Under the pieces are notes generated by a model. The model worked only from the letters and a program-made list of their open reading frames with translations. It made no database searches and was not told the DNA's origin. Position numbers and translations under genes: made by a program. Below are positions 1-59,913 of a DNA stretch of 59,913 nucleotides, piece by piece. The stretch comes from Candidatus Omnitrophota bacterium (GTDB lineage Bacteria; Omnitrophota; Gorgyraeia; Gygaellales; Profunditerraquicolaceae): the NCBI GenBank assembly GCA_903852325.1, contig CAINQO010000074.1:1-59913 (forward strand). The letters are read 5' to 3'. How positions within the stretch are numbered: the first letter of the stretch is position 1; the number at the start of each line of letters is the position of its first letter.

Positions 1-978
1 ATCGGTATTGTTTCCAGCCTTTTTACTTCTATTGTCGTGACTCATACCATCTTGGATGTCCTGGTGGAGGCGGGCATAGTTAAATCCTTGCCCATGCTGC
101 ATATGCTCAGAGAAACGAAAATAGATTTTATCAGCAAAAGAAGGATTTGTTATGCGCTTTCCCTGCTGATCACGATCGTCGGCCTCACTTCATTTTTTAT
201 GAAAGGCCACAAAGCGTATGGTATCGATTTTTCCGGAGGCCAGCTTCAGGAGTATAGTTTTAAGGCCGCCCCCGAAATAGATAAAATCCGGCAGGTACTC
301 AAAGACCTTAACCTGGGGGAGACTACTATTCAGCAGTTCAAGGAGAATCCGCGCATTGTATTGATCAGGACTACCCAGAATAAAAGCACGGACCTTAGCG
401 CCAAATTGAAGCAGGCGTTTCCCGATCAGGATATCCAGATGCTCAAGATCGAGCACGTGGGCCCGATCGCCGGCCAGCATCTTAAGCACAAGGCGCTTTT
501 AGCCATCGCCTGGTCCATGATCGGCATACTGATCTATATCGCTTTTCGTTTTAAACATTTTGAGTTTGCGTTAGCGGGCGTAATTGCGCTGCTGCACGAT
601 GTATTAGTTGCCTTAGGAGCTTTAAGCCTTACCGGCAGGCAGATCGACTTGTTGAGTGTCACTGCTTTTTTGACTATCGCCGGTTATTCGATCAGCGATA
701 CCATCGTTGTTTATGACCGGGTCAGGGAAAACGCGCGCTTGAACCGGAAGCTCGGGCTTAAGGAATTAATTAATTTAAGCGTGAATCAAACCTTGAGCCG
801 GACGATCATTACTACAGGAGTAACCCTGCTTACCGTTTTGGCAATTTTCTTATACGGCGGAGAGGTGCTGAGTAATTTTTCTTTTGCCTTATTGATCGGA
901 TTCTTCTGTGGAGCGTATTCCACTGTTTTTATCGCTTCTCCGTTAGTGGTTGCCTGGAGCCGTAGAAATATTAGATAA
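1..978 (+). CDS. secDF: Protein translocase SecDF, 3' part (SecD C-terminus fused in frame to SecF); 5' end outside window
   Basis: Frame open from base 1: IGIVSSLFTSIVVTHTILD (SecD C-terminal style) continues without stop into RETKIDFISKRR...YGIDFSGGQLQEYSF and the SecF membrane core AGYSISDTIVVYDRVRE. Confidence 0.9.
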   Translation: MGIVSSLFTSIVVTHTILDVLVEAGIVKSLPMLHMLRETKIDFISKRRICYALSLLITIVGLTSFFMKGHKAYGIDFSGGQLQEYSFKAAPEIDKIRQVLKDLNLGETTIQQFKENPRIVLIRTTQNKSTDLSAKLKQAFPDQDIQMLKIEHVGPIAGQHLKHKALLAIAWSMIGILIYIAFRFKHFEFALAGVIALLHDVLVALGALSLTGRQIDLLSVTAFLTIAGYSISDTIVVYDRVRENARLNRKLGLKELINLSVNQTLSRTIITTGVTLLTVLAIFLYGGEVLSNFSFALLIGFFCGAYSTVFIASPLVVAWSRRNIR

Positions 979-1001
979 GCATAAAAGGGGAGACTAAACC
1001 A

Positions 1002-1045
1002 AGGGACGTTTTCCCTGACAAAAGGGGAACGTCCCTGTTTCTTTT
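1002..1045 (+). terminator. Hairpin plus T-rich tail after secDF (possible intrinsic terminator or REP-like palindrome)
   Basis: agggacgttttccc TGACAAAA ggggaacgtccct followed by gtttctttt. Confidence 0.5.
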
Positions 1046-1048
1046 AAG

Positions 1049-2965
1049 ATGCTGTTTAAATCGCTTAAGCTATACCTTAATCAGGAATTGAATCCGGAGG
1101 TTTTTCTGGCGGAGCTGGTGGCTTTCGGCTACAGCCGCCAGGAGCAGGTTTCCGCGGAGGGTGAGTTTAGCCGCCGCGGGGGAGTGATCGATATTTTCCC
1201 GGTGTCTTTTGAGCTGCCGATCCGTATTGAGCTGGATAACGCCTTAATTTCCTCGATCAAAGCCTTCGACCCGGCTAACGGCCAGCCGCTCTGGGAACAC
1301 AATCTGGTTATTGTCCTGCCTTTTAAAAAAGCTTCCTCCGCAAGGGGCCCGGTTTTCCGCGAAGAGTTTCCTTTAAAAAATTTCCTGGATCTGCACGCCG
1401 GGGATTTGGTGGTCCATAATCAGCACGGGATCGGCAAATTTCTGGGGATGGAAAAGATCAAGTCCAAAGGGGTAACCAGGGACCATTTGGTGATCGAGTT
1501 TGACCGCCAGGAGAAACTGTTCGTGCCGGTGGAGGCGATGCACCTGGTGCAGAAATATATCGCTTTTCAGACCCGTAAGCCTAAACTTTACCGGCTGGGC
1601 AACAAAGAGTGGACCCGGGTAAAGGAGAGGGCGCGTAAAGGGATCCAAAAATTAGCCTGGGAACTGTTAAGCCTGCAGGCGTTACGCCTGGCCAGTTCCG
1701 GATTCAAATTTTCTTCCGATACCCCCTGGCAGGCGGATTTTGAAAAAACCTTTCCTTATATTGAAACTCCGGACCAGGTCAAGGCGATGGCGGAAGTAAA
1801 GGCGGACATGGAATCGGCTAAACCGATGGACCGGCTGCTTTGCGGGGATGTGGGATACGGAAAAACCGAGGTAGCGATGCGGGCGGCTTTTAAGGCGGTT
1901 ATGGACAACAGGCAGGTGGCTTACCTGGTCCCCACCACGATCTTAGCTGAGCAGCATTATAAAAACTTTACCAGCCGCCTGAGTAATTTTCCGGTCACCG
2001 TGCAGATGCTTTCCCGTTTCCGGACCAGGCGGGAGCAGACGGAAATCATAAAAAACTTAAACTTAGGGGCGGTGGATATCGTCATCGGCACGCACCGCCT
2101 GCTTTCCGCCGATGTGCATTTTAAGAACCTGGGCCTGGTGATCGTGGATGAAGAGCAGCGTTTCGGGGTCAAAGCCAAAGAGCAGCTGAAAAAACTTAAA
2201 ACTACCATTGACGTTTTGGTGCTTACCGCGACTCCGATCCCCCGGACGTTATATATGAGCCTGATGGGGGCAAAAGATTTTTCCGTGATCAATACCCCGC
2301 CCCAAAATAGGTTGCCTATCAAGACGGTTGTGGTAGAATATGACTCTGATTTGGTTACCCAGGCGATTAAGCGGGAGCTGGCGCGTAAAGGGCAGGTGTT
2401 TTTCCTGCATAACCGGATCCTGGACCTGGAAAAGGTCAAAGATAAGGTAGCGGCAAATTTACCTGCGGGTGTGCGCATTGCCGTGGCGCACGGGCAGATG
2501 CCTTCGGTGGTGCTGGAACAGATCATGGCGGATTTTATTTCCGGGAAGATCGATATCCTGATCTCCACCATGATCATCGAATCCGGGATCGATATCCCTA
2601 ACGCCAATACGATTATCGTCAATAATGCCCACACCTTCGGTTTAAGCGATTTGCATCAGCTGCGCGGAAGGGTCGGCAGGTTTAACCGTTCGGCTTACGC
2701 GTATTTTATGGTCCCGACGCACCGGGCGCAGCTCTTGGAAAAGGACGCAAAAAAAAGGCTGCAGGCGATCCAGGAGCACAGCGACCTGGGGGCGGGTTTT
2801 AATATCGCCATGGAGGACCTGGAGATCCGCGGCGCCGGAAACCTCTTGGGGCAGGAGCAGCACGGTTTTATCGCCGCCATCGGTTTTGATCTTTACTGCC
2901 GTTTATTAAAAGAAGCGATTGCCAACTTTAAGAAAGTAGGTGTTTTCGATGAAACGCATCAATAA
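1049..2965 (+). CDS. mfd: Transcription-repair coupling factor Mfd, shortened form (partial domain 1b, RID, translocase; no D1a/D2 and no C-terminal D7)
   Basis: RID region GDLVVHNQHGIGKFLGMEK; Walker A CGDVGYGKTEVAMRAA; VDEEQRFGVKAKE; LRGRVGR; TRG-like EIRGAGNLLGQEQHGF; ends just after GFDLYCRLLKEAI. Confidence 0.85.
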   Translation: MLFKSLKLYLNQELNPEVFLAELVAFGYSRQEQVSAEGEFSRRGGVIDIFPVSFELPIRIELDNALISSIKAFDPANGQPLWEHNLVIVLPFKKASSARGPVFREEFPLKNFLDLHAGDLVVHNQHGIGKFLGMEKIKSKGVTRDHLVIEFDRQEKLFVPVEAMHLVQKYIAFQTRKPKLYRLGNKEWTRVKERARKGIQKLAWELLSLQALRLASSGFKFSSDTPWQADFEKTFPYIETPDQVKAMAEVKADMESAKPMDRLLCGDVGYGKTEVAMRAAFKAVMDNRQVAYLVPTTILAEQHYKNFTSRLSNFPVTVQMLSRFRTRREQTEIIKNLNLGAVDIVIGTHRLLSADVHFKNLGLVIVDEEQRFGVKAKEQLKKLKTTIDVLVLTATPIPRTLYMSLMGAKDFSVINTPPQNRLPIKTVVVEYDSDLVTQAIKRELARKGQVFFLHNRILDLEKVKDKVAANLPAGVRIAVAHGQMPSVVLEQIMADFISGKIDILISTMIIESGIDIPNANTIIVNNAHTFGLSDLHQLRGRVGRFNRSAYAYFMVPTHRAQLLEKDAKKRLQAIQEHSDLGAGFNIAMEDLEIRGAGNLLGQEQHGFIAAIGFDLYCRLLKEAIANFKKVGVFDETHQ

Positions 2966-3881
2966 ATTTTTGTTTCTTTTTGTTTTGGTTTTTTTACCTG
3001 CTTACTACCTGCTGCCCGCTAACCGCTGTCTTTATGCGCAGGACAAGGTAGTGGCGGTAGTGAATAATGAAGTGATCACGCAAAAAGACCTGTCGGATTT
3101 CCTGAATTTTATCCGCCTGCAATACTCCCGGCAATTTGAAGGAAAAGCGTTGGAGGAAAAAGTCGCCGCGGCAAAAACAGATATGCTCCAGCGCCTGATC
3201 GAAGACCGGATCATCCTGCAGCAGGCTAAACTGGAAAAGGTAACTGCCGACCCCTCAAGGGTAAAATCCAAGGTTGAGGATATCAAGAAGCACTATAAGT
3301 CTGAAGCGGAATTTGAGGATGATTTAGCCAGGCAGGGGCTGGTCCAGGCGGACCTGGAAAATAAGATCAGCGAGCAGCTCTTAATGTATAATTTTATCGA
3401 ACGCAAGGTGCGCAATAAGATAGTCATCCGTCCAGACGAGATCACTTCTTTTTATGCCGAGAATAAAAGCCAGATGGTAAAACCCGAGGAGCGGATGCTT
3501 ACTTTAATTACTTTTCAGGAGGAGGATGCCGCCCGGGCGGTAGCCAGCCAGCTGCGTTCGGGAGCTAAGCTTGAGGATTTGTCCGCAAAATACGCATTTA
3601 CCACCGACAAGTTTTCGGCGCTGGCCGGCCAGGAGCTGCGCAAGGAGATCGATGATACGGTCTCTAAATTGGCGGTAGGGGAAATCGCCAGCCCGGTTAA
3701 AGTCGATGAGCAGTATTTTATTTTCCGGTTAGACAGCGTCATCCCCAGCCAACAGTTAAGCCTGACTCAGGCGCAGGATAAAATAAAGGGCTTTTTGTTC
3801 GAAAAGAAAATGCAGGAAGAGCTCGCCAAATGGATAGATGAGATCAAAAAAGAATCCTACATTAAAATCCTCGAAAATTAG
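2949..3881 (+). CDS. SurA-like periplasmic chaperone / peptidyl-prolyl isomerase family protein
   Basis: Signal peptide, then DKVVAVVNNEVITQKDL (SurA N-terminal motif) and a PpiC-like C-terminal half. Start chosen at MKRINKFLF. Confidence 0.8.
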   Translation: MKRINKFLFLFVLVFLPAYYLLPANRCLYAQDKVVAVVNNEVITQKDLSDFLNFIRLQYSRQFEGKALEEKVAAAKTDMLQRLIEDRIILQQAKLEKVTADPSRVKSKVEDIKKHYKSEAEFEDDLARQGLVQADLENKISEQLLMYNFIERKVRNKIVIRPDEITSFYAENKSQMVKPEERMLTLITFQEEDAARAVASQLRSGAKLEDLSAKYAFTTDKFSALAGQELRKEIDDTVSKLAVGEIASPVKVDEQYFIFRLDSVIPSQQLSLTQAQDKIKGFLFEKKMQEELAKWIDEIKKESYIKILEN

Positions 3882-4827
3882 GGTCGGCCTCTCTATCGGG
3901 GATCCGGCGGGAATCGGCCCGGCCATCACCTTGGCCGCGCTGAACAAGCTCCGGGGCAAAGCGGATTTTACGGTCATCGGGGACGCTTCCGTCCTGGCTC
4001 AAGCCGCGGAAATCCAGAAAATCAGTTCTCCCTCCTTTAAGTTGATCGATTTAAAAAATGTACCGCAAAAGAATTTTTGTTTCGGCAAGGTCGGGAGGGA
4101 AAACGGCCGCGCCGCCTTAGAATATCTGGACGCGGCCTTAGGGTTATGGGAAGAGGATAAAATAGACTGCCTGGTGACCTGCCCGATTTCCAAGGAAGCG
4201 GTTAACCTGAGTGCGGGGAAATTTTCCGGGCATACCGAATACCTGGCGCAAAAAACCGGCTGCCCCGACCCGGTAATGATGTTGCTCAATGATAAAATAA
4301 AATTCAGCCTGCTCACCCGGCACATCCCCCTGTCCGCTGTCAGCAGCGCGTTGCGGGGGGAAAATTTAGAAAGCAATATTTTAAATACGCTTAAAGGGTT
4401 AAAGGAGCTTTTTTCCATAAAAGACCCGCGCCTGGTATTTTGCGGGGTTAATCCCCATGCTTCGGATAACTCCGGGGCAGGCAAGGAGGAGCAGGAAATA
4501 ATCCTGCCCTTAATTAAAAGGATGAATATAATTACCGGCGTGGCCATCGGGCCGCTTTTACCCGCGGATACCGCCATTGCCCAGGCTTATCAAGGCAAAT
4601 ATGATTGTGTCATCGCCGCTTACCATGATCAGGCTTTAATTGCTTTAAAATTAACCGGTTTTGACCGCGGGGCGAACTTGACCCTGGGCCTGCCGTTTGT
4701 GCGTACCTCGCCGCTGCACGGGGTGGCTTTTGATCTTGCCGCTCAACCCGCTTTAGCGCGCCCCGGTTCACTGATTGCCGCGATAAACCTGGCCATAAAA
4801 TGTACATTAAACCGAAAAAAAGCTTAG
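3838..4827 (+). CDS. pdxA: 4-hydroxythreonine-4-phosphate dehydrogenase PdxA
   Basis: GLSIGDPAGIGPAI, SGHTEYLA, GVNPHASDNSGAGKEE, AYHDQALIALK motifs. Confidence 0.92.
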   Translation: MRSKKNPTLKSSKIRVGLSIGDPAGIGPAITLAALNKLRGKADFTVIGDASVLAQAAEIQKISSPSFKLIDLKNVPQKNFCFGKVGRENGRAALEYLDAALGLWEEDKIDCLVTCPISKEAVNLSAGKFSGHTEYLAQKTGCPDPVMMLLNDKIKFSLLTRHIPLSAVSSALRGENLESNILNTLKGLKELFSIKDPRLVFCGVNPHASDNSGAGKEEQEIILPLIKRMNIITGVAIGPLLPADTAIAQAYQGKYDCVIAAYHDQALIALKLTGFDRGANLTLGLPFVRTSPLHGVAFDLAAQPALARPGSLIAAINLAIKCTLNRKKA

Positions 4828-5609
4828 GGCAGAATTTTCTGACCGATAAAAATATCCAGAATAAAATTATCCGCGCCTGCGCTTTAACTAATGAGGATAC
4901 CGTTTTAGAGATCGGTTCAGGGCGGGGTGATTTAACGCAGCTGTTAGCGCAAAATGCCAAACAGGTCCTGGCCCTGGAGATCGACCAGCGGCTTTATCCG
5001 CTGCTGGAGCAGGGGATGATGCTTTACGATAACTGCCGGATCATTAAGGGGGACATATTAAAATTCGATATTGCCGGGTTTTTGCAGGAAAATAAAATAA
5101 AACAAAAGATCAAGGTGATCGGCAATATACCGTACTACATCTCCAGCCCGATCATCGAGCACCTGATCGGATACCGCGGGTCGATCAGCGCCGTTTTTAT
5201 TACCGTGCAAAAGGAGTTCGCTATCCGGGCGGCGGCGGCCCCCGGCACAAAAGATTACGGGTCATTCAGTTGTTTTGTGCAATACTACTGCGCCTGTAAG
5301 ATAATTTTTGAAATTAAGAAAAACAGTTTCCGGCCTGCCCCGAATGTGGATTCCTGTTTTTTATCCTTGACCTTCAGGGAGAAACCTGCGGTAAGCGTCC
5401 GGGAGGAAGAAAGTTTTTTCAAATTGATCCGCACCGCTTTTAACCAGAGAAGGAAGACCTTAAGGAACAGCCTGGAGGAGCTGGCCTCTCCGGAGCAGCT
5501 GGAAGGATTTTTTTCCCTGGCCGGTATCGACAAAAACATCCGGCCGGAGCAGCTTTCTTTAGAGCAGTTTGCCGTTTTACACCGCTGTCTGCGTCCTGCT
5601 TTACCCTGA
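4800..5609 (+). CDS. rsmA: 16S rRNA (adenine(1518)-N6/adenine(1519)-N6)-dimethyltransferase
   Basis: KKSLGQNFLTDKNI, VLEIGSGRGDLT, VIGNIPYYISSPI motifs. Confidence 0.93.
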   Translation: MYIKPKKSLGQNFLTDKNIQNKIIRACALTNEDTVLEIGSGRGDLTQLLAQNAKQVLALEIDQRLYPLLEQGMMLYDNCRIIKGDILKFDIAGFLQENKIKQKIKVIGNIPYYISSPIIEHLIGYRGSISAVFITVQKEFAIRAAAAPGTKDYGSFSCFVQYYCACKIIFEIKKNSFRPAPNVDSCFLSLTFREKPAVSVREEESFFKLIRTAFNQRRKTLRNSLEELASPEQLEGFFSLAGIDKNIRPEQLSLEQFAVLHRCLRPALP

Positions 5610-5656
5610 TCAGGGAGGCGCTAAAAAACCGCAACGCGAAAAAAGCAAAAAAATCC

Positions 5657-5686
5657 TTGACAAGAACCCCATCTTGTTATAAACTC
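5657..5686 (+). promoter_or_regulatory. Sigma70-type promoter upstream of tRNA-Thr
   Basis: TTGACA at 5657 followed by ...TATAAACT about 15-17 nt later. Confidence 0.55.
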
Positions 5687-5809
5687 TTGTACTTACACCA
5701 ATCAGCACTAAATTAAAGTAAACCTTAAAAAAAGAAATAGTTTTAATTAATTTCTTGGGGGTTGTTTTTTGTTGTTTTCCAGGCTCAACCGGCAAAGCGA
5801 ATCCATTCT

Positions 5810-5882
5810 GCTGGAGTAGCTCAGTTGGCAGAGCACGTCCTTGGTAAGGACGGGGTCACGAGTTCAATTCTCGTCTCCAGCT
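5810..5882 (+). tRNA. tRNA-Thr(GGT)
   Basis: GCTGGAG acceptor pairs with CTCCAGC; anticodon loop TTGGTAA; T arm with GTTCAATTC. Confidence 0.93.
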
Positions 5883-5921
5883 TAAAACATCCAAGGACCC
5901 GGGACCAAACTTTTAAAAAAA

Positions 5922-6071
5922 ATGCGCGAGACCATAACTTTAGAGTGCACGGTTTGCAAAAATAGAAATTATACGACAAGCAAAAATAAAAAGTTGCATC
6001 AGGATAGGCTGGAGCTGAGCAAGTTCTGCAATTCCTGTCATAAACACACCCCGCATAGAGAAATTAAATAA
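5922..6071 (+). CDS. rpmG: 50S ribosomal protein L33 (zinc-type CxxC)
   Basis: My translation: [49 protein letters not shown]; below the ORF-track length cutoff. Confidence 0.93.
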
Positions 6072-6168
6072 GGCCGCAATTTCTCCCTGGCTTGGGCAGC
6101 AGGGGGCCGGGTAATCGTCGTATGGCCAACCTTTAGGCAGGCGTAAGTTTAGAAGGCGGGTTAAATTT

Positions 6169-6239
6169 AGGAGCGTCGGTTAATGGCAAACCAACGGTCT
6201 CCAAAACCGTGACTGCAGGTTCGAGCCCTGCCGCTCCTG
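6169..6239 (+). tRNA. tRNA-Trp(CCA)
   Basis: AGGAGCG acceptor pairs with CGCTCCT; anticodon loop CTCCAAA; T loop GTTCGAGCC; canonical position before secE. Confidence 0.93.
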
Positions 6240-6292
6240 AGTTTTGAAAAATAGAGCGGCGTTGGGGGTAAGCTTCGGAAGGTGGTAACGCG

Positions 6293-6484
6293 GTGGGAAT
6301 TTTAACGAAACCAAAAAATTTTTTAAATGAAGTTAGAAGCGAATTAAGCAAGGTTTCCTGGTCCACCAGAAAAGAATTACTGGCTTCTACTGTTTTAGTC
6401 ATCAGCGTTACCGGAATTTTGACCATCTTTATCGGGATCGTGGACCTGGTCTTATCCAGGTTCTTAAGCGCGGTATTCAAATAA
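6293..6484 (+). CDS. secE: Preprotein translocase subunit SecE
   Basis: FLNEVRSELSKVSWSTRKELLASTVLVI; GTG start; precedes nusG. Confidence 0.93.
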   Translation: MGILTKPKNFLNEVRSELSKVSWSTRKELLASTVLVISVTGILTIFIGIVDLVLSRFLSAVFK

Positions 6485-7011
6485 TGAAAAGCTGGTACGT
6501 CGTCCATACTCAAACCGGAATCGAAGAAAAAGTAAAAACATCGCTGGATAAGCGGGTTTTGGAAGCGGGTTTGCAGGAAGTGATCACCAACGTGATCATT
6601 CCCACCGAACAGGTTTCCGAGGTGCGTTCCGGAAAGAAAAAGATCACCCAGAGGAAATTCTTTCCAGGCTATCTTTTGGTGGAGATGGATTTGAGCGAGC
6701 AGACTTATCTCTTTGTCAAAAATTCTCCCGGGGTTACCGGTTTTATCGGTTTAGGCAGAAAACCCGTTCCGCTTCCCCAGGAAGAGGTGGAGAATATCCT
6801 TAAGCGTACCAAAGAGACCGCCGCCAAACCATCCCCGAAAATCATTTTTGAAAAAGGGGAACAGGTACGGGTCAATGAAGGCCCTTTCCTTAATTTTAAC
6901 GGAACCATCGAAGAAGTATATCCTGAAAAAGGCAAGATTAAAGTGAGTGTTTCCATATTCGGCCGTTCTACTCCGGTTGAGCTAGAGTACTGGCAAGTGG
7001 AGAAGGTGTAA
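6484..7011 (+). CDS. nusG: Transcription termination/antitermination protein NusG
   Basis: [34 protein letters not shown] region [21 protein letters not shown]. Confidence 0.96.
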
Positions 7012-7013
7012 CC

Positions 7014-7439
7014 ATGGCAAAGGCAATCAAAGCGCAGATTAAGTTGCACGTCCCGGCGGCTCAAGCCAATCCGGCCCCTCCGGTCGGACCGGCATTAGGC
7101 CAGCACGGCGTAAACATCATGCAGTTTTGTAAACAGTTCAATGATCAGACCAAGGGCAGGGATGGTTTAATCCTGCCGGTCGTGATCAGTGTTTTTGAAG
7201 ACCGTTCCTTTACCTTTATTATAAAGAGCCCTCCGACATCGATTTTATTGAAGCGGGCGGCCAACCTGGCTAAAGCTTCTGGTATCAGCGGAAAGGAAAC
7301 GATCGGCAAGGTCACCCATAAACAAATTGAAGAGATCGCTAAGCTTAAATTACCGGACCTGAATACCGCCAATTTGGCGCAGGCGGTGAAGTCTGTTGAA
7401 GGCACGGCCCGCAGCATGGGTATCGCCATCGAAGGATAG
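7014..7439 (+). CDS. rplK: 50S ribosomal protein L11
   Basis: [35 protein letters not shown]. Confidence 0.97.
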
Positions 7440-7444
7440 AGCAT

Positions 7445-8125
7445 ATGAAAACTCAAAGCAAAAGATATAAAGAATCCGCCAAGCAGGTTACCCCGGAGAA
7501 GTTTTATCAGTTAAAAGAGGCGATCGCCGTCTTGAAAAAGATGCCTAAGCCGAAATTTGACGGCTCTGTCGACCTGCATTTTAATTTGGAAGTAGACACC
7601 AAAAAAAGCGACCAGATGATCCGCGGCACGGTCGTGCTTCCCCACGGCACAGGAAAAAAAGTGCGCGTCGCGGTATTTTGCAAGGGGGAACATGAGCGCC
7701 AGGCGCGGGAAGCCAAAGCCGATTATGTGGGGGCTAATGAATTAATGGACAAGGTTGCCGCCGGGTTCCTGGATTTTGACTGCGCCATCGCTACTCCGGA
7801 AATGATGAAGGATTTAAGTAAATTAGGAAAAGTTTTAGGGCCGCGCGGTTTAATGCCCAGTCCCAAGACCGGTACGGTGACCAATGATATTACCAAGGCG
7901 ATTGAAGATGTCCGCAAGGGCAAGGTGGAATTCCGCGTGGACAAGCAGGGCGGGATGCATTTGTCCGTCGGCAAGATTTCATTTAACGAAGACCAGATAA
8001 ATGATAATGCCTCCAAAGTTATTGAAGCGGTTACCGAATCCCGGCCGGCTTCAGTAAAGGGGAAATTCGTGAAGAGCTTAAGTATCACTACCTCGATGAA
8101 TCCGGGACTAAGGATAGTCTGCTAA
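7445..8125 (+). CDS. rplA: 50S ribosomal protein L1
   Basis: GTVVLPHGTGKKVRVAVF, LGPRGLMPSPKTGTVT. Confidence 0.97.
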   Translation: MKTQSKRYKESAKQVTPEKFYQLKEAIAVLKKMPKPKFDGSVDLHFNLEVDTKKSDQMIRGTVVLPHGTGKKVRVAVFCKGEHERQAREAKADYVGANELMDKVAAGFLDFDCAIATPEMMKDLSKLGKVLGPRGLMPSPKTGTVTNDITKAIEDVRKGKVEFRVDKQGGMHLSVGKISFNEDQINDNASKVIEAVTESRPASVKGKFVKSLSITTSMNPGLRIVC

Positions 8126-8126
8126 G

Positions 8127-8654
8127 ATGAAAAAAATCGGCCAGTTAGTTAAAGAAACTTCAGGAAGTCGGATCAAGGAAAATTTCAAAGTCAGCCAGGG
8201 TTTGATTATCGTTAAATACTCCGGCGTCTCCAGCCCCGACATGAGTATTTTAAGAAAGACGCTTAAAGGGTCCGGCGCGGACCTTTTTGTGGTAAAAAAC
8301 AGCATTGCTCGCCGGGTAATGAAGGAGATGGGAATAGAAGGGTTAATTCCTTCCATCCAGTCTCCCTGCGGAATGATCTTTTTCAAAGATGAGCCTGTTG
8401 ATGCTTCCCGGATATTATGCGCTTTCCGTAAAGAGCATGATAAGCTGGTCCTGGAAGGCGGACTGCTACAGGATAAATTGCTTTCTTTAAAAGACATTGA
8501 GACGATGAGCACTTTGCCCTCTAAGGATATTTTGCGGGGCAAGGTCGTGGTAGCGTTGAACGGACCGATCGCCAAATTCGTGGTCGTCCTGAACGGGACT
8601 TTAAAGAAAATAGTGGTTTGTTTGGATCAAATCAGACAAAGTAAATCAAAATAA
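8127..8654 (+). CDS. rplJ: 50S ribosomal protein L10
   Basis: L10 fold with VVKNSIARRVMKE; between rplA and rplL. Confidence 0.92.
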   Translation: MKKIGQLVKETSGSRIKENFKVSQGLIIVKYSGVSSPDMSILRKTLKGSGADLFVVKNSIARRVMKEMGIEGLIPSIQSPCGMIFFKDEPVDASRILCAFRKEHDKLVLEGGLLQDKLLSLKDIETMSTLPSKDILRGKVVVALNGPIAKFVVVLNGTLKKIVVCLDQIRQSKSK

Positions 8655-8701
8655 CATAAGACATCCGGCATTTGCCCGGGTGGATACAAGGAGGAAATGA
8701 A

Positions 8702-9082
8702 ATGGCTGAGAAATTAGAAGAGATGATTAAATCTATCGAGACAATGACCGTGTTGGAGTTGTCCGACCTGGTTAAGGCTTTGGAAACAAAGTTCGGCGTA
8801 AGCGCCAATGTGGCCGTAGCCGCTGCTCCCGCAGCCGGTGGAGCCGCTGCTCCCGCCGCCGCTGAAGAGAAAAGTTCCTTCACTATAATGTTAACCAGCG
8901 CCGGAGCAAACAAGATCGCCGTAATTAAAGAGGTCCGTACGATCACTAACCTGGGTTTGAAGGAAGCCAAGGATTTAGTAGACGCCGCTCCTAAAGCGAT
9001 CAAAGAAGGCGTTAATAAAGAGGAATCTGCCGAGATAAAAAAGAAGCTGGAAGCTGCCGGCGCAACCGTTGAATTAAAGTAA
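8702..9082 (+). CDS. rplL: 50S ribosomal protein L7/L12
   Basis: [59 protein letters not shown]; start moved downstream to the ATG after AGGAGGAAATGA. Confidence 0.96.
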
Positions 9083-9187
9083 GTATAGTTAAGTCTAAGT
9101 AAGTTTAAGTAATAAAATTAAGTAATTAGCGGTAAATCTAAGTAAGTTTAATTAAGTTAACCAGGCTGATTCCCTAGCCTTAAGGAT

Positions 9188-12100
9188 ATGATTAAACGCA
9201 AAAACTTTGCCAAGATAAAAGAAGTTTATGAATTACCGGACCTCTTAGATGTGCAGTTGGATACTTACCGGGAATTTTTGCAGATGGATGTGCCCGCGGG
9301 AGAGAAAAAGAATCAGGGCCTGCAGGAAGTTTTCGGGGAAATCTTCCCGATCGAGAATTCTGATCGTTCCGTAAAGCTGGAATTTATCAGTTATTCTCTG
9401 GGTAAACCCAAGTACACCATGGGTGAATCTAAGAATCGTTCATTAACTTACGCCGCTCCTTTAAAAGTAAAATTCCGCCTGACGACTCCCAACGAAACTA
9501 AAGAGCAGGATGCTTATTTCGGGGAGATCCCTTTAATGACGGAAACCGGCACCTTTATTATTAATGGTGACGAACGCGTAGTGGTCAGCCAGCTGCAGCG
9601 TTCCCCGGGTGTTTCTTTTGAAGAAGAGCTGCATCCCACGGGAAAGAAGATATTCTACGGCCGGGTCATCCCTTACCGCGGAGCCTGGCTTGAATTTAAA
9701 TACGACCTTACCGAAACGATCACCGCTTACGTTGACCGGCGCAGGAATTTCCCCGCCACCCAGATCTTAAGGATCTTAGGTTTTTCCGAAGACAGCCAGA
9801 TTTTCGCCGCTTTCGGCAAAGAGCACCCGGAGATCGTCAATACCCTTAAAAAAGATTACACTAAAAATAAAGAAGAAGCCTACCTGGATTTTTACCGCAA
9901 GATGCGCCCCACTGAGCCGGTAACCAAAGAAGCCGCCGAAAGCCTTTTTTACCGTTTATTTTTTGACCCTGCCCGTTATGACCTGGAACGCGCGGGGCGT
10001 TTTATTTTAAACCGTAAATTGGGGATGGATGTTTCTTTGGAAAAAAGGATCCTGGATTCGGATACCGTAATTAAAGTTATCGAATATTTGATCAAACTCA
10101 ATGCCGGCACCGGCAAGATCGATGATATCGACCATTTAGGCAACCGCCGCGTAAAAAGCGTCGGGGAGCTGGTGCAGAACCAGGTACGCATCGGCCTTTC
10201 CCGCGTCGAGAGATCGATCAAGGAAAGATTGAGTATTTTGGGTGAATTCGATAATTTAAATGTGCATTATTTAATTAACTCCAAGCTTTTGAGCAATCAG
10301 ATCCGCGATTTCTTCGGCCGCAGCCAGTTATCTCAGTTTATGGATCAGATCAATCCTTTGGCTGAAATGACCCATAAACGCCGCCTGAGCGCTTTAGGCC
10401 CCGGTGGTTTATCGCGTGAGCGCGCCGGATTCGAGGTTAGGGATATTCACCCTTCGCATTACGGCAGGGTTTGCCCCATTGAGACTCCCGAAGGCCCGAA
10501 CATCGGCTTGATCGCTTCCTTAAGCTGTTTTGCCCGGATCAACGCTTTAGGTTTAATCGAAACCCCTTACCGTAAAGTTGAAGACGGAAGAGTAACTAAA
10601 AAATTCGAATACCTGACTGCCGATATCGAAGAGGATAAATATATCGCCCAGGCGGATGTCCCCCTGGATAGTGAGGGACGTTTTGTGGACAAATTTGTTA
10701 CCTGCCGCTATAAGGATGATTTTCCTAAAGTGCCGGGTAAGGATGTGCAGTATATGGATGTTTCCGCCAAGCAGTTGGTTTCCGTCGCCGCTTCAATGAT
10801 CCCGTTCTTAGAACATGATGATGCCAACCGCGCCCTGATGGGTTCAAACATGCAGCGCCAGGCCGTACCCTTAATGATCACTGAAGCTCCTTTAGTCGGC
10901 ACGGATATGGAAGCCAAAGTGGCCCAGGATTCCGGCACCGTGGTGATGTCTGAGGCAAGCGGAAAAGTAACCAGCGTGGATGCATCCGCCATTACTATCG
11001 GCAAAAAGATATACCACTTAAAGAAATTCTTACGGACCAATGCAGACACCTCGATCAACCAGAGGCCGTTGGTAAAATTAGGGGACCATGTTGAAGCCAA
11101 TCAGCCTATCGCCGACGGTATCGCTACCAAAGAAGGAGAACTGGCTTTAGGCAAGAATGTGCTGGTCGCTTTAATGCCCTGGAGAGGTTATAACTTCGAA
11201 GACGCGATCCTGATCAGCGAAAGATTGGTTAAGATCGATTCTTTTACTTCCATACATATCGAAGAGTTCGATATCGAAGCCGCCGAAACCCGGTTAGGCA
11301 ATGAAGAAATTACCCGGGATATTCCCAATGTCAGCGAGGAAGCCTTAAGGAACCTGGACGAGGAAGGGATCATCCGCGTCGGCGCCGAAGTTGCCGCCGG
11401 AGATATCCTGGTAGGGAAAATCACCCCGAAAACCGATTCCGAGCCCAGCCCTGAAGAAAGGTTGCTGCGGGCGATCTTCGGCGAAAAAGCCGGGGATGTG
11501 CGCGATACCTCTTTAATTGTCCCTCCCGGAGTCGAAGGGGTAGTGATCGACGTGCACGTTTTCCAGCGTAAGGACCGCGGCCGCAAGACCAAAGAAGAAA
11601 AAACCAAGGAACTGGCCAAGATCCGCGAATTAAAAGCTTATTATAAGCAGGAGATCGAATTCCTGCAGACCGAAAAAACTTTACGTTTATCCCAGGTGCT
11701 GGGTATTGATAAGAAAAAGGTAGAGAAGTTTGATCTAAGCGAGAATGAAGAAGCAAAAATTTTAGCCGCTTCTTTCGATGAGCAGATGCAGGAGCTTTTA
11801 GGTGAGGAAGAGCAGGAGATCGAAAAGGTCCGCCGCGGAGATGAACTGCCTACAGGTATTTTAAAAAGAGTGGTCGTTTATGTCGCCACTAAGCGTAAAC
11901 TTTCCGAAGGGGACAAGCTTGCCGGACGCCATGGAAATAAAGGTGTGGTCGCCCGGATAATCCCTGAAGAAAATATGCCTTATATGCCTGACGGCACCCC
12001 GGTAGATGTGGTTTTAAACCCGCTGGGCGTCCCATCGCGTATGAATGTCGGCCAGATCCTGGAATGTCACTTAGGCTGGGCGGCAAAATCCCTGGGCATG

Positions 12101-12592
12101 CATTGCAGCTGTCCGGTATTTGACGGAGCCAAAGAAGGGGAGATCAAGGAACTGCTTAAGAAAGCCGGGCTTCCGGAAGACGGTAAGATTATCCTGCATG
12201 ACGGCTACACCGGTGAGCCTTTCGACCAGCGGGTAACCGTAGGTTATATGTATATTTTGAAACTCATCCATTTAGTCGATGAGAAGATCCACGCCCGTTC
12301 TATCGGGCCGTATTCACTGGTCACCCAGCAGCCCCTGGGCGGTAAAGCGCAGTTCGGCGGGCAGCGGCTGGGAGAAATGGAAGTTTGGGCGCTGGAAGCC
12401 TATGGCGCGGCATTCACTCTCCAGGAAATGCTTACTGTCAAGAGCGACGATGTCAGCGGCAGGACCAGGATTTACGAAGCGATCGTTAAAGGCGAGCAAC
12501 GTTTGACTCACGGTACTCCGGAGTCATTTAATGTATTAATCAAAGAACTCCAAGGCTTATGCCTTGATATCAAGACAGAAAAGGCCAAATAA
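9188..12592 (+). CDS. rpoB: DNA-directed RNA polymerase subunit beta
   Basis: [56 protein letters not shown]. Confidence 0.98.
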
Positions 12593-15500
12593 TGGAAGAG
12601 ATCGTATCCTTCGACAGTATTTCAATTAAGATCGCCAGCCCCCAGATAATTAAATCCTGGTCTAAGGGCGATGTCAAAAAAGCCGAAACCATTAATTACC
12701 GCACTTTGAAACCCGAAAAAGACGGGCTGTTTTGCGAAAAGATTTTCGGGCCGGTCCGCGATTGGGAATGTAACTGCGGCAAATATAAAGGAATAAAGTT
12801 CAAAGGGATCACCTGCGACCGCTGCGGAGTTACCGTGGACCGTTCCAGCGTGCGCCGTGAGCGCATGGGGCATATCGATCTGGCTACTCCGGTTACCCAT
12901 ATCTGGTTCTTTAAGGCCGTGCCCAGCAGGATGAGCGCGCTTTTGGATATCGGTTTAAGGGATTTAGAGAGGATCATTTATTACGAGGAGTATGTCGTCG
13001 TTGATCCCGGCTCGACCCCTTTAAAGAAAAAGGAATTGCTTACCGATGAACAGTATCAGGAGGCCTTGAGCAAGTACGGATCGAATTTCAAAGCCAAGAT
13101 CGGGGCCGAGGCGATCAGTGAACTTTTAAAAGAGCTGGATTTAGACGTGGTCTGCCGGAAACTGCGCAAGGACATGGAAAAATCCAAGGATGTTTTAAAT
13201 AACCGTAAAGCGATCAAAAATTTAAAGATCGTCGAAGATTTTAAGAAAAGCGGCAACAAGCCGGAATGGATGATCCTGGAGATCGTTCCGGTCATTCCCC
13301 CGGATTTGCGCCCCTTAGTCCCCCTGGAAGGCGGAAGATTCGCCACCAGCGACCTGAACGACTTGTACCGCCGGGTAATTAACCGGAATAACCGTTTAAG
13401 GAAATTGATGGAGTTAAGCGCTCCGGAGATCATTATCCGCAACGAGAAGCGCATGCTTCAGGAAGCGGTGGATGCGCTTTTAGATAACGGCCGCCACGGA
13501 AAGCCGGTCAACGGCGCCAATAACCGTCCGTTAAAATCCCTTTCGGATATGCTTAAGGGTAAACAGGGCCGGTTCCGCCAGAATCTTTTAGGTAAGCGCG
13601 TGGATTATTCCGGCCGTTCAGTTATCGTTGTCGGCCCGGAATTAAAACTGCATGAATGCGGCCTGCCTAAGCAAATGGCGCTGGAATTATTCGAGCCGTT
13701 TATTATTAAGAAATTAAGAGAAAAAGGTTTTGTGCATACGATCAAAGGCGCCCGGAGAATGGTAGAGCGCGGCAAGATCGAAGTCTGGGATATTCTGGAT
13801 GAAGTGATCAAGGACCATCCGATCATGCTTAACCGTGCCCCGACCCTGCACCGCCTGGGGATTCAGGCTTTCCAACCGCTTTTAATCGAAGGAAAATCCA
13901 TTAAAATTCACCCCTTGGTGTGTACTGCTTTTAACGCCGACTTCGACGGGGACCAGATGGCCGTGCACGTGCCGTTATCCCTGGAGTCCCAGCTGGAAAC
14001 CAAGGTGCTGATCATGGCGATCAATAACATATTTTCACCGGCTGACGGACGCCCGGTAATTTCTCCGACCCAGGATATTATTCTGGGCGTAGCGTATTTG
14101 AGCCGGGAAAAAGCCGGGGCTACCGGAGAAGGAATGATCTTTTCCGGCGCCGACGAAGTACTGACGGCTTATGATGATAAAGCGGTCGAGCTGCACGCTA
14201 AGATTAAGATCCGCGTCAACGGCGTATATGATTTTGACCAGAAAGTAGTTCTACCCGGCAACCAAATGATTACCACTACCGTCGGACGGGTGATCTTTAA
14301 CCAGTCCCTGCCGCCGGAGTTCGGGTTTGTTAATTGCGACTTAAAGAAAAGCAAGGTCAGCGATATTGTGGTCAGTACCTACAAAAGATTCGGCCATGCT
14401 ACCACGATCAAATTGCTCGATGATATTAAAAGATTAGGTTTTGAGATGGGTACTCTGGGCGGTATTTCTATCGGTATCGATGATATGACCGTGCCGCTGG
14501 CCAAGCCCCAGGTTTTGAAAGAATCCAAGGAAGAAGTAGCCAAGGTCGAAGACCAGTACCGTAAAGGGATCATTACCGACAGCGAGCGTAAATCCAAGGT
14601 TATCGATATCTGGACCCACGCTACGGATAATATTTCCGACCTGTTGTTCAAGGGGATGGATTCCTTTAACCCGATATTTATGATGGCTGATTCCGGAGCC
14701 CGCGGCAGCCGCCTGCAGGTCAGGCAGTTGGCAGGGATGCGTGGTTTGATGGCTAAGCCCAGCGGTGAAATCATCGAAAACCCGATTACCGCTAACTTCC
14801 GCGAAGGCCTGAATGTTTTGGAGTATTTTATTTCCACTCACGGCGCCCGCAAGGGTTTGGCCGATACCGCCTTAAAGACCGCCGATGCCGGTTATTTAAC
14901 CCGCAGGCTGGTCGATGTCGCCCAGGAAGTGATCGTTTGCGAAGAGGATTGCGGCACCCTTAACGGGATCACCGTTTCGGCGATTGTCGAAGGGGATGAA
15001 GAGGTTGTCGGTTTAAAAGACAGAATTATCGGAAGAGTGGCGCTGGATAATGTCGTCGATATTATTACCGATGAGGTTATTGTCGAGCAGGGGACGGAAA
15101 TAACCGAAGAAAAAACCGACCAGATCGAAAAATTGGGGATCGAGAAGATCCGCATCCGCAGCGTTTTGACCTGCGAAAGCGGAAGAGGGGTATGCGCCAA
15201 ATGTTACGGCCGCAACCTTTCTACCGGCAGATTGATCGAGATGGGCGAAGCCGTCGGCGTAGTCGCGGCGCAGAGTATCGGCGAACCCGGTACCCAGCTG
15301 ACCATGAGAACTTTCCACATCGGCGGTACGGCTTCCCGTACTATCGAACAGTCATTTATTAAATCCAAGAATGAAGGGTTTATCAAGTATCACGCGCTCA
15401 GGGTTACCCTTAAAAATAAAGAGTACGTGGTTTTGAACCGTAATGGCGCCATCGGTGTCAATGATGCCCAGGGCAGGGAGTTTGAGCGTTATTCTCTTCC

Positions 15501-16626
15501 CCAAGGCGCATTTATTTCTTTTGCCGACGGCGCAGAGGTAAAAAAGGGTGTTTCCCTGGTGCACTGGGATCCTTATACTTTACCGGTCCTTACTGAAGTC
15601 GGCGGGCAGGTGCGTTTTGAGGATTTGAAAGAAAATACCACGATGCGTGAAGAGGTCAATCCGGTCACTAAATTGTCCGAACGCGTAGTCGTTGAGCATA
15701 AGCCGGAATATCATCCCCAGGTAGTTATCCTGGATGACAAGAAAGAAGTCTTAGGGATTTATCCGATCCCGATCGGCGCCCACGTTATCGTCAGGGACGG
15801 GGAGCAGGTTGGCGGAGGAGACCTTTTGGCAAAGATTCCGCGTACCGTGGTCAAGACCCGCGATATTACCGGAGGTCTTCCGCGCGTGGCCGAACTTTTT
15901 GAGGCCCGGCGCCCGAAGGACCCGGCGGTAATCAGCGAAATTGACGGGTTCGTGGAATTCGGCGAAACTAAAAAGAACCAGCGGGTGATCGTTGTTAAAT
16001 CCGCTACCGGCATGGCCAGGGAGTATATTATCCCGCACGGCAAACACCCGAATGTTTATAAAGGGGATAAAGTGACCGCGGGGCAGCAGTTGACCGACGG
16101 GCCGGTAGTATTGCAGGATATTTTGAGCGTTTGCGGAGATAAGGTGCTGCAGGAGTATCTGGTGAACGAGGTGCAGGAAGTTTACCGTTTGCAGGGTGTA
16201 CGCATTAATGATAAGCATATCGAGGTGATCATCCGCCAGATGCTTAAGAAAGTCAGAGTCGAGGATCCCGGCGATACGGATTTCCTCTCCACCCAGCAGG
16301 TAGACAAATGGGTTTTCCAGAAAGAAAATACCCGGGTAATTAAGAAAGGCGGCAAACCCGCCCAGGCGACACCTTTACTTTTGGGTATCACCAAGGCTTC
16401 GCTGACCACGGAAAGTTTTATTTCCGCAGCAAGCTTTCAGGAGACCACGCGCGTTTTGACTGAAGCGGCCACCAGCGGCAAGCGCGATGAATTGTTCGGT
16501 TTAAAAGAGAATGTTATCGTCGGGCACTTGATCCCCGCAGGTACGGGGTTCAGCGCGCACCGCGATATTGAGGTGGTTAAAACCGTCGTTGCAGAAGGCG
16601 GCGATAAAAAGGAAAAAAAGGAATAA
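12592..16626 (+). CDS. rpoC: DNA-directed RNA polymerase subunit beta'
   Basis: N-terminal zinc ribbon, [32 protein letters not shown]. Confidence 0.98.
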
Positions 16627-16629
16627 TCT

Positions 16630-17013
16630 ATGCCCACAATCGCGCAGTTGATCAGGTTCGGTAGAATTTCCAAGGTTAAGAAGAGCAAATCTCCGGCTTT
16701 AAAAGCCTGTCCCCAGAGAAGAGGGGTATGCCTTCAGGTGCGTACGATGACCCCGAAGAAACCTAACTCGGCTTTAAGAAAGATCGCCAGGGTCAGGTTG
16801 ACTACGGGCTTGGAAGTAACTTCTTATATCCCCGGCGAAGGGCATAACCTTCAGGAGCATTCGATTGTCTTGGTCAGGGGCGGCAGGGTAAAAGATTTAC
16901 CGGGCGTGCGTTATCACATCGTCAGGGGCTCCCTGGATGCCTCCGGAGTCAATGCCCGCAGAAGAAGCCGTTCTAAATACGGGGCCAAGAAACCCAAAGA
17001 AGCCACAAAATAA
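16630..17013 (+). CDS. rpsL: 30S ribosomal protein S12
   Basis: [36 protein letters not shown]. Confidence 0.97.
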
Positions 17014-17021
17014 ATTAATCC

Positions 17022-17067
17022 CCCGCGCTTAAAGGAACCGCGCGGGTATGCCCTGATGGGCAAGGAG
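17022..17067 (+). repeat. Two-hairpin SD-adjacent element, copy A (upstream of rpsG)
   Basis: CCCGCGC[TTAAAGGAACC]GCGCGGG TA TGCCC[TGAT]GGGCA AGGAG. Confidence 0.75.
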
Positions 17068-17077
17068 TAAGGAAAGA

Positions 17078-17548
17078 ATGAGAAGAAGAAAAGCGCAGGA
17101 AAAAGTTATTTTAGCGGACCCCAAATATAACAGCAAGATCATCGCTAAGTTCATGAATATGATCATGGTCGACGGTAAAAAAGCGGTCGCCGAAAAACTG
17201 GTTTACAGCGCTTTTGATATCGTTTTGAAAAATTTAAACGAACAGGATATTTTGAAAGTGTTTTACAAGGCATTGGATAATGCCCGCCCGCGCTTAGAGG
17301 TTAAACCGCGCCGGGTCGGCGGTGCGACTTACCAGGTCCCGATCGAAGTCAGGCAGGAGCGCGGCACATCCATCGCCCTGCGCTGGATCAGGGATTTTGC
17401 CCAGAACCGCAAAGGCAAGCCGATGCAGGAAAAATTAGCCGACGAGATTATCGCCGCTTACAAGGGGGAAGGCGCGGCGATCAAAAAGAGAGACGATACC
17501 CATAAAATGGCTGAATCAAATAAGGCCTACGCACATTTCAGGTGGTAA
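17078..17548 (+). CDS. rpsG: 30S ribosomal protein S7
   Basis: MRRRKAQEKVILADPKYNSKIIAKFMNMIMVDGKK; GGATYQVPIEVR. Confidence 0.97.
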   Translation: MRRRKAQEKVILADPKYNSKIIAKFMNMIMVDGKKAVAEKLVYSAFDIVLKNLNEQDILKVFYKALDNARPRLEVKPRRVGGATYQVPIEVRQERGTSIALRWIRDFAQNRKGKPMQEKLADEIIAAYKGEGAAIKKRDDTHKMAESNKAYAHFRW

Positions 17549-17554
17549 TCTAAT

Positions 17555-19666
17555 ATGAGAAAAATACCTTTAGCACAGATCAGGAACATCGGGATCATCG
17601 CCCACATCGACGCCGGAAAGACGACGACCAGCGAAAGGGTTTTGTTTTATACCGGTAAAAATTATAAGATCGGCGAAGTGCATGACGGTGCCGCGACTAT
17701 GGACTGGATGGTCCAGGAGCAGGAAAGAGGGATCACTATCACCGCTGCCGCGACTACCTGCAAGTGGAAAGATATTACGATCAACCTGATTGATACTCCC
17801 GGCCACGTGGATTTTACGATCGAGGTGGAAAGATCATTAAAAGTGTTGGACGGTGCGGTAGTAGTTTTTTGCGCGGTAGGAGGGGTTGAGCCGCAGTCGG
17901 AAACCGTCTGGCGCCAGGCTGACCGTTATGGCGTACCGCGTTTAGCTTTTGTGAATAAAATGGACCGTACCGGGTCAGATTTCTTTTCGGTAGTCGCTCA
18001 AATACAGGAAAGATTGGGCGCTAATGCTGCGCCGATTCAGATTCCGGTAGGCCGGGAAGCCGATTTCAACGGCTTAATTGACCTGGTAGATAAAAAGTTC
18101 ATTCATTATAAAGAAGATTTAGGTAAAGAAGACATGGGGAAAAGTTTTGAAGTTAAAGAAATTCCTGAAGAGATGATGGGGGAGTTCGACAAATATCGTT
18201 TAATTCTGGTAGAGAAGGTTGCCGAAGCTGATGATATGATTATGGAAGAATATCTAGCTGGCAAGACAGTGACTAATGAGCAATTGAAAGCTGGAATTAG
18301 ACGAGGATGTATTGCTAATAAATTTATTCCGGTCCTTTGTGGCACATCTCTTAAGAACAAAGGCGTGCAGATGGTTTTAGACGCAGTAGTAGATTATCTT
18401 CCTTCTCCAATTGACGTTCCACCAGTTAAAGGAACTAACCCGGATACCGGTGAATTTGAAGAAGTGGTCGCTGATGACAAATCTCCTTTTACCGCTTTAT
18501 GTTTTAAGGTGGCCAGCGATCCTTTTGTCGGTAAGATCTATTTTACCAGGATGTATTCCGGAACGCTGACCTCCGGAACTTATATTTATAATGCCACCAA
18601 GCGCCTCAGGGAGCGGGTGACCAAGATCGTAAAAATGCACGCTAACCACCAGGAAGTTACCGATAGTATTTCTACCGGCGATATTGCCGCTTTGGTCGGA
18701 TTAAAAGATACCAAGACCGGAGACACGCTGTGCATGGAAAAAAATCCCATTCTCATCGAAGCGATGCGTTTCCCGGAACCGGTTATCCAGCAGGCGATCG
18801 AACCCAAGAGCAAGGATGCCCAGGAAAAATTAGGCATGGCGATGCATAAATTGGAAGATGAGGATCCGTCTTTTAGGGTTACTTATAACCAGGAAACCGG
18901 CCAGACTTTGATCGCCGGAATGGGACAATTGCATCTGGAAATTATTGTTGACCGGATCCTGCGCGAATTTAATGTTGAAGCAACAGTCGGCGCGCCTCAG
19001 GTTGCTTACCGTGAAACAATCAGAAAATCCGTATCGAGCGTAGGAAAATTTATTTCCCAGTCCGGCGGCCGCGGCCAATACGGGCACTGCGTCATTGAAA
19101 TGAGCCCGCAGGAAACTCCCGGCACGGGGATTACTTTTGAAGATAAAATTAAAAGTGGCGCGATCCCGCGCGAATTTATCCCGGCGGTAAAACAGGGAGT
19201 AATCGGGGCGGCCAAAAACGGAGTGCTGGCGGGTTATCCGGTCACCGACGTGAAAGTGGTTTTAGTCGACGGATCTTTCCACGATGTTGATTCTTCGGAA
19301 CTGGCTTTTAAAATGGCAGGATCCATTGCTTTTCAGGACGGGATGAAAAAAGCCAATCCGGTTTTACTGGAACCGATCATGGATATCGAAGTCGTGGTCC
19401 CGGAAGAGTTTATGGGCCAGATCATCGGCGATCTTTCCTCACGGCGGGCAAAGATTGTCGCCCTCGGACAGAGATTGAACCTGCGCACCATCCGGGCCAA
19501 CGTTCCTTTGTCGGAAGTATTTAATTACGCAACGATAACAAGATCCTTGACACAAGGCCGCGCTTCGTATACAATGGAACCTTCCTTCTACAGCGAAGTT
19601 CCCGCGCATGTAGCGGAAAAAGTGATTTCGGGATCAGCAAATGCTAACGCCAGAAAAACTTTTTAA
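17555..19666 (+). CDS. fusA: Elongation factor G
   Basis: [50 protein letters not shown]. Confidence 0.97.
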
Positions 19667-19687
19667 TCAAACAGGAGGATAAACGAA

Positions 19688-20890
19688 ATGGCTAAGGACA
19701 AATTTGTTAGAAATAAACCGCACGTAAACATCGGGACCATCGGACATATCGATCATGGTAAAACCACGCTTACTGCTGCCATTTGTAATGTTCTTTCAAA
19801 ACTCGGCCAGGCCACTGCCCGTGATTATGCGGATATCGCCAAGGGTGGAACGGTAAGAGACGAGACAAAAGTTGTTACGATTTCGGTTGCGCACGTGGAA
19901 TATGAAACTGCCACGCGCCACTATGCACATATAGACTGCCCCGGCCACGCTGATTACATCAAAAACATGATCACCGGTGCCGCGCAGATGGACGGAGCGA
20001 TTTTAGTCGTTTCTGCCGCTGACGGCCCGATGCCTCAAACCAGGGAGCATATCCTTCTGGCGCGTCAGGTGAACGTTCCCAGCATGGTTGTATTTATGAA
20101 TAAAGTCGACCTGGTTGACGATAAAGAGCTTCTGGATTTAGTCGAAATGGAGATCAGGGACCTTTTAACCAAATACGGATTCCCGGGAGACAAGACTCCG
20201 ATCATCCGCGGAAGCGCCAATAAAGCTTATTCGGCTACGGATGCTAATAGCCCGGAAGCCAAGTGCATTATGGACCTGATGAAAGCGGTTGATGAGTTTA
20301 TTCCTCTTCCGGCAAGAGAGTTAGACAAGCCTTTACTGATGGCGGTTGAAGACGTATTCAGCATCGAAGGTAGAGGAACCGTGGCTACCGGAAGGATCGA
20401 ACGCGGCAAGGTAAAAGTCGGAGAAGAAGTCGAAATTATCGGTTTAAGGCCGGAAGCCAAGAAATCCGTAGTTACCGGGATAGAAATGTTCCGCAAGCTG
20501 CTGGATGAAGGTCTGGCCGGAGATAATGTCGGCCTTCTGTTAAGAGGCGTGGAAAAGAATGATATCGAGCGCGGGATGGTTATCGCCGCTCCGAAATCTA
20601 TCCTGCCCCACACCAAATTCAAAGCCCAGGTATATATTCTGACCAAAGAAGAAGGCGGAAGGCATACCCCGTTCTTCAAGGGTTACCGGCCGCAGTTCTA
20701 TTTCCGGACCACTGACGTTACCGGAGCCGCGACCTTGCCTGAAGGCGTAGAAATGGTCATGCCCGGCGATAACGTGACTTTGGAAGTAGAGTTGATCACT
20801 CCCATCGCCATCGAAAAGGAATCCCGCTTTGCCATTCGTGAAGGCGGACATACCGTAGGAGCGGGAGTAGTTACGGAAGTCATCAAATAA
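19688..20890 (+). CDS. tuf: Elongation factor Tu
   Basis: [65 protein letters not shown]; switch I differs from canonical. Confidence 0.97.
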
Positions 20891-20892
20891 AA

Positions 20893-21198
20893 ATGAACAC
20901 GCAAAAGATCAGGATCAAATTAAAAGCCTATGATCACCGTTTGCTGGACCAAGCGGTAATCGAAATTGTGGATACGGTTAAGCGTACTGGCGCCCGGATA
21001 TCGGGGCCAGTACCGCTTCCCACAAAAAGGGAAATTTATACGGTACTGCGTTCTCCGCACGTGGATAAAAAATCGCGGGAACAGTTTGATTTGTCTACCC
21101 ATAAGCGCCTTATTGACATCTTTGAGCCCACAGCCAAGACCATCGATTCCTTAAGGAAATTAAACCTGCCTGCAGGAGTGGACGTAGAAATCAAGTAG
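20893..21198 (+). CDS. rpsJ: 30S ribosomal protein S10
   Basis: [42 protein letters not shown]. Confidence 0.97.
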
Positions 21199-21225
21199 TA
21201 AATCACACTAAACTATATAAATCAA

Positions 21226-21876
21226 ATGATTGGATTGATCGGAAAAAAAATCGGAATGACTCAAATTTTCGCCGCGGATAACAGCCTGGTAGGCGTGACC
21301 GCGATCGAGGCTGGCCCCTGCCCGGTATTGATGGTAGGAGAGAAAAATATCCAGCTGGGATTCGACCTGGCCCGGGCAAAAAGCGTAAAAAAAGCGCAAG
21401 CCGGGTTGTATAAGAAATTGAAGATCGCCCCGCGTAAAATAATCAGGGACGTGACCAAGGACGCCGTAGCCGAATATAAAGTCGGGGATGAGCTCAAGGT
21501 CGACCTGTTCAGCGAAGGTGATTTTGTGGATGTAAAAGGAGTTTCCATCGGCAAAGGTTTCGCCGGCGGGATGAAACGGTGGCATTGGAAAGGCGGCCCG
21601 CGCACGCACGGTTCGACTTCCCATCGCCGGGTCGGTTCCATCGGCTCAAGCACCACTCCCGGAAGAGTTTTCCGGGGCCACCATATGCCCGGGCACATGG
21701 GAGCCAAAGGTGTAACCGTACAGAATTTAAAAGTCATTAAAGTGGACTTAGCCAACAACCTTTTGTTAATCGAAGGCGGAGTTCCCGGATTTAAGAACGG
21801 CTATTTAATAGTCACCAAGGCCTTAAAGAAAAAAAGAAAACCAGTAGCCGCGGCCGTCAAAACAGCAAAGAAATAA
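21226..21876 (+). CDS. rplC: 50S ribosomal protein L3
   Basis: IGLIGKKIGMTQIF, MKRWHWKGGPRTHGSTSHRRVGSIGSSTTPGRVFRGHHMPGHMG. Confidence 0.97.
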   Translation: MIGLIGKKIGMTQIFAADNSLVGVTAIEAGPCPVLMVGEKNIQLGFDLARAKSVKKAQAGLYKKLKIAPRKIIRDVTKDAVAEYKVGDELKVDLFSEGDFVDVKGVSIGKGFAGGMKRWHWKGGPRTHGSTSHRRVGSIGSSTTPGRVFRGHHMPGHMGAKGVTVQNLKVIKVDLANNLLLIEGGVPGFKNGYLIVTKALKKKRKPVAAAVKTAKK

Positions 21877-21885
21877 ACTAAAATT

Positions 21886-22578
21886 ATGGATAAAGAAAAT
21901 TACGATTTAAAGGAAAAACCGGTAAAGACAGAATTTACCCTGCCGATATATAATTGCGAAGGCAAAGAGGTGGAAACGATTACGCTCAACGCCGGTGTTT
22001 TCGACGGCAGCCAGAACCTGGACTGCCTGCACCAGGCGATTTCCGCCTACATGGCCAACCAAAGAAAAGGGCTGGCCTCGACCAAGACCCGCGGCGAAGT
22101 TTCCGGCGGCGGCAAGAAGCCCTGGAAACAAAAGGGCACCGGCCGGGCGCGCGTCGGTTCTACCCGTTCTCCGCTCTGGAAGCACGGCGGCGTAGTTTTT
22201 GGCCCTCATCCGCGCGATTTTTCTTATGTCCTTCCGCAAAAGATTAAAGCCCAGGCGTTAAAAACCACCTTAAATGCCAAGCTGATTGAAAATAACTTCA
22301 TGATTTTAGATGAATTCAAGATCGCCTCCGCCAAGACTAAACAGGCGATGGAAGTGTTCTCGAATATAAAATTGTTCTCGGCTAAAGCTAAAAAACCGGC
22401 GAAAGTCCTGTTCCTTACGCATAAATTAGACGCCCAGTTAAAGCAGGCGCTAGACAATATCAGTTTTCTTACCGTAGACCAGGCTTCTGACTGCCACGCG
22501 TACGAGGTAATGAATAATCAGAAATTATTGATTACCAAAGCGGCTTTAGCGGATTTAACCCAGAGGTTAAAGTCATGA
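21886..22578 (+). CDS. rplD: 50S ribosomal protein L4
   Basis: GGGKKPWKQKGTGRARVGSTRSPLWKHGGVVFGPHPRDFSY. Confidence 0.96.
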   Translation: MDKENYDLKEKPVKTEFTLPIYNCEGKEVETITLNAGVFDGSQNLDCLHQAISAYMANQRKGLASTKTRGEVSGGGKKPWKQKGTGRARVGSTRSPLWKHGGVVFGPHPRDFSYVLPQKIKAQALKTTLNAKLIENNFMILDEFKIASAKTKQAMEVFSNIKLFSAKAKKPAKVLFLTHKLDAQLKQALDNISFLTVDQASDCHAYEVMNNQKLLITKAALADLTQRLKS

Positions 22579-22853
22579 GCCAGATACCCTTAGTGATCAA
22601 AGCTTTATTACAGACGGAAAAATCCAGCACCTATGTTTCCGGGGGAAAATACCTTTTTCTGGTGAATAACGCCGCCAATAAGATCCAGATCAAGCGGGCG
22701 GTGGAGCAGGCTTACAAGGTAAAAGTGAAGAACGTGAATACGTTTATATCCGGCGGAAAATTAAAAAGAGTCAGACACCAGTTGGGCCGCACCGTGGATA
22801 CCAAAAAAGCGGTGGTCACTTTGGCTGCCGGTCAAAAGATAGAGGTAGCATAA
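22575..22853 (+). CDS. rplW: 50S ribosomal protein L23
   Basis: [12 protein letters not shown]...[23 protein letters not shown]. Confidence 0.95.
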
Positions 22854-22854
22854 G

Positions 22855-23691
22855 ATGGGAATCATTAAATTCAAACCGACTACTCCCAGCCGCAGGCACA
22901 TGAGCGGCCCGGATTTCAAGGAAATTACCAAAAATAAGCCGGAACGCGCTTTACTGCTGCCTTTAAAGAAGACCGGCGGAAGAAACGCTTTCGGCCGGAT
23001 TACTACCCGGCACATCGGCGGCGGGCATAAACGCATGCTGCGTATCGTGGATTTTAAACGCGATATTTACGACCAGCCGGCCAATGTCCTGGCCATCGAG
23101 TATGATCCTAACCGTTCCGCCAGGATCGCGCTGGTAGAATATCCGGACAAAAAGAGACGTTACATCATCGCTCCCCTAGGGCTCAATGTCGGGGATACGA
23201 TCGTTTCCAGTAACCAAAAAGAAGTAGAGATCAAACAAGGCAATTGTTTGCTTTTACGCAGTATTCCTTCCGGAACCCTGATCCACAATATTGAATTATC
23301 ACCGGGTAAGGGCGGTCAGATCGTGCGCAGCGCCGGAACCAGCGCCCAGATCATGGCCAAGGAAGGGGATTGGGCGCACCTTAGATTACCTTCCGGGGAA
23401 ATAAGACTGGTAAGTTTAGATTGCCACGCGACCATCGGGCAGATCGGCAATGTCGACCATGACGCGATCGTTTTAGGCAAAGCCGGAAAAAGCCGCTGGC
23501 TGGGAATTAAGCCTTCCGTCAGAGGCGTGGTGATGAATCCTTTTGACCATCCGCACGGCGGCGGCGAAGGTAAAAGCGGACAGGGTAATCCGCATCCGGT
23601 TACCCCCTGGGGCAAACCGACTAAAGGATACCGGACCCGCAACCGCAAGAAATATTCCAACAAGTTCATCGTTAAGAGAAGGAAACCATAA
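22855..23691 (+). CDS. rplB: 50S ribosomal protein L2
   Basis: [69 protein letters not shown]. Confidence 0.97.
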
Positions 23692-23693
23692 TT

Positions 23694-23981
23694 ATGCCGC
23701 GCTCACTGAAAAAAGGTCCGTATGTCGAGGAAAGTTTATTAAAAAAGATCCAGAAGCAGACCAAAGCCGGGCTGCGCCAGGCGATCAAGACCTGGAGCCG
23801 CCGTTCGACGATTATCCCGGATTTTGTCGGCCTGACTTTCGCCGTGCATGACGGTAAGAAACATGTCCCGGTTTTTGTCACCGAAAATATGGTCGGGCAT
23901 AAGCTGGGAGAGTTCGCTCCTTCCCGGATCTTCAGGAAACACGGCGGTATCAAGGCCAAGAAGGCTGCGGAGAAAACATAA
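23694..23981 (+). CDS. rpsS: 30S ribosomal protein S19
   Basis: [48 protein letters not shown]. Confidence 0.97.
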
Positions 23982-23983
23982 AA

Positions 23984-24322
23984 ATGATTGCTAAAGCTGA
24001 AGGAAAATTTTTAAGGCTTTCACCCAGCAAAGTACGGCTGGTATTGGACCTGATCCGCAACAAGGATGCGCAGGAAGCCCAAAGTATCCTGCTCCATTTG
24101 AATAAGCGGCCGAAAGAGTTCTTAAGCAAAATTTTAAAATCCGCGATCGCTAATGCCAAGGTCAAAGGATTTGCCGTAGATAAATTATACGTTTCCAAGG
24201 CCCTTTGCAATCCGGGGCCGATGTGGAAAAGGTTTAAAGCCGCGGCTTTTGGCCGCGCTGCTTCGATCGTCAAGCGCACGGTGCATATTAAAATAGAATT
24301 AGATTTAAAACCTGGAGAATAA
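23984..24322 (+). CDS. rplV: 50S ribosomal protein L22
   Basis: LSPSKVRLVLDLIRNK; between rpsS and rpsC. Confidence 0.95.
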   Translation: MIAKAEGKFLRLSPSKVRLVLDLIRNKDAQEAQSILLHLNKRPKEFLSKILKSAIANAKVKGFAVDKLYVSKALCNPGPMWKRFKAAAFGRAASIVKRTVHIKIELDLKPGE

Positions 24323-24325
24323 TTC

Positions 24326-25057
24326 ATGGGTCATAAGGTAAGTCCTTTATTATTAAGGATCGGTTTTATAAGGCAATGGCATTCGCGTTGGTTTGCTAAA
24401 CCCAAAGATTTTCCTGCGTTCATTATGCAGGATTATAAGATCAGAAAATTCATTAAGAGCAAGTTTAAGCAAGCGGCGATCTCCAAGATCGTGGTGGAGA
24501 GATTAGCGGAACGGATTAAAGTCCGCATATTTTCCGCCCGCCCGGGGATCATCATCGGCCGTCACGGTTCGGATATCGAACGCCTGCGTTCGGATTTGAA
24601 TGGTCTGGTAAAGAATGAGTTGTCCATCGACATCCAGGAAGTGAATAATCCTACCTGGGATGCGCAGCTGGTGGCTGAAAATATCGCCTTGCAGCAGGAA
24701 AAAAGGATCGCTTTCCGCCGGGCAGTGAAAAGGGCGATGGAACAGTCCATTCAGACCGGGGTAAAAGGGATCCGCGTGTGCTGTTCCGGCCGGCTTAACG
24801 GGGCGGAAATGGGCCGCAAAGAAACTTACCGCATGGGCAAAATCCCCCTGCAGACTTTACGCGCCGATATTGACTATGGTTTTGCCGAAGCTTTGACCAC
24901 TTATGGCTTGATCGGGGTCAAGGTTTGGATCTATAAGGGAGATATCCTGGGGAAACAATTTGTCCAGGAAGATACTAAACCCGTACAGCAGCCCGGGGCA
25001 CCCAAAGACCCGTCCCGGCAGCGGCCGCCAATGGGTAGACAAGACGCCCAGCGCTAA
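24326..25057 (+). CDS. rpsC: 30S ribosomal protein S3
   Basis: MGHKVSPLLLRIGFIRQWHSRWFA, ARPGIIIGRHGSDIERL, RMGKIPLQTLRADIDYG. Confidence 0.97.
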   Translation: MGHKVSPLLLRIGFIRQWHSRWFAKPKDFPAFIMQDYKIRKFIKSKFKQAAISKIVVERLAERIKVRIFSARPGIIIGRHGSDIERLRSDLNGLVKNELSIDIQEVNNPTWDAQLVAENIALQQEKRIAFRRAVKRAMEQSIQTGVKGIRVCCSGRLNGAEMGRKETYRMGKIPLQTLRADIDYGFAEALTTYGLIGVKVWIYKGDILGKQFVQEDTKPVQQPGAPKDPSRQRPPMGRQDAQR

Positions 25058-25094
25058 AAGGTATTGCGTTGGCATTATCTAGGTAGATAAGGAG
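25048..25094 (+). repeat. Two-hairpin SD-adjacent element, copy B (upstream of rplP)
   Basis: CCAGCGC[TAAAAGGTATT]GCGTTGG CA TTATCT[AGGT]AGATAA GGAG. Confidence 0.78.
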
Positions 25095-25101
25095 CAAGTA
25101 A

Positions 25102-25518
25102 ATGGCTTTAATGCCTAAAAGAGTTAAATACCGTAAATTACAAAAGGGCCAGCGCCGCGGAATAGCGACTACCGGGGCAACCGTTTCCTTCGGGGAATTC
25201 GGCCTGAAATCTTTAGATAACGGTTGGATCAAGAATACCCAGATCGAAGCCGTGCGCGTCATTCTGGCGCGCCAGCTGCATAAAGGCGGAAAACTGTGGA
25301 TTAGGATCTTTCCGGACAAATCCATTACCAAGAAGCCGGCGGAAGTGCGTATGGGTAAAGGTAAAGGGGACCTGGACCATTGGGTTTGCGTGGTCAAGCG
25401 GGGGCGCGTGCTTTTTGAGTTAGGCGGAGTCCCTCAGGAATACGCCAAGGCCTGTTTTCGCCTGGCGGCATATAAAATACCGCTGCGCACAAAATTCGTA
25501 ACCAGGGTGCATAAATAA
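25102..25518 (+). CDS. rplP: 50S ribosomal protein L16
   Basis: [45 protein letters not shown]. Confidence 0.96.
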
Positions 25519-25519
25519 A

Positions 25520-25711
25520 ATGAAACCGACTGAATTAAGGAATTTAACTAAGGATGAGTTACTGGACAAGGAAAAAGGCCTGTACGCGGAATTGGCCAAG
25601 CTGAACACGCAGCGCTATACAGGCAACGTGGAAAAGCCGCATAAGTTTGCACTGGTCAGGAAAGATATCGCGCGCATCAGGACAATCTTAAACGAAAAGA
25701 AAGATAAATAA
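25520..25711 (+). CDS. rpmC: 50S ribosomal protein L29
   Basis: MKPTELRNLTKDELLDKEKGLYAELAKL...IARIRTILNEK. Confidence 0.95.
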   Translation: MKPTELRNLTKDELLDKEKGLYAELAKLNTQRYTGNVEKPHKFALVRKDIARIRTILNEKKDK

Positions 25712-25712
25712 G

Positions 25713-25994
25713 ATGGGTAAACAAAAAGAATTTACCGGCACAGTAGTAAGCGATAAAATGCAGAAAACCGTGGTGGTGAAAACCATGCATTTAACCCGGC
25801 ATGCCAAATACGGCAAGACGGTCAAGCTGTACAATAAGTTTAAAGCCCACGATGAAAAGGGCGTGGCTAAGCTCGGGGATATGGTGTTGATCGTGGAAAC
25901 CCGCCCGTTGTCCAAAGATAAACGTTTTATCGTTAAGACGGTGCTTAAAAAAGCGCAGGGCGCGCAGGTAGCTTTGCCTGAGGAGATCCTATAA
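25713..25994 (+). CDS. rpsQ: 30S ribosomal protein S17
   Basis: KEFTGTVVSDKMQKTVVVKTMHLTRHAKYGKTVK. Confidence 0.96.
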   Translation: MGKQKEFTGTVVSDKMQKTVVVKTMHLTRHAKYGKTVKLYNKFKAHDEKGVAKLGDMVLIVETRPLSKDKRFIVKTVLKKAQGAQVALPEEIL

Positions 25995-26363
25995 ATGCTT
26001 CAATTACGCAGTATTTTTGATGTTGCCGACAATACCGGTGCCCGCAGGGCTTCCTTGATCTGTGTTTTGAAAAAAATGGGCAGCTTTAACGCTGAGATCG
26101 GCGACGTGATCAGGGTAAATATCAAGGAATCCATTCCGGGAGCCACGGTTAAAAAAGGTGAAATGGCCAGGGCGGTAATCGTGCGCACCCGGCACGATAT
26201 CAAAAGGGCGGACGGTTCGATCTTACGTTTTGACCGCAATGCCATCGTGATCATCGATGACAAAGACAATCCCCGGGGCACGCGCGTATTCGGCCCGGTT
26301 GCCCGCGAATTAAGGGACAAGAATTTTAATAAAATCATTTCTTTAGCACCCGAGGTAATTTAA
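25995..26363 (+). CDS. rplN: 50S ribosomal protein L14
   Basis: MLQLRSIFDVADNTGARRASLICVL...RGTRVFGPVARELRDKNFNKIISLAPEV. Confidence 0.97.
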   Translation: MLQLRSIFDVADNTGARRASLICVLKKMGSFNAEIGDVIRVNIKESIPGATVKKGEMARAVIVRTRHDIKRADGSILRFDRNAIVIIDDKDNPRGTRVFGPVARELRDKNFNKIISLAPEVI

Positions 26364-26674
26364 TGCAAAAGATCAAGAAAAACGATATAGTCCAGCTCAC
26401 CAAAGGCAAGGATAAAGGCAAACAGGGCAAGGTGATCAGTATTATTGAAGATGGCTCCCGGGCGATCATCGAGGGTTTGAATTTAGCCAAGAAACATAAG
26501 CGGCAGAGCCGCCAGGACCAGAAGGGCGGGATCATTTCGATTGAGATGCCGGTTTCGATTTCCAATCTTAAGTTATTCTGCAAACATTGCTCCAAGCCCA
26601 CCCGGATCGGCGCGGCGGTTTTAAAAGACGGAACAAAATCCAGGATCTGTAAGCTTTGTAAAGAGGCATTATAA
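26363..26674 (+). CDS. rplX: 50S ribosomal protein L24
   Basis: IKKNDIVQLTKGKDKGKQGKVISI; C-terminal CKHC...CKLC pairs. Confidence 0.95.
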   Translation: MQKIKKNDIVQLTKGKDKGKQGKVISIIEDGSRAIIEGLNLAKKHKRQSRQDQKGGIISIEMPVSISNLKLFCKHCSKPTRIGAAVLKDGTKSRICKLCKEAL

Positions 26675-26675
26675 A

Positions 26676-27236
26676 ATGACACCGAGACTTTTAGAAAAAT
26701 ACCGTAATGAGATCGTTCCCCAGCTGATGAGCGATTTTAAGCTTAAGAATAAAATGGCCGTGCCGGTGGTGGAGAAGGTGGTCGTGAATATGGGTATCGG
26801 CGAAGGCACTCAGGATGTGAAAATGCTGGAGAAGGCGGTCGAAGAGCTGGGTAATATTACCGGCCAGAAACCGCTGATCCGCCGGGCGAAGAAAGCGATC
26901 GCCAATTTTAAAGTCCGCCAGGGCCAGGCAGTGGGCGCTAAGGTCACTTTGAGGAGGGCGATGATGTATGAATTTATCGACCGCCTGTTGAATATCTCTT
27001 TGCCCCGTATCCGCGATTTTCGCGGGGTCCCGCGGGATTCTTTCGATAAAGGGAATAATTATACCCTGGGCTTAAGCGAACAGATCATTTTCCCGGAGAT
27101 CGAATACGATAAAATTACCCGTTCTCAGGGGATGGATATTACTTTTGTGATCAAGAACGCCAAGAACCCGGATCAGGCGCGGGCTTTGCTGAAATATTTC
27201 GGGATGCCTTTTGTCCACGAGGAAGAAAAGAAATAA
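26676..27236 (+). CDS. rplE: 50S ribosomal protein L5
   Basis: KVVVNMGIGEGTQD, RRAKKAIANFKVRQGQAVGAKVTLR, DFRGVPRDSFDKGNNYTLGL. Confidence 0.97.
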   Translation: MTPRLLEKYRNEIVPQLMSDFKLKNKMAVPVVEKVVVNMGIGEGTQDVKMLEKAVEELGNITGQKPLIRRAKKAIANFKVRQGQAVGAKVTLRRAMMYEFIDRLLNISLPRIRDFRGVPRDSFDKGNNYTLGLSEQIIFPEIEYDKITRSQGMDITFVIKNAKNPDQARALLKYFGMPFVHEEEKK

Positions 27237-27274
27237 GCGGTTTACACAGGAAAAAATAAGGAAAAATATAAAAA

Positions 27275-27460
27275 ATGGCAAAGAATTCACAAATTGCAAG
27301 ATGGAAGAGGAAACCGAAGTTTTCCACCCGTAAATATAACCGCTGTGCGATCTGCGGCAGAAGCGGCGGATATTTAAGAAGGTTTCAACTTTGTCGTATT
27401 TGTTTCAGGGAGTTAGTCTGGCAGGGGCTGATCCCGGGCGTTAAAAAAGCCAGCTGGTAG
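27275..27460 (+). CDS. rpsN: 30S ribosomal protein S14, zinc-binding type
   Basis: [39 protein letters not shown]. Confidence 0.96.
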
Positions 27461-27500
27461 GCGGTTATTTAAAAATATTATAATTATTTTTGGGGGCTAA

Positions 27501-27896
27501 ATGTCAAGAACAGATTTAATCGCGGATGTTTTCACAATTATACGTAATGCCATTATGATCAAGCGGGATACCGTAGACCTGCCGTCTTCCGGTAATATCC
27601 GGTCGATCATGGAAATTCTTAAAAAGAACGAATACATCGATAATTTCAAGCTGATCGAAGATAAAAAACAGGGGGTGGTCAGGGTTTATTTGAAATATAC
27701 CGCGGGAAAATCAGCGATCAAGAATATCAAGCGGATTTCCAAGCCCGGTTTAAGGGTTTATGTTAAAGGCAAAAAAGTGCCGACTGTTTTGCGCGGCAGG
27801 GGCTTGGCGATCGTTTCCACTTCTAAGGGCGTAATTACCGATAAAGAAGCCCGGGAATTGGGCGTGGGCGGCGAAGTTATCGGCTATATCTGGTAA
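27501..27896 (+). CDS. rpsH: 30S ribosomal protein S8
   Basis: DLIADVFTIIRNAIMIK...LRGRGLAIVSTSKGVITDKEARELGVGGEVIGYIW. Confidence 0.97.
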   Translation: MSRTDLIADVFTIIRNAIMIKRDTVDLPSSGNIRSIMEILKKNEYIDNFKLIEDKKQGVVRVYLKYTAGKSAIKNIKRISKPGLRVYVKGKKVPTVLRGRGLAIVSTSKGVITDKEARELGVGGEVIGYIW

Positions 27897-27920
27897 TTCA
27901 ATCATAAAGAGGAATCATTA

Positions 27921-28472
27921 ATGTCACGGATAGGAAAAAAGCTGGTTACCATACCAAAAGATGTAAAGGTCGAGGTCAAGGACGGGTTTGTTTGCGTTGA
28001 GGGGGCCAAGGGGAAGCTTAGCCAGAAACTGGCCTCCCGCATCAGCGTGGAGATAAAAGACGGTACGCTTTTGGTAAAAAGAGCGGGGGACAGCAAGGTA
28101 GATAAATCTCTGCACGGGTTATTCCGCGCTTTGATCGTGAATATGATCATCGGTGTCACCCAAGGGTACCTTAAGGAGTTGGAGATCCAGGGGGTCGGTT
28201 TTAAGGCGGCGGTAGCGGGGGATAAATTGAATATGGCCTTAGGGTTTTCGCACCCGGTAAATTACACAATCCCCGCGGGGATTAAAATCGAAACTCCCAA
28301 ACCCACGCAGGTGATCATTAGAGGTATCGATAAGGCGTTAATCGGAGAAGTGGCCACGGAAATCCGCGCGTTCTATCCGCCTGAACCTTATAAGGGCAAG
28401 GGTATTCGCTTTGTTGGCGAACACGTGAAGAAGAAAGTAGGAAAGGCGCAGGCAACCGGCGGCGGTAAATAA
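27921..28472 (+). CDS. rplF: 50S ribosomal protein L6
   Basis: SRIGKKLVTIPKDVKVEV...RAFYPPEPYKGKGIRFVGEHVKKKVGKA. Confidence 0.97.
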   Translation: MSRIGKKLVTIPKDVKVEVKDGFVCVEGAKGKLSQKLASRISVEIKDGTLLVKRAGDSKVDKSLHGLFRALIVNMIIGVTQGYLKELEIQGVGFKAAVAGDKLNMALGFSHPVNYTIPAGIKIETPKPTQVIIRGIDKALIGEVATEIRAFYPPEPYKGKGIRFVGEHVKKKVGKAQATGGGK

Positions 28473-28473
28473 A

Positions 28474-28833
28474 ATGAGAAAAAAAGAAGAGTTAAGGCTT
28501 AAAAGGCATAAAAGAATCAAGATGAAAATGTTCGGCACTCCGGAGAAACCGCGTCTCATCGTGCACCGGTCATTGAAGAATATTTCGGCGCAGGTCATCG
28601 ATGATACCGTAGGGAAAGTCTTGTTTTCCCTCTCCACGAAGGATAAAGCGATAAAACAAAAATTCAGCAGCGCTGGAAACCTTAAATCCTCGGAGTTGTT
28701 TGGGGAATTGTTCGCCCAGACCGCCAAGGAAAAAGGGGTGAGTAAGGTAATTTTCGACCGGGCAGGGTATCTTTACCACGGCAGGATCAAATCTTTTGCC
28801 GAGTCTTTAAGAAAAGGCGGAATGGAGTTTTAA
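28474..28833 (+). CDS. rplR: 50S ribosomal protein L18
   Basis: KPRLIVHRSLKNISAQVID...VIFDRAGYLYHGRIKSFAESLRKGGMEF. Confidence 0.95.
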   Translation: MRKKEELRLKRHKRIKMKMFGTPEKPRLIVHRSLKNISAQVIDDTVGKVLFSLSTKDKAIKQKFSSAGNLKSSELFGELFAQTAKEKGVSKVIFDRAGYLYHGRIKSFAESLRKGGMEF

Positions 28834-28836
28834 ATT

Positions 28837-29289
28837 ATGCGTGAATTGAATATCGGACAGCAGTCGGATTTAATCGAAAAAGTGATCAGTATAAACCGCG
28901 TCACCAAAGTTACCAAGGGCGGAAAGAAACTGCATTTCAGCGCCCTGGTCGTCGTGGGCGACGCTAAAGGCAGGGTTGGTTTTGCTTTGGATAAGGCCAA
29001 TGAAGTTGCCGAGGCCATCCGCAAATCCCTGACTAAAGCCAAGAAAAGCCTGTTTAAAGTGCCTTTAGAAGGCTCAACTATCCCTCACGAGATAATCGGT
29101 AAATTCGGGGCTGCTTCGGTCATGCTTAAACCGGCAAGCGAAGGAACCGGGGTTATCGCCGCCGGTCCGGTGCGCGCGGTGTGTGAAGCCGCCGGGATCC
29201 GGGACATCCTGACTAAATGTTTAAAATCGAATAATCCGATCAATGTCATCAAAGCGACTATGCAGGGCTTAAAGGAACTTAAACCTTAA
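28837..29289 (+). CDS. rpsE: 30S ribosomal protein S5
   Basis: [42 protein letters not shown]. Confidence 0.97.
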
Positions 29290-29294
29290 ATAAA

Positions 29295-29885
29295 ATGACA
29301 GAAAAAAATCCTAAGATCAAAAAGGAAGTTAAGAAATCTCCGGAGAAAAAAGTTTCCGCCGCAGTGGCCAAAAAACCGGCCAGAAAACCGGCGGCAAAAT
29401 CGGTTTCCGCAAGGGTGGAAAATAAAACGCCGCAAAGCGCGGTCTCTTTATCCAATCTTAAGCGCCCCTTCGGTTCGCACAAAAAAAGAAAATATTTGGG
29501 GCGCGGTTCCAGCTCCGGGCATGGTAAGACTTCCACCCGGGGAAGCAAGGGGCAAACCTCTCGTGCCGGAAGGCATTTTTACCTGGGTTTTGAGGGCGGG
29601 CAGTCTCCGTTGTTCAGGAAAATGCCCAAGCGCGGGTTTGTGAGTAATTTTAGGAAAGTTTACCAGGTAGTCAACCTGGAAGACCTGAATGCGATCAAGG
29701 AGCCCGTGATCACGCCGCTGCTTTTGAAAGAAAACGGCCTGATCCGCGATGCGGCCGCTTTGATTAAAATTCTGGGTAAAGGCTCGATAAAGAATACGGT
29801 GACGGTCCAGGCGCACGCGTTTTCCAAGCGCGCGTCCGTGGAGATCACCAATGCCGGCGGTAAAGCAGAAATAATCAATGTTTAA
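29295..29885 (+). CDS. rplO: 50S ribosomal protein L15 with K/A/P-rich N-terminal extension
   Basis: GRGSSSGHGKTSTRGSKGQTSRAG; about 50 aa lysine/alanine-rich N-terminal region. Confidence 0.94.
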   Translation: MTEKNPKIKKEVKKSPEKKVSAAVAKKPARKPAAKSVSARVENKTPQSAVSLSNLKRPFGSHKKRKYLGRGSSSGHGKTSTRGSKGQTSRAGRHFYLGFEGGQSPLFRKMPKRGFVSNFRKVYQVVNLEDLNAIKEPVITPLLLKENGLIRDAAALIKILGKGSIKNTVTVQAHAFSKRASVEITNAGGKAEIINV

Positions 29886-31224
29886 TGCGCTGATCAACGC
29901 TTTTAAGATCCCGGATTTAAAAAGACGGCTTCTGATCACCTGCGCTTTAATCGCGGTCTACCGGGTGGGCTGCTATATCCCCACCCCCGGTATCGACGGC
30001 GCGGCGCTGGCGGATTTTTTTAACCGGATCGCTAAGACTCAAGGCGGCACGCTCTTTGGCATAATCAACATGTTTTCCGGCGGAGCGATGGAAAGGCTGA
30101 CTATTTTTGCCCTGGGGATCATGCCTTACATCTCCTCATCGATCATTATGCAGCTTTTAACCGCGGTTATTCCCGCCCTGGAGAAAATGGCCAAGGAAGG
30201 AAAAAGCGGTTATGAGAAGATCAACCAGTTCACCCGTTACGGAACGGTATTTCTTTCCGTAGTGCAATCATATTTCATCGCGCTTTGGCTGGAAAATCCG
30301 GCGCGTTTCGAAGGTTTGCAAATCGTCATGCATCCGGGATGGGGTTTTCGGATCTTAACTGTGCTGACCCTGACTACCGGGACGATCTTTATCATGTGGC
30401 TGGGGGAACAGATCCAGGAAAGGGGTATCGGCAACGGTATCTCCCTGGTAATTACCGCTGGTATCATTTCCCGTATCCCGACCGCGTTAAACCAACTTTT
30501 TGTTTTAATTTCCCCTTTTGCTCCCAGCCGCAGGCAGATCCAGCCGGCCACGCTTTTAATTATGGCGGTTTTACTGGTGGGGGTAGTTTTTTCGGTTATC
30601 CTGATTACTCAGGGCTTAAGGAAAATCCCGGTGCAGTATGCCCGGCGCATTGTGGGGCGCAAGATTTACGGCGGGCAAAGTACTTACATCCCGCTTAAGG
30701 TAGACACCTCCGGGGTAATCGCGATCATTTTCGCCCAGTCGATCATTTTATTCCCGGCGACCCTGGCCTCATTTATCCCTAACCCGGGTTTTCAGCGTCT
30801 GGCGCACAGCCTGATCCGCGGGCAGGTGCTTTATTCGGTAGTGTACGCTCTTTTAATAATTTTCTTTTGTTATTTTTATACCGCGATCGTTTTTAATCCG
30901 AATGATCTGGCGGAGAATATGAAAAAATACGGGGGGTTTATTCCCGGTATCCGCCCTGGAACGCCGACCGCGGAATTTCTTGATTTTGTGATGACCCGGA
31001 TCACTTTGGCGGGGGCAAGTTTCATCGCCGTGATCGCTATTTTCCCGGATTTTATCATGGCTTGGCTCAAAGTGCCGTATTTAGTGGCTTCGTTTTTCGG
31101 AGGCACAGGGGTCCTGATCATTGTCGGGGTAATGCTGGATACTTTAAAACAAATCGAATCGCATTTACTGACTCACCACTACGAAGGTTTTATCAAGAGC
31201 GGGCAGATCAGAGGAAGAAGATAA
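29878..31224 (+). CDS. secY: Preprotein translocase subunit SecY
   Basis: IPTPGIDGAAL, ALGIMPYISSSIIMQLL, GIGNGISLVI. Confidence 0.97.
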   Translation: MFNALINAFKIPDLKRRLLITCALIAVYRVGCYIPTPGIDGAALADFFNRIAKTQGGTLFGIINMFSGGAMERLTIFALGIMPYISSSIIMQLLTAVIPALEKMAKEGKSGYEKINQFTRYGTVFLSVVQSYFIALWLENPARFEGLQIVMHPGWGFRILTVLTLTTGTIFIMWLGEQIQERGIGNGISLVITAGIISRIPTALNQLFVLISPFAPSRRQIQPATLLIMAVLLVGVVFSVILITQGLRKIPVQYARRIVGRKIYGGQSTYIPLKVDTSGVIAIIFAQSIILFPATLASFIPNPGFQRLAHSLIRGQVLYSVVYALLIIFFCYFYTAIVFNPNDLAENMKKYGGFIPGIRPGTPTAEFLDFVMTRITLAGASFIAVIAIFPDFIMAWLKVPYLVASFFGGTGVLIIVGVMLDTLKQIESHLLTHHYEGFIKSGQIRGRR

Positions 31225-31874
31225 TGTATATTGTGCTTTTAGGGCCTCCGGGCGCAGGAAAAGGGACCCAATCCAAGAACCTGGCGGTAAAATTAGGTTT
31301 GCCGCATATTTCTACCGGGGATATTTTAAGGCAGAATGTTAAAGACGGCACCGAACTGGGCAAGCAGGCCAAGGGAATAATGGATAAAGGGCTGCTGGTC
31401 CCGGATGAGCTGGTCGCTAAAATGCTGGATGAGCGGTTCAATAACCCGGATATCAAGAAAGGTTTTATCCTCGACGGTTATCCGCGCACTCTGCCTCAGG
31501 CCGGCACTCTGGATCAGATCATGGCTTCCAAGGGTTTGAGCGTAGACCTGGTAGTTTACCTGGATTCCAGCGATAAAGTGATTATCGAGCGGCTTGGCGG
31601 AAGGCTGGTTTGCTCCAAGTGCGGGGCGCTTTATCATGTTACCAATATGCCTCCCAAGGCAAAAGATCTGTGCGATAAATGCCAGGGCGCGCTTTATCAG
31701 CGTTCCGACGATAATGAGGTTACGGTAAGCAAACGCCTGGAAGTTTATAAAAAAGAAGTCGCTTCTTTGATAGAGTATTATACTAAGGCCAAGAAACTAT
31801 ACCGTTTAAACGCTGATCTGGAGGCGGGAGTAGTTTTGAACCAGATCACCGATTTGGCGCATAAGGTTAAATGA
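31224..31874 (+). CDS. adk: Adenylate kinase, zinc-lid type
   Basis: MYIVLLGPPGAGKGTQSKNLA, FILDGYPRTLPQA, CSKCGALYHV...CDKC. Confidence 0.96.
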   Translation: MYIVLLGPPGAGKGTQSKNLAVKLGLPHISTGDILRQNVKDGTELGKQAKGIMDKGLLVPDELVAKMLDERFNNPDIKKGFILDGYPRTLPQAGTLDQIMASKGLSVDLVVYLDSSDKVIIERLGGRLVCSKCGALYHVTNMPPKAKDLCDKCQGALYQRSDDNEVTVSKRLEVYKKEVASLIEYYTKAKKLYRLNADLEAGVVLNQITDLAHKVK

Positions 31875-32617
31875 TCCCGCTGAAATCTGCGCAGGATTTG
31901 GCCATGCTGAAGCATTCCGGGCAAATTCTGGCGGCGGTGATGCAGAAATTGCAAAAGGCGCTGCAGCCGGGAATGACAACGTTGGATCTGGATCTGCTGA
32001 GCGCCGAGTTTATCCGTAAAGAAAAAGCCATAGCCGCTTTTAAAGGTTATAAAGGATTCCCCGGTACGGCTTGTATTTCGGTAAATGAAGAGATTGTCCA
32101 CGGTATTCCCGGTACAAGGTTGATCGCTGAGGGGGATATCGTCAGCCTGGATCTGGGAGTGAATTACCAGGGTTTTTTTTCGGACATGGCAGTGACTTTG
32201 CCGGTAGGTAAAGTCAACCCGGATAAATTAAAATTAATCGATGCGGCCAGGCAGTCCCTGGAGCTGGGGATCAAACAAGCCAGGCCGGGAAACCATTTAT
32301 CTGATATTTCTCATAGCATTCAAAGTTTCGTGGAGGCTAAAGGTTTTTCAGTAGTCCGGCAGTTTGTCGGGCATGGGATCGGTACTGCCCTGCATGAAGA
32401 ACCGGAAGTCCCCAATTTCGGGATTCCGGGCGCCGGGCCGCTTCTCAAAAGCGGAATGGTCCTGGCGATCGAGCCGATGATCAATCTGGGCGGTTGGGAA
32501 GCCAGGATCATGGAAAACGGCTGGACAGCGGTAACGGCGGACGGCTTAGCTTCGGCGCATTTCGAACACACGGTTGCGGTTACGGACAAAGGTCCGCAAG
32601 TTTTGACCAAGTTATAA
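31871..32617 (+). CDS. map: Methionine aminopeptidase type I
   Basis: CISVNEEIVHGIPG, VSLDLGVNYQGFFSDMAVTLPVG, VGHGIGTALHEEPEVPNFG. Confidence 0.96.
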   Translation: MIPLKSAQDLAMLKHSGQILAAVMQKLQKALQPGMTTLDLDLLSAEFIRKEKAIAAFKGYKGFPGTACISVNEEIVHGIPGTRLIAEGDIVSLDLGVNYQGFFSDMAVTLPVGKVNPDKLKLIDAARQSLELGIKQARPGNHLSDISHSIQSFVEAKGFSVVRQFVGHGIGTALHEEPEVPNFGIPGAGPLLKSGMVLAIEPMINLGGWEARIMENGWTAVTADGLASAHFEHTVAVTDKGPQVLTKL

Positions 32618-32665
32618 ATTCGCATTCAGCAATTGGAAAGGCAGCGGTTAACGAAATAGAAATTT

Positions 32666-32884
32666 ATGGCCAAAGAAGACCTGATCGAAACAGAAGGAAA
32701 AATTATCGAAGCTTTACCGAACGCGATGTTCAAGGTGGAGCTTGAAAACGGCCATGTAGTCTTGGCGCATGTTTCCGGAAAGATGCGCATGAATTTTATC
32801 AGGATCATTCCCGGGGATAAAGTGAAATTGGAGCTTTCTCCTTATGATTTGAGCCGGGGCAGGATCACTTTCCGGGTAAGATAA
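32666..32884 (+). CDS. infA: Translation initiation factor IF-1
   Basis: [68 protein letters not shown]. Confidence 0.97.
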
Positions 32885-32899
32885 TAAAAAGGATAAGTT

Positions 32900-33013
32900 A
32901 TGAAAGTTAAAGCTTCGATTCGTAAAATTTGCGATAAATGTAAGATTATCAGAAGAAGGGGTGTCGTGCGGGTCATTTGCGTCACCGCTAAGCACAAGCA
33001 AAGACAGGGCTAG
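32900..33013 (+). CDS. rpmJ: 50S ribosomal protein L36
   Basis: My translation: [37 protein letters not shown]; below ORF-track cutoff. Confidence 0.95.
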
Positions 33014-33105
33014 GAAAGACAGCTCCATCCGCTTGTGCAATAAGGGCGGTTTGGAGTAAATTCGTCCGCCACTAAATCTTTGGCGGACTCATTTAAGGAG
33101 TAGAT

Positions 33106-33516
33106 ATGCCAAGAATTATCGGTGTGGATATACCTAAAGAAAAAAGGATCGAAATCGCGCTTACTTATTTATACGGGATCGGGCGGATGCAGTCCAATGT
33201 TGTGCTTAAGGAGGCCGGGATCAATCCGGATAAGCGGGCTAAAGATCTAAGCGAAGAAGAAGTGCAGCGGCTTACCCAGATCCTGCAAAAAAGCGCTTTA
33301 CGTATCGAAGGCGATTTACGCCGGGACATTTCCCAGAATATCAAGCGTTTGATGGATATCGGATCCTGGAGAGGGATGCGGCATAAAAAAGGCCTTCCGG
33401 TAAGAGGGCAGCGTACGCGCACAAACGCCAGGACCAGAAAAGGAAAGAAGAGATCAAATCAAGCGCCCGTGGTTAAAAAAGCCGAGCCCTCAAAAGCTAA
33501 GGCTCCGGCGAAATAA
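33106..33516 (+). CDS. rpsM: 30S ribosomal protein S13
   Basis: [24 protein letters not shown]...[25 protein letters not shown]. Confidence 0.97.
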
Positions 33517-33518
33517 AA

Positions 33519-33569
33519 CACCCGCTGCCGACTAAGTATTGCGCCGGTGTTATCTAGGTAGATAAGGAG
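33519..33569 (+). repeat. Two-hairpin SD-adjacent element, copy C (upstream of rpsK; first stem partly degenerate)
   Basis: CACCCGCTGCCGACTAAGTATTGCGCCGGTG TTATCT[AGGT]AGATAA GGAG; the second hairpin plus SD is identical to copy B. Confidence 0.7.
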
Positions 33570-33579
33570 ATAAAATTAA

Positions 33580-33969
33580 ATGGCAACAAAAGACAAAGCA
33601 AAAAAGAAAAAGATCGCCCGCGGAATAACCAGCGGAATTGCGCATATTCAGGCAAGCTTTAACAATACGATCATTACGATCACCGATAAACAGGGTAATG
33701 TGCTGGCTTGGAGCGCTCCCGGTTCGGTCGGTTACAGCGGGTCTAAAAAATCTACCCCCTTTGCCGCCCAGGTGGCTGCTACCGATGCTGCGCGTAAGGC
33801 CAAAGAAGTAGGGGTGAAAGAACTGGAAGTTTATGTCAAAGGACCGGGTTTTGGCAGGGAATCCGCCATCCGCGCTTTACAGGCGGCTGGCCTGGTGGTG
33901 ACTTTAATCAAGGATGTGACGCCTATCCCGCATAATGGTTGCCGTCCAAAGAAGAAAAGGAGAGTTTAA
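33580..33969 (+). CDS. rpsK: 30S ribosomal protein S11
   Basis: [61 protein letters not shown]. Confidence 0.97.
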
Positions 33970-33972
33970 TTT

Positions 33973-34602
33973 ATGGGCCGTTATACAGGTGCAGTTTGCA
34001 GGTTATGCCGCAGACAGGGCGAAAAATTATTTTTAAAAGGGACCCGCTGTCAAACGGAAAAGTGCGGGGTTGCCAAAAGAGCGTTTCCTCCGGGCCAGCA
34101 TGGCCAGGGGCGCAGGCAGAAACTTTCCAACTACGGCACGCAGCTTAAAGAGAAACAGAAGGTAAAAAGGATTTACGGGGTACTGGAAAGACAGTTCCGT
34201 AAATATTTTGAAGTCGCTTCCAAAACCAAAGGGGTTACCGGTAAGGTTCTCCTGCAATTATTGGAGCGCAGGCTGGATAATGTGGTTTTCCGGATGGGGT
34301 TGGGTACCTCCCGCGCGCAGGCCAGGCAGATTGTCAGGCATAATTTCATTACGGTTAATTCCCGCCGGGTGAATATCCCGTCATTCTTAGTGGCTAAGGA
34401 TGATTTGGTCCAGATCAAGGCTAAGGATAAAGCGAAAATCAAGATCAAGGATAATCTGGAACTTTCCAAGGACCGCACCGTTCCCAGCTGGCTGGAGTTC
34501 AGCGCTGAGGAAATGAAGGCTAAGGTTTTAAGGCTCCCGGAAAAAACCGATATCCAGCAAACGATCCAGGAGCAGTTGATCGTCGAGTTGTATTCCAAGT
34601 AA
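33973..34602 (+). CDS. rpsD: 30S ribosomal protein S4
   Basis: MGRYTGAVCRLCRRQGEKLFLKGTRC...RLDNVVFRMGLGTSRAQARQIVRHNFITVN. Confidence 0.97.
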   Translation: MGRYTGAVCRLCRRQGEKLFLKGTRCQTEKCGVAKRAFPPGQHGQGRRQKLSNYGTQLKEKQKVKRIYGVLERQFRKYFEVASKTKGVTGKVLLQLLERRLDNVVFRMGLGTSRAQARQIVRHNFITVNSRRVNIPSFLVAKDDLVQIKAKDKAKIKIKDNLELSKDRTVPSWLEFSAEEMKAKVLRLPEKTDIQQTIQEQLIVELYSK

Positions 34603-34658
34603 TCATTAAGAGATTCGCCCGCCGTTTTTTAAAGGCAGGCTATTTTAGGGGGGTTAAG

Positions 34659-35651
34659 ATGGGGATAAAGTGGAGAGATTTTCAGTTTCCTAAGAAACTT
34701 GAGTGTGACGAATCAACATATACCGATATTTACGGAAAATTCCAGGCGGCTCCTTTTGAAAAAGGGTACGGAGTGACCTTGGGTAACTCCTTAAGACGGG
34801 TATTACTTTCTTCGATCGAAGGTAGCGCGGTCACCGCGATCAAAATCGCCGGGATCTCCCATGAATTTTCGACTATTCCTGGAGTCCTGGAGGATGTTCC
34901 GGAAATAATCCTGAATATCAAGAGCCTGGTCTTGAATTCCCACTCCAAAATCCCCAAAACGATTTATTTAAAAGCGGATAAAAAAGGTGAGGTTAAGGCT
35001 AAAGATATCGAGGCGGATGAGACGATTGAGATCATCAATCCCGAACTGCATATCGCTACCTTGACCAAGGATGCCAAGTTGAATATCGAAATGGAAGTTT
35101 CGCGCGGCCGCGGTTATGTGCCGGGGGAGTTGAATAAAAGAGAGGATAAGACCGCCGGTTTTATCGCCATCGATTCCATTTTCACTCCGATCAAGAAAAT
35201 CAATTATTTTGTGGAAAATACCCGCGTCGGGCAGCGCACGGATTACGACAAATTGATCCTGGAAATCTGGACCAATGGCAGCATCAATCCTAAGGACGCG
35301 CTGCTTTATGCTTCCAATATCCTGCAAAGGCATTTGGATATCTTTGTAAGTTTCGGCCAGCTCCCCGAAGACATCGCCGAGGAAGAGCCGGAAATGACCA
35401 AGGAGGACGCGGCTTTGTACGAAAAATTACGGCTGCCGATTTCCGAGCTGGAACTTTCCGTGCGCAGTTCAAATTGTTTGCGGGAGGCAGGGATTAAGAC
35501 TATCGCCGACCTGGTTAAACGGAGCGAAGAGGAGATGCTTAATTTCAAGAATTTCGGCAAAAAGTCCCTTACGGAAATCCAGGAGCTCCTGGCCGGCATG
35601 GGGGTAACTTTAGGCATGCAGGTTGATCCCAAGAAAATAAAGAAGGGTTAA
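34659..35651 (+). CDS. rpoA: DNA-directed RNA polymerase subunit alpha
   Basis: FEKGYGVTLGNSLRRVLLSSIEGSAV; alpha-CTD ELSVRSSNCLREAGIKTIADLV. Confidence 0.97.
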   Translation: MGIKWRDFQFPKKLECDESTYTDIYGKFQAAPFEKGYGVTLGNSLRRVLLSSIEGSAVTAIKIAGISHEFSTIPGVLEDVPEIILNIKSLVLNSHSKIPKTIYLKADKKGEVKAKDIEADETIEIINPELHIATLTKDAKLNIEMEVSRGRGYVPGELNKREDKTAGFIAIDSIFTPIKKINYFVENTRVGQRTDYDKLILEIWTNGSINPKDALLYASNILQRHLDIFVSFGQLPEDIAEEEPEMTKEDAALYEKLRLPISELELSVRSSNCLREAGIKTIADLVKRSEEEMLNFKNFGKKSLTEIQELLAGMGVTLGMQVDPKKIKKG

Positions 35652-35657
35652 AATAAA

Positions 35658-36230
35658 ATGAGACACTCGAAGAAAAGGCTGCAATTAGGTCGCTTTACCA
35701 GCTGGCATGACGCCACGATCAGGAGCATGGTCAAGAATATGGTGATCAGCCAGAGCATGAAAACTACTCTGACCCGGGCCAAAGCCAGCAAGCAATTGGT
35801 GGAAAAGCTGGTTACTCTGGGCAAGAAAAATACCCTGGCTGCCCGCCGCCGGGCGCAGGCAGTGCTGGGGGAACATAATCTGGTAAATATACTGTTTAAC
35901 GAGATTGCCCCGCGTTTTACCAGCCGCAACAGCGGTTTTACCCGGATCATCGGCTTAGGCAAACGCCGCGGCGATAATGCCGAGATGGTGATCTTTGAGT
36001 TCACGGAACTGAAGAAAAAAGAACCGAAAAAGACCAAAACGGCCAAGGAAGTAAAAGCGGAAGCGGTTTCCCCGGAGCAGGCCCCTGCCACGCAGGATAA
36101 GCCGGCTGCGGAACAAAAGAAAGAAGCTCCCGAGGCAGTCAAAGAAAAACCGATGGACGCGAAAAAACCGCCGAAAAAATTTATGGGCGGCATAAGGCAG
36201 ATATTTAAAAAGAAAAGTGATTCTTTATAG
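35658..36230 (+). CDS. rplQ: 50S ribosomal protein L17 with K/P/A/E-rich C-terminal tail
   Basis: MRHSKKRLQLGRFTSWHDATIRSMVKNMVISQSMKTTLTRAK. Confidence 0.96.
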   Translation: MRHSKKRLQLGRFTSWHDATIRSMVKNMVISQSMKTTLTRAKASKQLVEKLVTLGKKNTLAARRRAQAVLGEHNLVNILFNEIAPRFTSRNSGFTRIIGLGKRRGDNAEMVIFEFTELKKKEPKKTKTAKEVKAEAVSPEQAPATQDKPAAEQKKEAPEAVKEKPMDAKKPPKKFMGGIRQIFKKKSDSL

Positions 36231-36235
36231 TTTTA

Positions 36236-36282
36236 CCCCGCCCTTTCTTTCAAATTAAATTACCCGCAAAGAAAGGGCGGGG
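36236..36282 (+). terminator. Strong hairpin closing the ribosomal superoperon
   Basis: CCCCGCCCTTTCTTT ... AAAGAAAGGGCGGGG: 15-bp perfect stem, 17-nt loop; no clear T tract on + strand. Confidence 0.55.
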
Positions 36283-36297
36283 AAAAGAAAAACTTTT

Positions 36298-37473
36298 ATG
36301 AAAATAGATACAAGGCTGGCTCAACGCCTCCTAAAAATAAATCCATCCTCAACATTAGCAATTACCTCCAAAGCCAAAAAATTAAAAAGTTCGGGTAAGG
36401 ATATCGTTAATTTCGCCGCCGGTGAGCCGGATTTTGATACTCCGGATTTTATCAAGGAAGCGGCGATCGCGGCGATTCAATCAGGCTTTACCAAGTATAC
36501 TCCCACCACCGGAACCGCCGATTTAAAAAAACTGATCTGCCAGAAATTTAAAAAAGATAATCTGCTGGAATATTCCCCGGAACAGGTCATTGTTTCCTGC
36601 GGGGCTAAACACAGCGTTTACAATGCGCTGATGGTGCTTGCCGGCCTCGGCGATGAAGTGCTTATTCCGCTGCCCTACTGGGTAAGCTATCCGGAGATGG
36701 CCAACCTTTGCCAGGCCACCCCTGTTTTTATCGAAACCAGCGCCAAAAATAATTTTAAGATTACCGCCAAAGACCTTTCCCGCTGCATTACCCCCCGGAC
36801 AAAAGTATTGATCTTAAATAGCCCGTCTAATCCCGCAGGTTCGGTGTATAATAAAGAAGAACTTGGCGCGATCGCCGAGGTTTGCGTAAAGAAAAATATT
36901 TTCGTGATCAGCGACGAGATCTATGAGAAGATCATTTTTGACGGCTTGAAGCATGAGTCGATCGCCGCTTTCGGCAAAGATATCTACAACCTGACCATTA
37001 CGGTCAACGGCCTTTCCAAGAGCCACGCGATGACCGGCTGGCGGATCGGGTATCTTGGCGCCCCGGCGGATATCGCCGCGGCGATTTCAAATCTCCAGGA
37101 CCATTCTACCTCTAACCCGAATTCTATCGCCCAAAAAGCGGCCGAGGCCGCTTTGAGCGCGCCGGATGATTTTTCTTTGAAATTGCGCCAGGAGTTTACC
37201 CGCAGGAGGGATTACCTGGCTTCCCGGATCAAAAAAATAAAGGAGCTGGATTTTTGCCTGCCGCAGGGAGCATTCTATATGTTCTGCGACATTTCCAAAA
37301 CCCGGCTGGATTCACTGACTTTTGCCACCCGGCTTTTGGAGGAAGAATATGTCAGCCTTATCCCCGGAAAGCCATTTGGTTTGGATAATTACATCCGGAT
37401 CAGTTTTGCCACCAGCGTTGAAGAGATTCAAAAAGGAATGGATCGTATAGAAAAATGGATAAAAAAGATATGA
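36298..37473 (+). CDS. Class I/II pyridoxal-phosphate aminotransferase, aspartate aminotransferase type
   Basis: AGEPDFDTPDFIKEAA, NSPSNPAGSVY, VNGLSKSHAMTGWRIGYLGAP. Confidence 0.92.
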   Translation: MKIDTRLAQRLLKINPSSTLAITSKAKKLKSSGKDIVNFAAGEPDFDTPDFIKEAAIAAIQSGFTKYTPTTGTADLKKLICQKFKKDNLLEYSPEQVIVSCGAKHSVYNALMVLAGLGDEVLIPLPYWVSYPEMANLCQATPVFIETSAKNNFKITAKDLSRCITPRTKVLILNSPSNPAGSVYNKEELGAIAEVCVKKNIFVISDEIYEKIIFDGLKHESIAAFGKDIYNLTITVNGLSKSHAMTGWRIGYLGAPADIAAAISNLQDHSTSNPNSIAQKAAEAALSAPDDFSLKLRQEFTRRRDYLASRIKKIKELDFCLPQGAFYMFCDISKTRLDSLTFATRLLEEEYVSLIPGKPFGLDNYIRISFATSVEEIQKGMDRIEKWIKKI

Positions 37474-38726
37474 GCGCCCAGACGATCGCTGAAAAAATAT
37501 TAAGCCGTCACGCGGGCAAAACCCTTCACGCCGGAGATTTCGCGGTTTGCAAAATAGATTTTGCCTTTGGGCAGGACGGCACCTCTTCGATCATTATCGA
37601 CCGGATCAAAGAGCTGGGAGTGAGTAAGATGAAAACTCCTTTTTGCATGATCATTGACCACAGCGCTCCCAGCCCCAGCGAAGGGGTCTCTCGGGTGCAT
37701 AAAAAGATGCGCGATTTTTCTAAAAATTTTAACACGGATATTTTTGATGTGGGCTGCGGGGTGTGCCACCAGGTAATCCCGGAGTCCGGCAACATTTTGC
37801 CGGGAAACCTGGTCCTGGGGGCGGATTCCCATACCTGTACTTACGGGGCGATCGGGGCTTTTTCTACCGGGGTCGGCTCGACTGACCTGGCCATTGCCCT
37901 GGCTACAGGAAAAAACTGGTTTAAAGTCCCGGCGACGATTAAAATCGTGGTTAACGGCAAGCTCCCCCGTGGGGTTTTTGCCAAAGATGTTATTCTTCAT
38001 ATTATCGGTAAACTCAAGGCCGATGCGGCGACTTACCGGGCGGTTGAATTTTGCGGACCGGTGATCGATGCCTTGGGAATGGACGGGCGTTTTACTATCG
38101 CCAATATGCTGGTAGAAATGGGGGCAAAAGCCGGCTTTATGCCCGTGGATAAAAAAACTACCGCCTGGTTAAAACCCCGGATTACCGGTAAAGCCAAGAT
38201 CGAAAGTATTACCGCCGATAAAGGGGCGACCTATGAAAATATTTATACCTTCGATATCTCTAAGCTCAAACCGATGATCTCTATGCCGCACAGCGTGGAT
38301 AATACCGCTACCGCCGCCTCCTTAAATAAAGTTAAGATCAACGAGGCTTTTCTGGGAACCTGCACCAACGGCCGCATCGATGATTTTCTGGCCGCGGCAA
38401 AAGTTTTAAAAAACCGCAAAGTCCACCCGGAGGTCAAAATGATCATTGCCCCCAGTTCGCGCCAGGTTTATCTGGACGCCTTAAAGCTGGGCTTAGTGGA
38501 GATATTTATCAATGCCGGAGCGGTGATCGTGGCTCCCGGCTGCGGGCCCTGCGTGGGCACGCATAACGGGATTCCCAGCGATAACGAAGCGGTGATCTCT
38601 ACCGCTAACCGTAATTTTAAAGGTAGGATGGGAAACCCTGCGGCGTTCATTTATTTAGCCTCTCCGGCAACGGTGGCGGCTTCGGCGATCAAAGGTTATA
38701 TCAGTGATCCAAGGGCATATTTTTAA
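37455..38726 (+). CDS. leuC: Aconitase/isopropylmalate dehydratase-family large subunit (LeuC type)
   Basis: GADSHTCTYGAIGAFSTGVGSTDLA, LGTCTNGRIDD, APGCGPCVGTHNGIPSDNE. Confidence 0.9.
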   Translation: MDKKDMSAQTIAEKILSRHAGKTLHAGDFAVCKIDFAFGQDGTSSIIIDRIKELGVSKMKTPFCMIIDHSAPSPSEGVSRVHKKMRDFSKNFNTDIFDVGCGVCHQVIPESGNILPGNLVLGADSHTCTYGAIGAFSTGVGSTDLAIALATGKNWFKVPATIKIVVNGKLPRGVFAKDVILHIIGKLKADAATYRAVEFCGPVIDALGMDGRFTIANMLVEMGAKAGFMPVDKKTTAWLKPRITGKAKIESITADKGATYENIYTFDISKLKPMISMPHSVDNTATAASLNKVKINEAFLGTCTNGRIDDFLAAAKVLKNRKVHPEVKMIIAPSSRQVYLDALKLGLVEIFINAGAVIVAPGCGPCVGTHNGIPSDNEAVISTANRNFKGRMGNPAAFIYLASPATVAASAIKGYISDPRAYF

Positions 38727-38751
38727 ATTTCAGAGTTTATTGCCGTTTTGC

Positions 38752-38757
38752 TATAAT
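38752..38757 (+). promoter_or_regulatory. Extended -10 promoter upstream of pilT-like gene
   Basis: TTTTGCTATAATGG: TG-n-TATAAT. Confidence 0.45.
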
Positions 38758-38777
38758 GGTCAGTGGTTGATTCACCG

Positions 38778-38873
38778 AGCTAAGCCTTAGATGTTACGTT
38801 TCGTATGTATTCGAATTTTGTAACGCTCGGAGTAAATTAAAAATTACCACTTATTATAAATAATTTTTAATTT
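38778..38873 (+). promoter_or_regulatory. Structured 5' leader of the pilT-like gene (two stem-loops)
   Basis: CCGAGC...GTTAC...GTAACGCTCGG and AAATTAAAAATTA...TAATTTTTAATTT (13 bp) directly before AGGAGG. Confidence 0.5.
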
Positions 38874-38883
38874 AGGAGGTCTA

Positions 38884-39930
38884 ATGGAAATTCGCGATCT
38901 ACTTTTGATGTGTATCGAAAAGAACGCTTCGGATCTTCACCTTACGGTTAACGAAGCGCCTGTTCTGCGTATTGACGGCAGGCTTACGCGTACCAATCTG
39001 GAAGTGCTGGATAAGGCGGACCTGAAAAAGATGCTTTACAGCGTCCTTTCCAATGCCCAGAGAGAAGTTTTTGAACGGGACCTGGAATTGGATTTTTCCC
39101 TGGCTTTACCGGGGCTGGACCGTTTCCGGGTAAATTTTCATTTGCAAAAAGGCGGCGTGGAAGGGGCTTTCCGGCGCGTTCCGAACGAGATTCCCACGGT
39201 GGAAAAATTAGGTTTACCGCAAATCATTAAGGATTTAGCGCGTAAACCCAACGGCCTGGTTTTAGTCACCGGGCCGACCGGGATGGGAAAGACCACGACT
39301 TTGGCGGCGATGATCGACCTGATCAACAGCGAAAGGGAGTGTTTAATTACTTGTATCGAGGACCCGATAGAATTTATCCATACGAATAAAAAAAGCATTA
39401 TTAAGCAGCGCGAAATTTACGCGGATACTCATTCTTTCGCCGCTGCGCTGCGCCACGCTTTGCGCCAGGACCCCAACGTTATCGTCGTCGGAGAGATGCG
39501 CGACCTGGAAACGATCTCTACCGCGCTGACCGCCGCAGAAACCGGCCACTTGGTTTTAACTACCCTGCATACGCCGGATGCCCCGCAAACTGTTTCCAGG
39601 ATCATCGATGTTTTTCCTCCGCACCAGCAGCAGCAGGTTAAATTACAGTTGAGCGATTGTTTGCAGGGGGTAGTTTCCCAGCTCCTGCTTCCGCACGCCT
39701 CAGGAAAAGGAAGGGTGCTGGCCACGGAAATCATGGTGGCTACCGCCAGTATCCGCAATCTTATCCGGGAGCAGCAGATCGAGCAGATTCCCACGGCCAT
39801 GCAGACCGGATTGCAATACGGGATGAATACGATGGACAGCTGCCTTAAAGGTTTGATGCAAAAGGGGCTGATCACCCTGGATGTGGCGATGTCGAAAACA
39901 AAAAATAAGGAAGAATTCAAACAACTATGA
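38884..39930 (+). CDS. pilT: PilT/PilU-family twitching-motility retraction ATPase
   Basis: GPTGMGKTTTLAAMIDLIN, CIEDPIEFIH, VIVVGEMRDLETISTALTAAETGHLVLTTLHT. Confidence 0.9.
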   Translation: MEIRDLLLMCIEKNASDLHLTVNEAPVLRIDGRLTRTNLEVLDKADLKKMLYSVLSNAQREVFERDLELDFSLALPGLDRFRVNFHLQKGGVEGAFRRVPNEIPTVEKLGLPQIIKDLARKPNGLVLVTGPTGMGKTTTLAAMIDLINSERECLITCIEDPIEFIHTNKKSIIKQREIYADTHSFAAALRHALRQDPNVIVVGEMRDLETISTALTAAETGHLVLTTLHTPDAPQTVSRIIDVFPPHQQQQVKLQLSDCLQGVVSQLLLPHASGKGRVLATEIMVATASIRNLIREQQIEQIPTAMQTGLQYGMNTMDSCLKGLMQKGLITLDVAMSKTKNKEEFKQL

Positions 39931-40427
39931 GCCTTACGGGTAAAAGCATAAAACTGGGTGACAATATTAACACGGATTTCATTATTTCCGGCAGGTACAA
40001 ATTTGCCATTACCGACATGAAAGAGCTGGCTAAGCATATTATGGAGGATATCGACCCTGATTTCGCGCAAAAGATCGTGCCGGGAGAGTCAATTATCGTT
40101 GCCGGGAATAACTTCGGTATGGGTTCCAGCCGGGAGCAGGCTCCTTTAGTGATTAAAGAGGCCGGGATCAGGGCGGTTTTGTCCCCGCAATTCGCGCGGA
40201 TATTTTTTCGTAACAGCTTTAATATCGGGCTTCCCCTGATTGAAACCGACACCAGTAAGATCGACGAAGGGGATCAGCTGGAGATCGATTTAGATAAGGG
40301 GCTGCTGAAAAACCTGACCAAAGGAATAAATTTAACGGTCAAACCCCTCCCCAAATTTATGCAGGAACTTTTGGCCGAGGGCGGAATAATTAATTATTAT
40401 AAAAAACACGGGGAGCTTAAAGTCTAA
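39927..40427 (+). CDS. leuD: Aconitase/isopropylmalate dehydratase-family small subunit (LeuD type)
   Basis: DNINTDFIISGRYKF, GNNFGMGSSREQAPLVIKEAGIRAVLSPQFARIFFRNSFNIGLP. Confidence 0.9.
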   Translation: MSLTGKSIKLGDNINTDFIISGRYKFAITDMKELAKHIMEDIDPDFAQKIVPGESIIVAGNNFGMGSSREQAPLVIKEAGIRAVLSPQFARIFFRNSFNIGLPLIETDTSKIDEGDQLEIDLDKGLLKNLTKGINLTVKPLPKFMQELLAEGGIINYYKKHGELKV

Positions 40428-41513
40428 ATGGTGCATAAAATAACTTTGATTCCCGGAGATGGTATTGGTTATGAGGTCAGCCTGGCGGCAACCCGCTGTA
40501 TTGAGGCTGCCGGAGCAGATATCCAGTGGGAGAATGTTTTGGCCGGCCAGGATGCCCTGGAGCAAACCGGTGAGCTTTTACCTGTCGCGGCGCTGGATTC
40601 TGTCCGTAAAAATAAGGTTGCCCTTAAGGGGCCGATTACTACTCCGGTAGGGACGGGATTCCGTTCGGTGAATGTCGCTATCCGCCAGGCGCTGGATTTA
40701 TTCGCCTGCGTGCGCCCGGCAAAAAGTTATCCCGGCGTCCGGAGCCGTTTCAGCAATATTGATCTGGTGATCGTGCGGGAAAACAGCGAAGACCTGTATG
40801 CGGGAATAGAATACCAGGAAGGAAAAGCGGAAACGGAAAAGTTGATCGCGCAGATTGAGAAGGATACAAATAAAACCATGCGCCATGATTCCGGGATCAC
40901 CATTAAACCTATCTCTAAATTTGCTTCCGCCAGGATCGTGCGTTACGCTTTTGAATATGCCTTGAAAAATAACCGCCGCAAGGTTACCTGTGTGCACAAG
41001 GCAAACATCATGAAATTTACCGACGGTTTATTTTTGCAGGTGGCCCGGGAAGTAGCCAAAGAGTATGAGGGGAAAGTGCTGTTTGAGGATGCGATCGTCG
41101 ATAACATGACCATGCAGCTGGTGCAAAAACCGGAAAAATATGATATCTTGGTCCTGCCCAATCTTTACGGGGATATCGTTTCAGATTTATGCGCCGGTCT
41201 GATCGGCGGATTAGGGGTCGCTCCCGGCTCCAATATCGGCACGGAGATGGCGGTTTTTGAGGCGGTGCACGGTTCGGCGCCCAAGTATAAGGGAAAAAAT
41301 AAGGCCAATCCTACGGCGATGATCCTTTCGGGTGTCTTAATGCTGCGCCACATCGGAGAAAATAAGGCGGCCGATAATTTAGAGGAAGCGGTGAAGCAGG
41401 TGATTGCCGAAGGCAAATCCGTGACCTACGACATGAAACCCGATCCGCTGGATCCGTCCGCTGTCGGCACCTCCCAGATGGCCGATGCGATTATCAAAAA
41501 ACTTAAAAGATGA
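40428..41513 (+). CDS. NAD-type isocitrate/isopropylmalate dehydrogenase; isocitrate dehydrogenase-like
   Basis: LIPGDGIGYEV, KGPITTPVGTGFRSVNVAIRQALDLFACVRP, NLYGDIVSDLCAGLIGGLGVAPG. Confidence 0.88.
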   Translation: MVHKITLIPGDGIGYEVSLAATRCIEAAGADIQWENVLAGQDALEQTGELLPVAALDSVRKNKVALKGPITTPVGTGFRSVNVAIRQALDLFACVRPAKSYPGVRSRFSNIDLVIVRENSEDLYAGIEYQEGKAETEKLIAQIEKDTNKTMRHDSGITIKPISKFASARIVRYAFEYALKNNRRKVTCVHKANIMKFTDGLFLQVAREVAKEYEGKVLFEDAIVDNMTMQLVQKPEKYDILVLPNLYGDIVSDLCAGLIGGLGVAPGSNIGTEMAVFEAVHGSAPKYKGKNKANPTAMILSGVLMLRHIGENKAADNLEEAVKQVIAEGKSVTYDMKPDPLDPSAVGTSQMADAIIKKLKR

Positions 41514-42430
41514 AAATTTCTATTATCGGCGCCGGAAATGTAGGAAGCTTAGCGGCCATGCGCATTGCCCAGGAAGGGTTGGGGGATGTTTTTCTGATCG
41601 ATATCGCCAAGGGGCTGGCGCACGGTAAGGCGCTGGATCTAGAGGATGCCCGACCGCTTTTAAAGAGCAATTACAGCATCTGCGGCGGCGAGGATATCGG
41701 CCTGCTCAAGGATTCTGATATCGTGGTCGTCACCGCCGGCCTGGCGCGTAAACCGGGAATGACCCGGGAAGAATTACTGGTGAAGAATTCCCAGATCCTC
41801 AAAGAAGTAAGTTTGAAAATAAAAGAACTGGCCCGGTCTGCGATCGTTCTCATCGTTACCAACCCCCTGGATATTATGACTTTTTACGCCTTGAAGATCA
41901 CGGGTTTTAAGCCCGGAAAGATTTTCGGGATGGGGATCAGTTTAGACGCCGCCAGGTTCGTCAATTTGATCTCCCAGGAACTGCAGGTCCCGGCCACGGA
42001 TGTCGAAGCCCTGGTTATCGGAGCCCACGGGGAAGGGATGCTTCCTTTGCCCCGCTTTGCCAAGATTAAGGGGGTAACCCTGGATGAATTTATCGGCGAA
42101 GAAAAAATTAAAGATTTGATCGGCCGCACAGTGAACCGGGGGGCGCAGATCGTCGCCAATCTTGGCTCCGGCAGCGCTTTTTTTGCTCCCTCGTCGGCTA
42201 TCGCTGCCATCGTTAAAACGATAGCCAAAGATGAGAAACGCACGATCGGCTTATGCAGTTATCTTGATGGGCAATACGGCATAAAAAACTCCTGCATCGG
42301 GGTTCCCTGCCGTTTAGGTCGGAACGGCATCGAGCAGGTTATCGAATTAGATCTTTCCAAAGAAGAATCCGCCCAGCTGGCGAAATCCGCTGCCGCTGTG
42401 GCCCAGGCAACCGCGCAATTATCCGCTTAA
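41510..42430 (+). CDS. mdh: Malate dehydrogenase (LDH-like MDH)
   Basis: MKISIIGAGNVGSLAAMRIA, TAGLARKPGMTREELL, VTNPLDIMTFYALKITG. Confidence 0.9.
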   Translation: MKISIIGAGNVGSLAAMRIAQEGLGDVFLIDIAKGLAHGKALDLEDARPLLKSNYSICGGEDIGLLKDSDIVVVTAGLARKPGMTREELLVKNSQILKEVSLKIKELARSAIVLIVTNPLDIMTFYALKITGFKPGKIFGMGISLDAARFVNLISQELQVPATDVEALVIGAHGEGMLPLPRFAKIKGVTLDEFIGEEKIKDLIGRTVNRGAQIVANLGSGSAFFAPSSAIAAIVKTIAKDEKRTIGLCSYLDGQYGIKNSCIGVPCRLGRNGIEQVIELDLSKEESAQLAKSAAAVAQATAQLSA

Positions 42431-42444
42431 ATCCTTAAACACCT

Positions 42445-43731
42445 ATGTATGATCTGGCGATCATCGGAGCAGGTTGGGCAGGCTTTAACGCCGCAATAAA
42501 AGCAAAAGAACGGGGCCTTTCTGTCTGCCTGATCGATTCCGGAAAACTCGGCGGTACCTGCCTTAATTACGGTTGTATCCCCACCAAAACATTAATTGCC
42601 AGCGCTAAAATTTATTCTCTTGCCCAAAAAGCATCCGTTTTCGGTATTGCGCTGGATAATCTGCGCCTGAATTATCCGGCGATCCAGGAGAAAAAGAATA
42701 AAGTCGTCGCCCAGCTGGCCCGGGGGATGCAAAGCCTGTTGGGGGAGGTGGAATTCATCAATGCCGCCGCCCGCCTCAAGGGGCCCCAGGAGATCCAGGC
42801 CGGGGAGCGGACAGTGCAGGCTAAATTTATCCTGATCGCTACCGGCAGCCAGCCGTGTGAATTACCTGAATTAAAATTTAATCATAATAATATTATTTCC
42901 AGCGATGAAGCGCTCGCCCTTGACCGGATCCCGGAGTCATTTTTGATTGTCGGAGGGGGAGTGATCGGCTGTGAATTTGCCGGTTTATTCTCTTGCTTAG
43001 GCGCGCAGGTGACGCTGGCGGAAAAGATGCCCTTGCTTTTACCGGGAGAGGACCGGGAGATAAGCCGGAAGATCGAAGGTATCTTTAAGAAAAAAGGGAT
43101 CAAGGTGATCACGGAAGCAAACCTTTCTTCTCTGGATTTGAATAATTATTCCAAGGTATTGGTTTGCGTGGGGCGTTGCGCGCGCACCTCCGGATTGGGC
43201 TTAGAAGAGGCGGGGGTGCGGTTAGAAAAAAATAAGATCATTGTTGACGAATACCTTAAAAGCAGCGTGGATACGATTTATGCCGCCGGAGATTGCACGG
43301 CGAAAGTGATGCTTGCCCATTATGCGGCTTATCAGGGAACCAGGGCGGTAGAGAATATGTTTTCCGGGCACCCGCAAAAAGCGGATAACCCGGTGGTGCC
43401 CAACTGCATTTTTACCGATCCGCAGATCGCCAGCGTCGGGGTAAAAGAAAATGATGCTTTTAGCGGCAAGCAAAGGATCAAGGTGCGCAAATTCGATTTT
43501 CGCGCCAGCGCGATGGCGCAAATCACGGAGGAAACAGAAGGATGGGTTAAGGTGATTACCGATGAGGAGAGCGGCCGGATAATCGGGGCTTCGATCGTCG
43601 GGCCGCAGGCAACGGAACTTATCGCTTCCTTGGCCATCGCGATTTCCCGCCAGCTTACGGTTGCCCAGCTGCGGGAAGTGATCTTTGCTCACCCGACTTT
43701 TTCCGAAAGCCTGCACGAAGCGTTAAAATAG
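42445..43731 (+). CDS. lpdA: Dihydrolipoamide dehydrogenase (E3)
   Basis: AIIGAGWAGFNAAIKAKERG, GGTCLNYGCIPTKTLI, VGRCARTSGL, AHPTFSESLHEAL. Confidence 0.92.
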   Translation: MYDLAIIGAGWAGFNAAIKAKERGLSVCLIDSGKLGGTCLNYGCIPTKTLIASAKIYSLAQKASVFGIALDNLRLNYPAIQEKKNKVVAQLARGMQSLLGEVEFINAAARLKGPQEIQAGERTVQAKFILIATGSQPCELPELKFNHNNIISSDEALALDRIPESFLIVGGGVIGCEFAGLFSCLGAQVTLAEKMPLLLPGEDREISRKIEGIFKKKGIKVITEANLSSLDLNNYSKVLVCVGRCARTSGLGLEEAGVRLEKNKIIVDEYLKSSVDTIYAAGDCTAKVMLAHYAAYQGTRAVENMFSGHPQKADNPVVPNCIFTDPQIASVGVKENDAFSGKQRIKVRKFDFRASAMAQITEETEGWVKVITDEESGRIIGASIVGPQATELIASLAIAISRQLTVAQLREVIFAHPTFSESLHEALK

Positions 43732-43758
43732 TTTACAGTTTACAGTAAACTGTAAACT
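43730..43758 (+). repeat. Perfect 13-bp inverted repeat with 3-nt loop, containing the lpdA stop
   Basis: AGTTTACAGTTTA CAG TAAACTGTAAACT. Confidence 0.9.
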
Positions 43759-43776
43759 GCTATTGGAGGGGGTAAA

Positions 43777-44016
43777 ATGGTTAAAGTCGTTTTGCCAGAG
43801 CTCGGGGAAGGGATTACCAAGGCAACGGTCTCGTATTGGTATTTTAAAGACGGGGAGATGGTGAATGAAAACGACGATTTGGTGGAGTTGACCACCGATA
43901 AATCCACCTTTAATCTGCCCAGCCCCTGCAAAGGGATAATTTCCGAGATCATGTACAGCGAAGGAGATACGGTCAATGTCGGGCAGATCCTGGTAGTAAT
44001 TAATGAAAGCCATTAA
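43777..44016 (+). CDS. Stand-alone lipoyl-domain protein, E2-type, 79 aa
   Basis: VVLPELGEGITKATVSYWYFKDGE...VELTTDKSTFNLPSPCKGIISEIMYSEGDTVNVGQILVVI; lipoyl-lysine motif TDKST. Confidence 0.9.
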   Translation: MVKVVLPELGEGITKATVSYWYFKDGEMVNENDDLVELTTDKSTFNLPSPCKGIISEIMYSEGDTVNVGQILVVINESH

Positions 44017-44110
44017 TTAGTCCATTTTTGCTTTATTCCTGCCTTTTTTCTTCCGCCCAACCTTTATTTCGGCCTGCTTAACGCTTTAAAGCGCAAGGGT
44101 TACGAATATG

Positions 44111-44139
44111 TTGACAATATTTGACTTCCCTTGTATATA
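44111..44139 (+). promoter_or_regulatory. Sigma70-type promoter for the HD-GYP gene
   Basis: TTGACA, 17-nt spacer, TATATA. Confidence 0.75.
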
Positions 44140-44181
44140 TAAGAGAAGTGCTTAATATTTAAAAAACCGTCTAGAAATTCA

Positions 44182-45348
44182 ATGCCGATCGATTATAAAA
44201 AAGAATTAGAGAATACAGCCAGGAATACGATCTTTGTACATGATCCGGATCTTTTGATCAAAATGATCGTGCGGATGGTGGTGAGCAAGGCCCGGCTCAC
44301 CCACGCCAGCTTCTTTTTATTCAATAAAGAAAAACAGGGGTATCAACTGATGGCGGCGCAGGGGGCTTTGCTTAAGAAAATCCCTCTGGGGCTGGTTTGT
44401 ATCGATAAAGACGATGTGTTGATCCGTTTTTTTAAAGAGCATAAAAGCAATTTTATTTTCGGAAGGGAAGCTTTGTTGATCGGGGAAGCGAAACTGGCCC
44501 TGGCCAATACCAAGCTTAAGGCCCAGGCCAGGAGGCAGCTGGCGCAGGTGGTTTACCAGATGGAGCTTTTAGAGGCGCAGGTTTGTATCCCCAGTTATTT
44601 CCGGGATGAATTGTTGGGCTTGCTTTTATTGGGTGGAAAGAACAGCGGCAGGAAATTCATTGACGAAGAACTGGATTTTTTTGTGGCCCTTAATTCTAAT
44701 GTGGCCATGGCCATTAGGAATGCCCAGTTATTCAAAGAGCTGCAATATGAGCTGGACCGTAAGCATCAATTGTTTATCCGGACCACCGTGGCTTTAGCCG
44801 CGGCGATCGAAGCCAAAGACCATTACACCCATGGGCATACTTCCCGGGTGGCGAATTTAAGCATAGAAATCGCCGCAAGAATGGCTACCAAATCCAGGAA
44901 GGATCTGGACGCTAAATTCTTGGAAAATTTACACATTTCCAGCCTCTTGCACGATATCGGCAAGATCGGTATCCCGGAATATATCTTAAATAAAAGGGGC
45001 CCTCTTACCGTGGGGGAGCGTAACCGGATCAAAGAGCACCCGATGATCGGGGTAAACATTTTAAAATCGATTAAGGAGTTGGAAGGGGCGGTGGCCGGGG
45101 TCAAATACCACCATGAACGGTTTGACGGGAAAGGTTATCCGGAAGGGCTGAAGGCCGAGGCGATCCCCCTGGTGGCTTCGATCATTACCGTGGCGGATTC
45201 TTTTGACGCGATGAGCACTGACCGGCCTTACCATTCGGCTTTGAGTAAAACAGAGGCGATCAATGAGATCAGGAATTTAAAGGGGAAGCAGTTCTGCCCG
45301 CAGGTGGCGGATGTTTTTCTGGAGCTTTGCCAGGAAGGTAAAATTTAA
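44182..45348 (+). CDS. GAF-like domain plus HD-GYP domain phosphodiesterase
   Basis: HGHTSRVANLSIEIA, LLHDIGKIGIPE, KEHPMIGVNIL, YHHERFDGKGYPEGL. Confidence 0.92.
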   Translation: MPIDYKKELENTARNTIFVHDPDLLIKMIVRMVVSKARLTHASFFLFNKEKQGYQLMAAQGALLKKIPLGLVCIDKDDVLIRFFKEHKSNFIFGREALLIGEAKLALANTKLKAQARRQLAQVVYQMELLEAQVCIPSYFRDELLGLLLLGGKNSGRKFIDEELDFFVALNSNVAMAIRNAQLFKELQYELDRKHQLFIRTTVALAAAIEAKDHYTHGHTSRVANLSIEIAARMATKSRKDLDAKFLENLHISSLLHDIGKIGIPEYILNKRGPLTVGERNRIKEHPMIGVNILKSIKELEGAVAGVKYHHERFDGKGYPEGLKAEAIPLVASIITVADSFDAMSTDRPYHSALSKTEAINEIRNLKGKQFCPQVADVFLELCQEGKI

Positions 45349-45354
45349 TTCTCG

Positions 45355-46470
45355 ATGCATCCTAAACGCATAATCTTAATGTATATTTCCGAAGTTTCCG
45401 GCCATCGCAGCGCCACGCTGGCGATAGAAAAAGCGCTGCGCCAGCTTGAGCCGGGGGTCGAGATTTTAAATATCAACGCTTTTAATTATACCAACCCCAT
45501 ATCCGAAAAGGTAATTAACCGGATCTATATGGAAGTAATTAAGCGTACTCCGAAGATCTGGGACTATCTTTACGACAATCCCAGCGTAGTCAAGAGCCTG
45601 GAAAATATAAAAAAGCGGATCCATAAAGCAAACTCCCCTAAGCTGAAGAAATTATTCGACAGCTTTAAGCCGGATCTGGTGGTTTGCAGCCAGGCTTTTC
45701 CCTGCGGAATGGTTTCCGATTATAAGAAAACCTACGGGGTAAACCTTCCGCTTATCGCGGTGCTCACCGATTATATCCCGCATTCTTATTGGATCTATGA
45801 TCAGGTGGATTATTATATCACTCCTTCTCAGGAGGTTTCGGAAAGGCTTGAGAAAAAAGGAGTGGAAGCCTCCAAGATCCGCGCTTACGGGATCCCTTTT
45901 GACCATAAATTTAACCAAAAGATCGACTGCCGGGAGGTTTTTTCTAAATTAAAACTAAAACCCGATAAGCCGGCGGTGCTGATCATGGGCGGCGGGCAGG
46001 GGCTGGGGCCGATCAAAACGATCGTCAAGTCCCTGGAAAAAAGCCAGCAGGATTTCCAGGAACTGATCGTTGCCGGGACGAATAAGAAGCTGTTCCGGTC
46101 CTTAAAAAGGAAAATTAAACATTACAAAAAAGATATTCATTTGTACGGTTTTGTCCAGAACATCCACGAATTGATGCAGATCTCCAGTTTGATCATTTCC
46201 AAGCCGGGCGGGGTCACTACTGCCGAAGTTTTAAGCATGGGGTTGCCGATGGTGATTGTCAAGCCCATCCCCGGCCAGGAGATCAACAACACGAATTTTC
46301 TGACGCAAAAACAGGCGGCGCTGAAGGTGGATGAGCCTGAAAATGTGCACCAGGTAATCGATGATCTGCTGAAAAACAAGACAAAACTGGAACGGCTTAA
46401 AGCCGCCGGATTGAAGATCGCCAAGCCCGGAGCCAGTATGGATATTGCCCGGCTAATTTTAAGCATATAA
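45355..46470 (+). CDS. Glycosyltransferase, MGDG synthase / UgtP-like
   Basis: SEVSGHRSATLAIEKAL; VLTDYIPHSYW; IMGGGQGLGPIK; IISKPGGVTTAEVLSMGLPMVI. Confidence 0.87.
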   Translation: MHPKRIILMYISEVSGHRSATLAIEKALRQLEPGVEILNINAFNYTNPISEKVINRIYMEVIKRTPKIWDYLYDNPSVVKSLENIKKRIHKANSPKLKKLFDSFKPDLVVCSQAFPCGMVSDYKKTYGVNLPLIAVLTDYIPHSYWIYDQVDYYITPSQEVSERLEKKGVEASKIRAYGIPFDHKFNQKIDCREVFSKLKLKPDKPAVLIMGGGQGLGPIKTIVKSLEKSQQDFQELIVAGTNKKLFRSLKRKIKHYKKDIHLYGFVQNIHELMQISSLIISKPGGVTTAEVLSMGLPMVIVKPIPGQEINNTNFLTQKQAALKVDEPENVHQVIDDLLKNKTKLERLKAAGLKIAKPGASMDIARLILSI

Positions 46471-46473
46471 ATC

Positions 46474-47370
46474 GTGTCTAATTACTATCTTTACCGTTTT
46501 GGCCAATTTCTCGCGCTCATCCTGCCGTTAAGGGCGGGTTATTTTTTAGCTTCTTGTTTTGCCCACCTGTATTATTGCCTGGCTTTTCATGACCGGGCAA
46601 ACGTAAAAGCCAATCTGCGGATCATTTTTCCCGAAAAAACCGACCGGCAGCTGCGCCAGATTACCCGGAGGATGTTCAGGAATTTCGCCAAATACCTGGT
46701 CGATTTTTTCCGGTTTGAAAAACTAAACCGCCAATATATCGAAAAGAACGTAAAACTGGAAAATCTGCATAATTTTGATGAAGCGCTGGCTAAAGGTAAA
46801 GGGGTGATCGTTTTGACGGCGCATTTGGGCAATTGGGAATTGGGCGGGGTGGTGATCGCGCAGCTAGGTTATGAATTTTGGGCGGTAGCTTTGCCGCATA
46901 AAACTAAAAAGGTAAACGATTTTTTTGACGCGCAAAGGAACAGCAAGGGGGTTAATGTCATCGCGATGGGCAAAGCGGTAAGGAGCTGTATTTCCGAAAT
47001 CCGGAAAAATCATCTGGTGGCTTTGGTCGGGGACCGGGATTTTACCGAGAAGGGGATCATTCTGGATCTTTTCGGCAAGCCCACGCATTTTCCCGAAGGG
47101 CCGGCGGCTTTAAGCCTGATGACGGGTGCTAGTATCGTTCCCGGTTTTATGCTCAGGAATCCCGATAATAGTTTTACTCTGCGGATAGAAAAGCCCATTG
47201 TTTTTGCCCCTACAGGCAATAAAGCAAAAGACCTGGCGGATTTGATCGGAATATACCGGGACATTTTTCAGGATTATTTTCGGAAATATCCGGAGCAATG
47301 GTATGTTTTTCGCAAGTTTTGGACGGAGTCTCCTGTTTCCACCAGAGAAACCGAACAAGGAAAGGAATAA
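46474..47370 (+). CDS. Lipid A biosynthesis lauroyl/myristoyl acyltransferase family (LpxL/HtrB-like)
   Basis: LTAHLGNWELGGVVI; VALVGDRDFTEKGI; GTG start. Confidence 0.88.
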   Translation: MSNYYLYRFGQFLALILPLRAGYFLASCFAHLYYCLAFHDRANVKANLRIIFPEKTDRQLRQITRRMFRNFAKYLVDFFRFEKLNRQYIEKNVKLENLHNFDEALAKGKGVIVLTAHLGNWELGGVVIAQLGYEFWAVALPHKTKKVNDFFDAQRNSKGVNVIAMGKAVRSCISEIRKNHLVALVGDRDFTEKGIILDLFGKPTHFPEGPAALSLMTGASIVPGFMLRNPDNSFTLRIEKPIVFAPTGNKAKDLADLIGIYRDIFQDYFRKYPEQWYVFRKFWTESPVSTRETEQGKE

Positions 47371-47374
47371 TCGG

Positions 47375-48052
47375 GTGCGTATTTGCGTAATTATCCCCAC
47401 TTATAATGAATCCCGGGCGATTGGGGAATTGATTGAGCGGGTCCGCCGGCAAGGGCTTGAGGCAATCATTGTCGATGACGGCTCAACGGATGATACGGTA
47501 AAAATCGCCCAGTCTGGCGGCGCCAAGGTCCTGGTTTCCGAGCGCAATATGGGCAAAGGCGCTTCTTTGATCAAGGGGTATAATTATGCCTTGGCGCAGG
47601 GGTTTGATGCGGTAATCAGCATGGACGGTGACGGGCAGCATTCACCGTCGGACATTGCCGCTTTTGTCCGGAAGGCCCAGGATTCCAGCGCTGGGCTGAT
47701 CGTCGGTAACCGGATGGGGTCGGCAAAAGGGATGCCGCTCCTGCGGGTGGCGACCAATCATTTTATGTCGAAACTGATCTCCCTGATCGTAAAACAGCGG
47801 GTTCCGGATACGCAGTGCGGGTTCCGCCTGGCGAAAAAAGAATTATTGGAAAAGATCGACCTGTCTACTTCTAAATATGAAACGGAATCCGAGATCCTGA
47901 TCCGGGCGGCGCGGTTGGGTTTTAAGATCGAATCTATCCCGGTGGAAACGATTTATGCCGGGGAAAAAAGCCAGATCCACCCTTTGGTCGACAGCTTAAG
48001 GTTTTTGCGCTTTTTGGCGCGGGAGTTTATGCCTCCCCGCAAGCGCCCCTGA
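47375..48052 (+). CDS. Family 2 glycosyltransferase (dolichol-phosphate mannosyltransferase-like)
   Basis: RICVIIPTYNESRAIGELIERV, IIVDDGSTDDTVKIA, VISMDGDGQHSPSD, DTQCGFRLAKKELLEKI; GTG start preferred over the longer ORF. Confidence 0.9.
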   Translation: MRICVIIPTYNESRAIGELIERVRRQGLEAIIVDDGSTDDTVKIAQSGGAKVLVSERNMGKGASLIKGYNYALAQGFDAVISMDGDGQHSPSDIAAFVRKAQDSSAGLIVGNRMGSAKGMPLLRVATNHFMSKLISLIVKQRVPDTQCGFRLAKKELLEKIDLSTSKYETESEILIRAARLGFKIESIPVETIYAGEKSQIHPLVDSLRFLRFLAREFMPPRKRP

Positions 48053-48077
48053 TTATTTTTTAAAAAGGCGGAGAGCG

Positions 48078-48581
48078 ATGATCCAGGTGTACACGGGAAA
48101 CGGTAAAGGAAAAACTACTGCGGCACTGGGGTTGGCGGTCAGGGCGGCCGGGGCAGGTTTAAAGGTTTATGTCGGCCAGTTTGCCAAAGGCAGGGAATGC
48201 AGCGAACATAAAACATTAAAGCGCATAAAAAATATAAAATTAGAACTGTTCGGCGGGCCGTGTTTTATTACCGGTAAGCCATCGTTTCGTGACCGGGCGC
48301 TTGCCCGCGAGGCAATGCGCAGGATCAACCAGGTGGTTGATTGCGGCAGTTACCAGGTAATTATCTTAGACGAGGTCAATGTCGCTTTAAAGCTTAAACT
48401 GGTAAGTCTGAAAGAGGTTTTGGATTTAGTCCGCCGTCTCCCCGTCGCTACGGAGCTGGTGCTGACCGGCAGGGATGCCCCGCGGAAGCTGATCGAGAAA
48501 GCCGACCTGGTCAGCCATATCCGGGAAGTGAAGCATTATTACCGGCGGGGGGTTAAAGCCCGTAAAGGGATAGAATTATAA
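48078..48581 (+). CDS. cobO: Cob(I)alamin adenosyltransferase, CobA/CobO/BtuR type
   Basis: IQVYTGNGKGKTTAALGLAVRAAGAGLKVYVGQFAKG; LDEVNVALKLKLV; LTGRDAP. Confidence 0.93.
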   Translation: MIQVYTGNGKGKTTAALGLAVRAAGAGLKVYVGQFAKGRECSEHKTLKRIKNIKLELFGGPCFITGKPSFRDRALAREAMRRINQVVDCGSYQVIILDEVNVALKLKLVSLKEVLDLVRRLPVATELVLTGRDAPRKLIEKADLVSHIREVKHYYRRGVKARKGIEL

Positions 48582-48638
48582 TTTAGGAAAATCGGTTGAC
48601 AAATAAATTCTGGGTGTTAAGGTAAAAGCATAATTTGG

Positions 48639-48846
48639 AATATAGGTTAAGGGAAATCCAAGTAGAGGGTAAGCACCCGGCGCTTAAAGGTATTACGCCG
48701 GTGTAGGCCTCTGCCTAAGGATGCGGTCCCGCCGCTGTAAAGGTTGACGAAAGCTCCAGATATCAGGCCACTGTTCTGACCAGGTCAGGATGGGAAGACC
48801 AAGGAGTAAATAGGATGAGACCTGAGCCAGAAGACCTGCCTATATT
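48639..48846 (+). ncRNA. Cobalamin riboswitch 1 (upstream of btuF)
   Basis: P1 AATATAGG/CCTATATT, GGGAA, GCGGTCCCGCCGCTGTAA, B12 box GAGCCAGAAGACCTGCC. Confidence 0.92.
48674..48722 (+). repeat. Two-hairpin element, copy D (inside cobalamin riboswitch 1)
   Basis: CACCCGGCGC[TTAAAGGTATT]ACGCCGG TG TAGGC[CTCT]GCCTA AGGAT. Confidence 0.65.
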
Positions 48847-48898
48847 AAACAGGTAAAGTAACGCCTCGCGGAATGGGCCAGAGTAAATACAGGGTGAA

Positions 48899-48939
48899 GC
48901 CCGATCCAGGCATGATCAAGTGCCAGGTCGGGCATTTTT
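48899..48939 (+). terminator. Intrinsic terminator / riboswitch 1 expression platform
   Basis: GCCCGATCCAGGCA tgatcaag TGCCAGGTCGGGC followed by ATTTTTA. Confidence 0.8.
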
Positions 48940-48945
48940 ATTACT

Positions 48946-49776
48946 ATGAAAAAAATAATCTTAGCCGTTATATTTTTACTATATGGGGCAGCCGCGGCCC
49001 AAGCCGCCCGCTATATCAGCCTGGCTCCTTCAACTACCGAGATACTTTTCGCTTTAGGGCTGGAGGAGGAAGTCGTAGGGGTGAGCAATCAGTGCAATTA
49101 TCCTCCTGCGGTAAAAAATAAAACCAGGATCGGTAATTTCAGCAGCCCTAACGCTGAGACAATCACCTCCTTGAATCCGGATCATATCTTTGCTACCGGC
49201 CTTGAGCAGGCCCCGGCAATCTCTCAACTAAGGCAGCTTAATTTCAATGTTTATGTGGCTGACCCGGTAAACCTGGAAGGATTGTTTAAGACCATCCGGG
49301 ATATAGGCGGAATCACCCATCGGGAAAAGGAGGCGACGCTTTTGATCGCCGAAATGGAAATCAGGGTCCAGGCGGTAATCGCCAAAACAAAACTTATCCC
49401 TGTCGAAAAAAGGCAAAGAGTCTTTCTTGAAATTTGGCATGAGCCGTTGATGACTGCGGCCAAAGGTTCTTTTGTCGATGAACTGATCAGCCTGGCCGGA
49501 GGAATCAACATTGCCCACGAGCTTATTCGCCCGTACTGCAACTTTAGCAGCGAAAAAGTGATCAGCCTTAATCCGCAGTGCATCATTCTGACTTATATGG
49601 ATAAGGAGCCGCCGTTAAAACTGGTTAAACAGCGTTTTGGCTGGGATAAAATCGATGCGGTGAGAAACGGCCGGGTTTTTAACGATATTAATCCGGATAT
49701 TTTATTGAGACCGGGCCCGCGGATCACCCAGGGTTTAGAAGAGATTTATAAAAGGTTATATCCGGGAGAGAAATAA
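48946..49776 (+). CDS. btuF: Cobalamin ABC transporter substrate-binding protein (BtuF-like)
   Basis: Signal peptide; ISLAPSTTEILFALGLEEEVVGVSNQCNYP; periplasmic-binding fold; downstream of a cobalamin riboswitch. Confidence 0.9.
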   Translation: MKKIILAVIFLLYGAAAAQAARYISLAPSTTEILFALGLEEEVVGVSNQCNYPPAVKNKTRIGNFSSPNAETITSLNPDHIFATGLEQAPAISQLRQLNFNVYVADPVNLEGLFKTIRDIGGITHREKEATLLIAEMEIRVQAVIAKTKLIPVEKRQRVFLEIWHEPLMTAAKGSFVDELISLAGGINIAHELIRPYCNFSSEKVISLNPQCIILTYMDKEPPLKLVKQRFGWDKIDAVRNGRVFNDINPDILLRPGPRITQGLEEIYKRLYPGEK

Positions 49777-49779
49777 TTT

Positions 49780-50736
49780 ATGCGCCTAAAAAGGAAACTT
49801 ATAATTTTGTTTTTGTTCCTGGGTTTGGCAATTGTTTTTGGCTTGATCAAGGGTGCGGTAAACATACCCTTGGGTGATCTCTTGCTTAAGAATAACCGGC
49901 TGGTTTTTGATTTACGCTTAATGCGCGTTATCGCGGCGATCCTTGCCGGCAGCGGCCTGGCGGTAGCCGGGATCGCCCTGCAGGCGATATTAAGGAATCC
50001 GCTGGCAGAGCCTTATTTACTGGGAACTTCCAGCGGTGCCGGCCTGGCGGCGGTAAGCGCGGTGATTATCGGTGTTTCCAGGATTTATCTCCCTCTGGCT
50101 GCATTTTTAGGCGCAGTCCTCAGTATTGTTATCGTTTATAATTTGGCCAGTGACCGGGGGCAGGTTGCGGATAAATCATTGATTTTATCGGGAGTAATTA
50201 TTTCCATCGCGTTTTCTTCGTTGATCGTATTTTTAGTCTCTTTATTCGGAAACGAAGCGATGCATGAAATGAATTGGTGGCTGTGGGGCAGCCTGCAGGT
50301 TTACGACACCAAACTTTTGCTTCTGGTCGCTTTTCCGGTCATCCTGGGGATAGGCATAATTTATCTTTTTGCCCAGGACCTTAACGCGATCAGCCTGGGA
50401 GAGGAGGAGGCAAAGCATCTGGGGATCGATACGCAGAATATCAAAAAGATCGTTGTGCTTATTTCCGCCTTAATTTCCGGCAGCTTGATCTGCATTTGCG
50501 GGATCATTGGGTTCGTCGGGCTGATCGTGCCGCATATGATGCGTCTGGTCTCCGGGCCTAACCATAAAACCTTGATCCCGTTGACCTGCCTGGCCGCCGC
50601 GGTTTTTATGATCCTGTGCGATCTTTTGTCGCGGACGCTTTTTGCTCCGGTAGAAATCCCGATCGGAGTGATCACCGCGATTATCGGTGCCCCGGTATTT
50701 ATTCTGCTTTTGAAAAAAGCAAAAAGGATTTCATGA
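49780..50736 (+). CDS. btuC: FecCD-family ABC permease (BtuC-like)
   Basis: RLMRVIAAILAGSGLAVAGIALQAILRNPLAEPYLLGTSSGAGL; CGIIGFVGLIVPHMMRLVSGPNHK. Confidence 0.92.
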   Translation: MRLKRKLIILFLFLGLAIVFGLIKGAVNIPLGDLLLKNNRLVFDLRLMRVIAAILAGSGLAVAGIALQAILRNPLAEPYLLGTSSGAGLAAVSAVIIGVSRIYLPLAAFLGAVLSIVIVYNLASDRGQVADKSLILSGVIISIAFSSLIVFLVSLFGNEAMHEMNWWLWGSLQVYDTKLLLLVAFPVILGIGIIYLFAQDLNAISLGEEEAKHLGIDTQNIKKIVVLISALISGSLICICGIIGFVGLIVPHMMRLVSGPNHKTLIPLTCLAAAVFMILCDLLSRTLFAPVEIPIGVITAIIGAPVFILLLKKAKRIS

Positions 50737-51524
50737 GCGCTTTATTAAAGATCGATAATTTAAGCGGCGGATATTACAAAGAAGATATTATCCGGGGTTT
50801 ATCCCTGGATATAAATCCCGGTGATTTTTTAGGGATCATCGGGCCAAACGGATGCGGCAAGACCACGCTGTTGCGCCTGATAACCCGGGTACTTAATTTG
50901 CGGCAGGGAGATATTTTCTACAAAGGCCGGAACATCGCGCAAATGGAGCTGAAGGAATTCTGCCGGTCGGTGGCTTTTGTTTCCCAGGATATTGCCACCG
51001 GTTTTTCCTTTACGGTGATGGAACTGGTTTTAATGGGCCGGATACCGCATTTGAGGAGGCTGCAATTCGAGACTAAGAAAGATATCGAAATCGCCCGGGA
51101 AAAAATGGTTTTAACCGATATCCTGCAATTAAGGGATAAACGTATCGACGAGCTAAGCGCCGGTGAAAGGCAAAGGGTGGTGATTGCCCGGGCGCTGGCT
51201 CAGGAACCTGAACTTTTACTTTTGGATGAACCGACCGCGCATCTGGATATCGGCCATCAGGTGCAGGTTTTGGATTTATTGAAAAAGCTTAACCGTTCTG
51301 GCAGCTTGACGATCGCCATGATCCTGCATGACCTGAACCTGGCCAGTGCCTATTCTAATCGCATTGCTTTATTGGACCAGGGGAAGATCTTTAAAGAAGG
51401 CAGCCCGGAAGAAGTTTTGACTTACCAGAACATTGAGCGGGTGTATAAAACCATTGTTTTGGTCAACAATAACCCGGTGACCGGTAAACCGAACGTGGTC
51501 CTGGTCCCGGAGGATAAACGATGA
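50733..51524 (+). CDS. btuD: ABC transporter ATP-binding protein (BtuD/FecE-like)
   Basis: IIGPNGCGKTTLLRLI, ELSAGERQRVVIARALAQEPELLLLDEPTAHLD; start at ATG overlapping btuC stop. Confidence 0.92.
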   Translation: MSALLKIDNLSGGYYKEDIIRGLSLDINPGDFLGIIGPNGCGKTTLLRLITRVLNLRQGDIFYKGRNIAQMELKEFCRSVAFVSQDIATGFSFTVMELVLMGRIPHLRRLQFETKKDIEIAREKMVLTDILQLRDKRIDELSAGERQRVVIARALAQEPELLLLDEPTAHLDIGHQVQVLDLLKKLNRSGSLTIAMILHDLNLASAYSNRIALLDQGKIFKEGSPEEVLTYQNIERVYKTIVLVNNNPVTGKPNVVLVPEDKR

Positions 51525-52120
51525 CCACCCGTTTGATTTTTATCCGCCACGGAATTACCGAATGGAATAAGCAGCGCCGCTACTGCGGCCGCAAGGATGT
51601 GCCTTTAAGCCGTCAGGGTAAAATCCAGGTTTTAAAACTACGCCCCGGTTTTAAGCATGCCGAAATTGACGGAATTTATTGCAGCGACCGTAAGCGGGCC
51701 CTGGCCACCCGGGCCTTAATTTTCGGCAAAAGGGATTTCACTAAAGTAAAGCAGTTAAGGGAGATTGATTTCGGGGTATTGGAAGGCCTGCGGCATGAAC
51801 AGATCCTGAAAAAATATCCGCAAGCCTATAAAAAATGGCTGCGCGACCCTTTTCGGGCAAACATCCCCAGGGCTGAAACCATGGCGGATTTTAAAAAGAG
51901 GATCACCGGCGCGGTCAGAAGAATAGTCGGGCTCAATCCGGGAAAAACCATTGCCATTGTCTGCCATGGTGGAGTGATCGGAATATTTGTCAGCAGCATC
52001 TTAAAGAGCAGGCGTTTCTGGAAGTATGTGCCGTCCCCGGCAAGTGTAACTCTGGTCAGATATGGCGGAAATAAATACAGTTTGGATAAGTTTAACCTTA
52101 AAAGAATGCCGAAATTATGA
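51521..52120 (+). CDS. Histidine phosphatase family (alpha-ribazole phosphatase, CobC-like)
   Basis: RLIFIRHGITEWNKQRRYCGRKDVPLSRQG; IAIVCHGGVIG; located in cobalamin locus. Confidence 0.82.
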   Translation: MTTRLIFIRHGITEWNKQRRYCGRKDVPLSRQGKIQVLKLRPGFKHAEIDGIYCSDRKRALATRALIFGKRDFTKVKQLREIDFGVLEGLRHEQILKKYPQAYKKWLRDPFRANIPRAETMADFKKRITGAVRRIVGLNPGKTIAIVCHGGVIGIFVSSILKSRRFWKYVPSPASVTLVRYGGNKYSLDKFNLKRMPKL

Positions 52121-52154
52121 TAGGGATAAGATTTATTTTAGGAAGGGCCCGGAG

Positions 52155-53732
52155 ATGAGAGCGAAAACTTTACAGGTTTGCGGCACGGGTTCCGGAGTAG
52201 GGAAAAGCGTGATCGTTTCTGCCCTGTGCAGGATATTTTTACAGGAAGGTTATCGGGTCGCGCCTTTTAAAGCCCAGAATATGGCGCTAAATTCCTTTGT
52301 CACTCGGGAGCGGGGGGAGATCGGCCGGGCGCAAGCTGCGCAAGCCCAGGCCTGCCGCGTAGAGCCGAGTGTAGAGATGAATCCGGTTTTGATCAAACCG
52401 ACCAGTGACGTAGGCGCCCAGGTCATTGTTTTGGGCAAGCCTATCGGGAGCATGAACGCTTTGCGTTACACAAAATATAAGCTCAGTCTCCTGGAGGTGG
52501 TGAGAAAATCTTTTCGCAGATTAGCCGGTAATTATGAAGTGGTCGTGATCGAGGGCGCCGGCAGCCCGGCCGAGATAAATTTAAAATCTCATGATATTGT
52601 TAATCTGAAAATGGCTATTTACGCCCGGGCCCCGGTAATCCTGATAGGGGATATCGATAAGGGAGGGTTCTTTGCCTGCATTGTCGGGACACTGGCTTTG
52701 TTGACCCCCAAAGAACGCAAGATGATTAAAGGCATAATCGTCAATAAATTCCGCGGTGATATTACTTTGCTTAAACCCGGATTGGACTGGCTGGAAAAAC
52801 GCACCGGGATAAAAGTATTGGGGGTGATCCCTTATTTTCGGGATATAAAAATACCGGAAGAGGACGCGGTGCCTCTGGATAACCTCAAAGAGCATTCATC
52901 CGGCCGCCGCAGGATGCTTAATGTCGCCGTAGTTTATCTTCCGCATATCTCCAATTTTACGGATTTCGATGCTTTGGAAAAAGAACCTGACGTGCGCCTG
53001 CGTTACGTCAAAAGCCCGGAAGAGCTGAATAACTCCGATTTGATCATTATTCCGGGGACCAAAAACACGATTGGGGACCTGGAGTATTTAAAGCGGTCAG
53101 GATTCACCGACAAGATATCGAATCTGATTAATCCTGGTAAACACATAAGCCTGGTCGGTATTTGCGGCGGTTATCAGATGCTGGGCAGCCGGATCAATGA
53201 CCCGCATGGTTTAGAGTCCGCTCGTAAGCAGGTCCGGGGGATGGATATTCTGCCGGTAGTAACCAGTTTAAAAGCGGATAAAATACTGGCGCAGGTAGAG
53301 GCCGAAGAAATTACTTCCGGATTAAAAATTTGCGGATATGAGATTCATCACGGGCAAACCAGGTTTACCGGAAGGTGCGGACGCCTGTTTAAAGTTTCTT
53401 CTTGCAACGGGGAAAAAATAAAATATGCCGAAGGGGCGGTAAGCGGGGATGGCCGCATCCTGGGTACTTACATTCATGGAATATTCGATGCCGGTCCTTT
53501 CCGGAGGGAATTTTTAAACCGTCTAAGAAAAACCAAAGGCTGGCCTGCTCTGGCGGTGAAAGAAAATTTTAACCCGGATAAGGAGTTTGATAAGCTGGCC
53601 CAGCTGGTGAAAGAAAATATCGATATGGGCGCATTGCGCAGCATTCTTATAAAAGGATGGGAGTATGATAAACAGAAGAAAGGAGGCGGCAGGTTATATT
53701 CGTTTAGGTCAAGCAGCGAGGAGAGTTTATAA
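52155..53732 (+). CDS. cobQ: Cobyric acid synthase
   Basis: LQVCGTGSGVGKSVIVSALCRIF, APFKAQNMALNSFVT, VEGAGSPAEINL-like VIEGAGSPAEINLK, VGICGGYQMLG; start moved to ATG at 52155. Confidence 0.93.
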   Translation: MRAKTLQVCGTGSGVGKSVIVSALCRIFLQEGYRVAPFKAQNMALNSFVTRERGEIGRAQAAQAQACRVEPSVEMNPVLIKPTSDVGAQVIVLGKPIGSMNALRYTKYKLSLLEVVRKSFRRLAGNYEVVVIEGAGSPAEINLKSHDIVNLKMAIYARAPVILIGDIDKGGFFACIVGTLALLTPKERKMIKGIIVNKFRGDITLLKPGLDWLEKRTGIKVLGVIPYFRDIKIPEEDAVPLDNLKEHSSGRRRMLNVAVVYLPHISNFTDFDALEKEPDVRLRYVKSPEELNNSDLIIIPGTKNTIGDLEYLKRSGFTDKISNLINPGKHISLVGICGGYQMLGSRINDPHGLESARKQVRGMDILPVVTSLKADKILAQVEAEEITSGLKICGYEIHHGQTRFTGRCGRLFKVSSCNGEKIKYAEGAVSGDGRILGTYIHGIFDAGPFRREFLNRLRKTKGWPALAVKENFNPDKEFDKLAQLVKENIDMGALRSILIKGWEYDKQKKGGGRLYSFRSSSEESL

Positions 53733-53754
53733 AATAATATTCGGATTAAAATAG

Positions 53755-53855
53755 AGAAGAAGCCAGATAGGCGGAGGAAGACCTGGTGCGATTCCAGGCA
53801 CTGTCGCGCAACGGTAATTCCTGAAAATGAGGAAGAGTCCGGTCGACCGTCTATA
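53755..53855 (+). ncRNA. Cobalamin riboswitch 2 (upstream of btuB)
   Basis: GGAAGACCTGGTGCGATTCCAGGCACTGTCGCGCAACGGTAA followed by B12-box-like GAGTCCGGTCGACCGTCT. Confidence 0.85.
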
Positions 53856-53892
53856 ATAGGCAAGTACTCTCGCAGGAAGAGAAAGGGAGAAA

Positions 53893-55764
53893 ATGAAGAT
53901 TAAAAAATTTTTGTTTTTTATGGTGTTAGGTTTAGTGGTTTATTTAAAAGCGCAGGCGGCGGATGTGGATTTGGAAAAGATCGTGGTTACCCCGTATAAA
54001 AGCGGGGTCAGTTCAAGTTTAAGTCCGGCTTCCTGCGATGTAATCCAGGCAGATGCAGCCAGCGGGGAAGGTAAAATCAGCGTTACCGACGCGATTAAAA
54101 ATATCACCGGTTTGCATTATACTGTTTCCGGAGGGGTAGCCGGAGAAACCGCAATATTTATCCGGGGCGCCGGTTCGCAGGAAACGCAGGTACTTCTGGA
54201 AGGCATAAAATTATATGACCCGATAGTTACTTCGGGATATTTTTACGGATATAATTACATGTCTTTGGATAACCTGGAAAAAATAGAAGTGTTGAAAGGT
54301 CCGTACAGCTCTTTATATGGTTCAGGGGGGATCGGCGGCACGATTAGTTTGATCACTGAAAAGGGGAGGGGCAAACCGCAATTCTCTTACCTTCAGGAAG
54401 CGGGTAGCTATGGGACTTACCGCGAAAAAATATCCCTGATCGGGTCTTTGGATAAACTTGCCTACACTTTTTCTTTGTCCAGGGTGGACATAAATTCATT
54501 TTATTCTACGCGGTACAAAAATGGAAATCATGAGAGGGACCCTTATCATGACATTAATCCCTCTTTTAGGCTGGATTATGATTTTACCGATACCATTAGC
54601 GCTACGCTGTTGAACAATTTTACGTATGCTAAATATGAATATGACGGCAGCGCATACACCCCTCCCTATGGGCCAGCGGATGATGATGACAACCGGGCGA
54701 ATTTTTATCAGAATGTCGGTGGTTTCATCATAAACCACAGGCTTTCTGATAAATTTTCCCACAAATTTACTTTTGGCTATACGCGTACTGACCGGAACAG
54801 CTGGGAAGATATCAATACTGACAGTTGGTATATGGGTAAAACATATCAGCTGAAATGGGAGGGTAAATACGATATCTGTGACTGGGACGGGTTGATTTTC
54901 GGTTTTGATCATTTAAAAGAAATCGGCGAGTCCTGGTATAAGGGGATCTACGGGATTTCTGTTACTCCGAAAATCGATGCCGCAACCAGGGGCTATTATT
55001 TACAAAATACATTTACTCCGATGAAGAACATGTTCCTCGCCGCTTCTTACCGGCTGGAAGACCACTCGGCTTTTAAATACCACAATACCTACAGTATTTC
55101 AGGAAGTTATATTTTTGAAAAAACAAATACCAAGTTAAAAAGTTCGTATGGAACCGGGTTTAAAGCGCCTTCTCTGTATCAATTATATTCGACGGAAGAC
55201 TATGGATTCGGCCCGATCGGGAACCAGGGTTTGAAGCCGGAAGAATCAAAAAGTTATGAAATAGGCGTTGAACAGGGGTTATTTGAATCCTGGAAACTTG
55301 GCCTAACTTATTTTAACACCCGGCTTTCGAATTTAATCGATTTCAACAACACTTATGTGAATATCGGCAAGGCTAGAATATCCGGAGCAGAGAGTTTTAT
55401 CAATTATGATTTTGATGCGCATACCGGAATAAAGTTATCGTACACATATATGGATGCCAGAAATCAGGATACCAAGGCCAGGCTAATTAGAAGGCCGGAC
55501 AATAAGCTTACCTGCCAGGCGAATATCATGTTTTTTGATAAGCTTAAGATTTCCCCGGAAATATCCTATGTCGGTAACCGTGTTGATACTTCCAAAAAAT
55601 TGAAAGCTTATGTTTTAGCTAATTTATCCGCAAACTATAAAGTAAACAGCAATTTAGAATTCTTCGGCAGAGTTGAAAATATGCTGGATTATGATTATCA
55701 GCTCATATCCGGATATGAAACACCAAAGCTATCTTTTTATGGCGGGATAAAATTATCTTTTTAA
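53893..55764 (+). CDS. btuB: TonB-dependent outer-membrane receptor, BtuB-like
   Basis: TonB box-like region, plug ISVTDAIKNITGLHYTVSGGVAGETAIFIRGAGSQETQVLLEGIKL; C-terminal beta strand ending LSF; cobalamin riboswitch upstream. Confidence 0.9.
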   Translation: MKIKKFLFFMVLGLVVYLKAQAADVDLEKIVVTPYKSGVSSSLSPASCDVIQADAASGEGKISVTDAIKNITGLHYTVSGGVAGETAIFIRGAGSQETQVLLEGIKLYDPIVTSGYFYGYNYMSLDNLEKIEVLKGPYSSLYGSGGIGGTISLITEKGRGKPQFSYLQEAGSYGTYREKISLIGSLDKLAYTFSLSRVDINSFYSTRYKNGNHERDPYHDINPSFRLDYDFTDTISATLLNNFTYAKYEYDGSAYTPPYGPADDDDNRANFYQNVGGFIINHRLSDKFSHKFTFGYTRTDRNSWEDINTDSWYMGKTYQLKWEGKYDICDWDGLIFGFDHLKEIGESWYKGIYGISVTPKIDAATRGYYLQNTFTPMKNMFLAASYRLEDHSAFKYHNTYSISGSYIFEKTNTKLKSSYGTGFKAPSLYQLYSTEDYGFGPIGNQGLKPEESKSYEIGVEQGLFESWKLGLTYFNTRLSNLIDFNNTYVNIGKARISGAESFINYDFDAHTGIKLSYTYMDARNQDTKARLIRRPDNKLTCQANIMFFDKLKISPEISYVGNRVDTSKKLKAYVLANLSANYKVNSNLEFFGRVENMLDYDYQLISGYETPKLSFYGGIKLSF

Positions 55765-55779
55765 TATTAGGAGCCAGGC

Positions 55780-55974
55780 ATGCCAGAATACATTTGTCCG
55801 CATTGCCGCAAGCCAATTTACGATGATGACGCCCTGCTGTGCCTGTATTGCGGGGAAAGCCTGAACCGGCCGGCAGGTTTTATGGGGAATTTAAAATATC
55901 CCCGGCCTAAGATCATTATCATCATTCTGGTGGTGGTGCTGCTTGCCGCTTTCATTATCCTGATGTCCCGGTAG
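55780..55974 (+). CDS. Small zinc-ribbon protein with C-terminal transmembrane helix
   Basis: CPHCRKPIYDDDALLCLYCGESL then hydrophobic IIIIILVVVLLAAFIILM. Confidence 0.8.
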   Translation: MPEYICPHCRKPIYDDDALLCLYCGESLNRPAGFMGNLKYPRPKIIIIILVVVLLAAFIILMSR

Positions 55975-56018
55975 CTCCGGTCTCTTGCCAGACCGGCTGC
56001 GGCATGCTAAAATAAATC

Positions 56019-56726
56019 ATGCAAGCCAATCGACTTTTAAAGTTTACTTTTACGGTTTCTCTTCTTGTCCACGGGGCGATCCTTTTGCCCAGGCCGAACT
56101 TTAACCCTTTTACCCCGGCTCCCAAGGTCCAGGAAATCTCCGTACGCTATATCAAGGAAACCCCCCAGACCCGCCTCCTGGCAAAAAGCGCCGCTGCGGG
56201 GGGGCAAAAGCTTCTTCCGGTCAGCGAACCTTTCTTAAAACTCGATTCCGCAGTTGTCTCCGGTGCTAAGCGCCCGCCCGCTTACATTGACCAGCAGGAG
56301 GGCGGGCCAAAGGCGGTCCCTAACAGCCAGAACCCCCGGCCCGCGGGGTTCTCCCGGCCGGCTTTCGCCAATTCCGAAGTAATGGCGATAAAAAGGAAGA
56401 TCACCCTTCCGGCGATCGAGATGGCCAAGATCGATAATCCCAGCTATATCAGTTATTACCAGATCGTCAGGGAAAAGATCCGGCGCAATGCTTATCAGAA
56501 TTACACGCATAATGAGACCGGGGATGTTTATGTTTCTTTTATTATTTCCAACGACGGCTACATCAAGGAAGTGAAGATAATCGAAGAAAAAACTACGGTC
56601 AACGATTACCTGAAACATGTTGCCTTAAGAAGCATCCGGGACGCTTCGCCTTTCCCCAATTTCCCCAAAGAACTGGATTATCCCCAGCTATCCTTCAATA
56701 TTATTATTTCCTTCGAAATAGAGTGA
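56019..56726 (+). CDS. TonB family protein (C-terminal TonB domain)
   Basis: N-terminal hydrophobic anchor; YYQIVREKIRRNAYQNYTHNETGDVYVSFIISNDGYIKEVKIIEE...LRSIRDASPFPNFPKEL. Confidence 0.82.
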   Translation: MQANRLLKFTFTVSLLVHGAILLPRPNFNPFTPAPKVQEISVRYIKETPQTRLLAKSAAAGGQKLLPVSEPFLKLDSAVVSGAKRPPAYIDQQEGGPKAVPNSQNPRPAGFSRPAFANSEVMAIKRKITLPAIEMAKIDNPSYISYYQIVREKIRRNAYQNYTHNETGDVYVSFIISNDGYIKEVKIIEEKTTVNDYLKHVALRSIRDASPFPNFPKELDYPQLSFNIIISFEIE

Positions 56727-56727
56727 T

Positions 56728-56850
56728 GCTAGTAGTGGGGATTAGGTAAGGTAGTGGGTTAAGTAGTGAGGGCGGGTAGTGAGTGGCACCCACTACTAAT
56801 CCACACTCCCTAACGCACTCCTTTACCCAACCCTCACTACTCACCCTAGC
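56728..56850 (+). repeat. Long imperfect inverted repeat, about 55-nt arms
   Basis: Left arm GCTAGTAGTGGGGATTAGGTAAGGTAGTGGGTTAAGTAGTGAGGG... is similar to the reverse complement of the right arm, GCTAGGGTGAGTAGTGAGGGTTGGGTAAAGGAGTG.... Confidence 0.75.
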
Positions 56851-56870
56851 GATATAACTCCCTCAAATCA

Positions 56871-56899
56871 TTGACACTTTTAGCAAAGAATGGTATATT
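56871..56899 (+). promoter_or_regulatory. Sigma70-type promoter for rpsU
   Basis: TTGACA, 17-nt spacer, TATATT. Confidence 0.8.
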
Positions 56900-56936
56900 A
56901 TCTGTCTAAAATCTAACAGGAAAGGAGATGATTATA

Positions 56937-57101
56937 TTGACACAGGTAGAGGTTAAAAAAGACGAATCTTTTGAATCTGCTTTGCGCCGTTTCAAGAAAA
57001 AAATCGAGCAGGAAGGGATCTTGCGTGAAGTGCGCGACCGTAAACATTACGAGAAGCCCAGTGAACGTAAGAGAAAGAAAGCTAAAAGCACCAGAAAATA
57101 A
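56937..57101 (+). CDS. rpsU: 30S ribosomal protein S21
   Basis: My translation: (TTG)[53 protein letters not shown]; below ORF-track cutoff. An in-frame ATG at 56928 abuts the SD, so TTG is preferred. Confidence 0.9.
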
Positions 57102-57103
57102 GC

Positions 57104-58024
57104 ATGAGTTTAGCGATTTCAACCTCCTGGAATGCGCACCGTTCGCAGAACGCTGCGGAACTGCTCTTTGAAATAAAAGCGCTGGGGTTTACGGACGTGG
57201 AATTAAGCTTTAACCTGGAGGCGGAGTTTGTGGAAGCGCTTGGCCGGGAAAGCGCCGGCCAGGGTATCCGTATCTTGAGTGTACACAATTACTGTCCGAT
57301 CCCTCCGGGTTTGACCCGCCGGGAAGCTTTACCGGACTGTTATTCTCTGGCTTCATTGAAGGAAGAGGAGCGCCGGTTAGCCGTTAAATATACAAAGAAT
57401 ACGATCTCCACCGCATCCGGCCTGGGCGCCCGGGCGGTGGTTTTGCATTGCGGGAGGGTGCAGATCCCCGATGCTACCCGCCGGCTGATCGAGCTTTATG
57501 ACCGGGGAAGGAGCGGCCAGCCGGGTTTTATCAAGATAAAAGACAAAATGTTGCGCCAAAGGGATACCCGCTCCGCGGCTTTCCTTGATCAGGTGATCAA
57601 AAGCCTGGATGAATTAAATACCTACGCTAAAACAAAAAATATTTTTTTGGGGGTCGAAACCCGCTTTTATTATTGCGAGATCCCCTCTCTTTCCGAAATC
57701 GGCATAATTCTTGATAAATTTTCTCATTCACAAATTTACTATTGGCACGATACCGGACACGCGCAGTTAATGGAAAATCTCGGTTTGGCCAAGCACAAAG
57801 ATTTCCTGGACCTTTACGGCCACCGCCTGCTCGGGGTGCATTTACATGATATCCGGGGTTGCCGGGACCATTTGGCGCCGGGTACCGGAACAATGGATTT
57901 CGGGTTACTTAAGCCTTATTTAACAAAAGATACCCTGTTGACCGTGGAAGCGCATGACCCGGCTACCGCAGAAGAGGTTGGCAAGAGCCGGGAGCTTATC
58001 CGAAAAATTTATGGCATCGATTAA
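57104..58024 (+). CDS. Sugar phosphate isomerase/epimerase-like TIM barrel (AP endonuclease 2 superfamily)
   Basis: GFTDVELSFNLEAEF, ILSVHNYCPIP, AVVLHCGRV, YYWHDTGHAQLMENLG, GVHLHDIRGCRDHLAPGTG. Confidence 0.85.
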   Translation: MSLAISTSWNAHRSQNAAELLFEIKALGFTDVELSFNLEAEFVEALGRESAGQGIRILSVHNYCPIPPGLTRREALPDCYSLASLKEEERRLAVKYTKNTISTASGLGARAVVLHCGRVQIPDATRRLIELYDRGRSGQPGFIKIKDKMLRQRDTRSAAFLDQVIKSLDELNTYAKTKNIFLGVETRFYYCEIPSLSEIGIILDKFSHSQIYYWHDTGHAQLMENLGLAKHKDFLDLYGHRLLGVHLHDIRGCRDHLAPGTGTMDFGLLKPYLTKDTLLTVEAHDPATAEEVGKSRELIRKIYGID

Positions 58025-58832
58025 TTTGCGCAAGCCTGTTGTCGCCGGGCAATTTTATCCGGCAGGGGAAAGTGAACTTAGGGGGCTGATCGCTTCTCTG
58101 GCGGATAAACCCGCGCAAAAAAGCGACTGTCTGGGGTGTATCCTGCCTCATGCCGGTTATGTTTATTCCGGCCGGGTCGCCGCGTCTACGGTTTCCGGGA
58201 TGAAGATCAGGGATAGCGTGGTCCTTTTAGGTCCTAACCATACCGGCCACGGCGCTGCTTTTAGTATTATGCCTAAAGGTTCCTGGCAGACCCCTTTAGG
58301 CAACGTAGAAATAAACAGCTCCCTGGCGGGTTTATTTTTGGATAAATCCCCGGAGCTGGAGGCCGACACCCTGGCCCATGCCCAGGAGCATTCGCTGGAA
58401 GTAGAGTTGCCCCTGCTGCAGTATTTCAAAATTGATTTTAAGATCGTGCCCATTGCGGTGATGACTGAGGACCTGGCGCGCCTGGAAAAAGTGGCGCAGG
58501 ACCTGGCCGCGGTGATCACGGAAAACAATTTACAGAACTCGGTGACCTTCATCGCCAGTTCCGACCTGACGCATTATGAACCGTTAGCCAGCGCCAAAAT
58601 TAAAGACGCGCTGGCGATCGAGGCGATCCTGGATTTAGACGGGCAAAAACTGAAAAACCGGGTCCAGGAATCCGGGATCTCCATGTGCGGATTCGCTCCC
58701 ATTGCGATTTTGCTAAAAGTGGCTAAATTACTGGGGGCAAAAAAAGGGAAATTAGTGAAATATCAAACCAGCGGCGATGCCAGCGGCGATAATGAAAGCG
58801 TCGTGGGTTACGCCGGAATTACAATCAATTAA
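58011..58832 (+). CDS. amrB: AmmeMemoRadiSam system protein B (MEMO1 family)
   Basis: RKPVVAGQFYPAGESEL, PHAGYVYSGRVAA, LLGPNHTGHG, FIASSDLTHYEP. Confidence 0.92.
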   Translation: MASINLRKPVVAGQFYPAGESELRGLIASLADKPAQKSDCLGCILPHAGYVYSGRVAASTVSGMKIRDSVVLLGPNHTGHGAAFSIMPKGSWQTPLGNVEINSSLAGLFLDKSPELEADTLAHAQEHSLEVELPLLQYFKIDFKIVPIAVMTEDLARLEKVAQDLAAVITENNLQNSVTFIASSDLTHYEPLASAKIKDALAIEAILDLDGQKLKNRVQESGISMCGFAPIAILLKVAKLLGAKKGKLVKYQTSGDASGDNESVVGYAGITIN

Positions 58833-58836
58833 ACCA

Positions 58837-59253
58837 ATGGATGAATTAAATAAACCTGACGGCGACGGCCTGCCTTCCGGAAGTCCTAAAAATGACGGCG
58901 GCGACCCGGTGAACGAGCATATCCGCAAAAAAGTGGATGAAAGCTGGAAGCAGAATGTGGAAAAAGAAAAACAGGAGCAGAAGGCTCCCGGTGAATTTGT
59001 GCCTCCGGAACCGGATTTTAAATTTTTTATCACCACCCTTACCCTACAGGCTTCTATCGCCCTTGGGCACATGGCTAATCCGTCTACCGGTAAGACCGAA
59101 GAAGACCCGGTGCAAGCCAAATTCATTATCGATACCCTGGGGATGCTGAAGGAGAAGACCAGGGGCAACCTTAATGAAGAAGAGGAGCAGCTTTTGGAGC
59201 ACCTGTTGTATGAATTAAGGGTGGCTTATCTGGCCAAAGAGGAAAAAAAATAA
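58837..59253 (+). CDS. DUF1844-like protein
   Basis: FFITTLTLQASIALGHMANPSTGKTEEDPVQAKFIIDTLGMLKEKTRGNLNEEEEQLLEHLLYELRVAYL. Confidence 0.8.
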   Translation: MDELNKPDGDGLPSGSPKNDGGDPVNEHIRKKVDESWKQNVEKEKQEQKAPGEFVPPEPDFKFFITTLTLQASIALGHMANPSTGKTEEDPVQAKFIIDTLGMLKEKTRGNLNEEEEQLLEHLLYELRVAYLAKEEKK

Positions 59254-59254
59254 A

Positions 59255-59407
59255 ATGATCGACAAGGAACTACTGGAGATTCTGGCTTGTCCTGCCTGTA
59301 AAGCCGACGTGGAACTGGCCGGGAATAAAATTGTCTGCAAGAAGTGCGGGAAGAAATATCCTATCCGGCAGGGGATCCCGGTCATGCTGATTGACGAGGC
59401 GGAATGA
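59255..59407 (+). CDS. Trm112 family protein
   Basis: My translation: [50 protein letters not shown]; below ORF-track cutoff. Confidence 0.88.
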
Positions 59408-59841
59408 GAAAGATATTAGTGATCCATGGGCCGAATTTAAACCTTTTGGGTACCCGGGAGCCGGGGATTTACGGCCGGATTACCCTGGAGAAGATCAACC
59501 GGATGCTTAAAGAGTTGGCCCGGAAAAATAAAGCCAGCCTGACCATCAGGCAGTCCAACCATGAGGGCCAGATCGTCGATTTGATCGGCGAAGCGAAAAA
59601 GAAAAAATATCAGGGGATCCTGATCAATCCGGCTGCCTATACTCACACCAGCGTAGCGGTGCGCGATGCCGTAGCTGCCTGCGGATTAAATGTCGTGGAA
59701 GTACATCTTTCCAATATTTATTCCCGCGAAGAATTCAGGCATAAATCATTGATCACTCCTGTGGCCAGCGGCACGGTTCTGGGGTTTGGGGCAAAAAGCT
59801 ACACTTTGGGCTTGTCCGCACTTCTGGATCTAATCCCGTAA
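59404..59841 (+). CDS. aroQ: 3-dehydroquinate dehydratase type II
   Basis: [71 protein letters not shown]. Confidence 0.95.
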
Positions 59842-59859
59842 AAAGTTAAACTGATAACG

Positions 59860-59913
59860 ATGAATTCCAGGTTAAAAAGCATACAAAAAGTATTAAAAGA
59901 AAGGGGCCTGGAC
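59860..59913 (+). CDS. 5' end of a CDS running off the window; possibly Xaa-Pro aminopeptidase
   Basis: ATG AAT TCC AGG... = MNSRLKSIQKVLKERGLD; product guess from aroQ-pepP adjacency only. Confidence 0.4.
   Translation, partial: MNSRLKSIQKVLKERGLD

Follow-up and report, generated by a model that had tools for sequence, protein, structure and literature searches.

REP/REPIN-BIME repeats, which are moved by RAYT (TnpA_REP), are short imperfect extragenic palindromes present in tens of copies, which occur as singlets, inverted pairs and clusters and also insert into other palindromes (PMC3116915, PMC2817692, PMC3733652, PMC6006769). Palindromic families without a linked transposase have been described as well, namely the CGTC-tagged REPs and the repeats resembling the Rickettsia palindromic element (PMC3733652). 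Members of IS200/IS605 and the short elements derived from them carry a hairpin at each end, have no terminal inverted repeats and insert 3' of a fixed short motif, and hairpin-ended elements of this sort are the hallmark of Y1 transposases (PMC6006769). The TAACTGA repeats of Beggiatoaceae are dispersed just 5' of start codons, including those of ribosomal protein operons (PMC4679880); they are heptanucleotide direct repeats that lack hairpins and replace the Shine-Dalgarno sequence, whereas the element described here re-forms it.

The DNA analysed (the window) is a stretch of 59,913 nt from a Candidatus Omnitrophota bacterium (contig CAINQO010000074.1). A first-pass annotation made from the letters had proposed that a two-hairpin element upstream of rpsG is the first member of an undescribed repeat family, with the same layout recurring at 25048, 33519 and 48674. 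A covariance model (R1) was built from nine aligned sequences, i.e. copies A and D plus seven further genomic copies, with B and C excluded. The features located in the window are the following.

17018..17065, plus strand: copy A, between rpsL and rpsG (R1 cmsearch 61.5 bits, E 7.7e-13; part of the R1 training set)
17022..17046, plus strand: hairpin 1 of copy A, CCCGCGC-TTAAAGGAACC-GCGCGGG (from sequence, fold and helix 1 covariation)
17049..17062, plus strand: hairpin 2 of copy A, TGCCC-TGAT-GGGCA (from sequence, fold and helix 2 covariation)
17062..17067, plus strand: AAGGAG, the rpsG Shine-Dalgarno sequence, at the 3' junction of copy A (from sequence and the junction rule at other sites)
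25046..25092, plus strand: copy B, between rpsC (S3) and rplP (L16) (R1 31.4 bits, E 1.2e-5; outside the training set; genes by Pfam)
33518..33567, plus strand: copy C, decayed, between rpsM (S13) and rpsK (S11) (R1 13.4 bits, E 0.22; genes by Pfam)
48627..48857, plus strand: cobalamin riboswitch RF00174 that hosts copy D (cmscan 63 bits, gathering threshold 31.5)
48673..48720, plus strand: copy D, in the terminal loop of riboswitch P4 (R1 70.3 bits, E 6e-15; part of the training set)

The layout given for copy A (7-bp stem, 11-nt loop, 2-nt linker, 5-bp hairpin and Shine-Dalgarno sequence) is exact: CCCGCGC (17022-17028), the loop TTAAAGGAACC (17029-17039) and GCGCGGG (17040-17046) are separated by the linker TA from hairpin 2, and the ATG of rpsG lies 3' of the copy at 17078. 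Copy B has AAGGAG at 25089-25094 and contains the rpsC stop codon (TAA, 25055-25057) in the loop of its hairpin 1, meaning that the C-terminal residues of S3 are specified by the copy. TAA or TAG is found in many hairpin-1 loops of the family, although not in all. Copy C, with AAGGAG at 33564-33569, has a mismatched first stem and the loop CGACTAAGTATT, and over 34 nt of its 3' half it shares 88% identity with copy B, including an exact 20-nt match (TTATCTAGGTAGATAAGGAG); judged by its sequence, it is a decayed family member. The proposed recurrence is clear by R1 for copies B and D and weak for C. In a separate part of the window (9072-9155), a degenerate A/T-rich tandem repeat with a unit of ~43 nt lies 5' of a large gene at 9188.

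The first-pass annotation is right about copy A and about the existence of a family. The layout taken by itself does not exceed chance: two adjacent hairpins, with G-U pairs allowed, occur 11 times on the plus strand of the window and 7-14 times per strand in shuffled windows. As the bare layout is common by chance, the argument depends on sequence and structure combined, together with copy number and position, which do exceed chance. The sequence TTAAAGGTATTGCGCCGGTG was found 8 times genome-wide with up to 3 mismatches, compared with one occurrence for the reversed control, and R1 detected 35 matches at E<=1 in the genome of the window. Further copies, expected from the first description, are also present in relatives and across the phylum: according to R1, 46/58 relatives carry the family, with a maximum of 71 copies in one genome, and 53/236 evenly sampled Omnitrophota genomes are positive at E<=0.001. 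Most of these positive genomes belong to the taxonomic family of the window, and a dozen further families have sporadic copies. Within the genus there are 2-71 copies per genome, fewer than in typical REP families, and the complete genome of Candidatus Velamenicoccus archaeovorus contains 17 matches ranging from weak to strong. No match to Rfam was obtained for copy A or for a further copy (L111) even at E<=10, the best score being 12.4 bits against a gathering threshold of 42, in agreement with an undescribed family.

The consensus unit is about 46-50 nt long (~48) and consists of two directly abutting hairpins. Hairpin 1 reads [A/G]CACCC-SGCGC-(11-12 nt loop T-T/A-A-n-n-GG-A/T-ATT)-GCGC-SGGTG, hairpin 2 has 5-6 bp and a 4-nt loop, with a sequence that varies freely yet remains paired, and the unit ends in AAG. 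Compensatory change in the helices, already suspected from the four copies of the window, proved to be strong. In an alignment of 101 distinct copies, which was fitted to the model and leans towards it, 97.5% of the cells are paired and changes on both sides affect 227 cells vs 64±6 in shuffles; when the partner was shifted by one column in this model-fitted alignment, pairing fell to 25-35%. A model-independent test was provided by scanning 85,462 prokaryote species genomes with an exact pattern for hairpin 1 only, and since hairpin 2 was left out of the pattern, this test is free of the bias of the fitted alignment. Among the matches listed, hairpin 2 is present in 115/118 copies picked by hairpin 1 alone and has at least 5 bp directly after hairpin 1 in 108/118, vs 11% at random places, with at least 86 different hairpin 2 sequences in the 118 copies; all 80 of the 80 records among these matches are Omnitrophota. 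When 800 kb of G019, a genome of the same genus, were scanned for hairpin 1 without hairpin 2 (C1:40000-112000 masked), every family copy recovered had hairpin 2, and no trace of a longer autonomous element was found in this sequence.

Across 27 congeners, the rpsL-rpsG junction carries the element in the forward orientation in 4 (G000, G019, G016 and G009) and in reverse in 2 (G021 and G001), while the others lack it or have no recognisable copy; in one further locus of this kind (G017) the beginning of the gene is missing. G006 and G016, whose sequences at this locus are ~96% identical, provide two pairs of filled and empty sites. At the first, TTACAAG[ACACCC..GACAAG]GAGAATG corresponds to the empty TTACAAGGAGAATG (in the longer form, TTACAAG[ACACCCCGCGC...GTAGACAAG]GAGAATGTTATG vs TTACAAGGAGAATGTTATG), and at the second, GGAAG[ACACCC..GACAAG]AATATGG corresponds to the empty GGAAGAATATGG (in the longer form, TTAAGGAAG[ACACCC...GACAAG]AATATGG vs TTAAGGAAGAATATGG). 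Additional sites that are empty or much reduced were identified between G019 and G020, for example AAATTAAATAG[CACCCC...CCAAG]GAGGGCG vs AAATTAAATAGGGGGAGGG and TCTAAGCA[ACACCC..GGGCA]AGGAGG vs TCTAATCAGGAGG, and in several genome pairs the counterpart is a deletion remnant or diverged sequence and not a clean empty site. The ACACCC...GACAAG unit stands after the AAG of AAGGAG, and the Shine-Dalgarno sequence is re-formed. Given the AAG shared by both ends, the exact ends of the unit are ambiguous, and a short target duplication is indistinguishable from an AAG borne by the element. In a G019 subfamily (GTGTGCCC..GGGCAAGGAG) the cut may be shifted, as the left flank is often TA or CA instead of AAG.

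The same (N)AG rule is obeyed by tandem copies, AAG[unit..AAG][unit..AAG]GAG, and by copies nested in the hairpin-1 loops of others (L020, L021, L112-L114 and Candidatus Velamenicoccus archaeovorus); overall, the copies are arranged as singlets, inverted pairs and arrays. A compound form with four hairpins, in which the inner copy occupies a near-constant place in the loop of the outer one, recurs in several genomes (L204, L206, L224 and L398-L412) and may move as a unit, considering that it is near-identical at two different loci (L112 and L113). Several other features were recorded beside copies of the element. A second short palindrome, approximately CCTGCCTGCCGGCAGGCAGG, lies inside or next to copies at L434 (G020), L124 and L140 (G016) and L397 (Ca. 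Velamenicoccus). A repeat, GTCGACTTCGCTCAGGGTCATCCTGAGC...GTGTCGAAGG, surrounds a copy 5' of rpsG in G016 (L125 / L089), and a similar repeat is located 5' of rpsG in G014 (L104). At L117 (G006:C100:878-2008) two identical copies precede a pair of small, near-identical ORFs that read VKRERELKTKKKWDKPKLIILTRGKPEESVLVSCK... and may represent tandemly duplicated peptide precursors.

The preference for ribosome-binding sites is evident from the Omnitrophota records among the matches listed, in which AG stands directly 5' of 63/118 copies (5.7% expected, p=3e-46), GG[AG] follows hairpin 2 within 4 nt in 69/118, and a Shine-Dalgarno-like motif within 30 nt is followed by a start codon, mostly 6-10 nt after the motif, in 74/118. 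In the 800 kb of G019, 0/38 copies fall within ORFs of 150 aa or longer, and 116/149 non-coding AAGGAG sites are in Shine-Dalgarno position. An AAG^G target together with the loss of coding insertions would account for the concentration at ribosome-binding sites, without requiring recognition of translation initiation sites; given the 116/149 proportion, special recognition of the Shine-Dalgarno sequence beyond AAGG is unneeded. Strand bias was also considered as a mark of replication-linked insertion and is uninformative, with genes distributed 309+/13- on the tiled part of C1.

Copy D is present where the first-pass annotation had placed it, though not upstream of a start codon: it is an insertion in the cobalamin riboswitch that precedes a Peripla_BP_2 / FecCD gene pair (Pfam). 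That description recognised neither this nor that the Shine-Dalgarno sequence is itself the site of insertion. With copy D the P4 loop measures 59 nt, vs 9 in the RF00174 model. In most congeners this loop is short, e.g. CCGTATAATCGG in G006, and it is filled by the element in G016, G013, G011 and probably G021, so that the same pair of ~96% identical genomes includes an empty (G006) and a filled (G016) riboswitch. The aptamer still exceeds the gathering threshold in all of these riboswitches; the element is an optional insert of the P4 loop and not a part of the aptamer. The flanks of copy D, CCAAGTAGAGGGTAAG[...]GATGCGG, are unlike those in G016, which suggests that the two P4 copies derive from separate insertions.

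Taken as a whole, the evidence makes it very probable that the members of the family are small palindromic repeats, mobile but non-autonomous (REP/MITE-like), which target AAG^G, and hence mostly Shine-Dalgarno sequences among non-coding sites. Dispersal, conserved structure, presence/absence, empty and filled sites, precise junctions, the target motif and the regeneration of the Shine-Dalgarno sequence are observed directly in these genomes. Between the two options left by the first-pass annotation, a functional RNA or a mobile unit selected for structure, presence/absence, reversal, empty sites and tandem or nested copies favor the latter, the former being less supported. In the proposed mechanism the unit would insert after (N)AG, most often AAG^G, and surviving copies would lie mostly in Shine-Dalgarno sequences since most non-coding AAGGAG sites of these genomes are of this type; the AAG at the 3' end of the unit would re-form AAGGAG, so that the downstream gene would not lose its ribosome-binding site, making the insertion nearly neutral. 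Tandem arrays, copies nested in loops and copy D in the riboswitch loop could all be produced by the same (N)AG rule. The unit may travel as a single folded strand, mobilised in trans by an enzyme whose gene lies elsewhere. The element is of a known kind, palindromic repeats without a known transposase (PMC3733652), with an unusual target, and neither this family nor any repeat that re-forms the Shine-Dalgarno sequence into which it inserts was found described in the open-access literature searched. It differs from the CGTC-tagged and Rickettsia palindromic element-like repeats in being a phylum-specific two-hairpin unit with a Shine-Dalgarno junction, and its consensus ends lack the terminal unpaired CGTC. 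Terminal inverted repeats with a target-site duplication of fixed length, expected of MITEs derived from DDE transposons, are also absent, as ACACCC at one end of the unit and ACAAG at the other do not form an inverted repeat and only AAG is common to both ends.

The possibility that these are true REPs/REPINs, mobilised by a REP-associated Y1 transposase (RAYT) from the same genome, is considered unlikely. Having hairpin ends and no inverted repeats, and inserting 3' of a short motif, the element makes Y1 transposases the obvious candidates, and Y1 genes are present in every genome of the genus searched (only one, cut by the contig end, in the window's own genome); furthermore, the repeats are palindromic and extragenic, reach tens of copies per genome and occur as singlets, inverted pairs and arrays. 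However, R1 detected no copy in the flanks (about 1.5 kb) of ~50 Y1 loci. The three RAYT genes of G019 have other flanks, two of them with unrelated inverted repeats (GGGGACGTCC and CTGTTTCCCGATT). In addition, GTAG/GTGG does not stand 0-2 nt 5' of the hairpin foot (PMC6006769), where the left context is (N)AG|ACACCC, and the two stacked hairpins carry a loop of 11 nt and not of 2-5 nt (PMC6006769, PMC3733652). The 3' end of the element, CAAG, resembles its target motif as in IS200/IS605, but its hairpins begin at the very ends, leaving no room for a guide, no guide tetranucleotide was found by sequence 5' of a subterminal hairpin, and no tnpA/tnpB was found alongside. The link to RAYT fails on these grounds. 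These RAYT-like genes of G019 (C2 ~84.5, ~117.5 and ~160.2 kb) have their own short flanking sequences (GGGGACGTCC, GGGACAGCGACCATTTTT and CTGTTTCCCGATT) and look like ordinary RAYT-REP systems of the same genus.

A functional cis-regulatory RNA spread by selection for regulation, such as a translational leader resembling a CsrA target with an ANGGA-like loop and a Shine-Dalgarno sequence, appears still less probable. Placement and orientation 5' of start codons, conserved structure and a conserved loop, with ANGGA in some cases, agree with this proposal, which is countered by the lack of the element at the same gene in most congeners and its reversal in two, by unrelated downstream genes and by copies nested in one another, lying in a riboswitch loop or next to a tRNA. 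Moreover, the predicted accessibility of the Shine-Dalgarno sequence in 11 element leaders, the only ones compared, is like that of other leaders (0.53 vs 0.46, p=0.28). ANGGA is not conserved and many loops lack it, and a CsrA-type site was rejected. Concerning the copy that adjoins an apparent tRNA gene (L205 7642-7691, G019), its hairpin 2 may include the 5' end of the tRNA. Autoregulation by ribosomal protein S7 in the str mRNA, suggested by the position of copy A between rpsL and rpsG and already discounted for the family in the first-pass annotation, is refuted by the absence of the element at most of the 27 congener junctions and by the many unrelated genes preceded by it, and its probability is close to nil.

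A machinery other than RAYT or IS200/IS605 might read the AAG^G core of the Shine-Dalgarno sequence in single-stranded DNA or mRNA while the element's own AAG rebuilds the site, which would represent a host-neutral niche and a new mechanism of transposition; this is a tentative proposal. The finding explains recurrent short intergenic hairpins of Omnitrophota without assuming regulation and cautions against taking them for ribosomal protein leaders. It also raises the question of the enzyme that brings a hairpin pair of 48 nt to AAG^G, and it indicates that a peripheral loop of a riboswitch can receive such an insertion, which has apparently happened more than once. In genomes that are ~93% coding, the ribosome-binding site is among the few places where a small insert survives. 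By inserting at this position and re-forming it, the element takes direct advantage of that niche, even in ribosomal protein operons and 5' of tuf.
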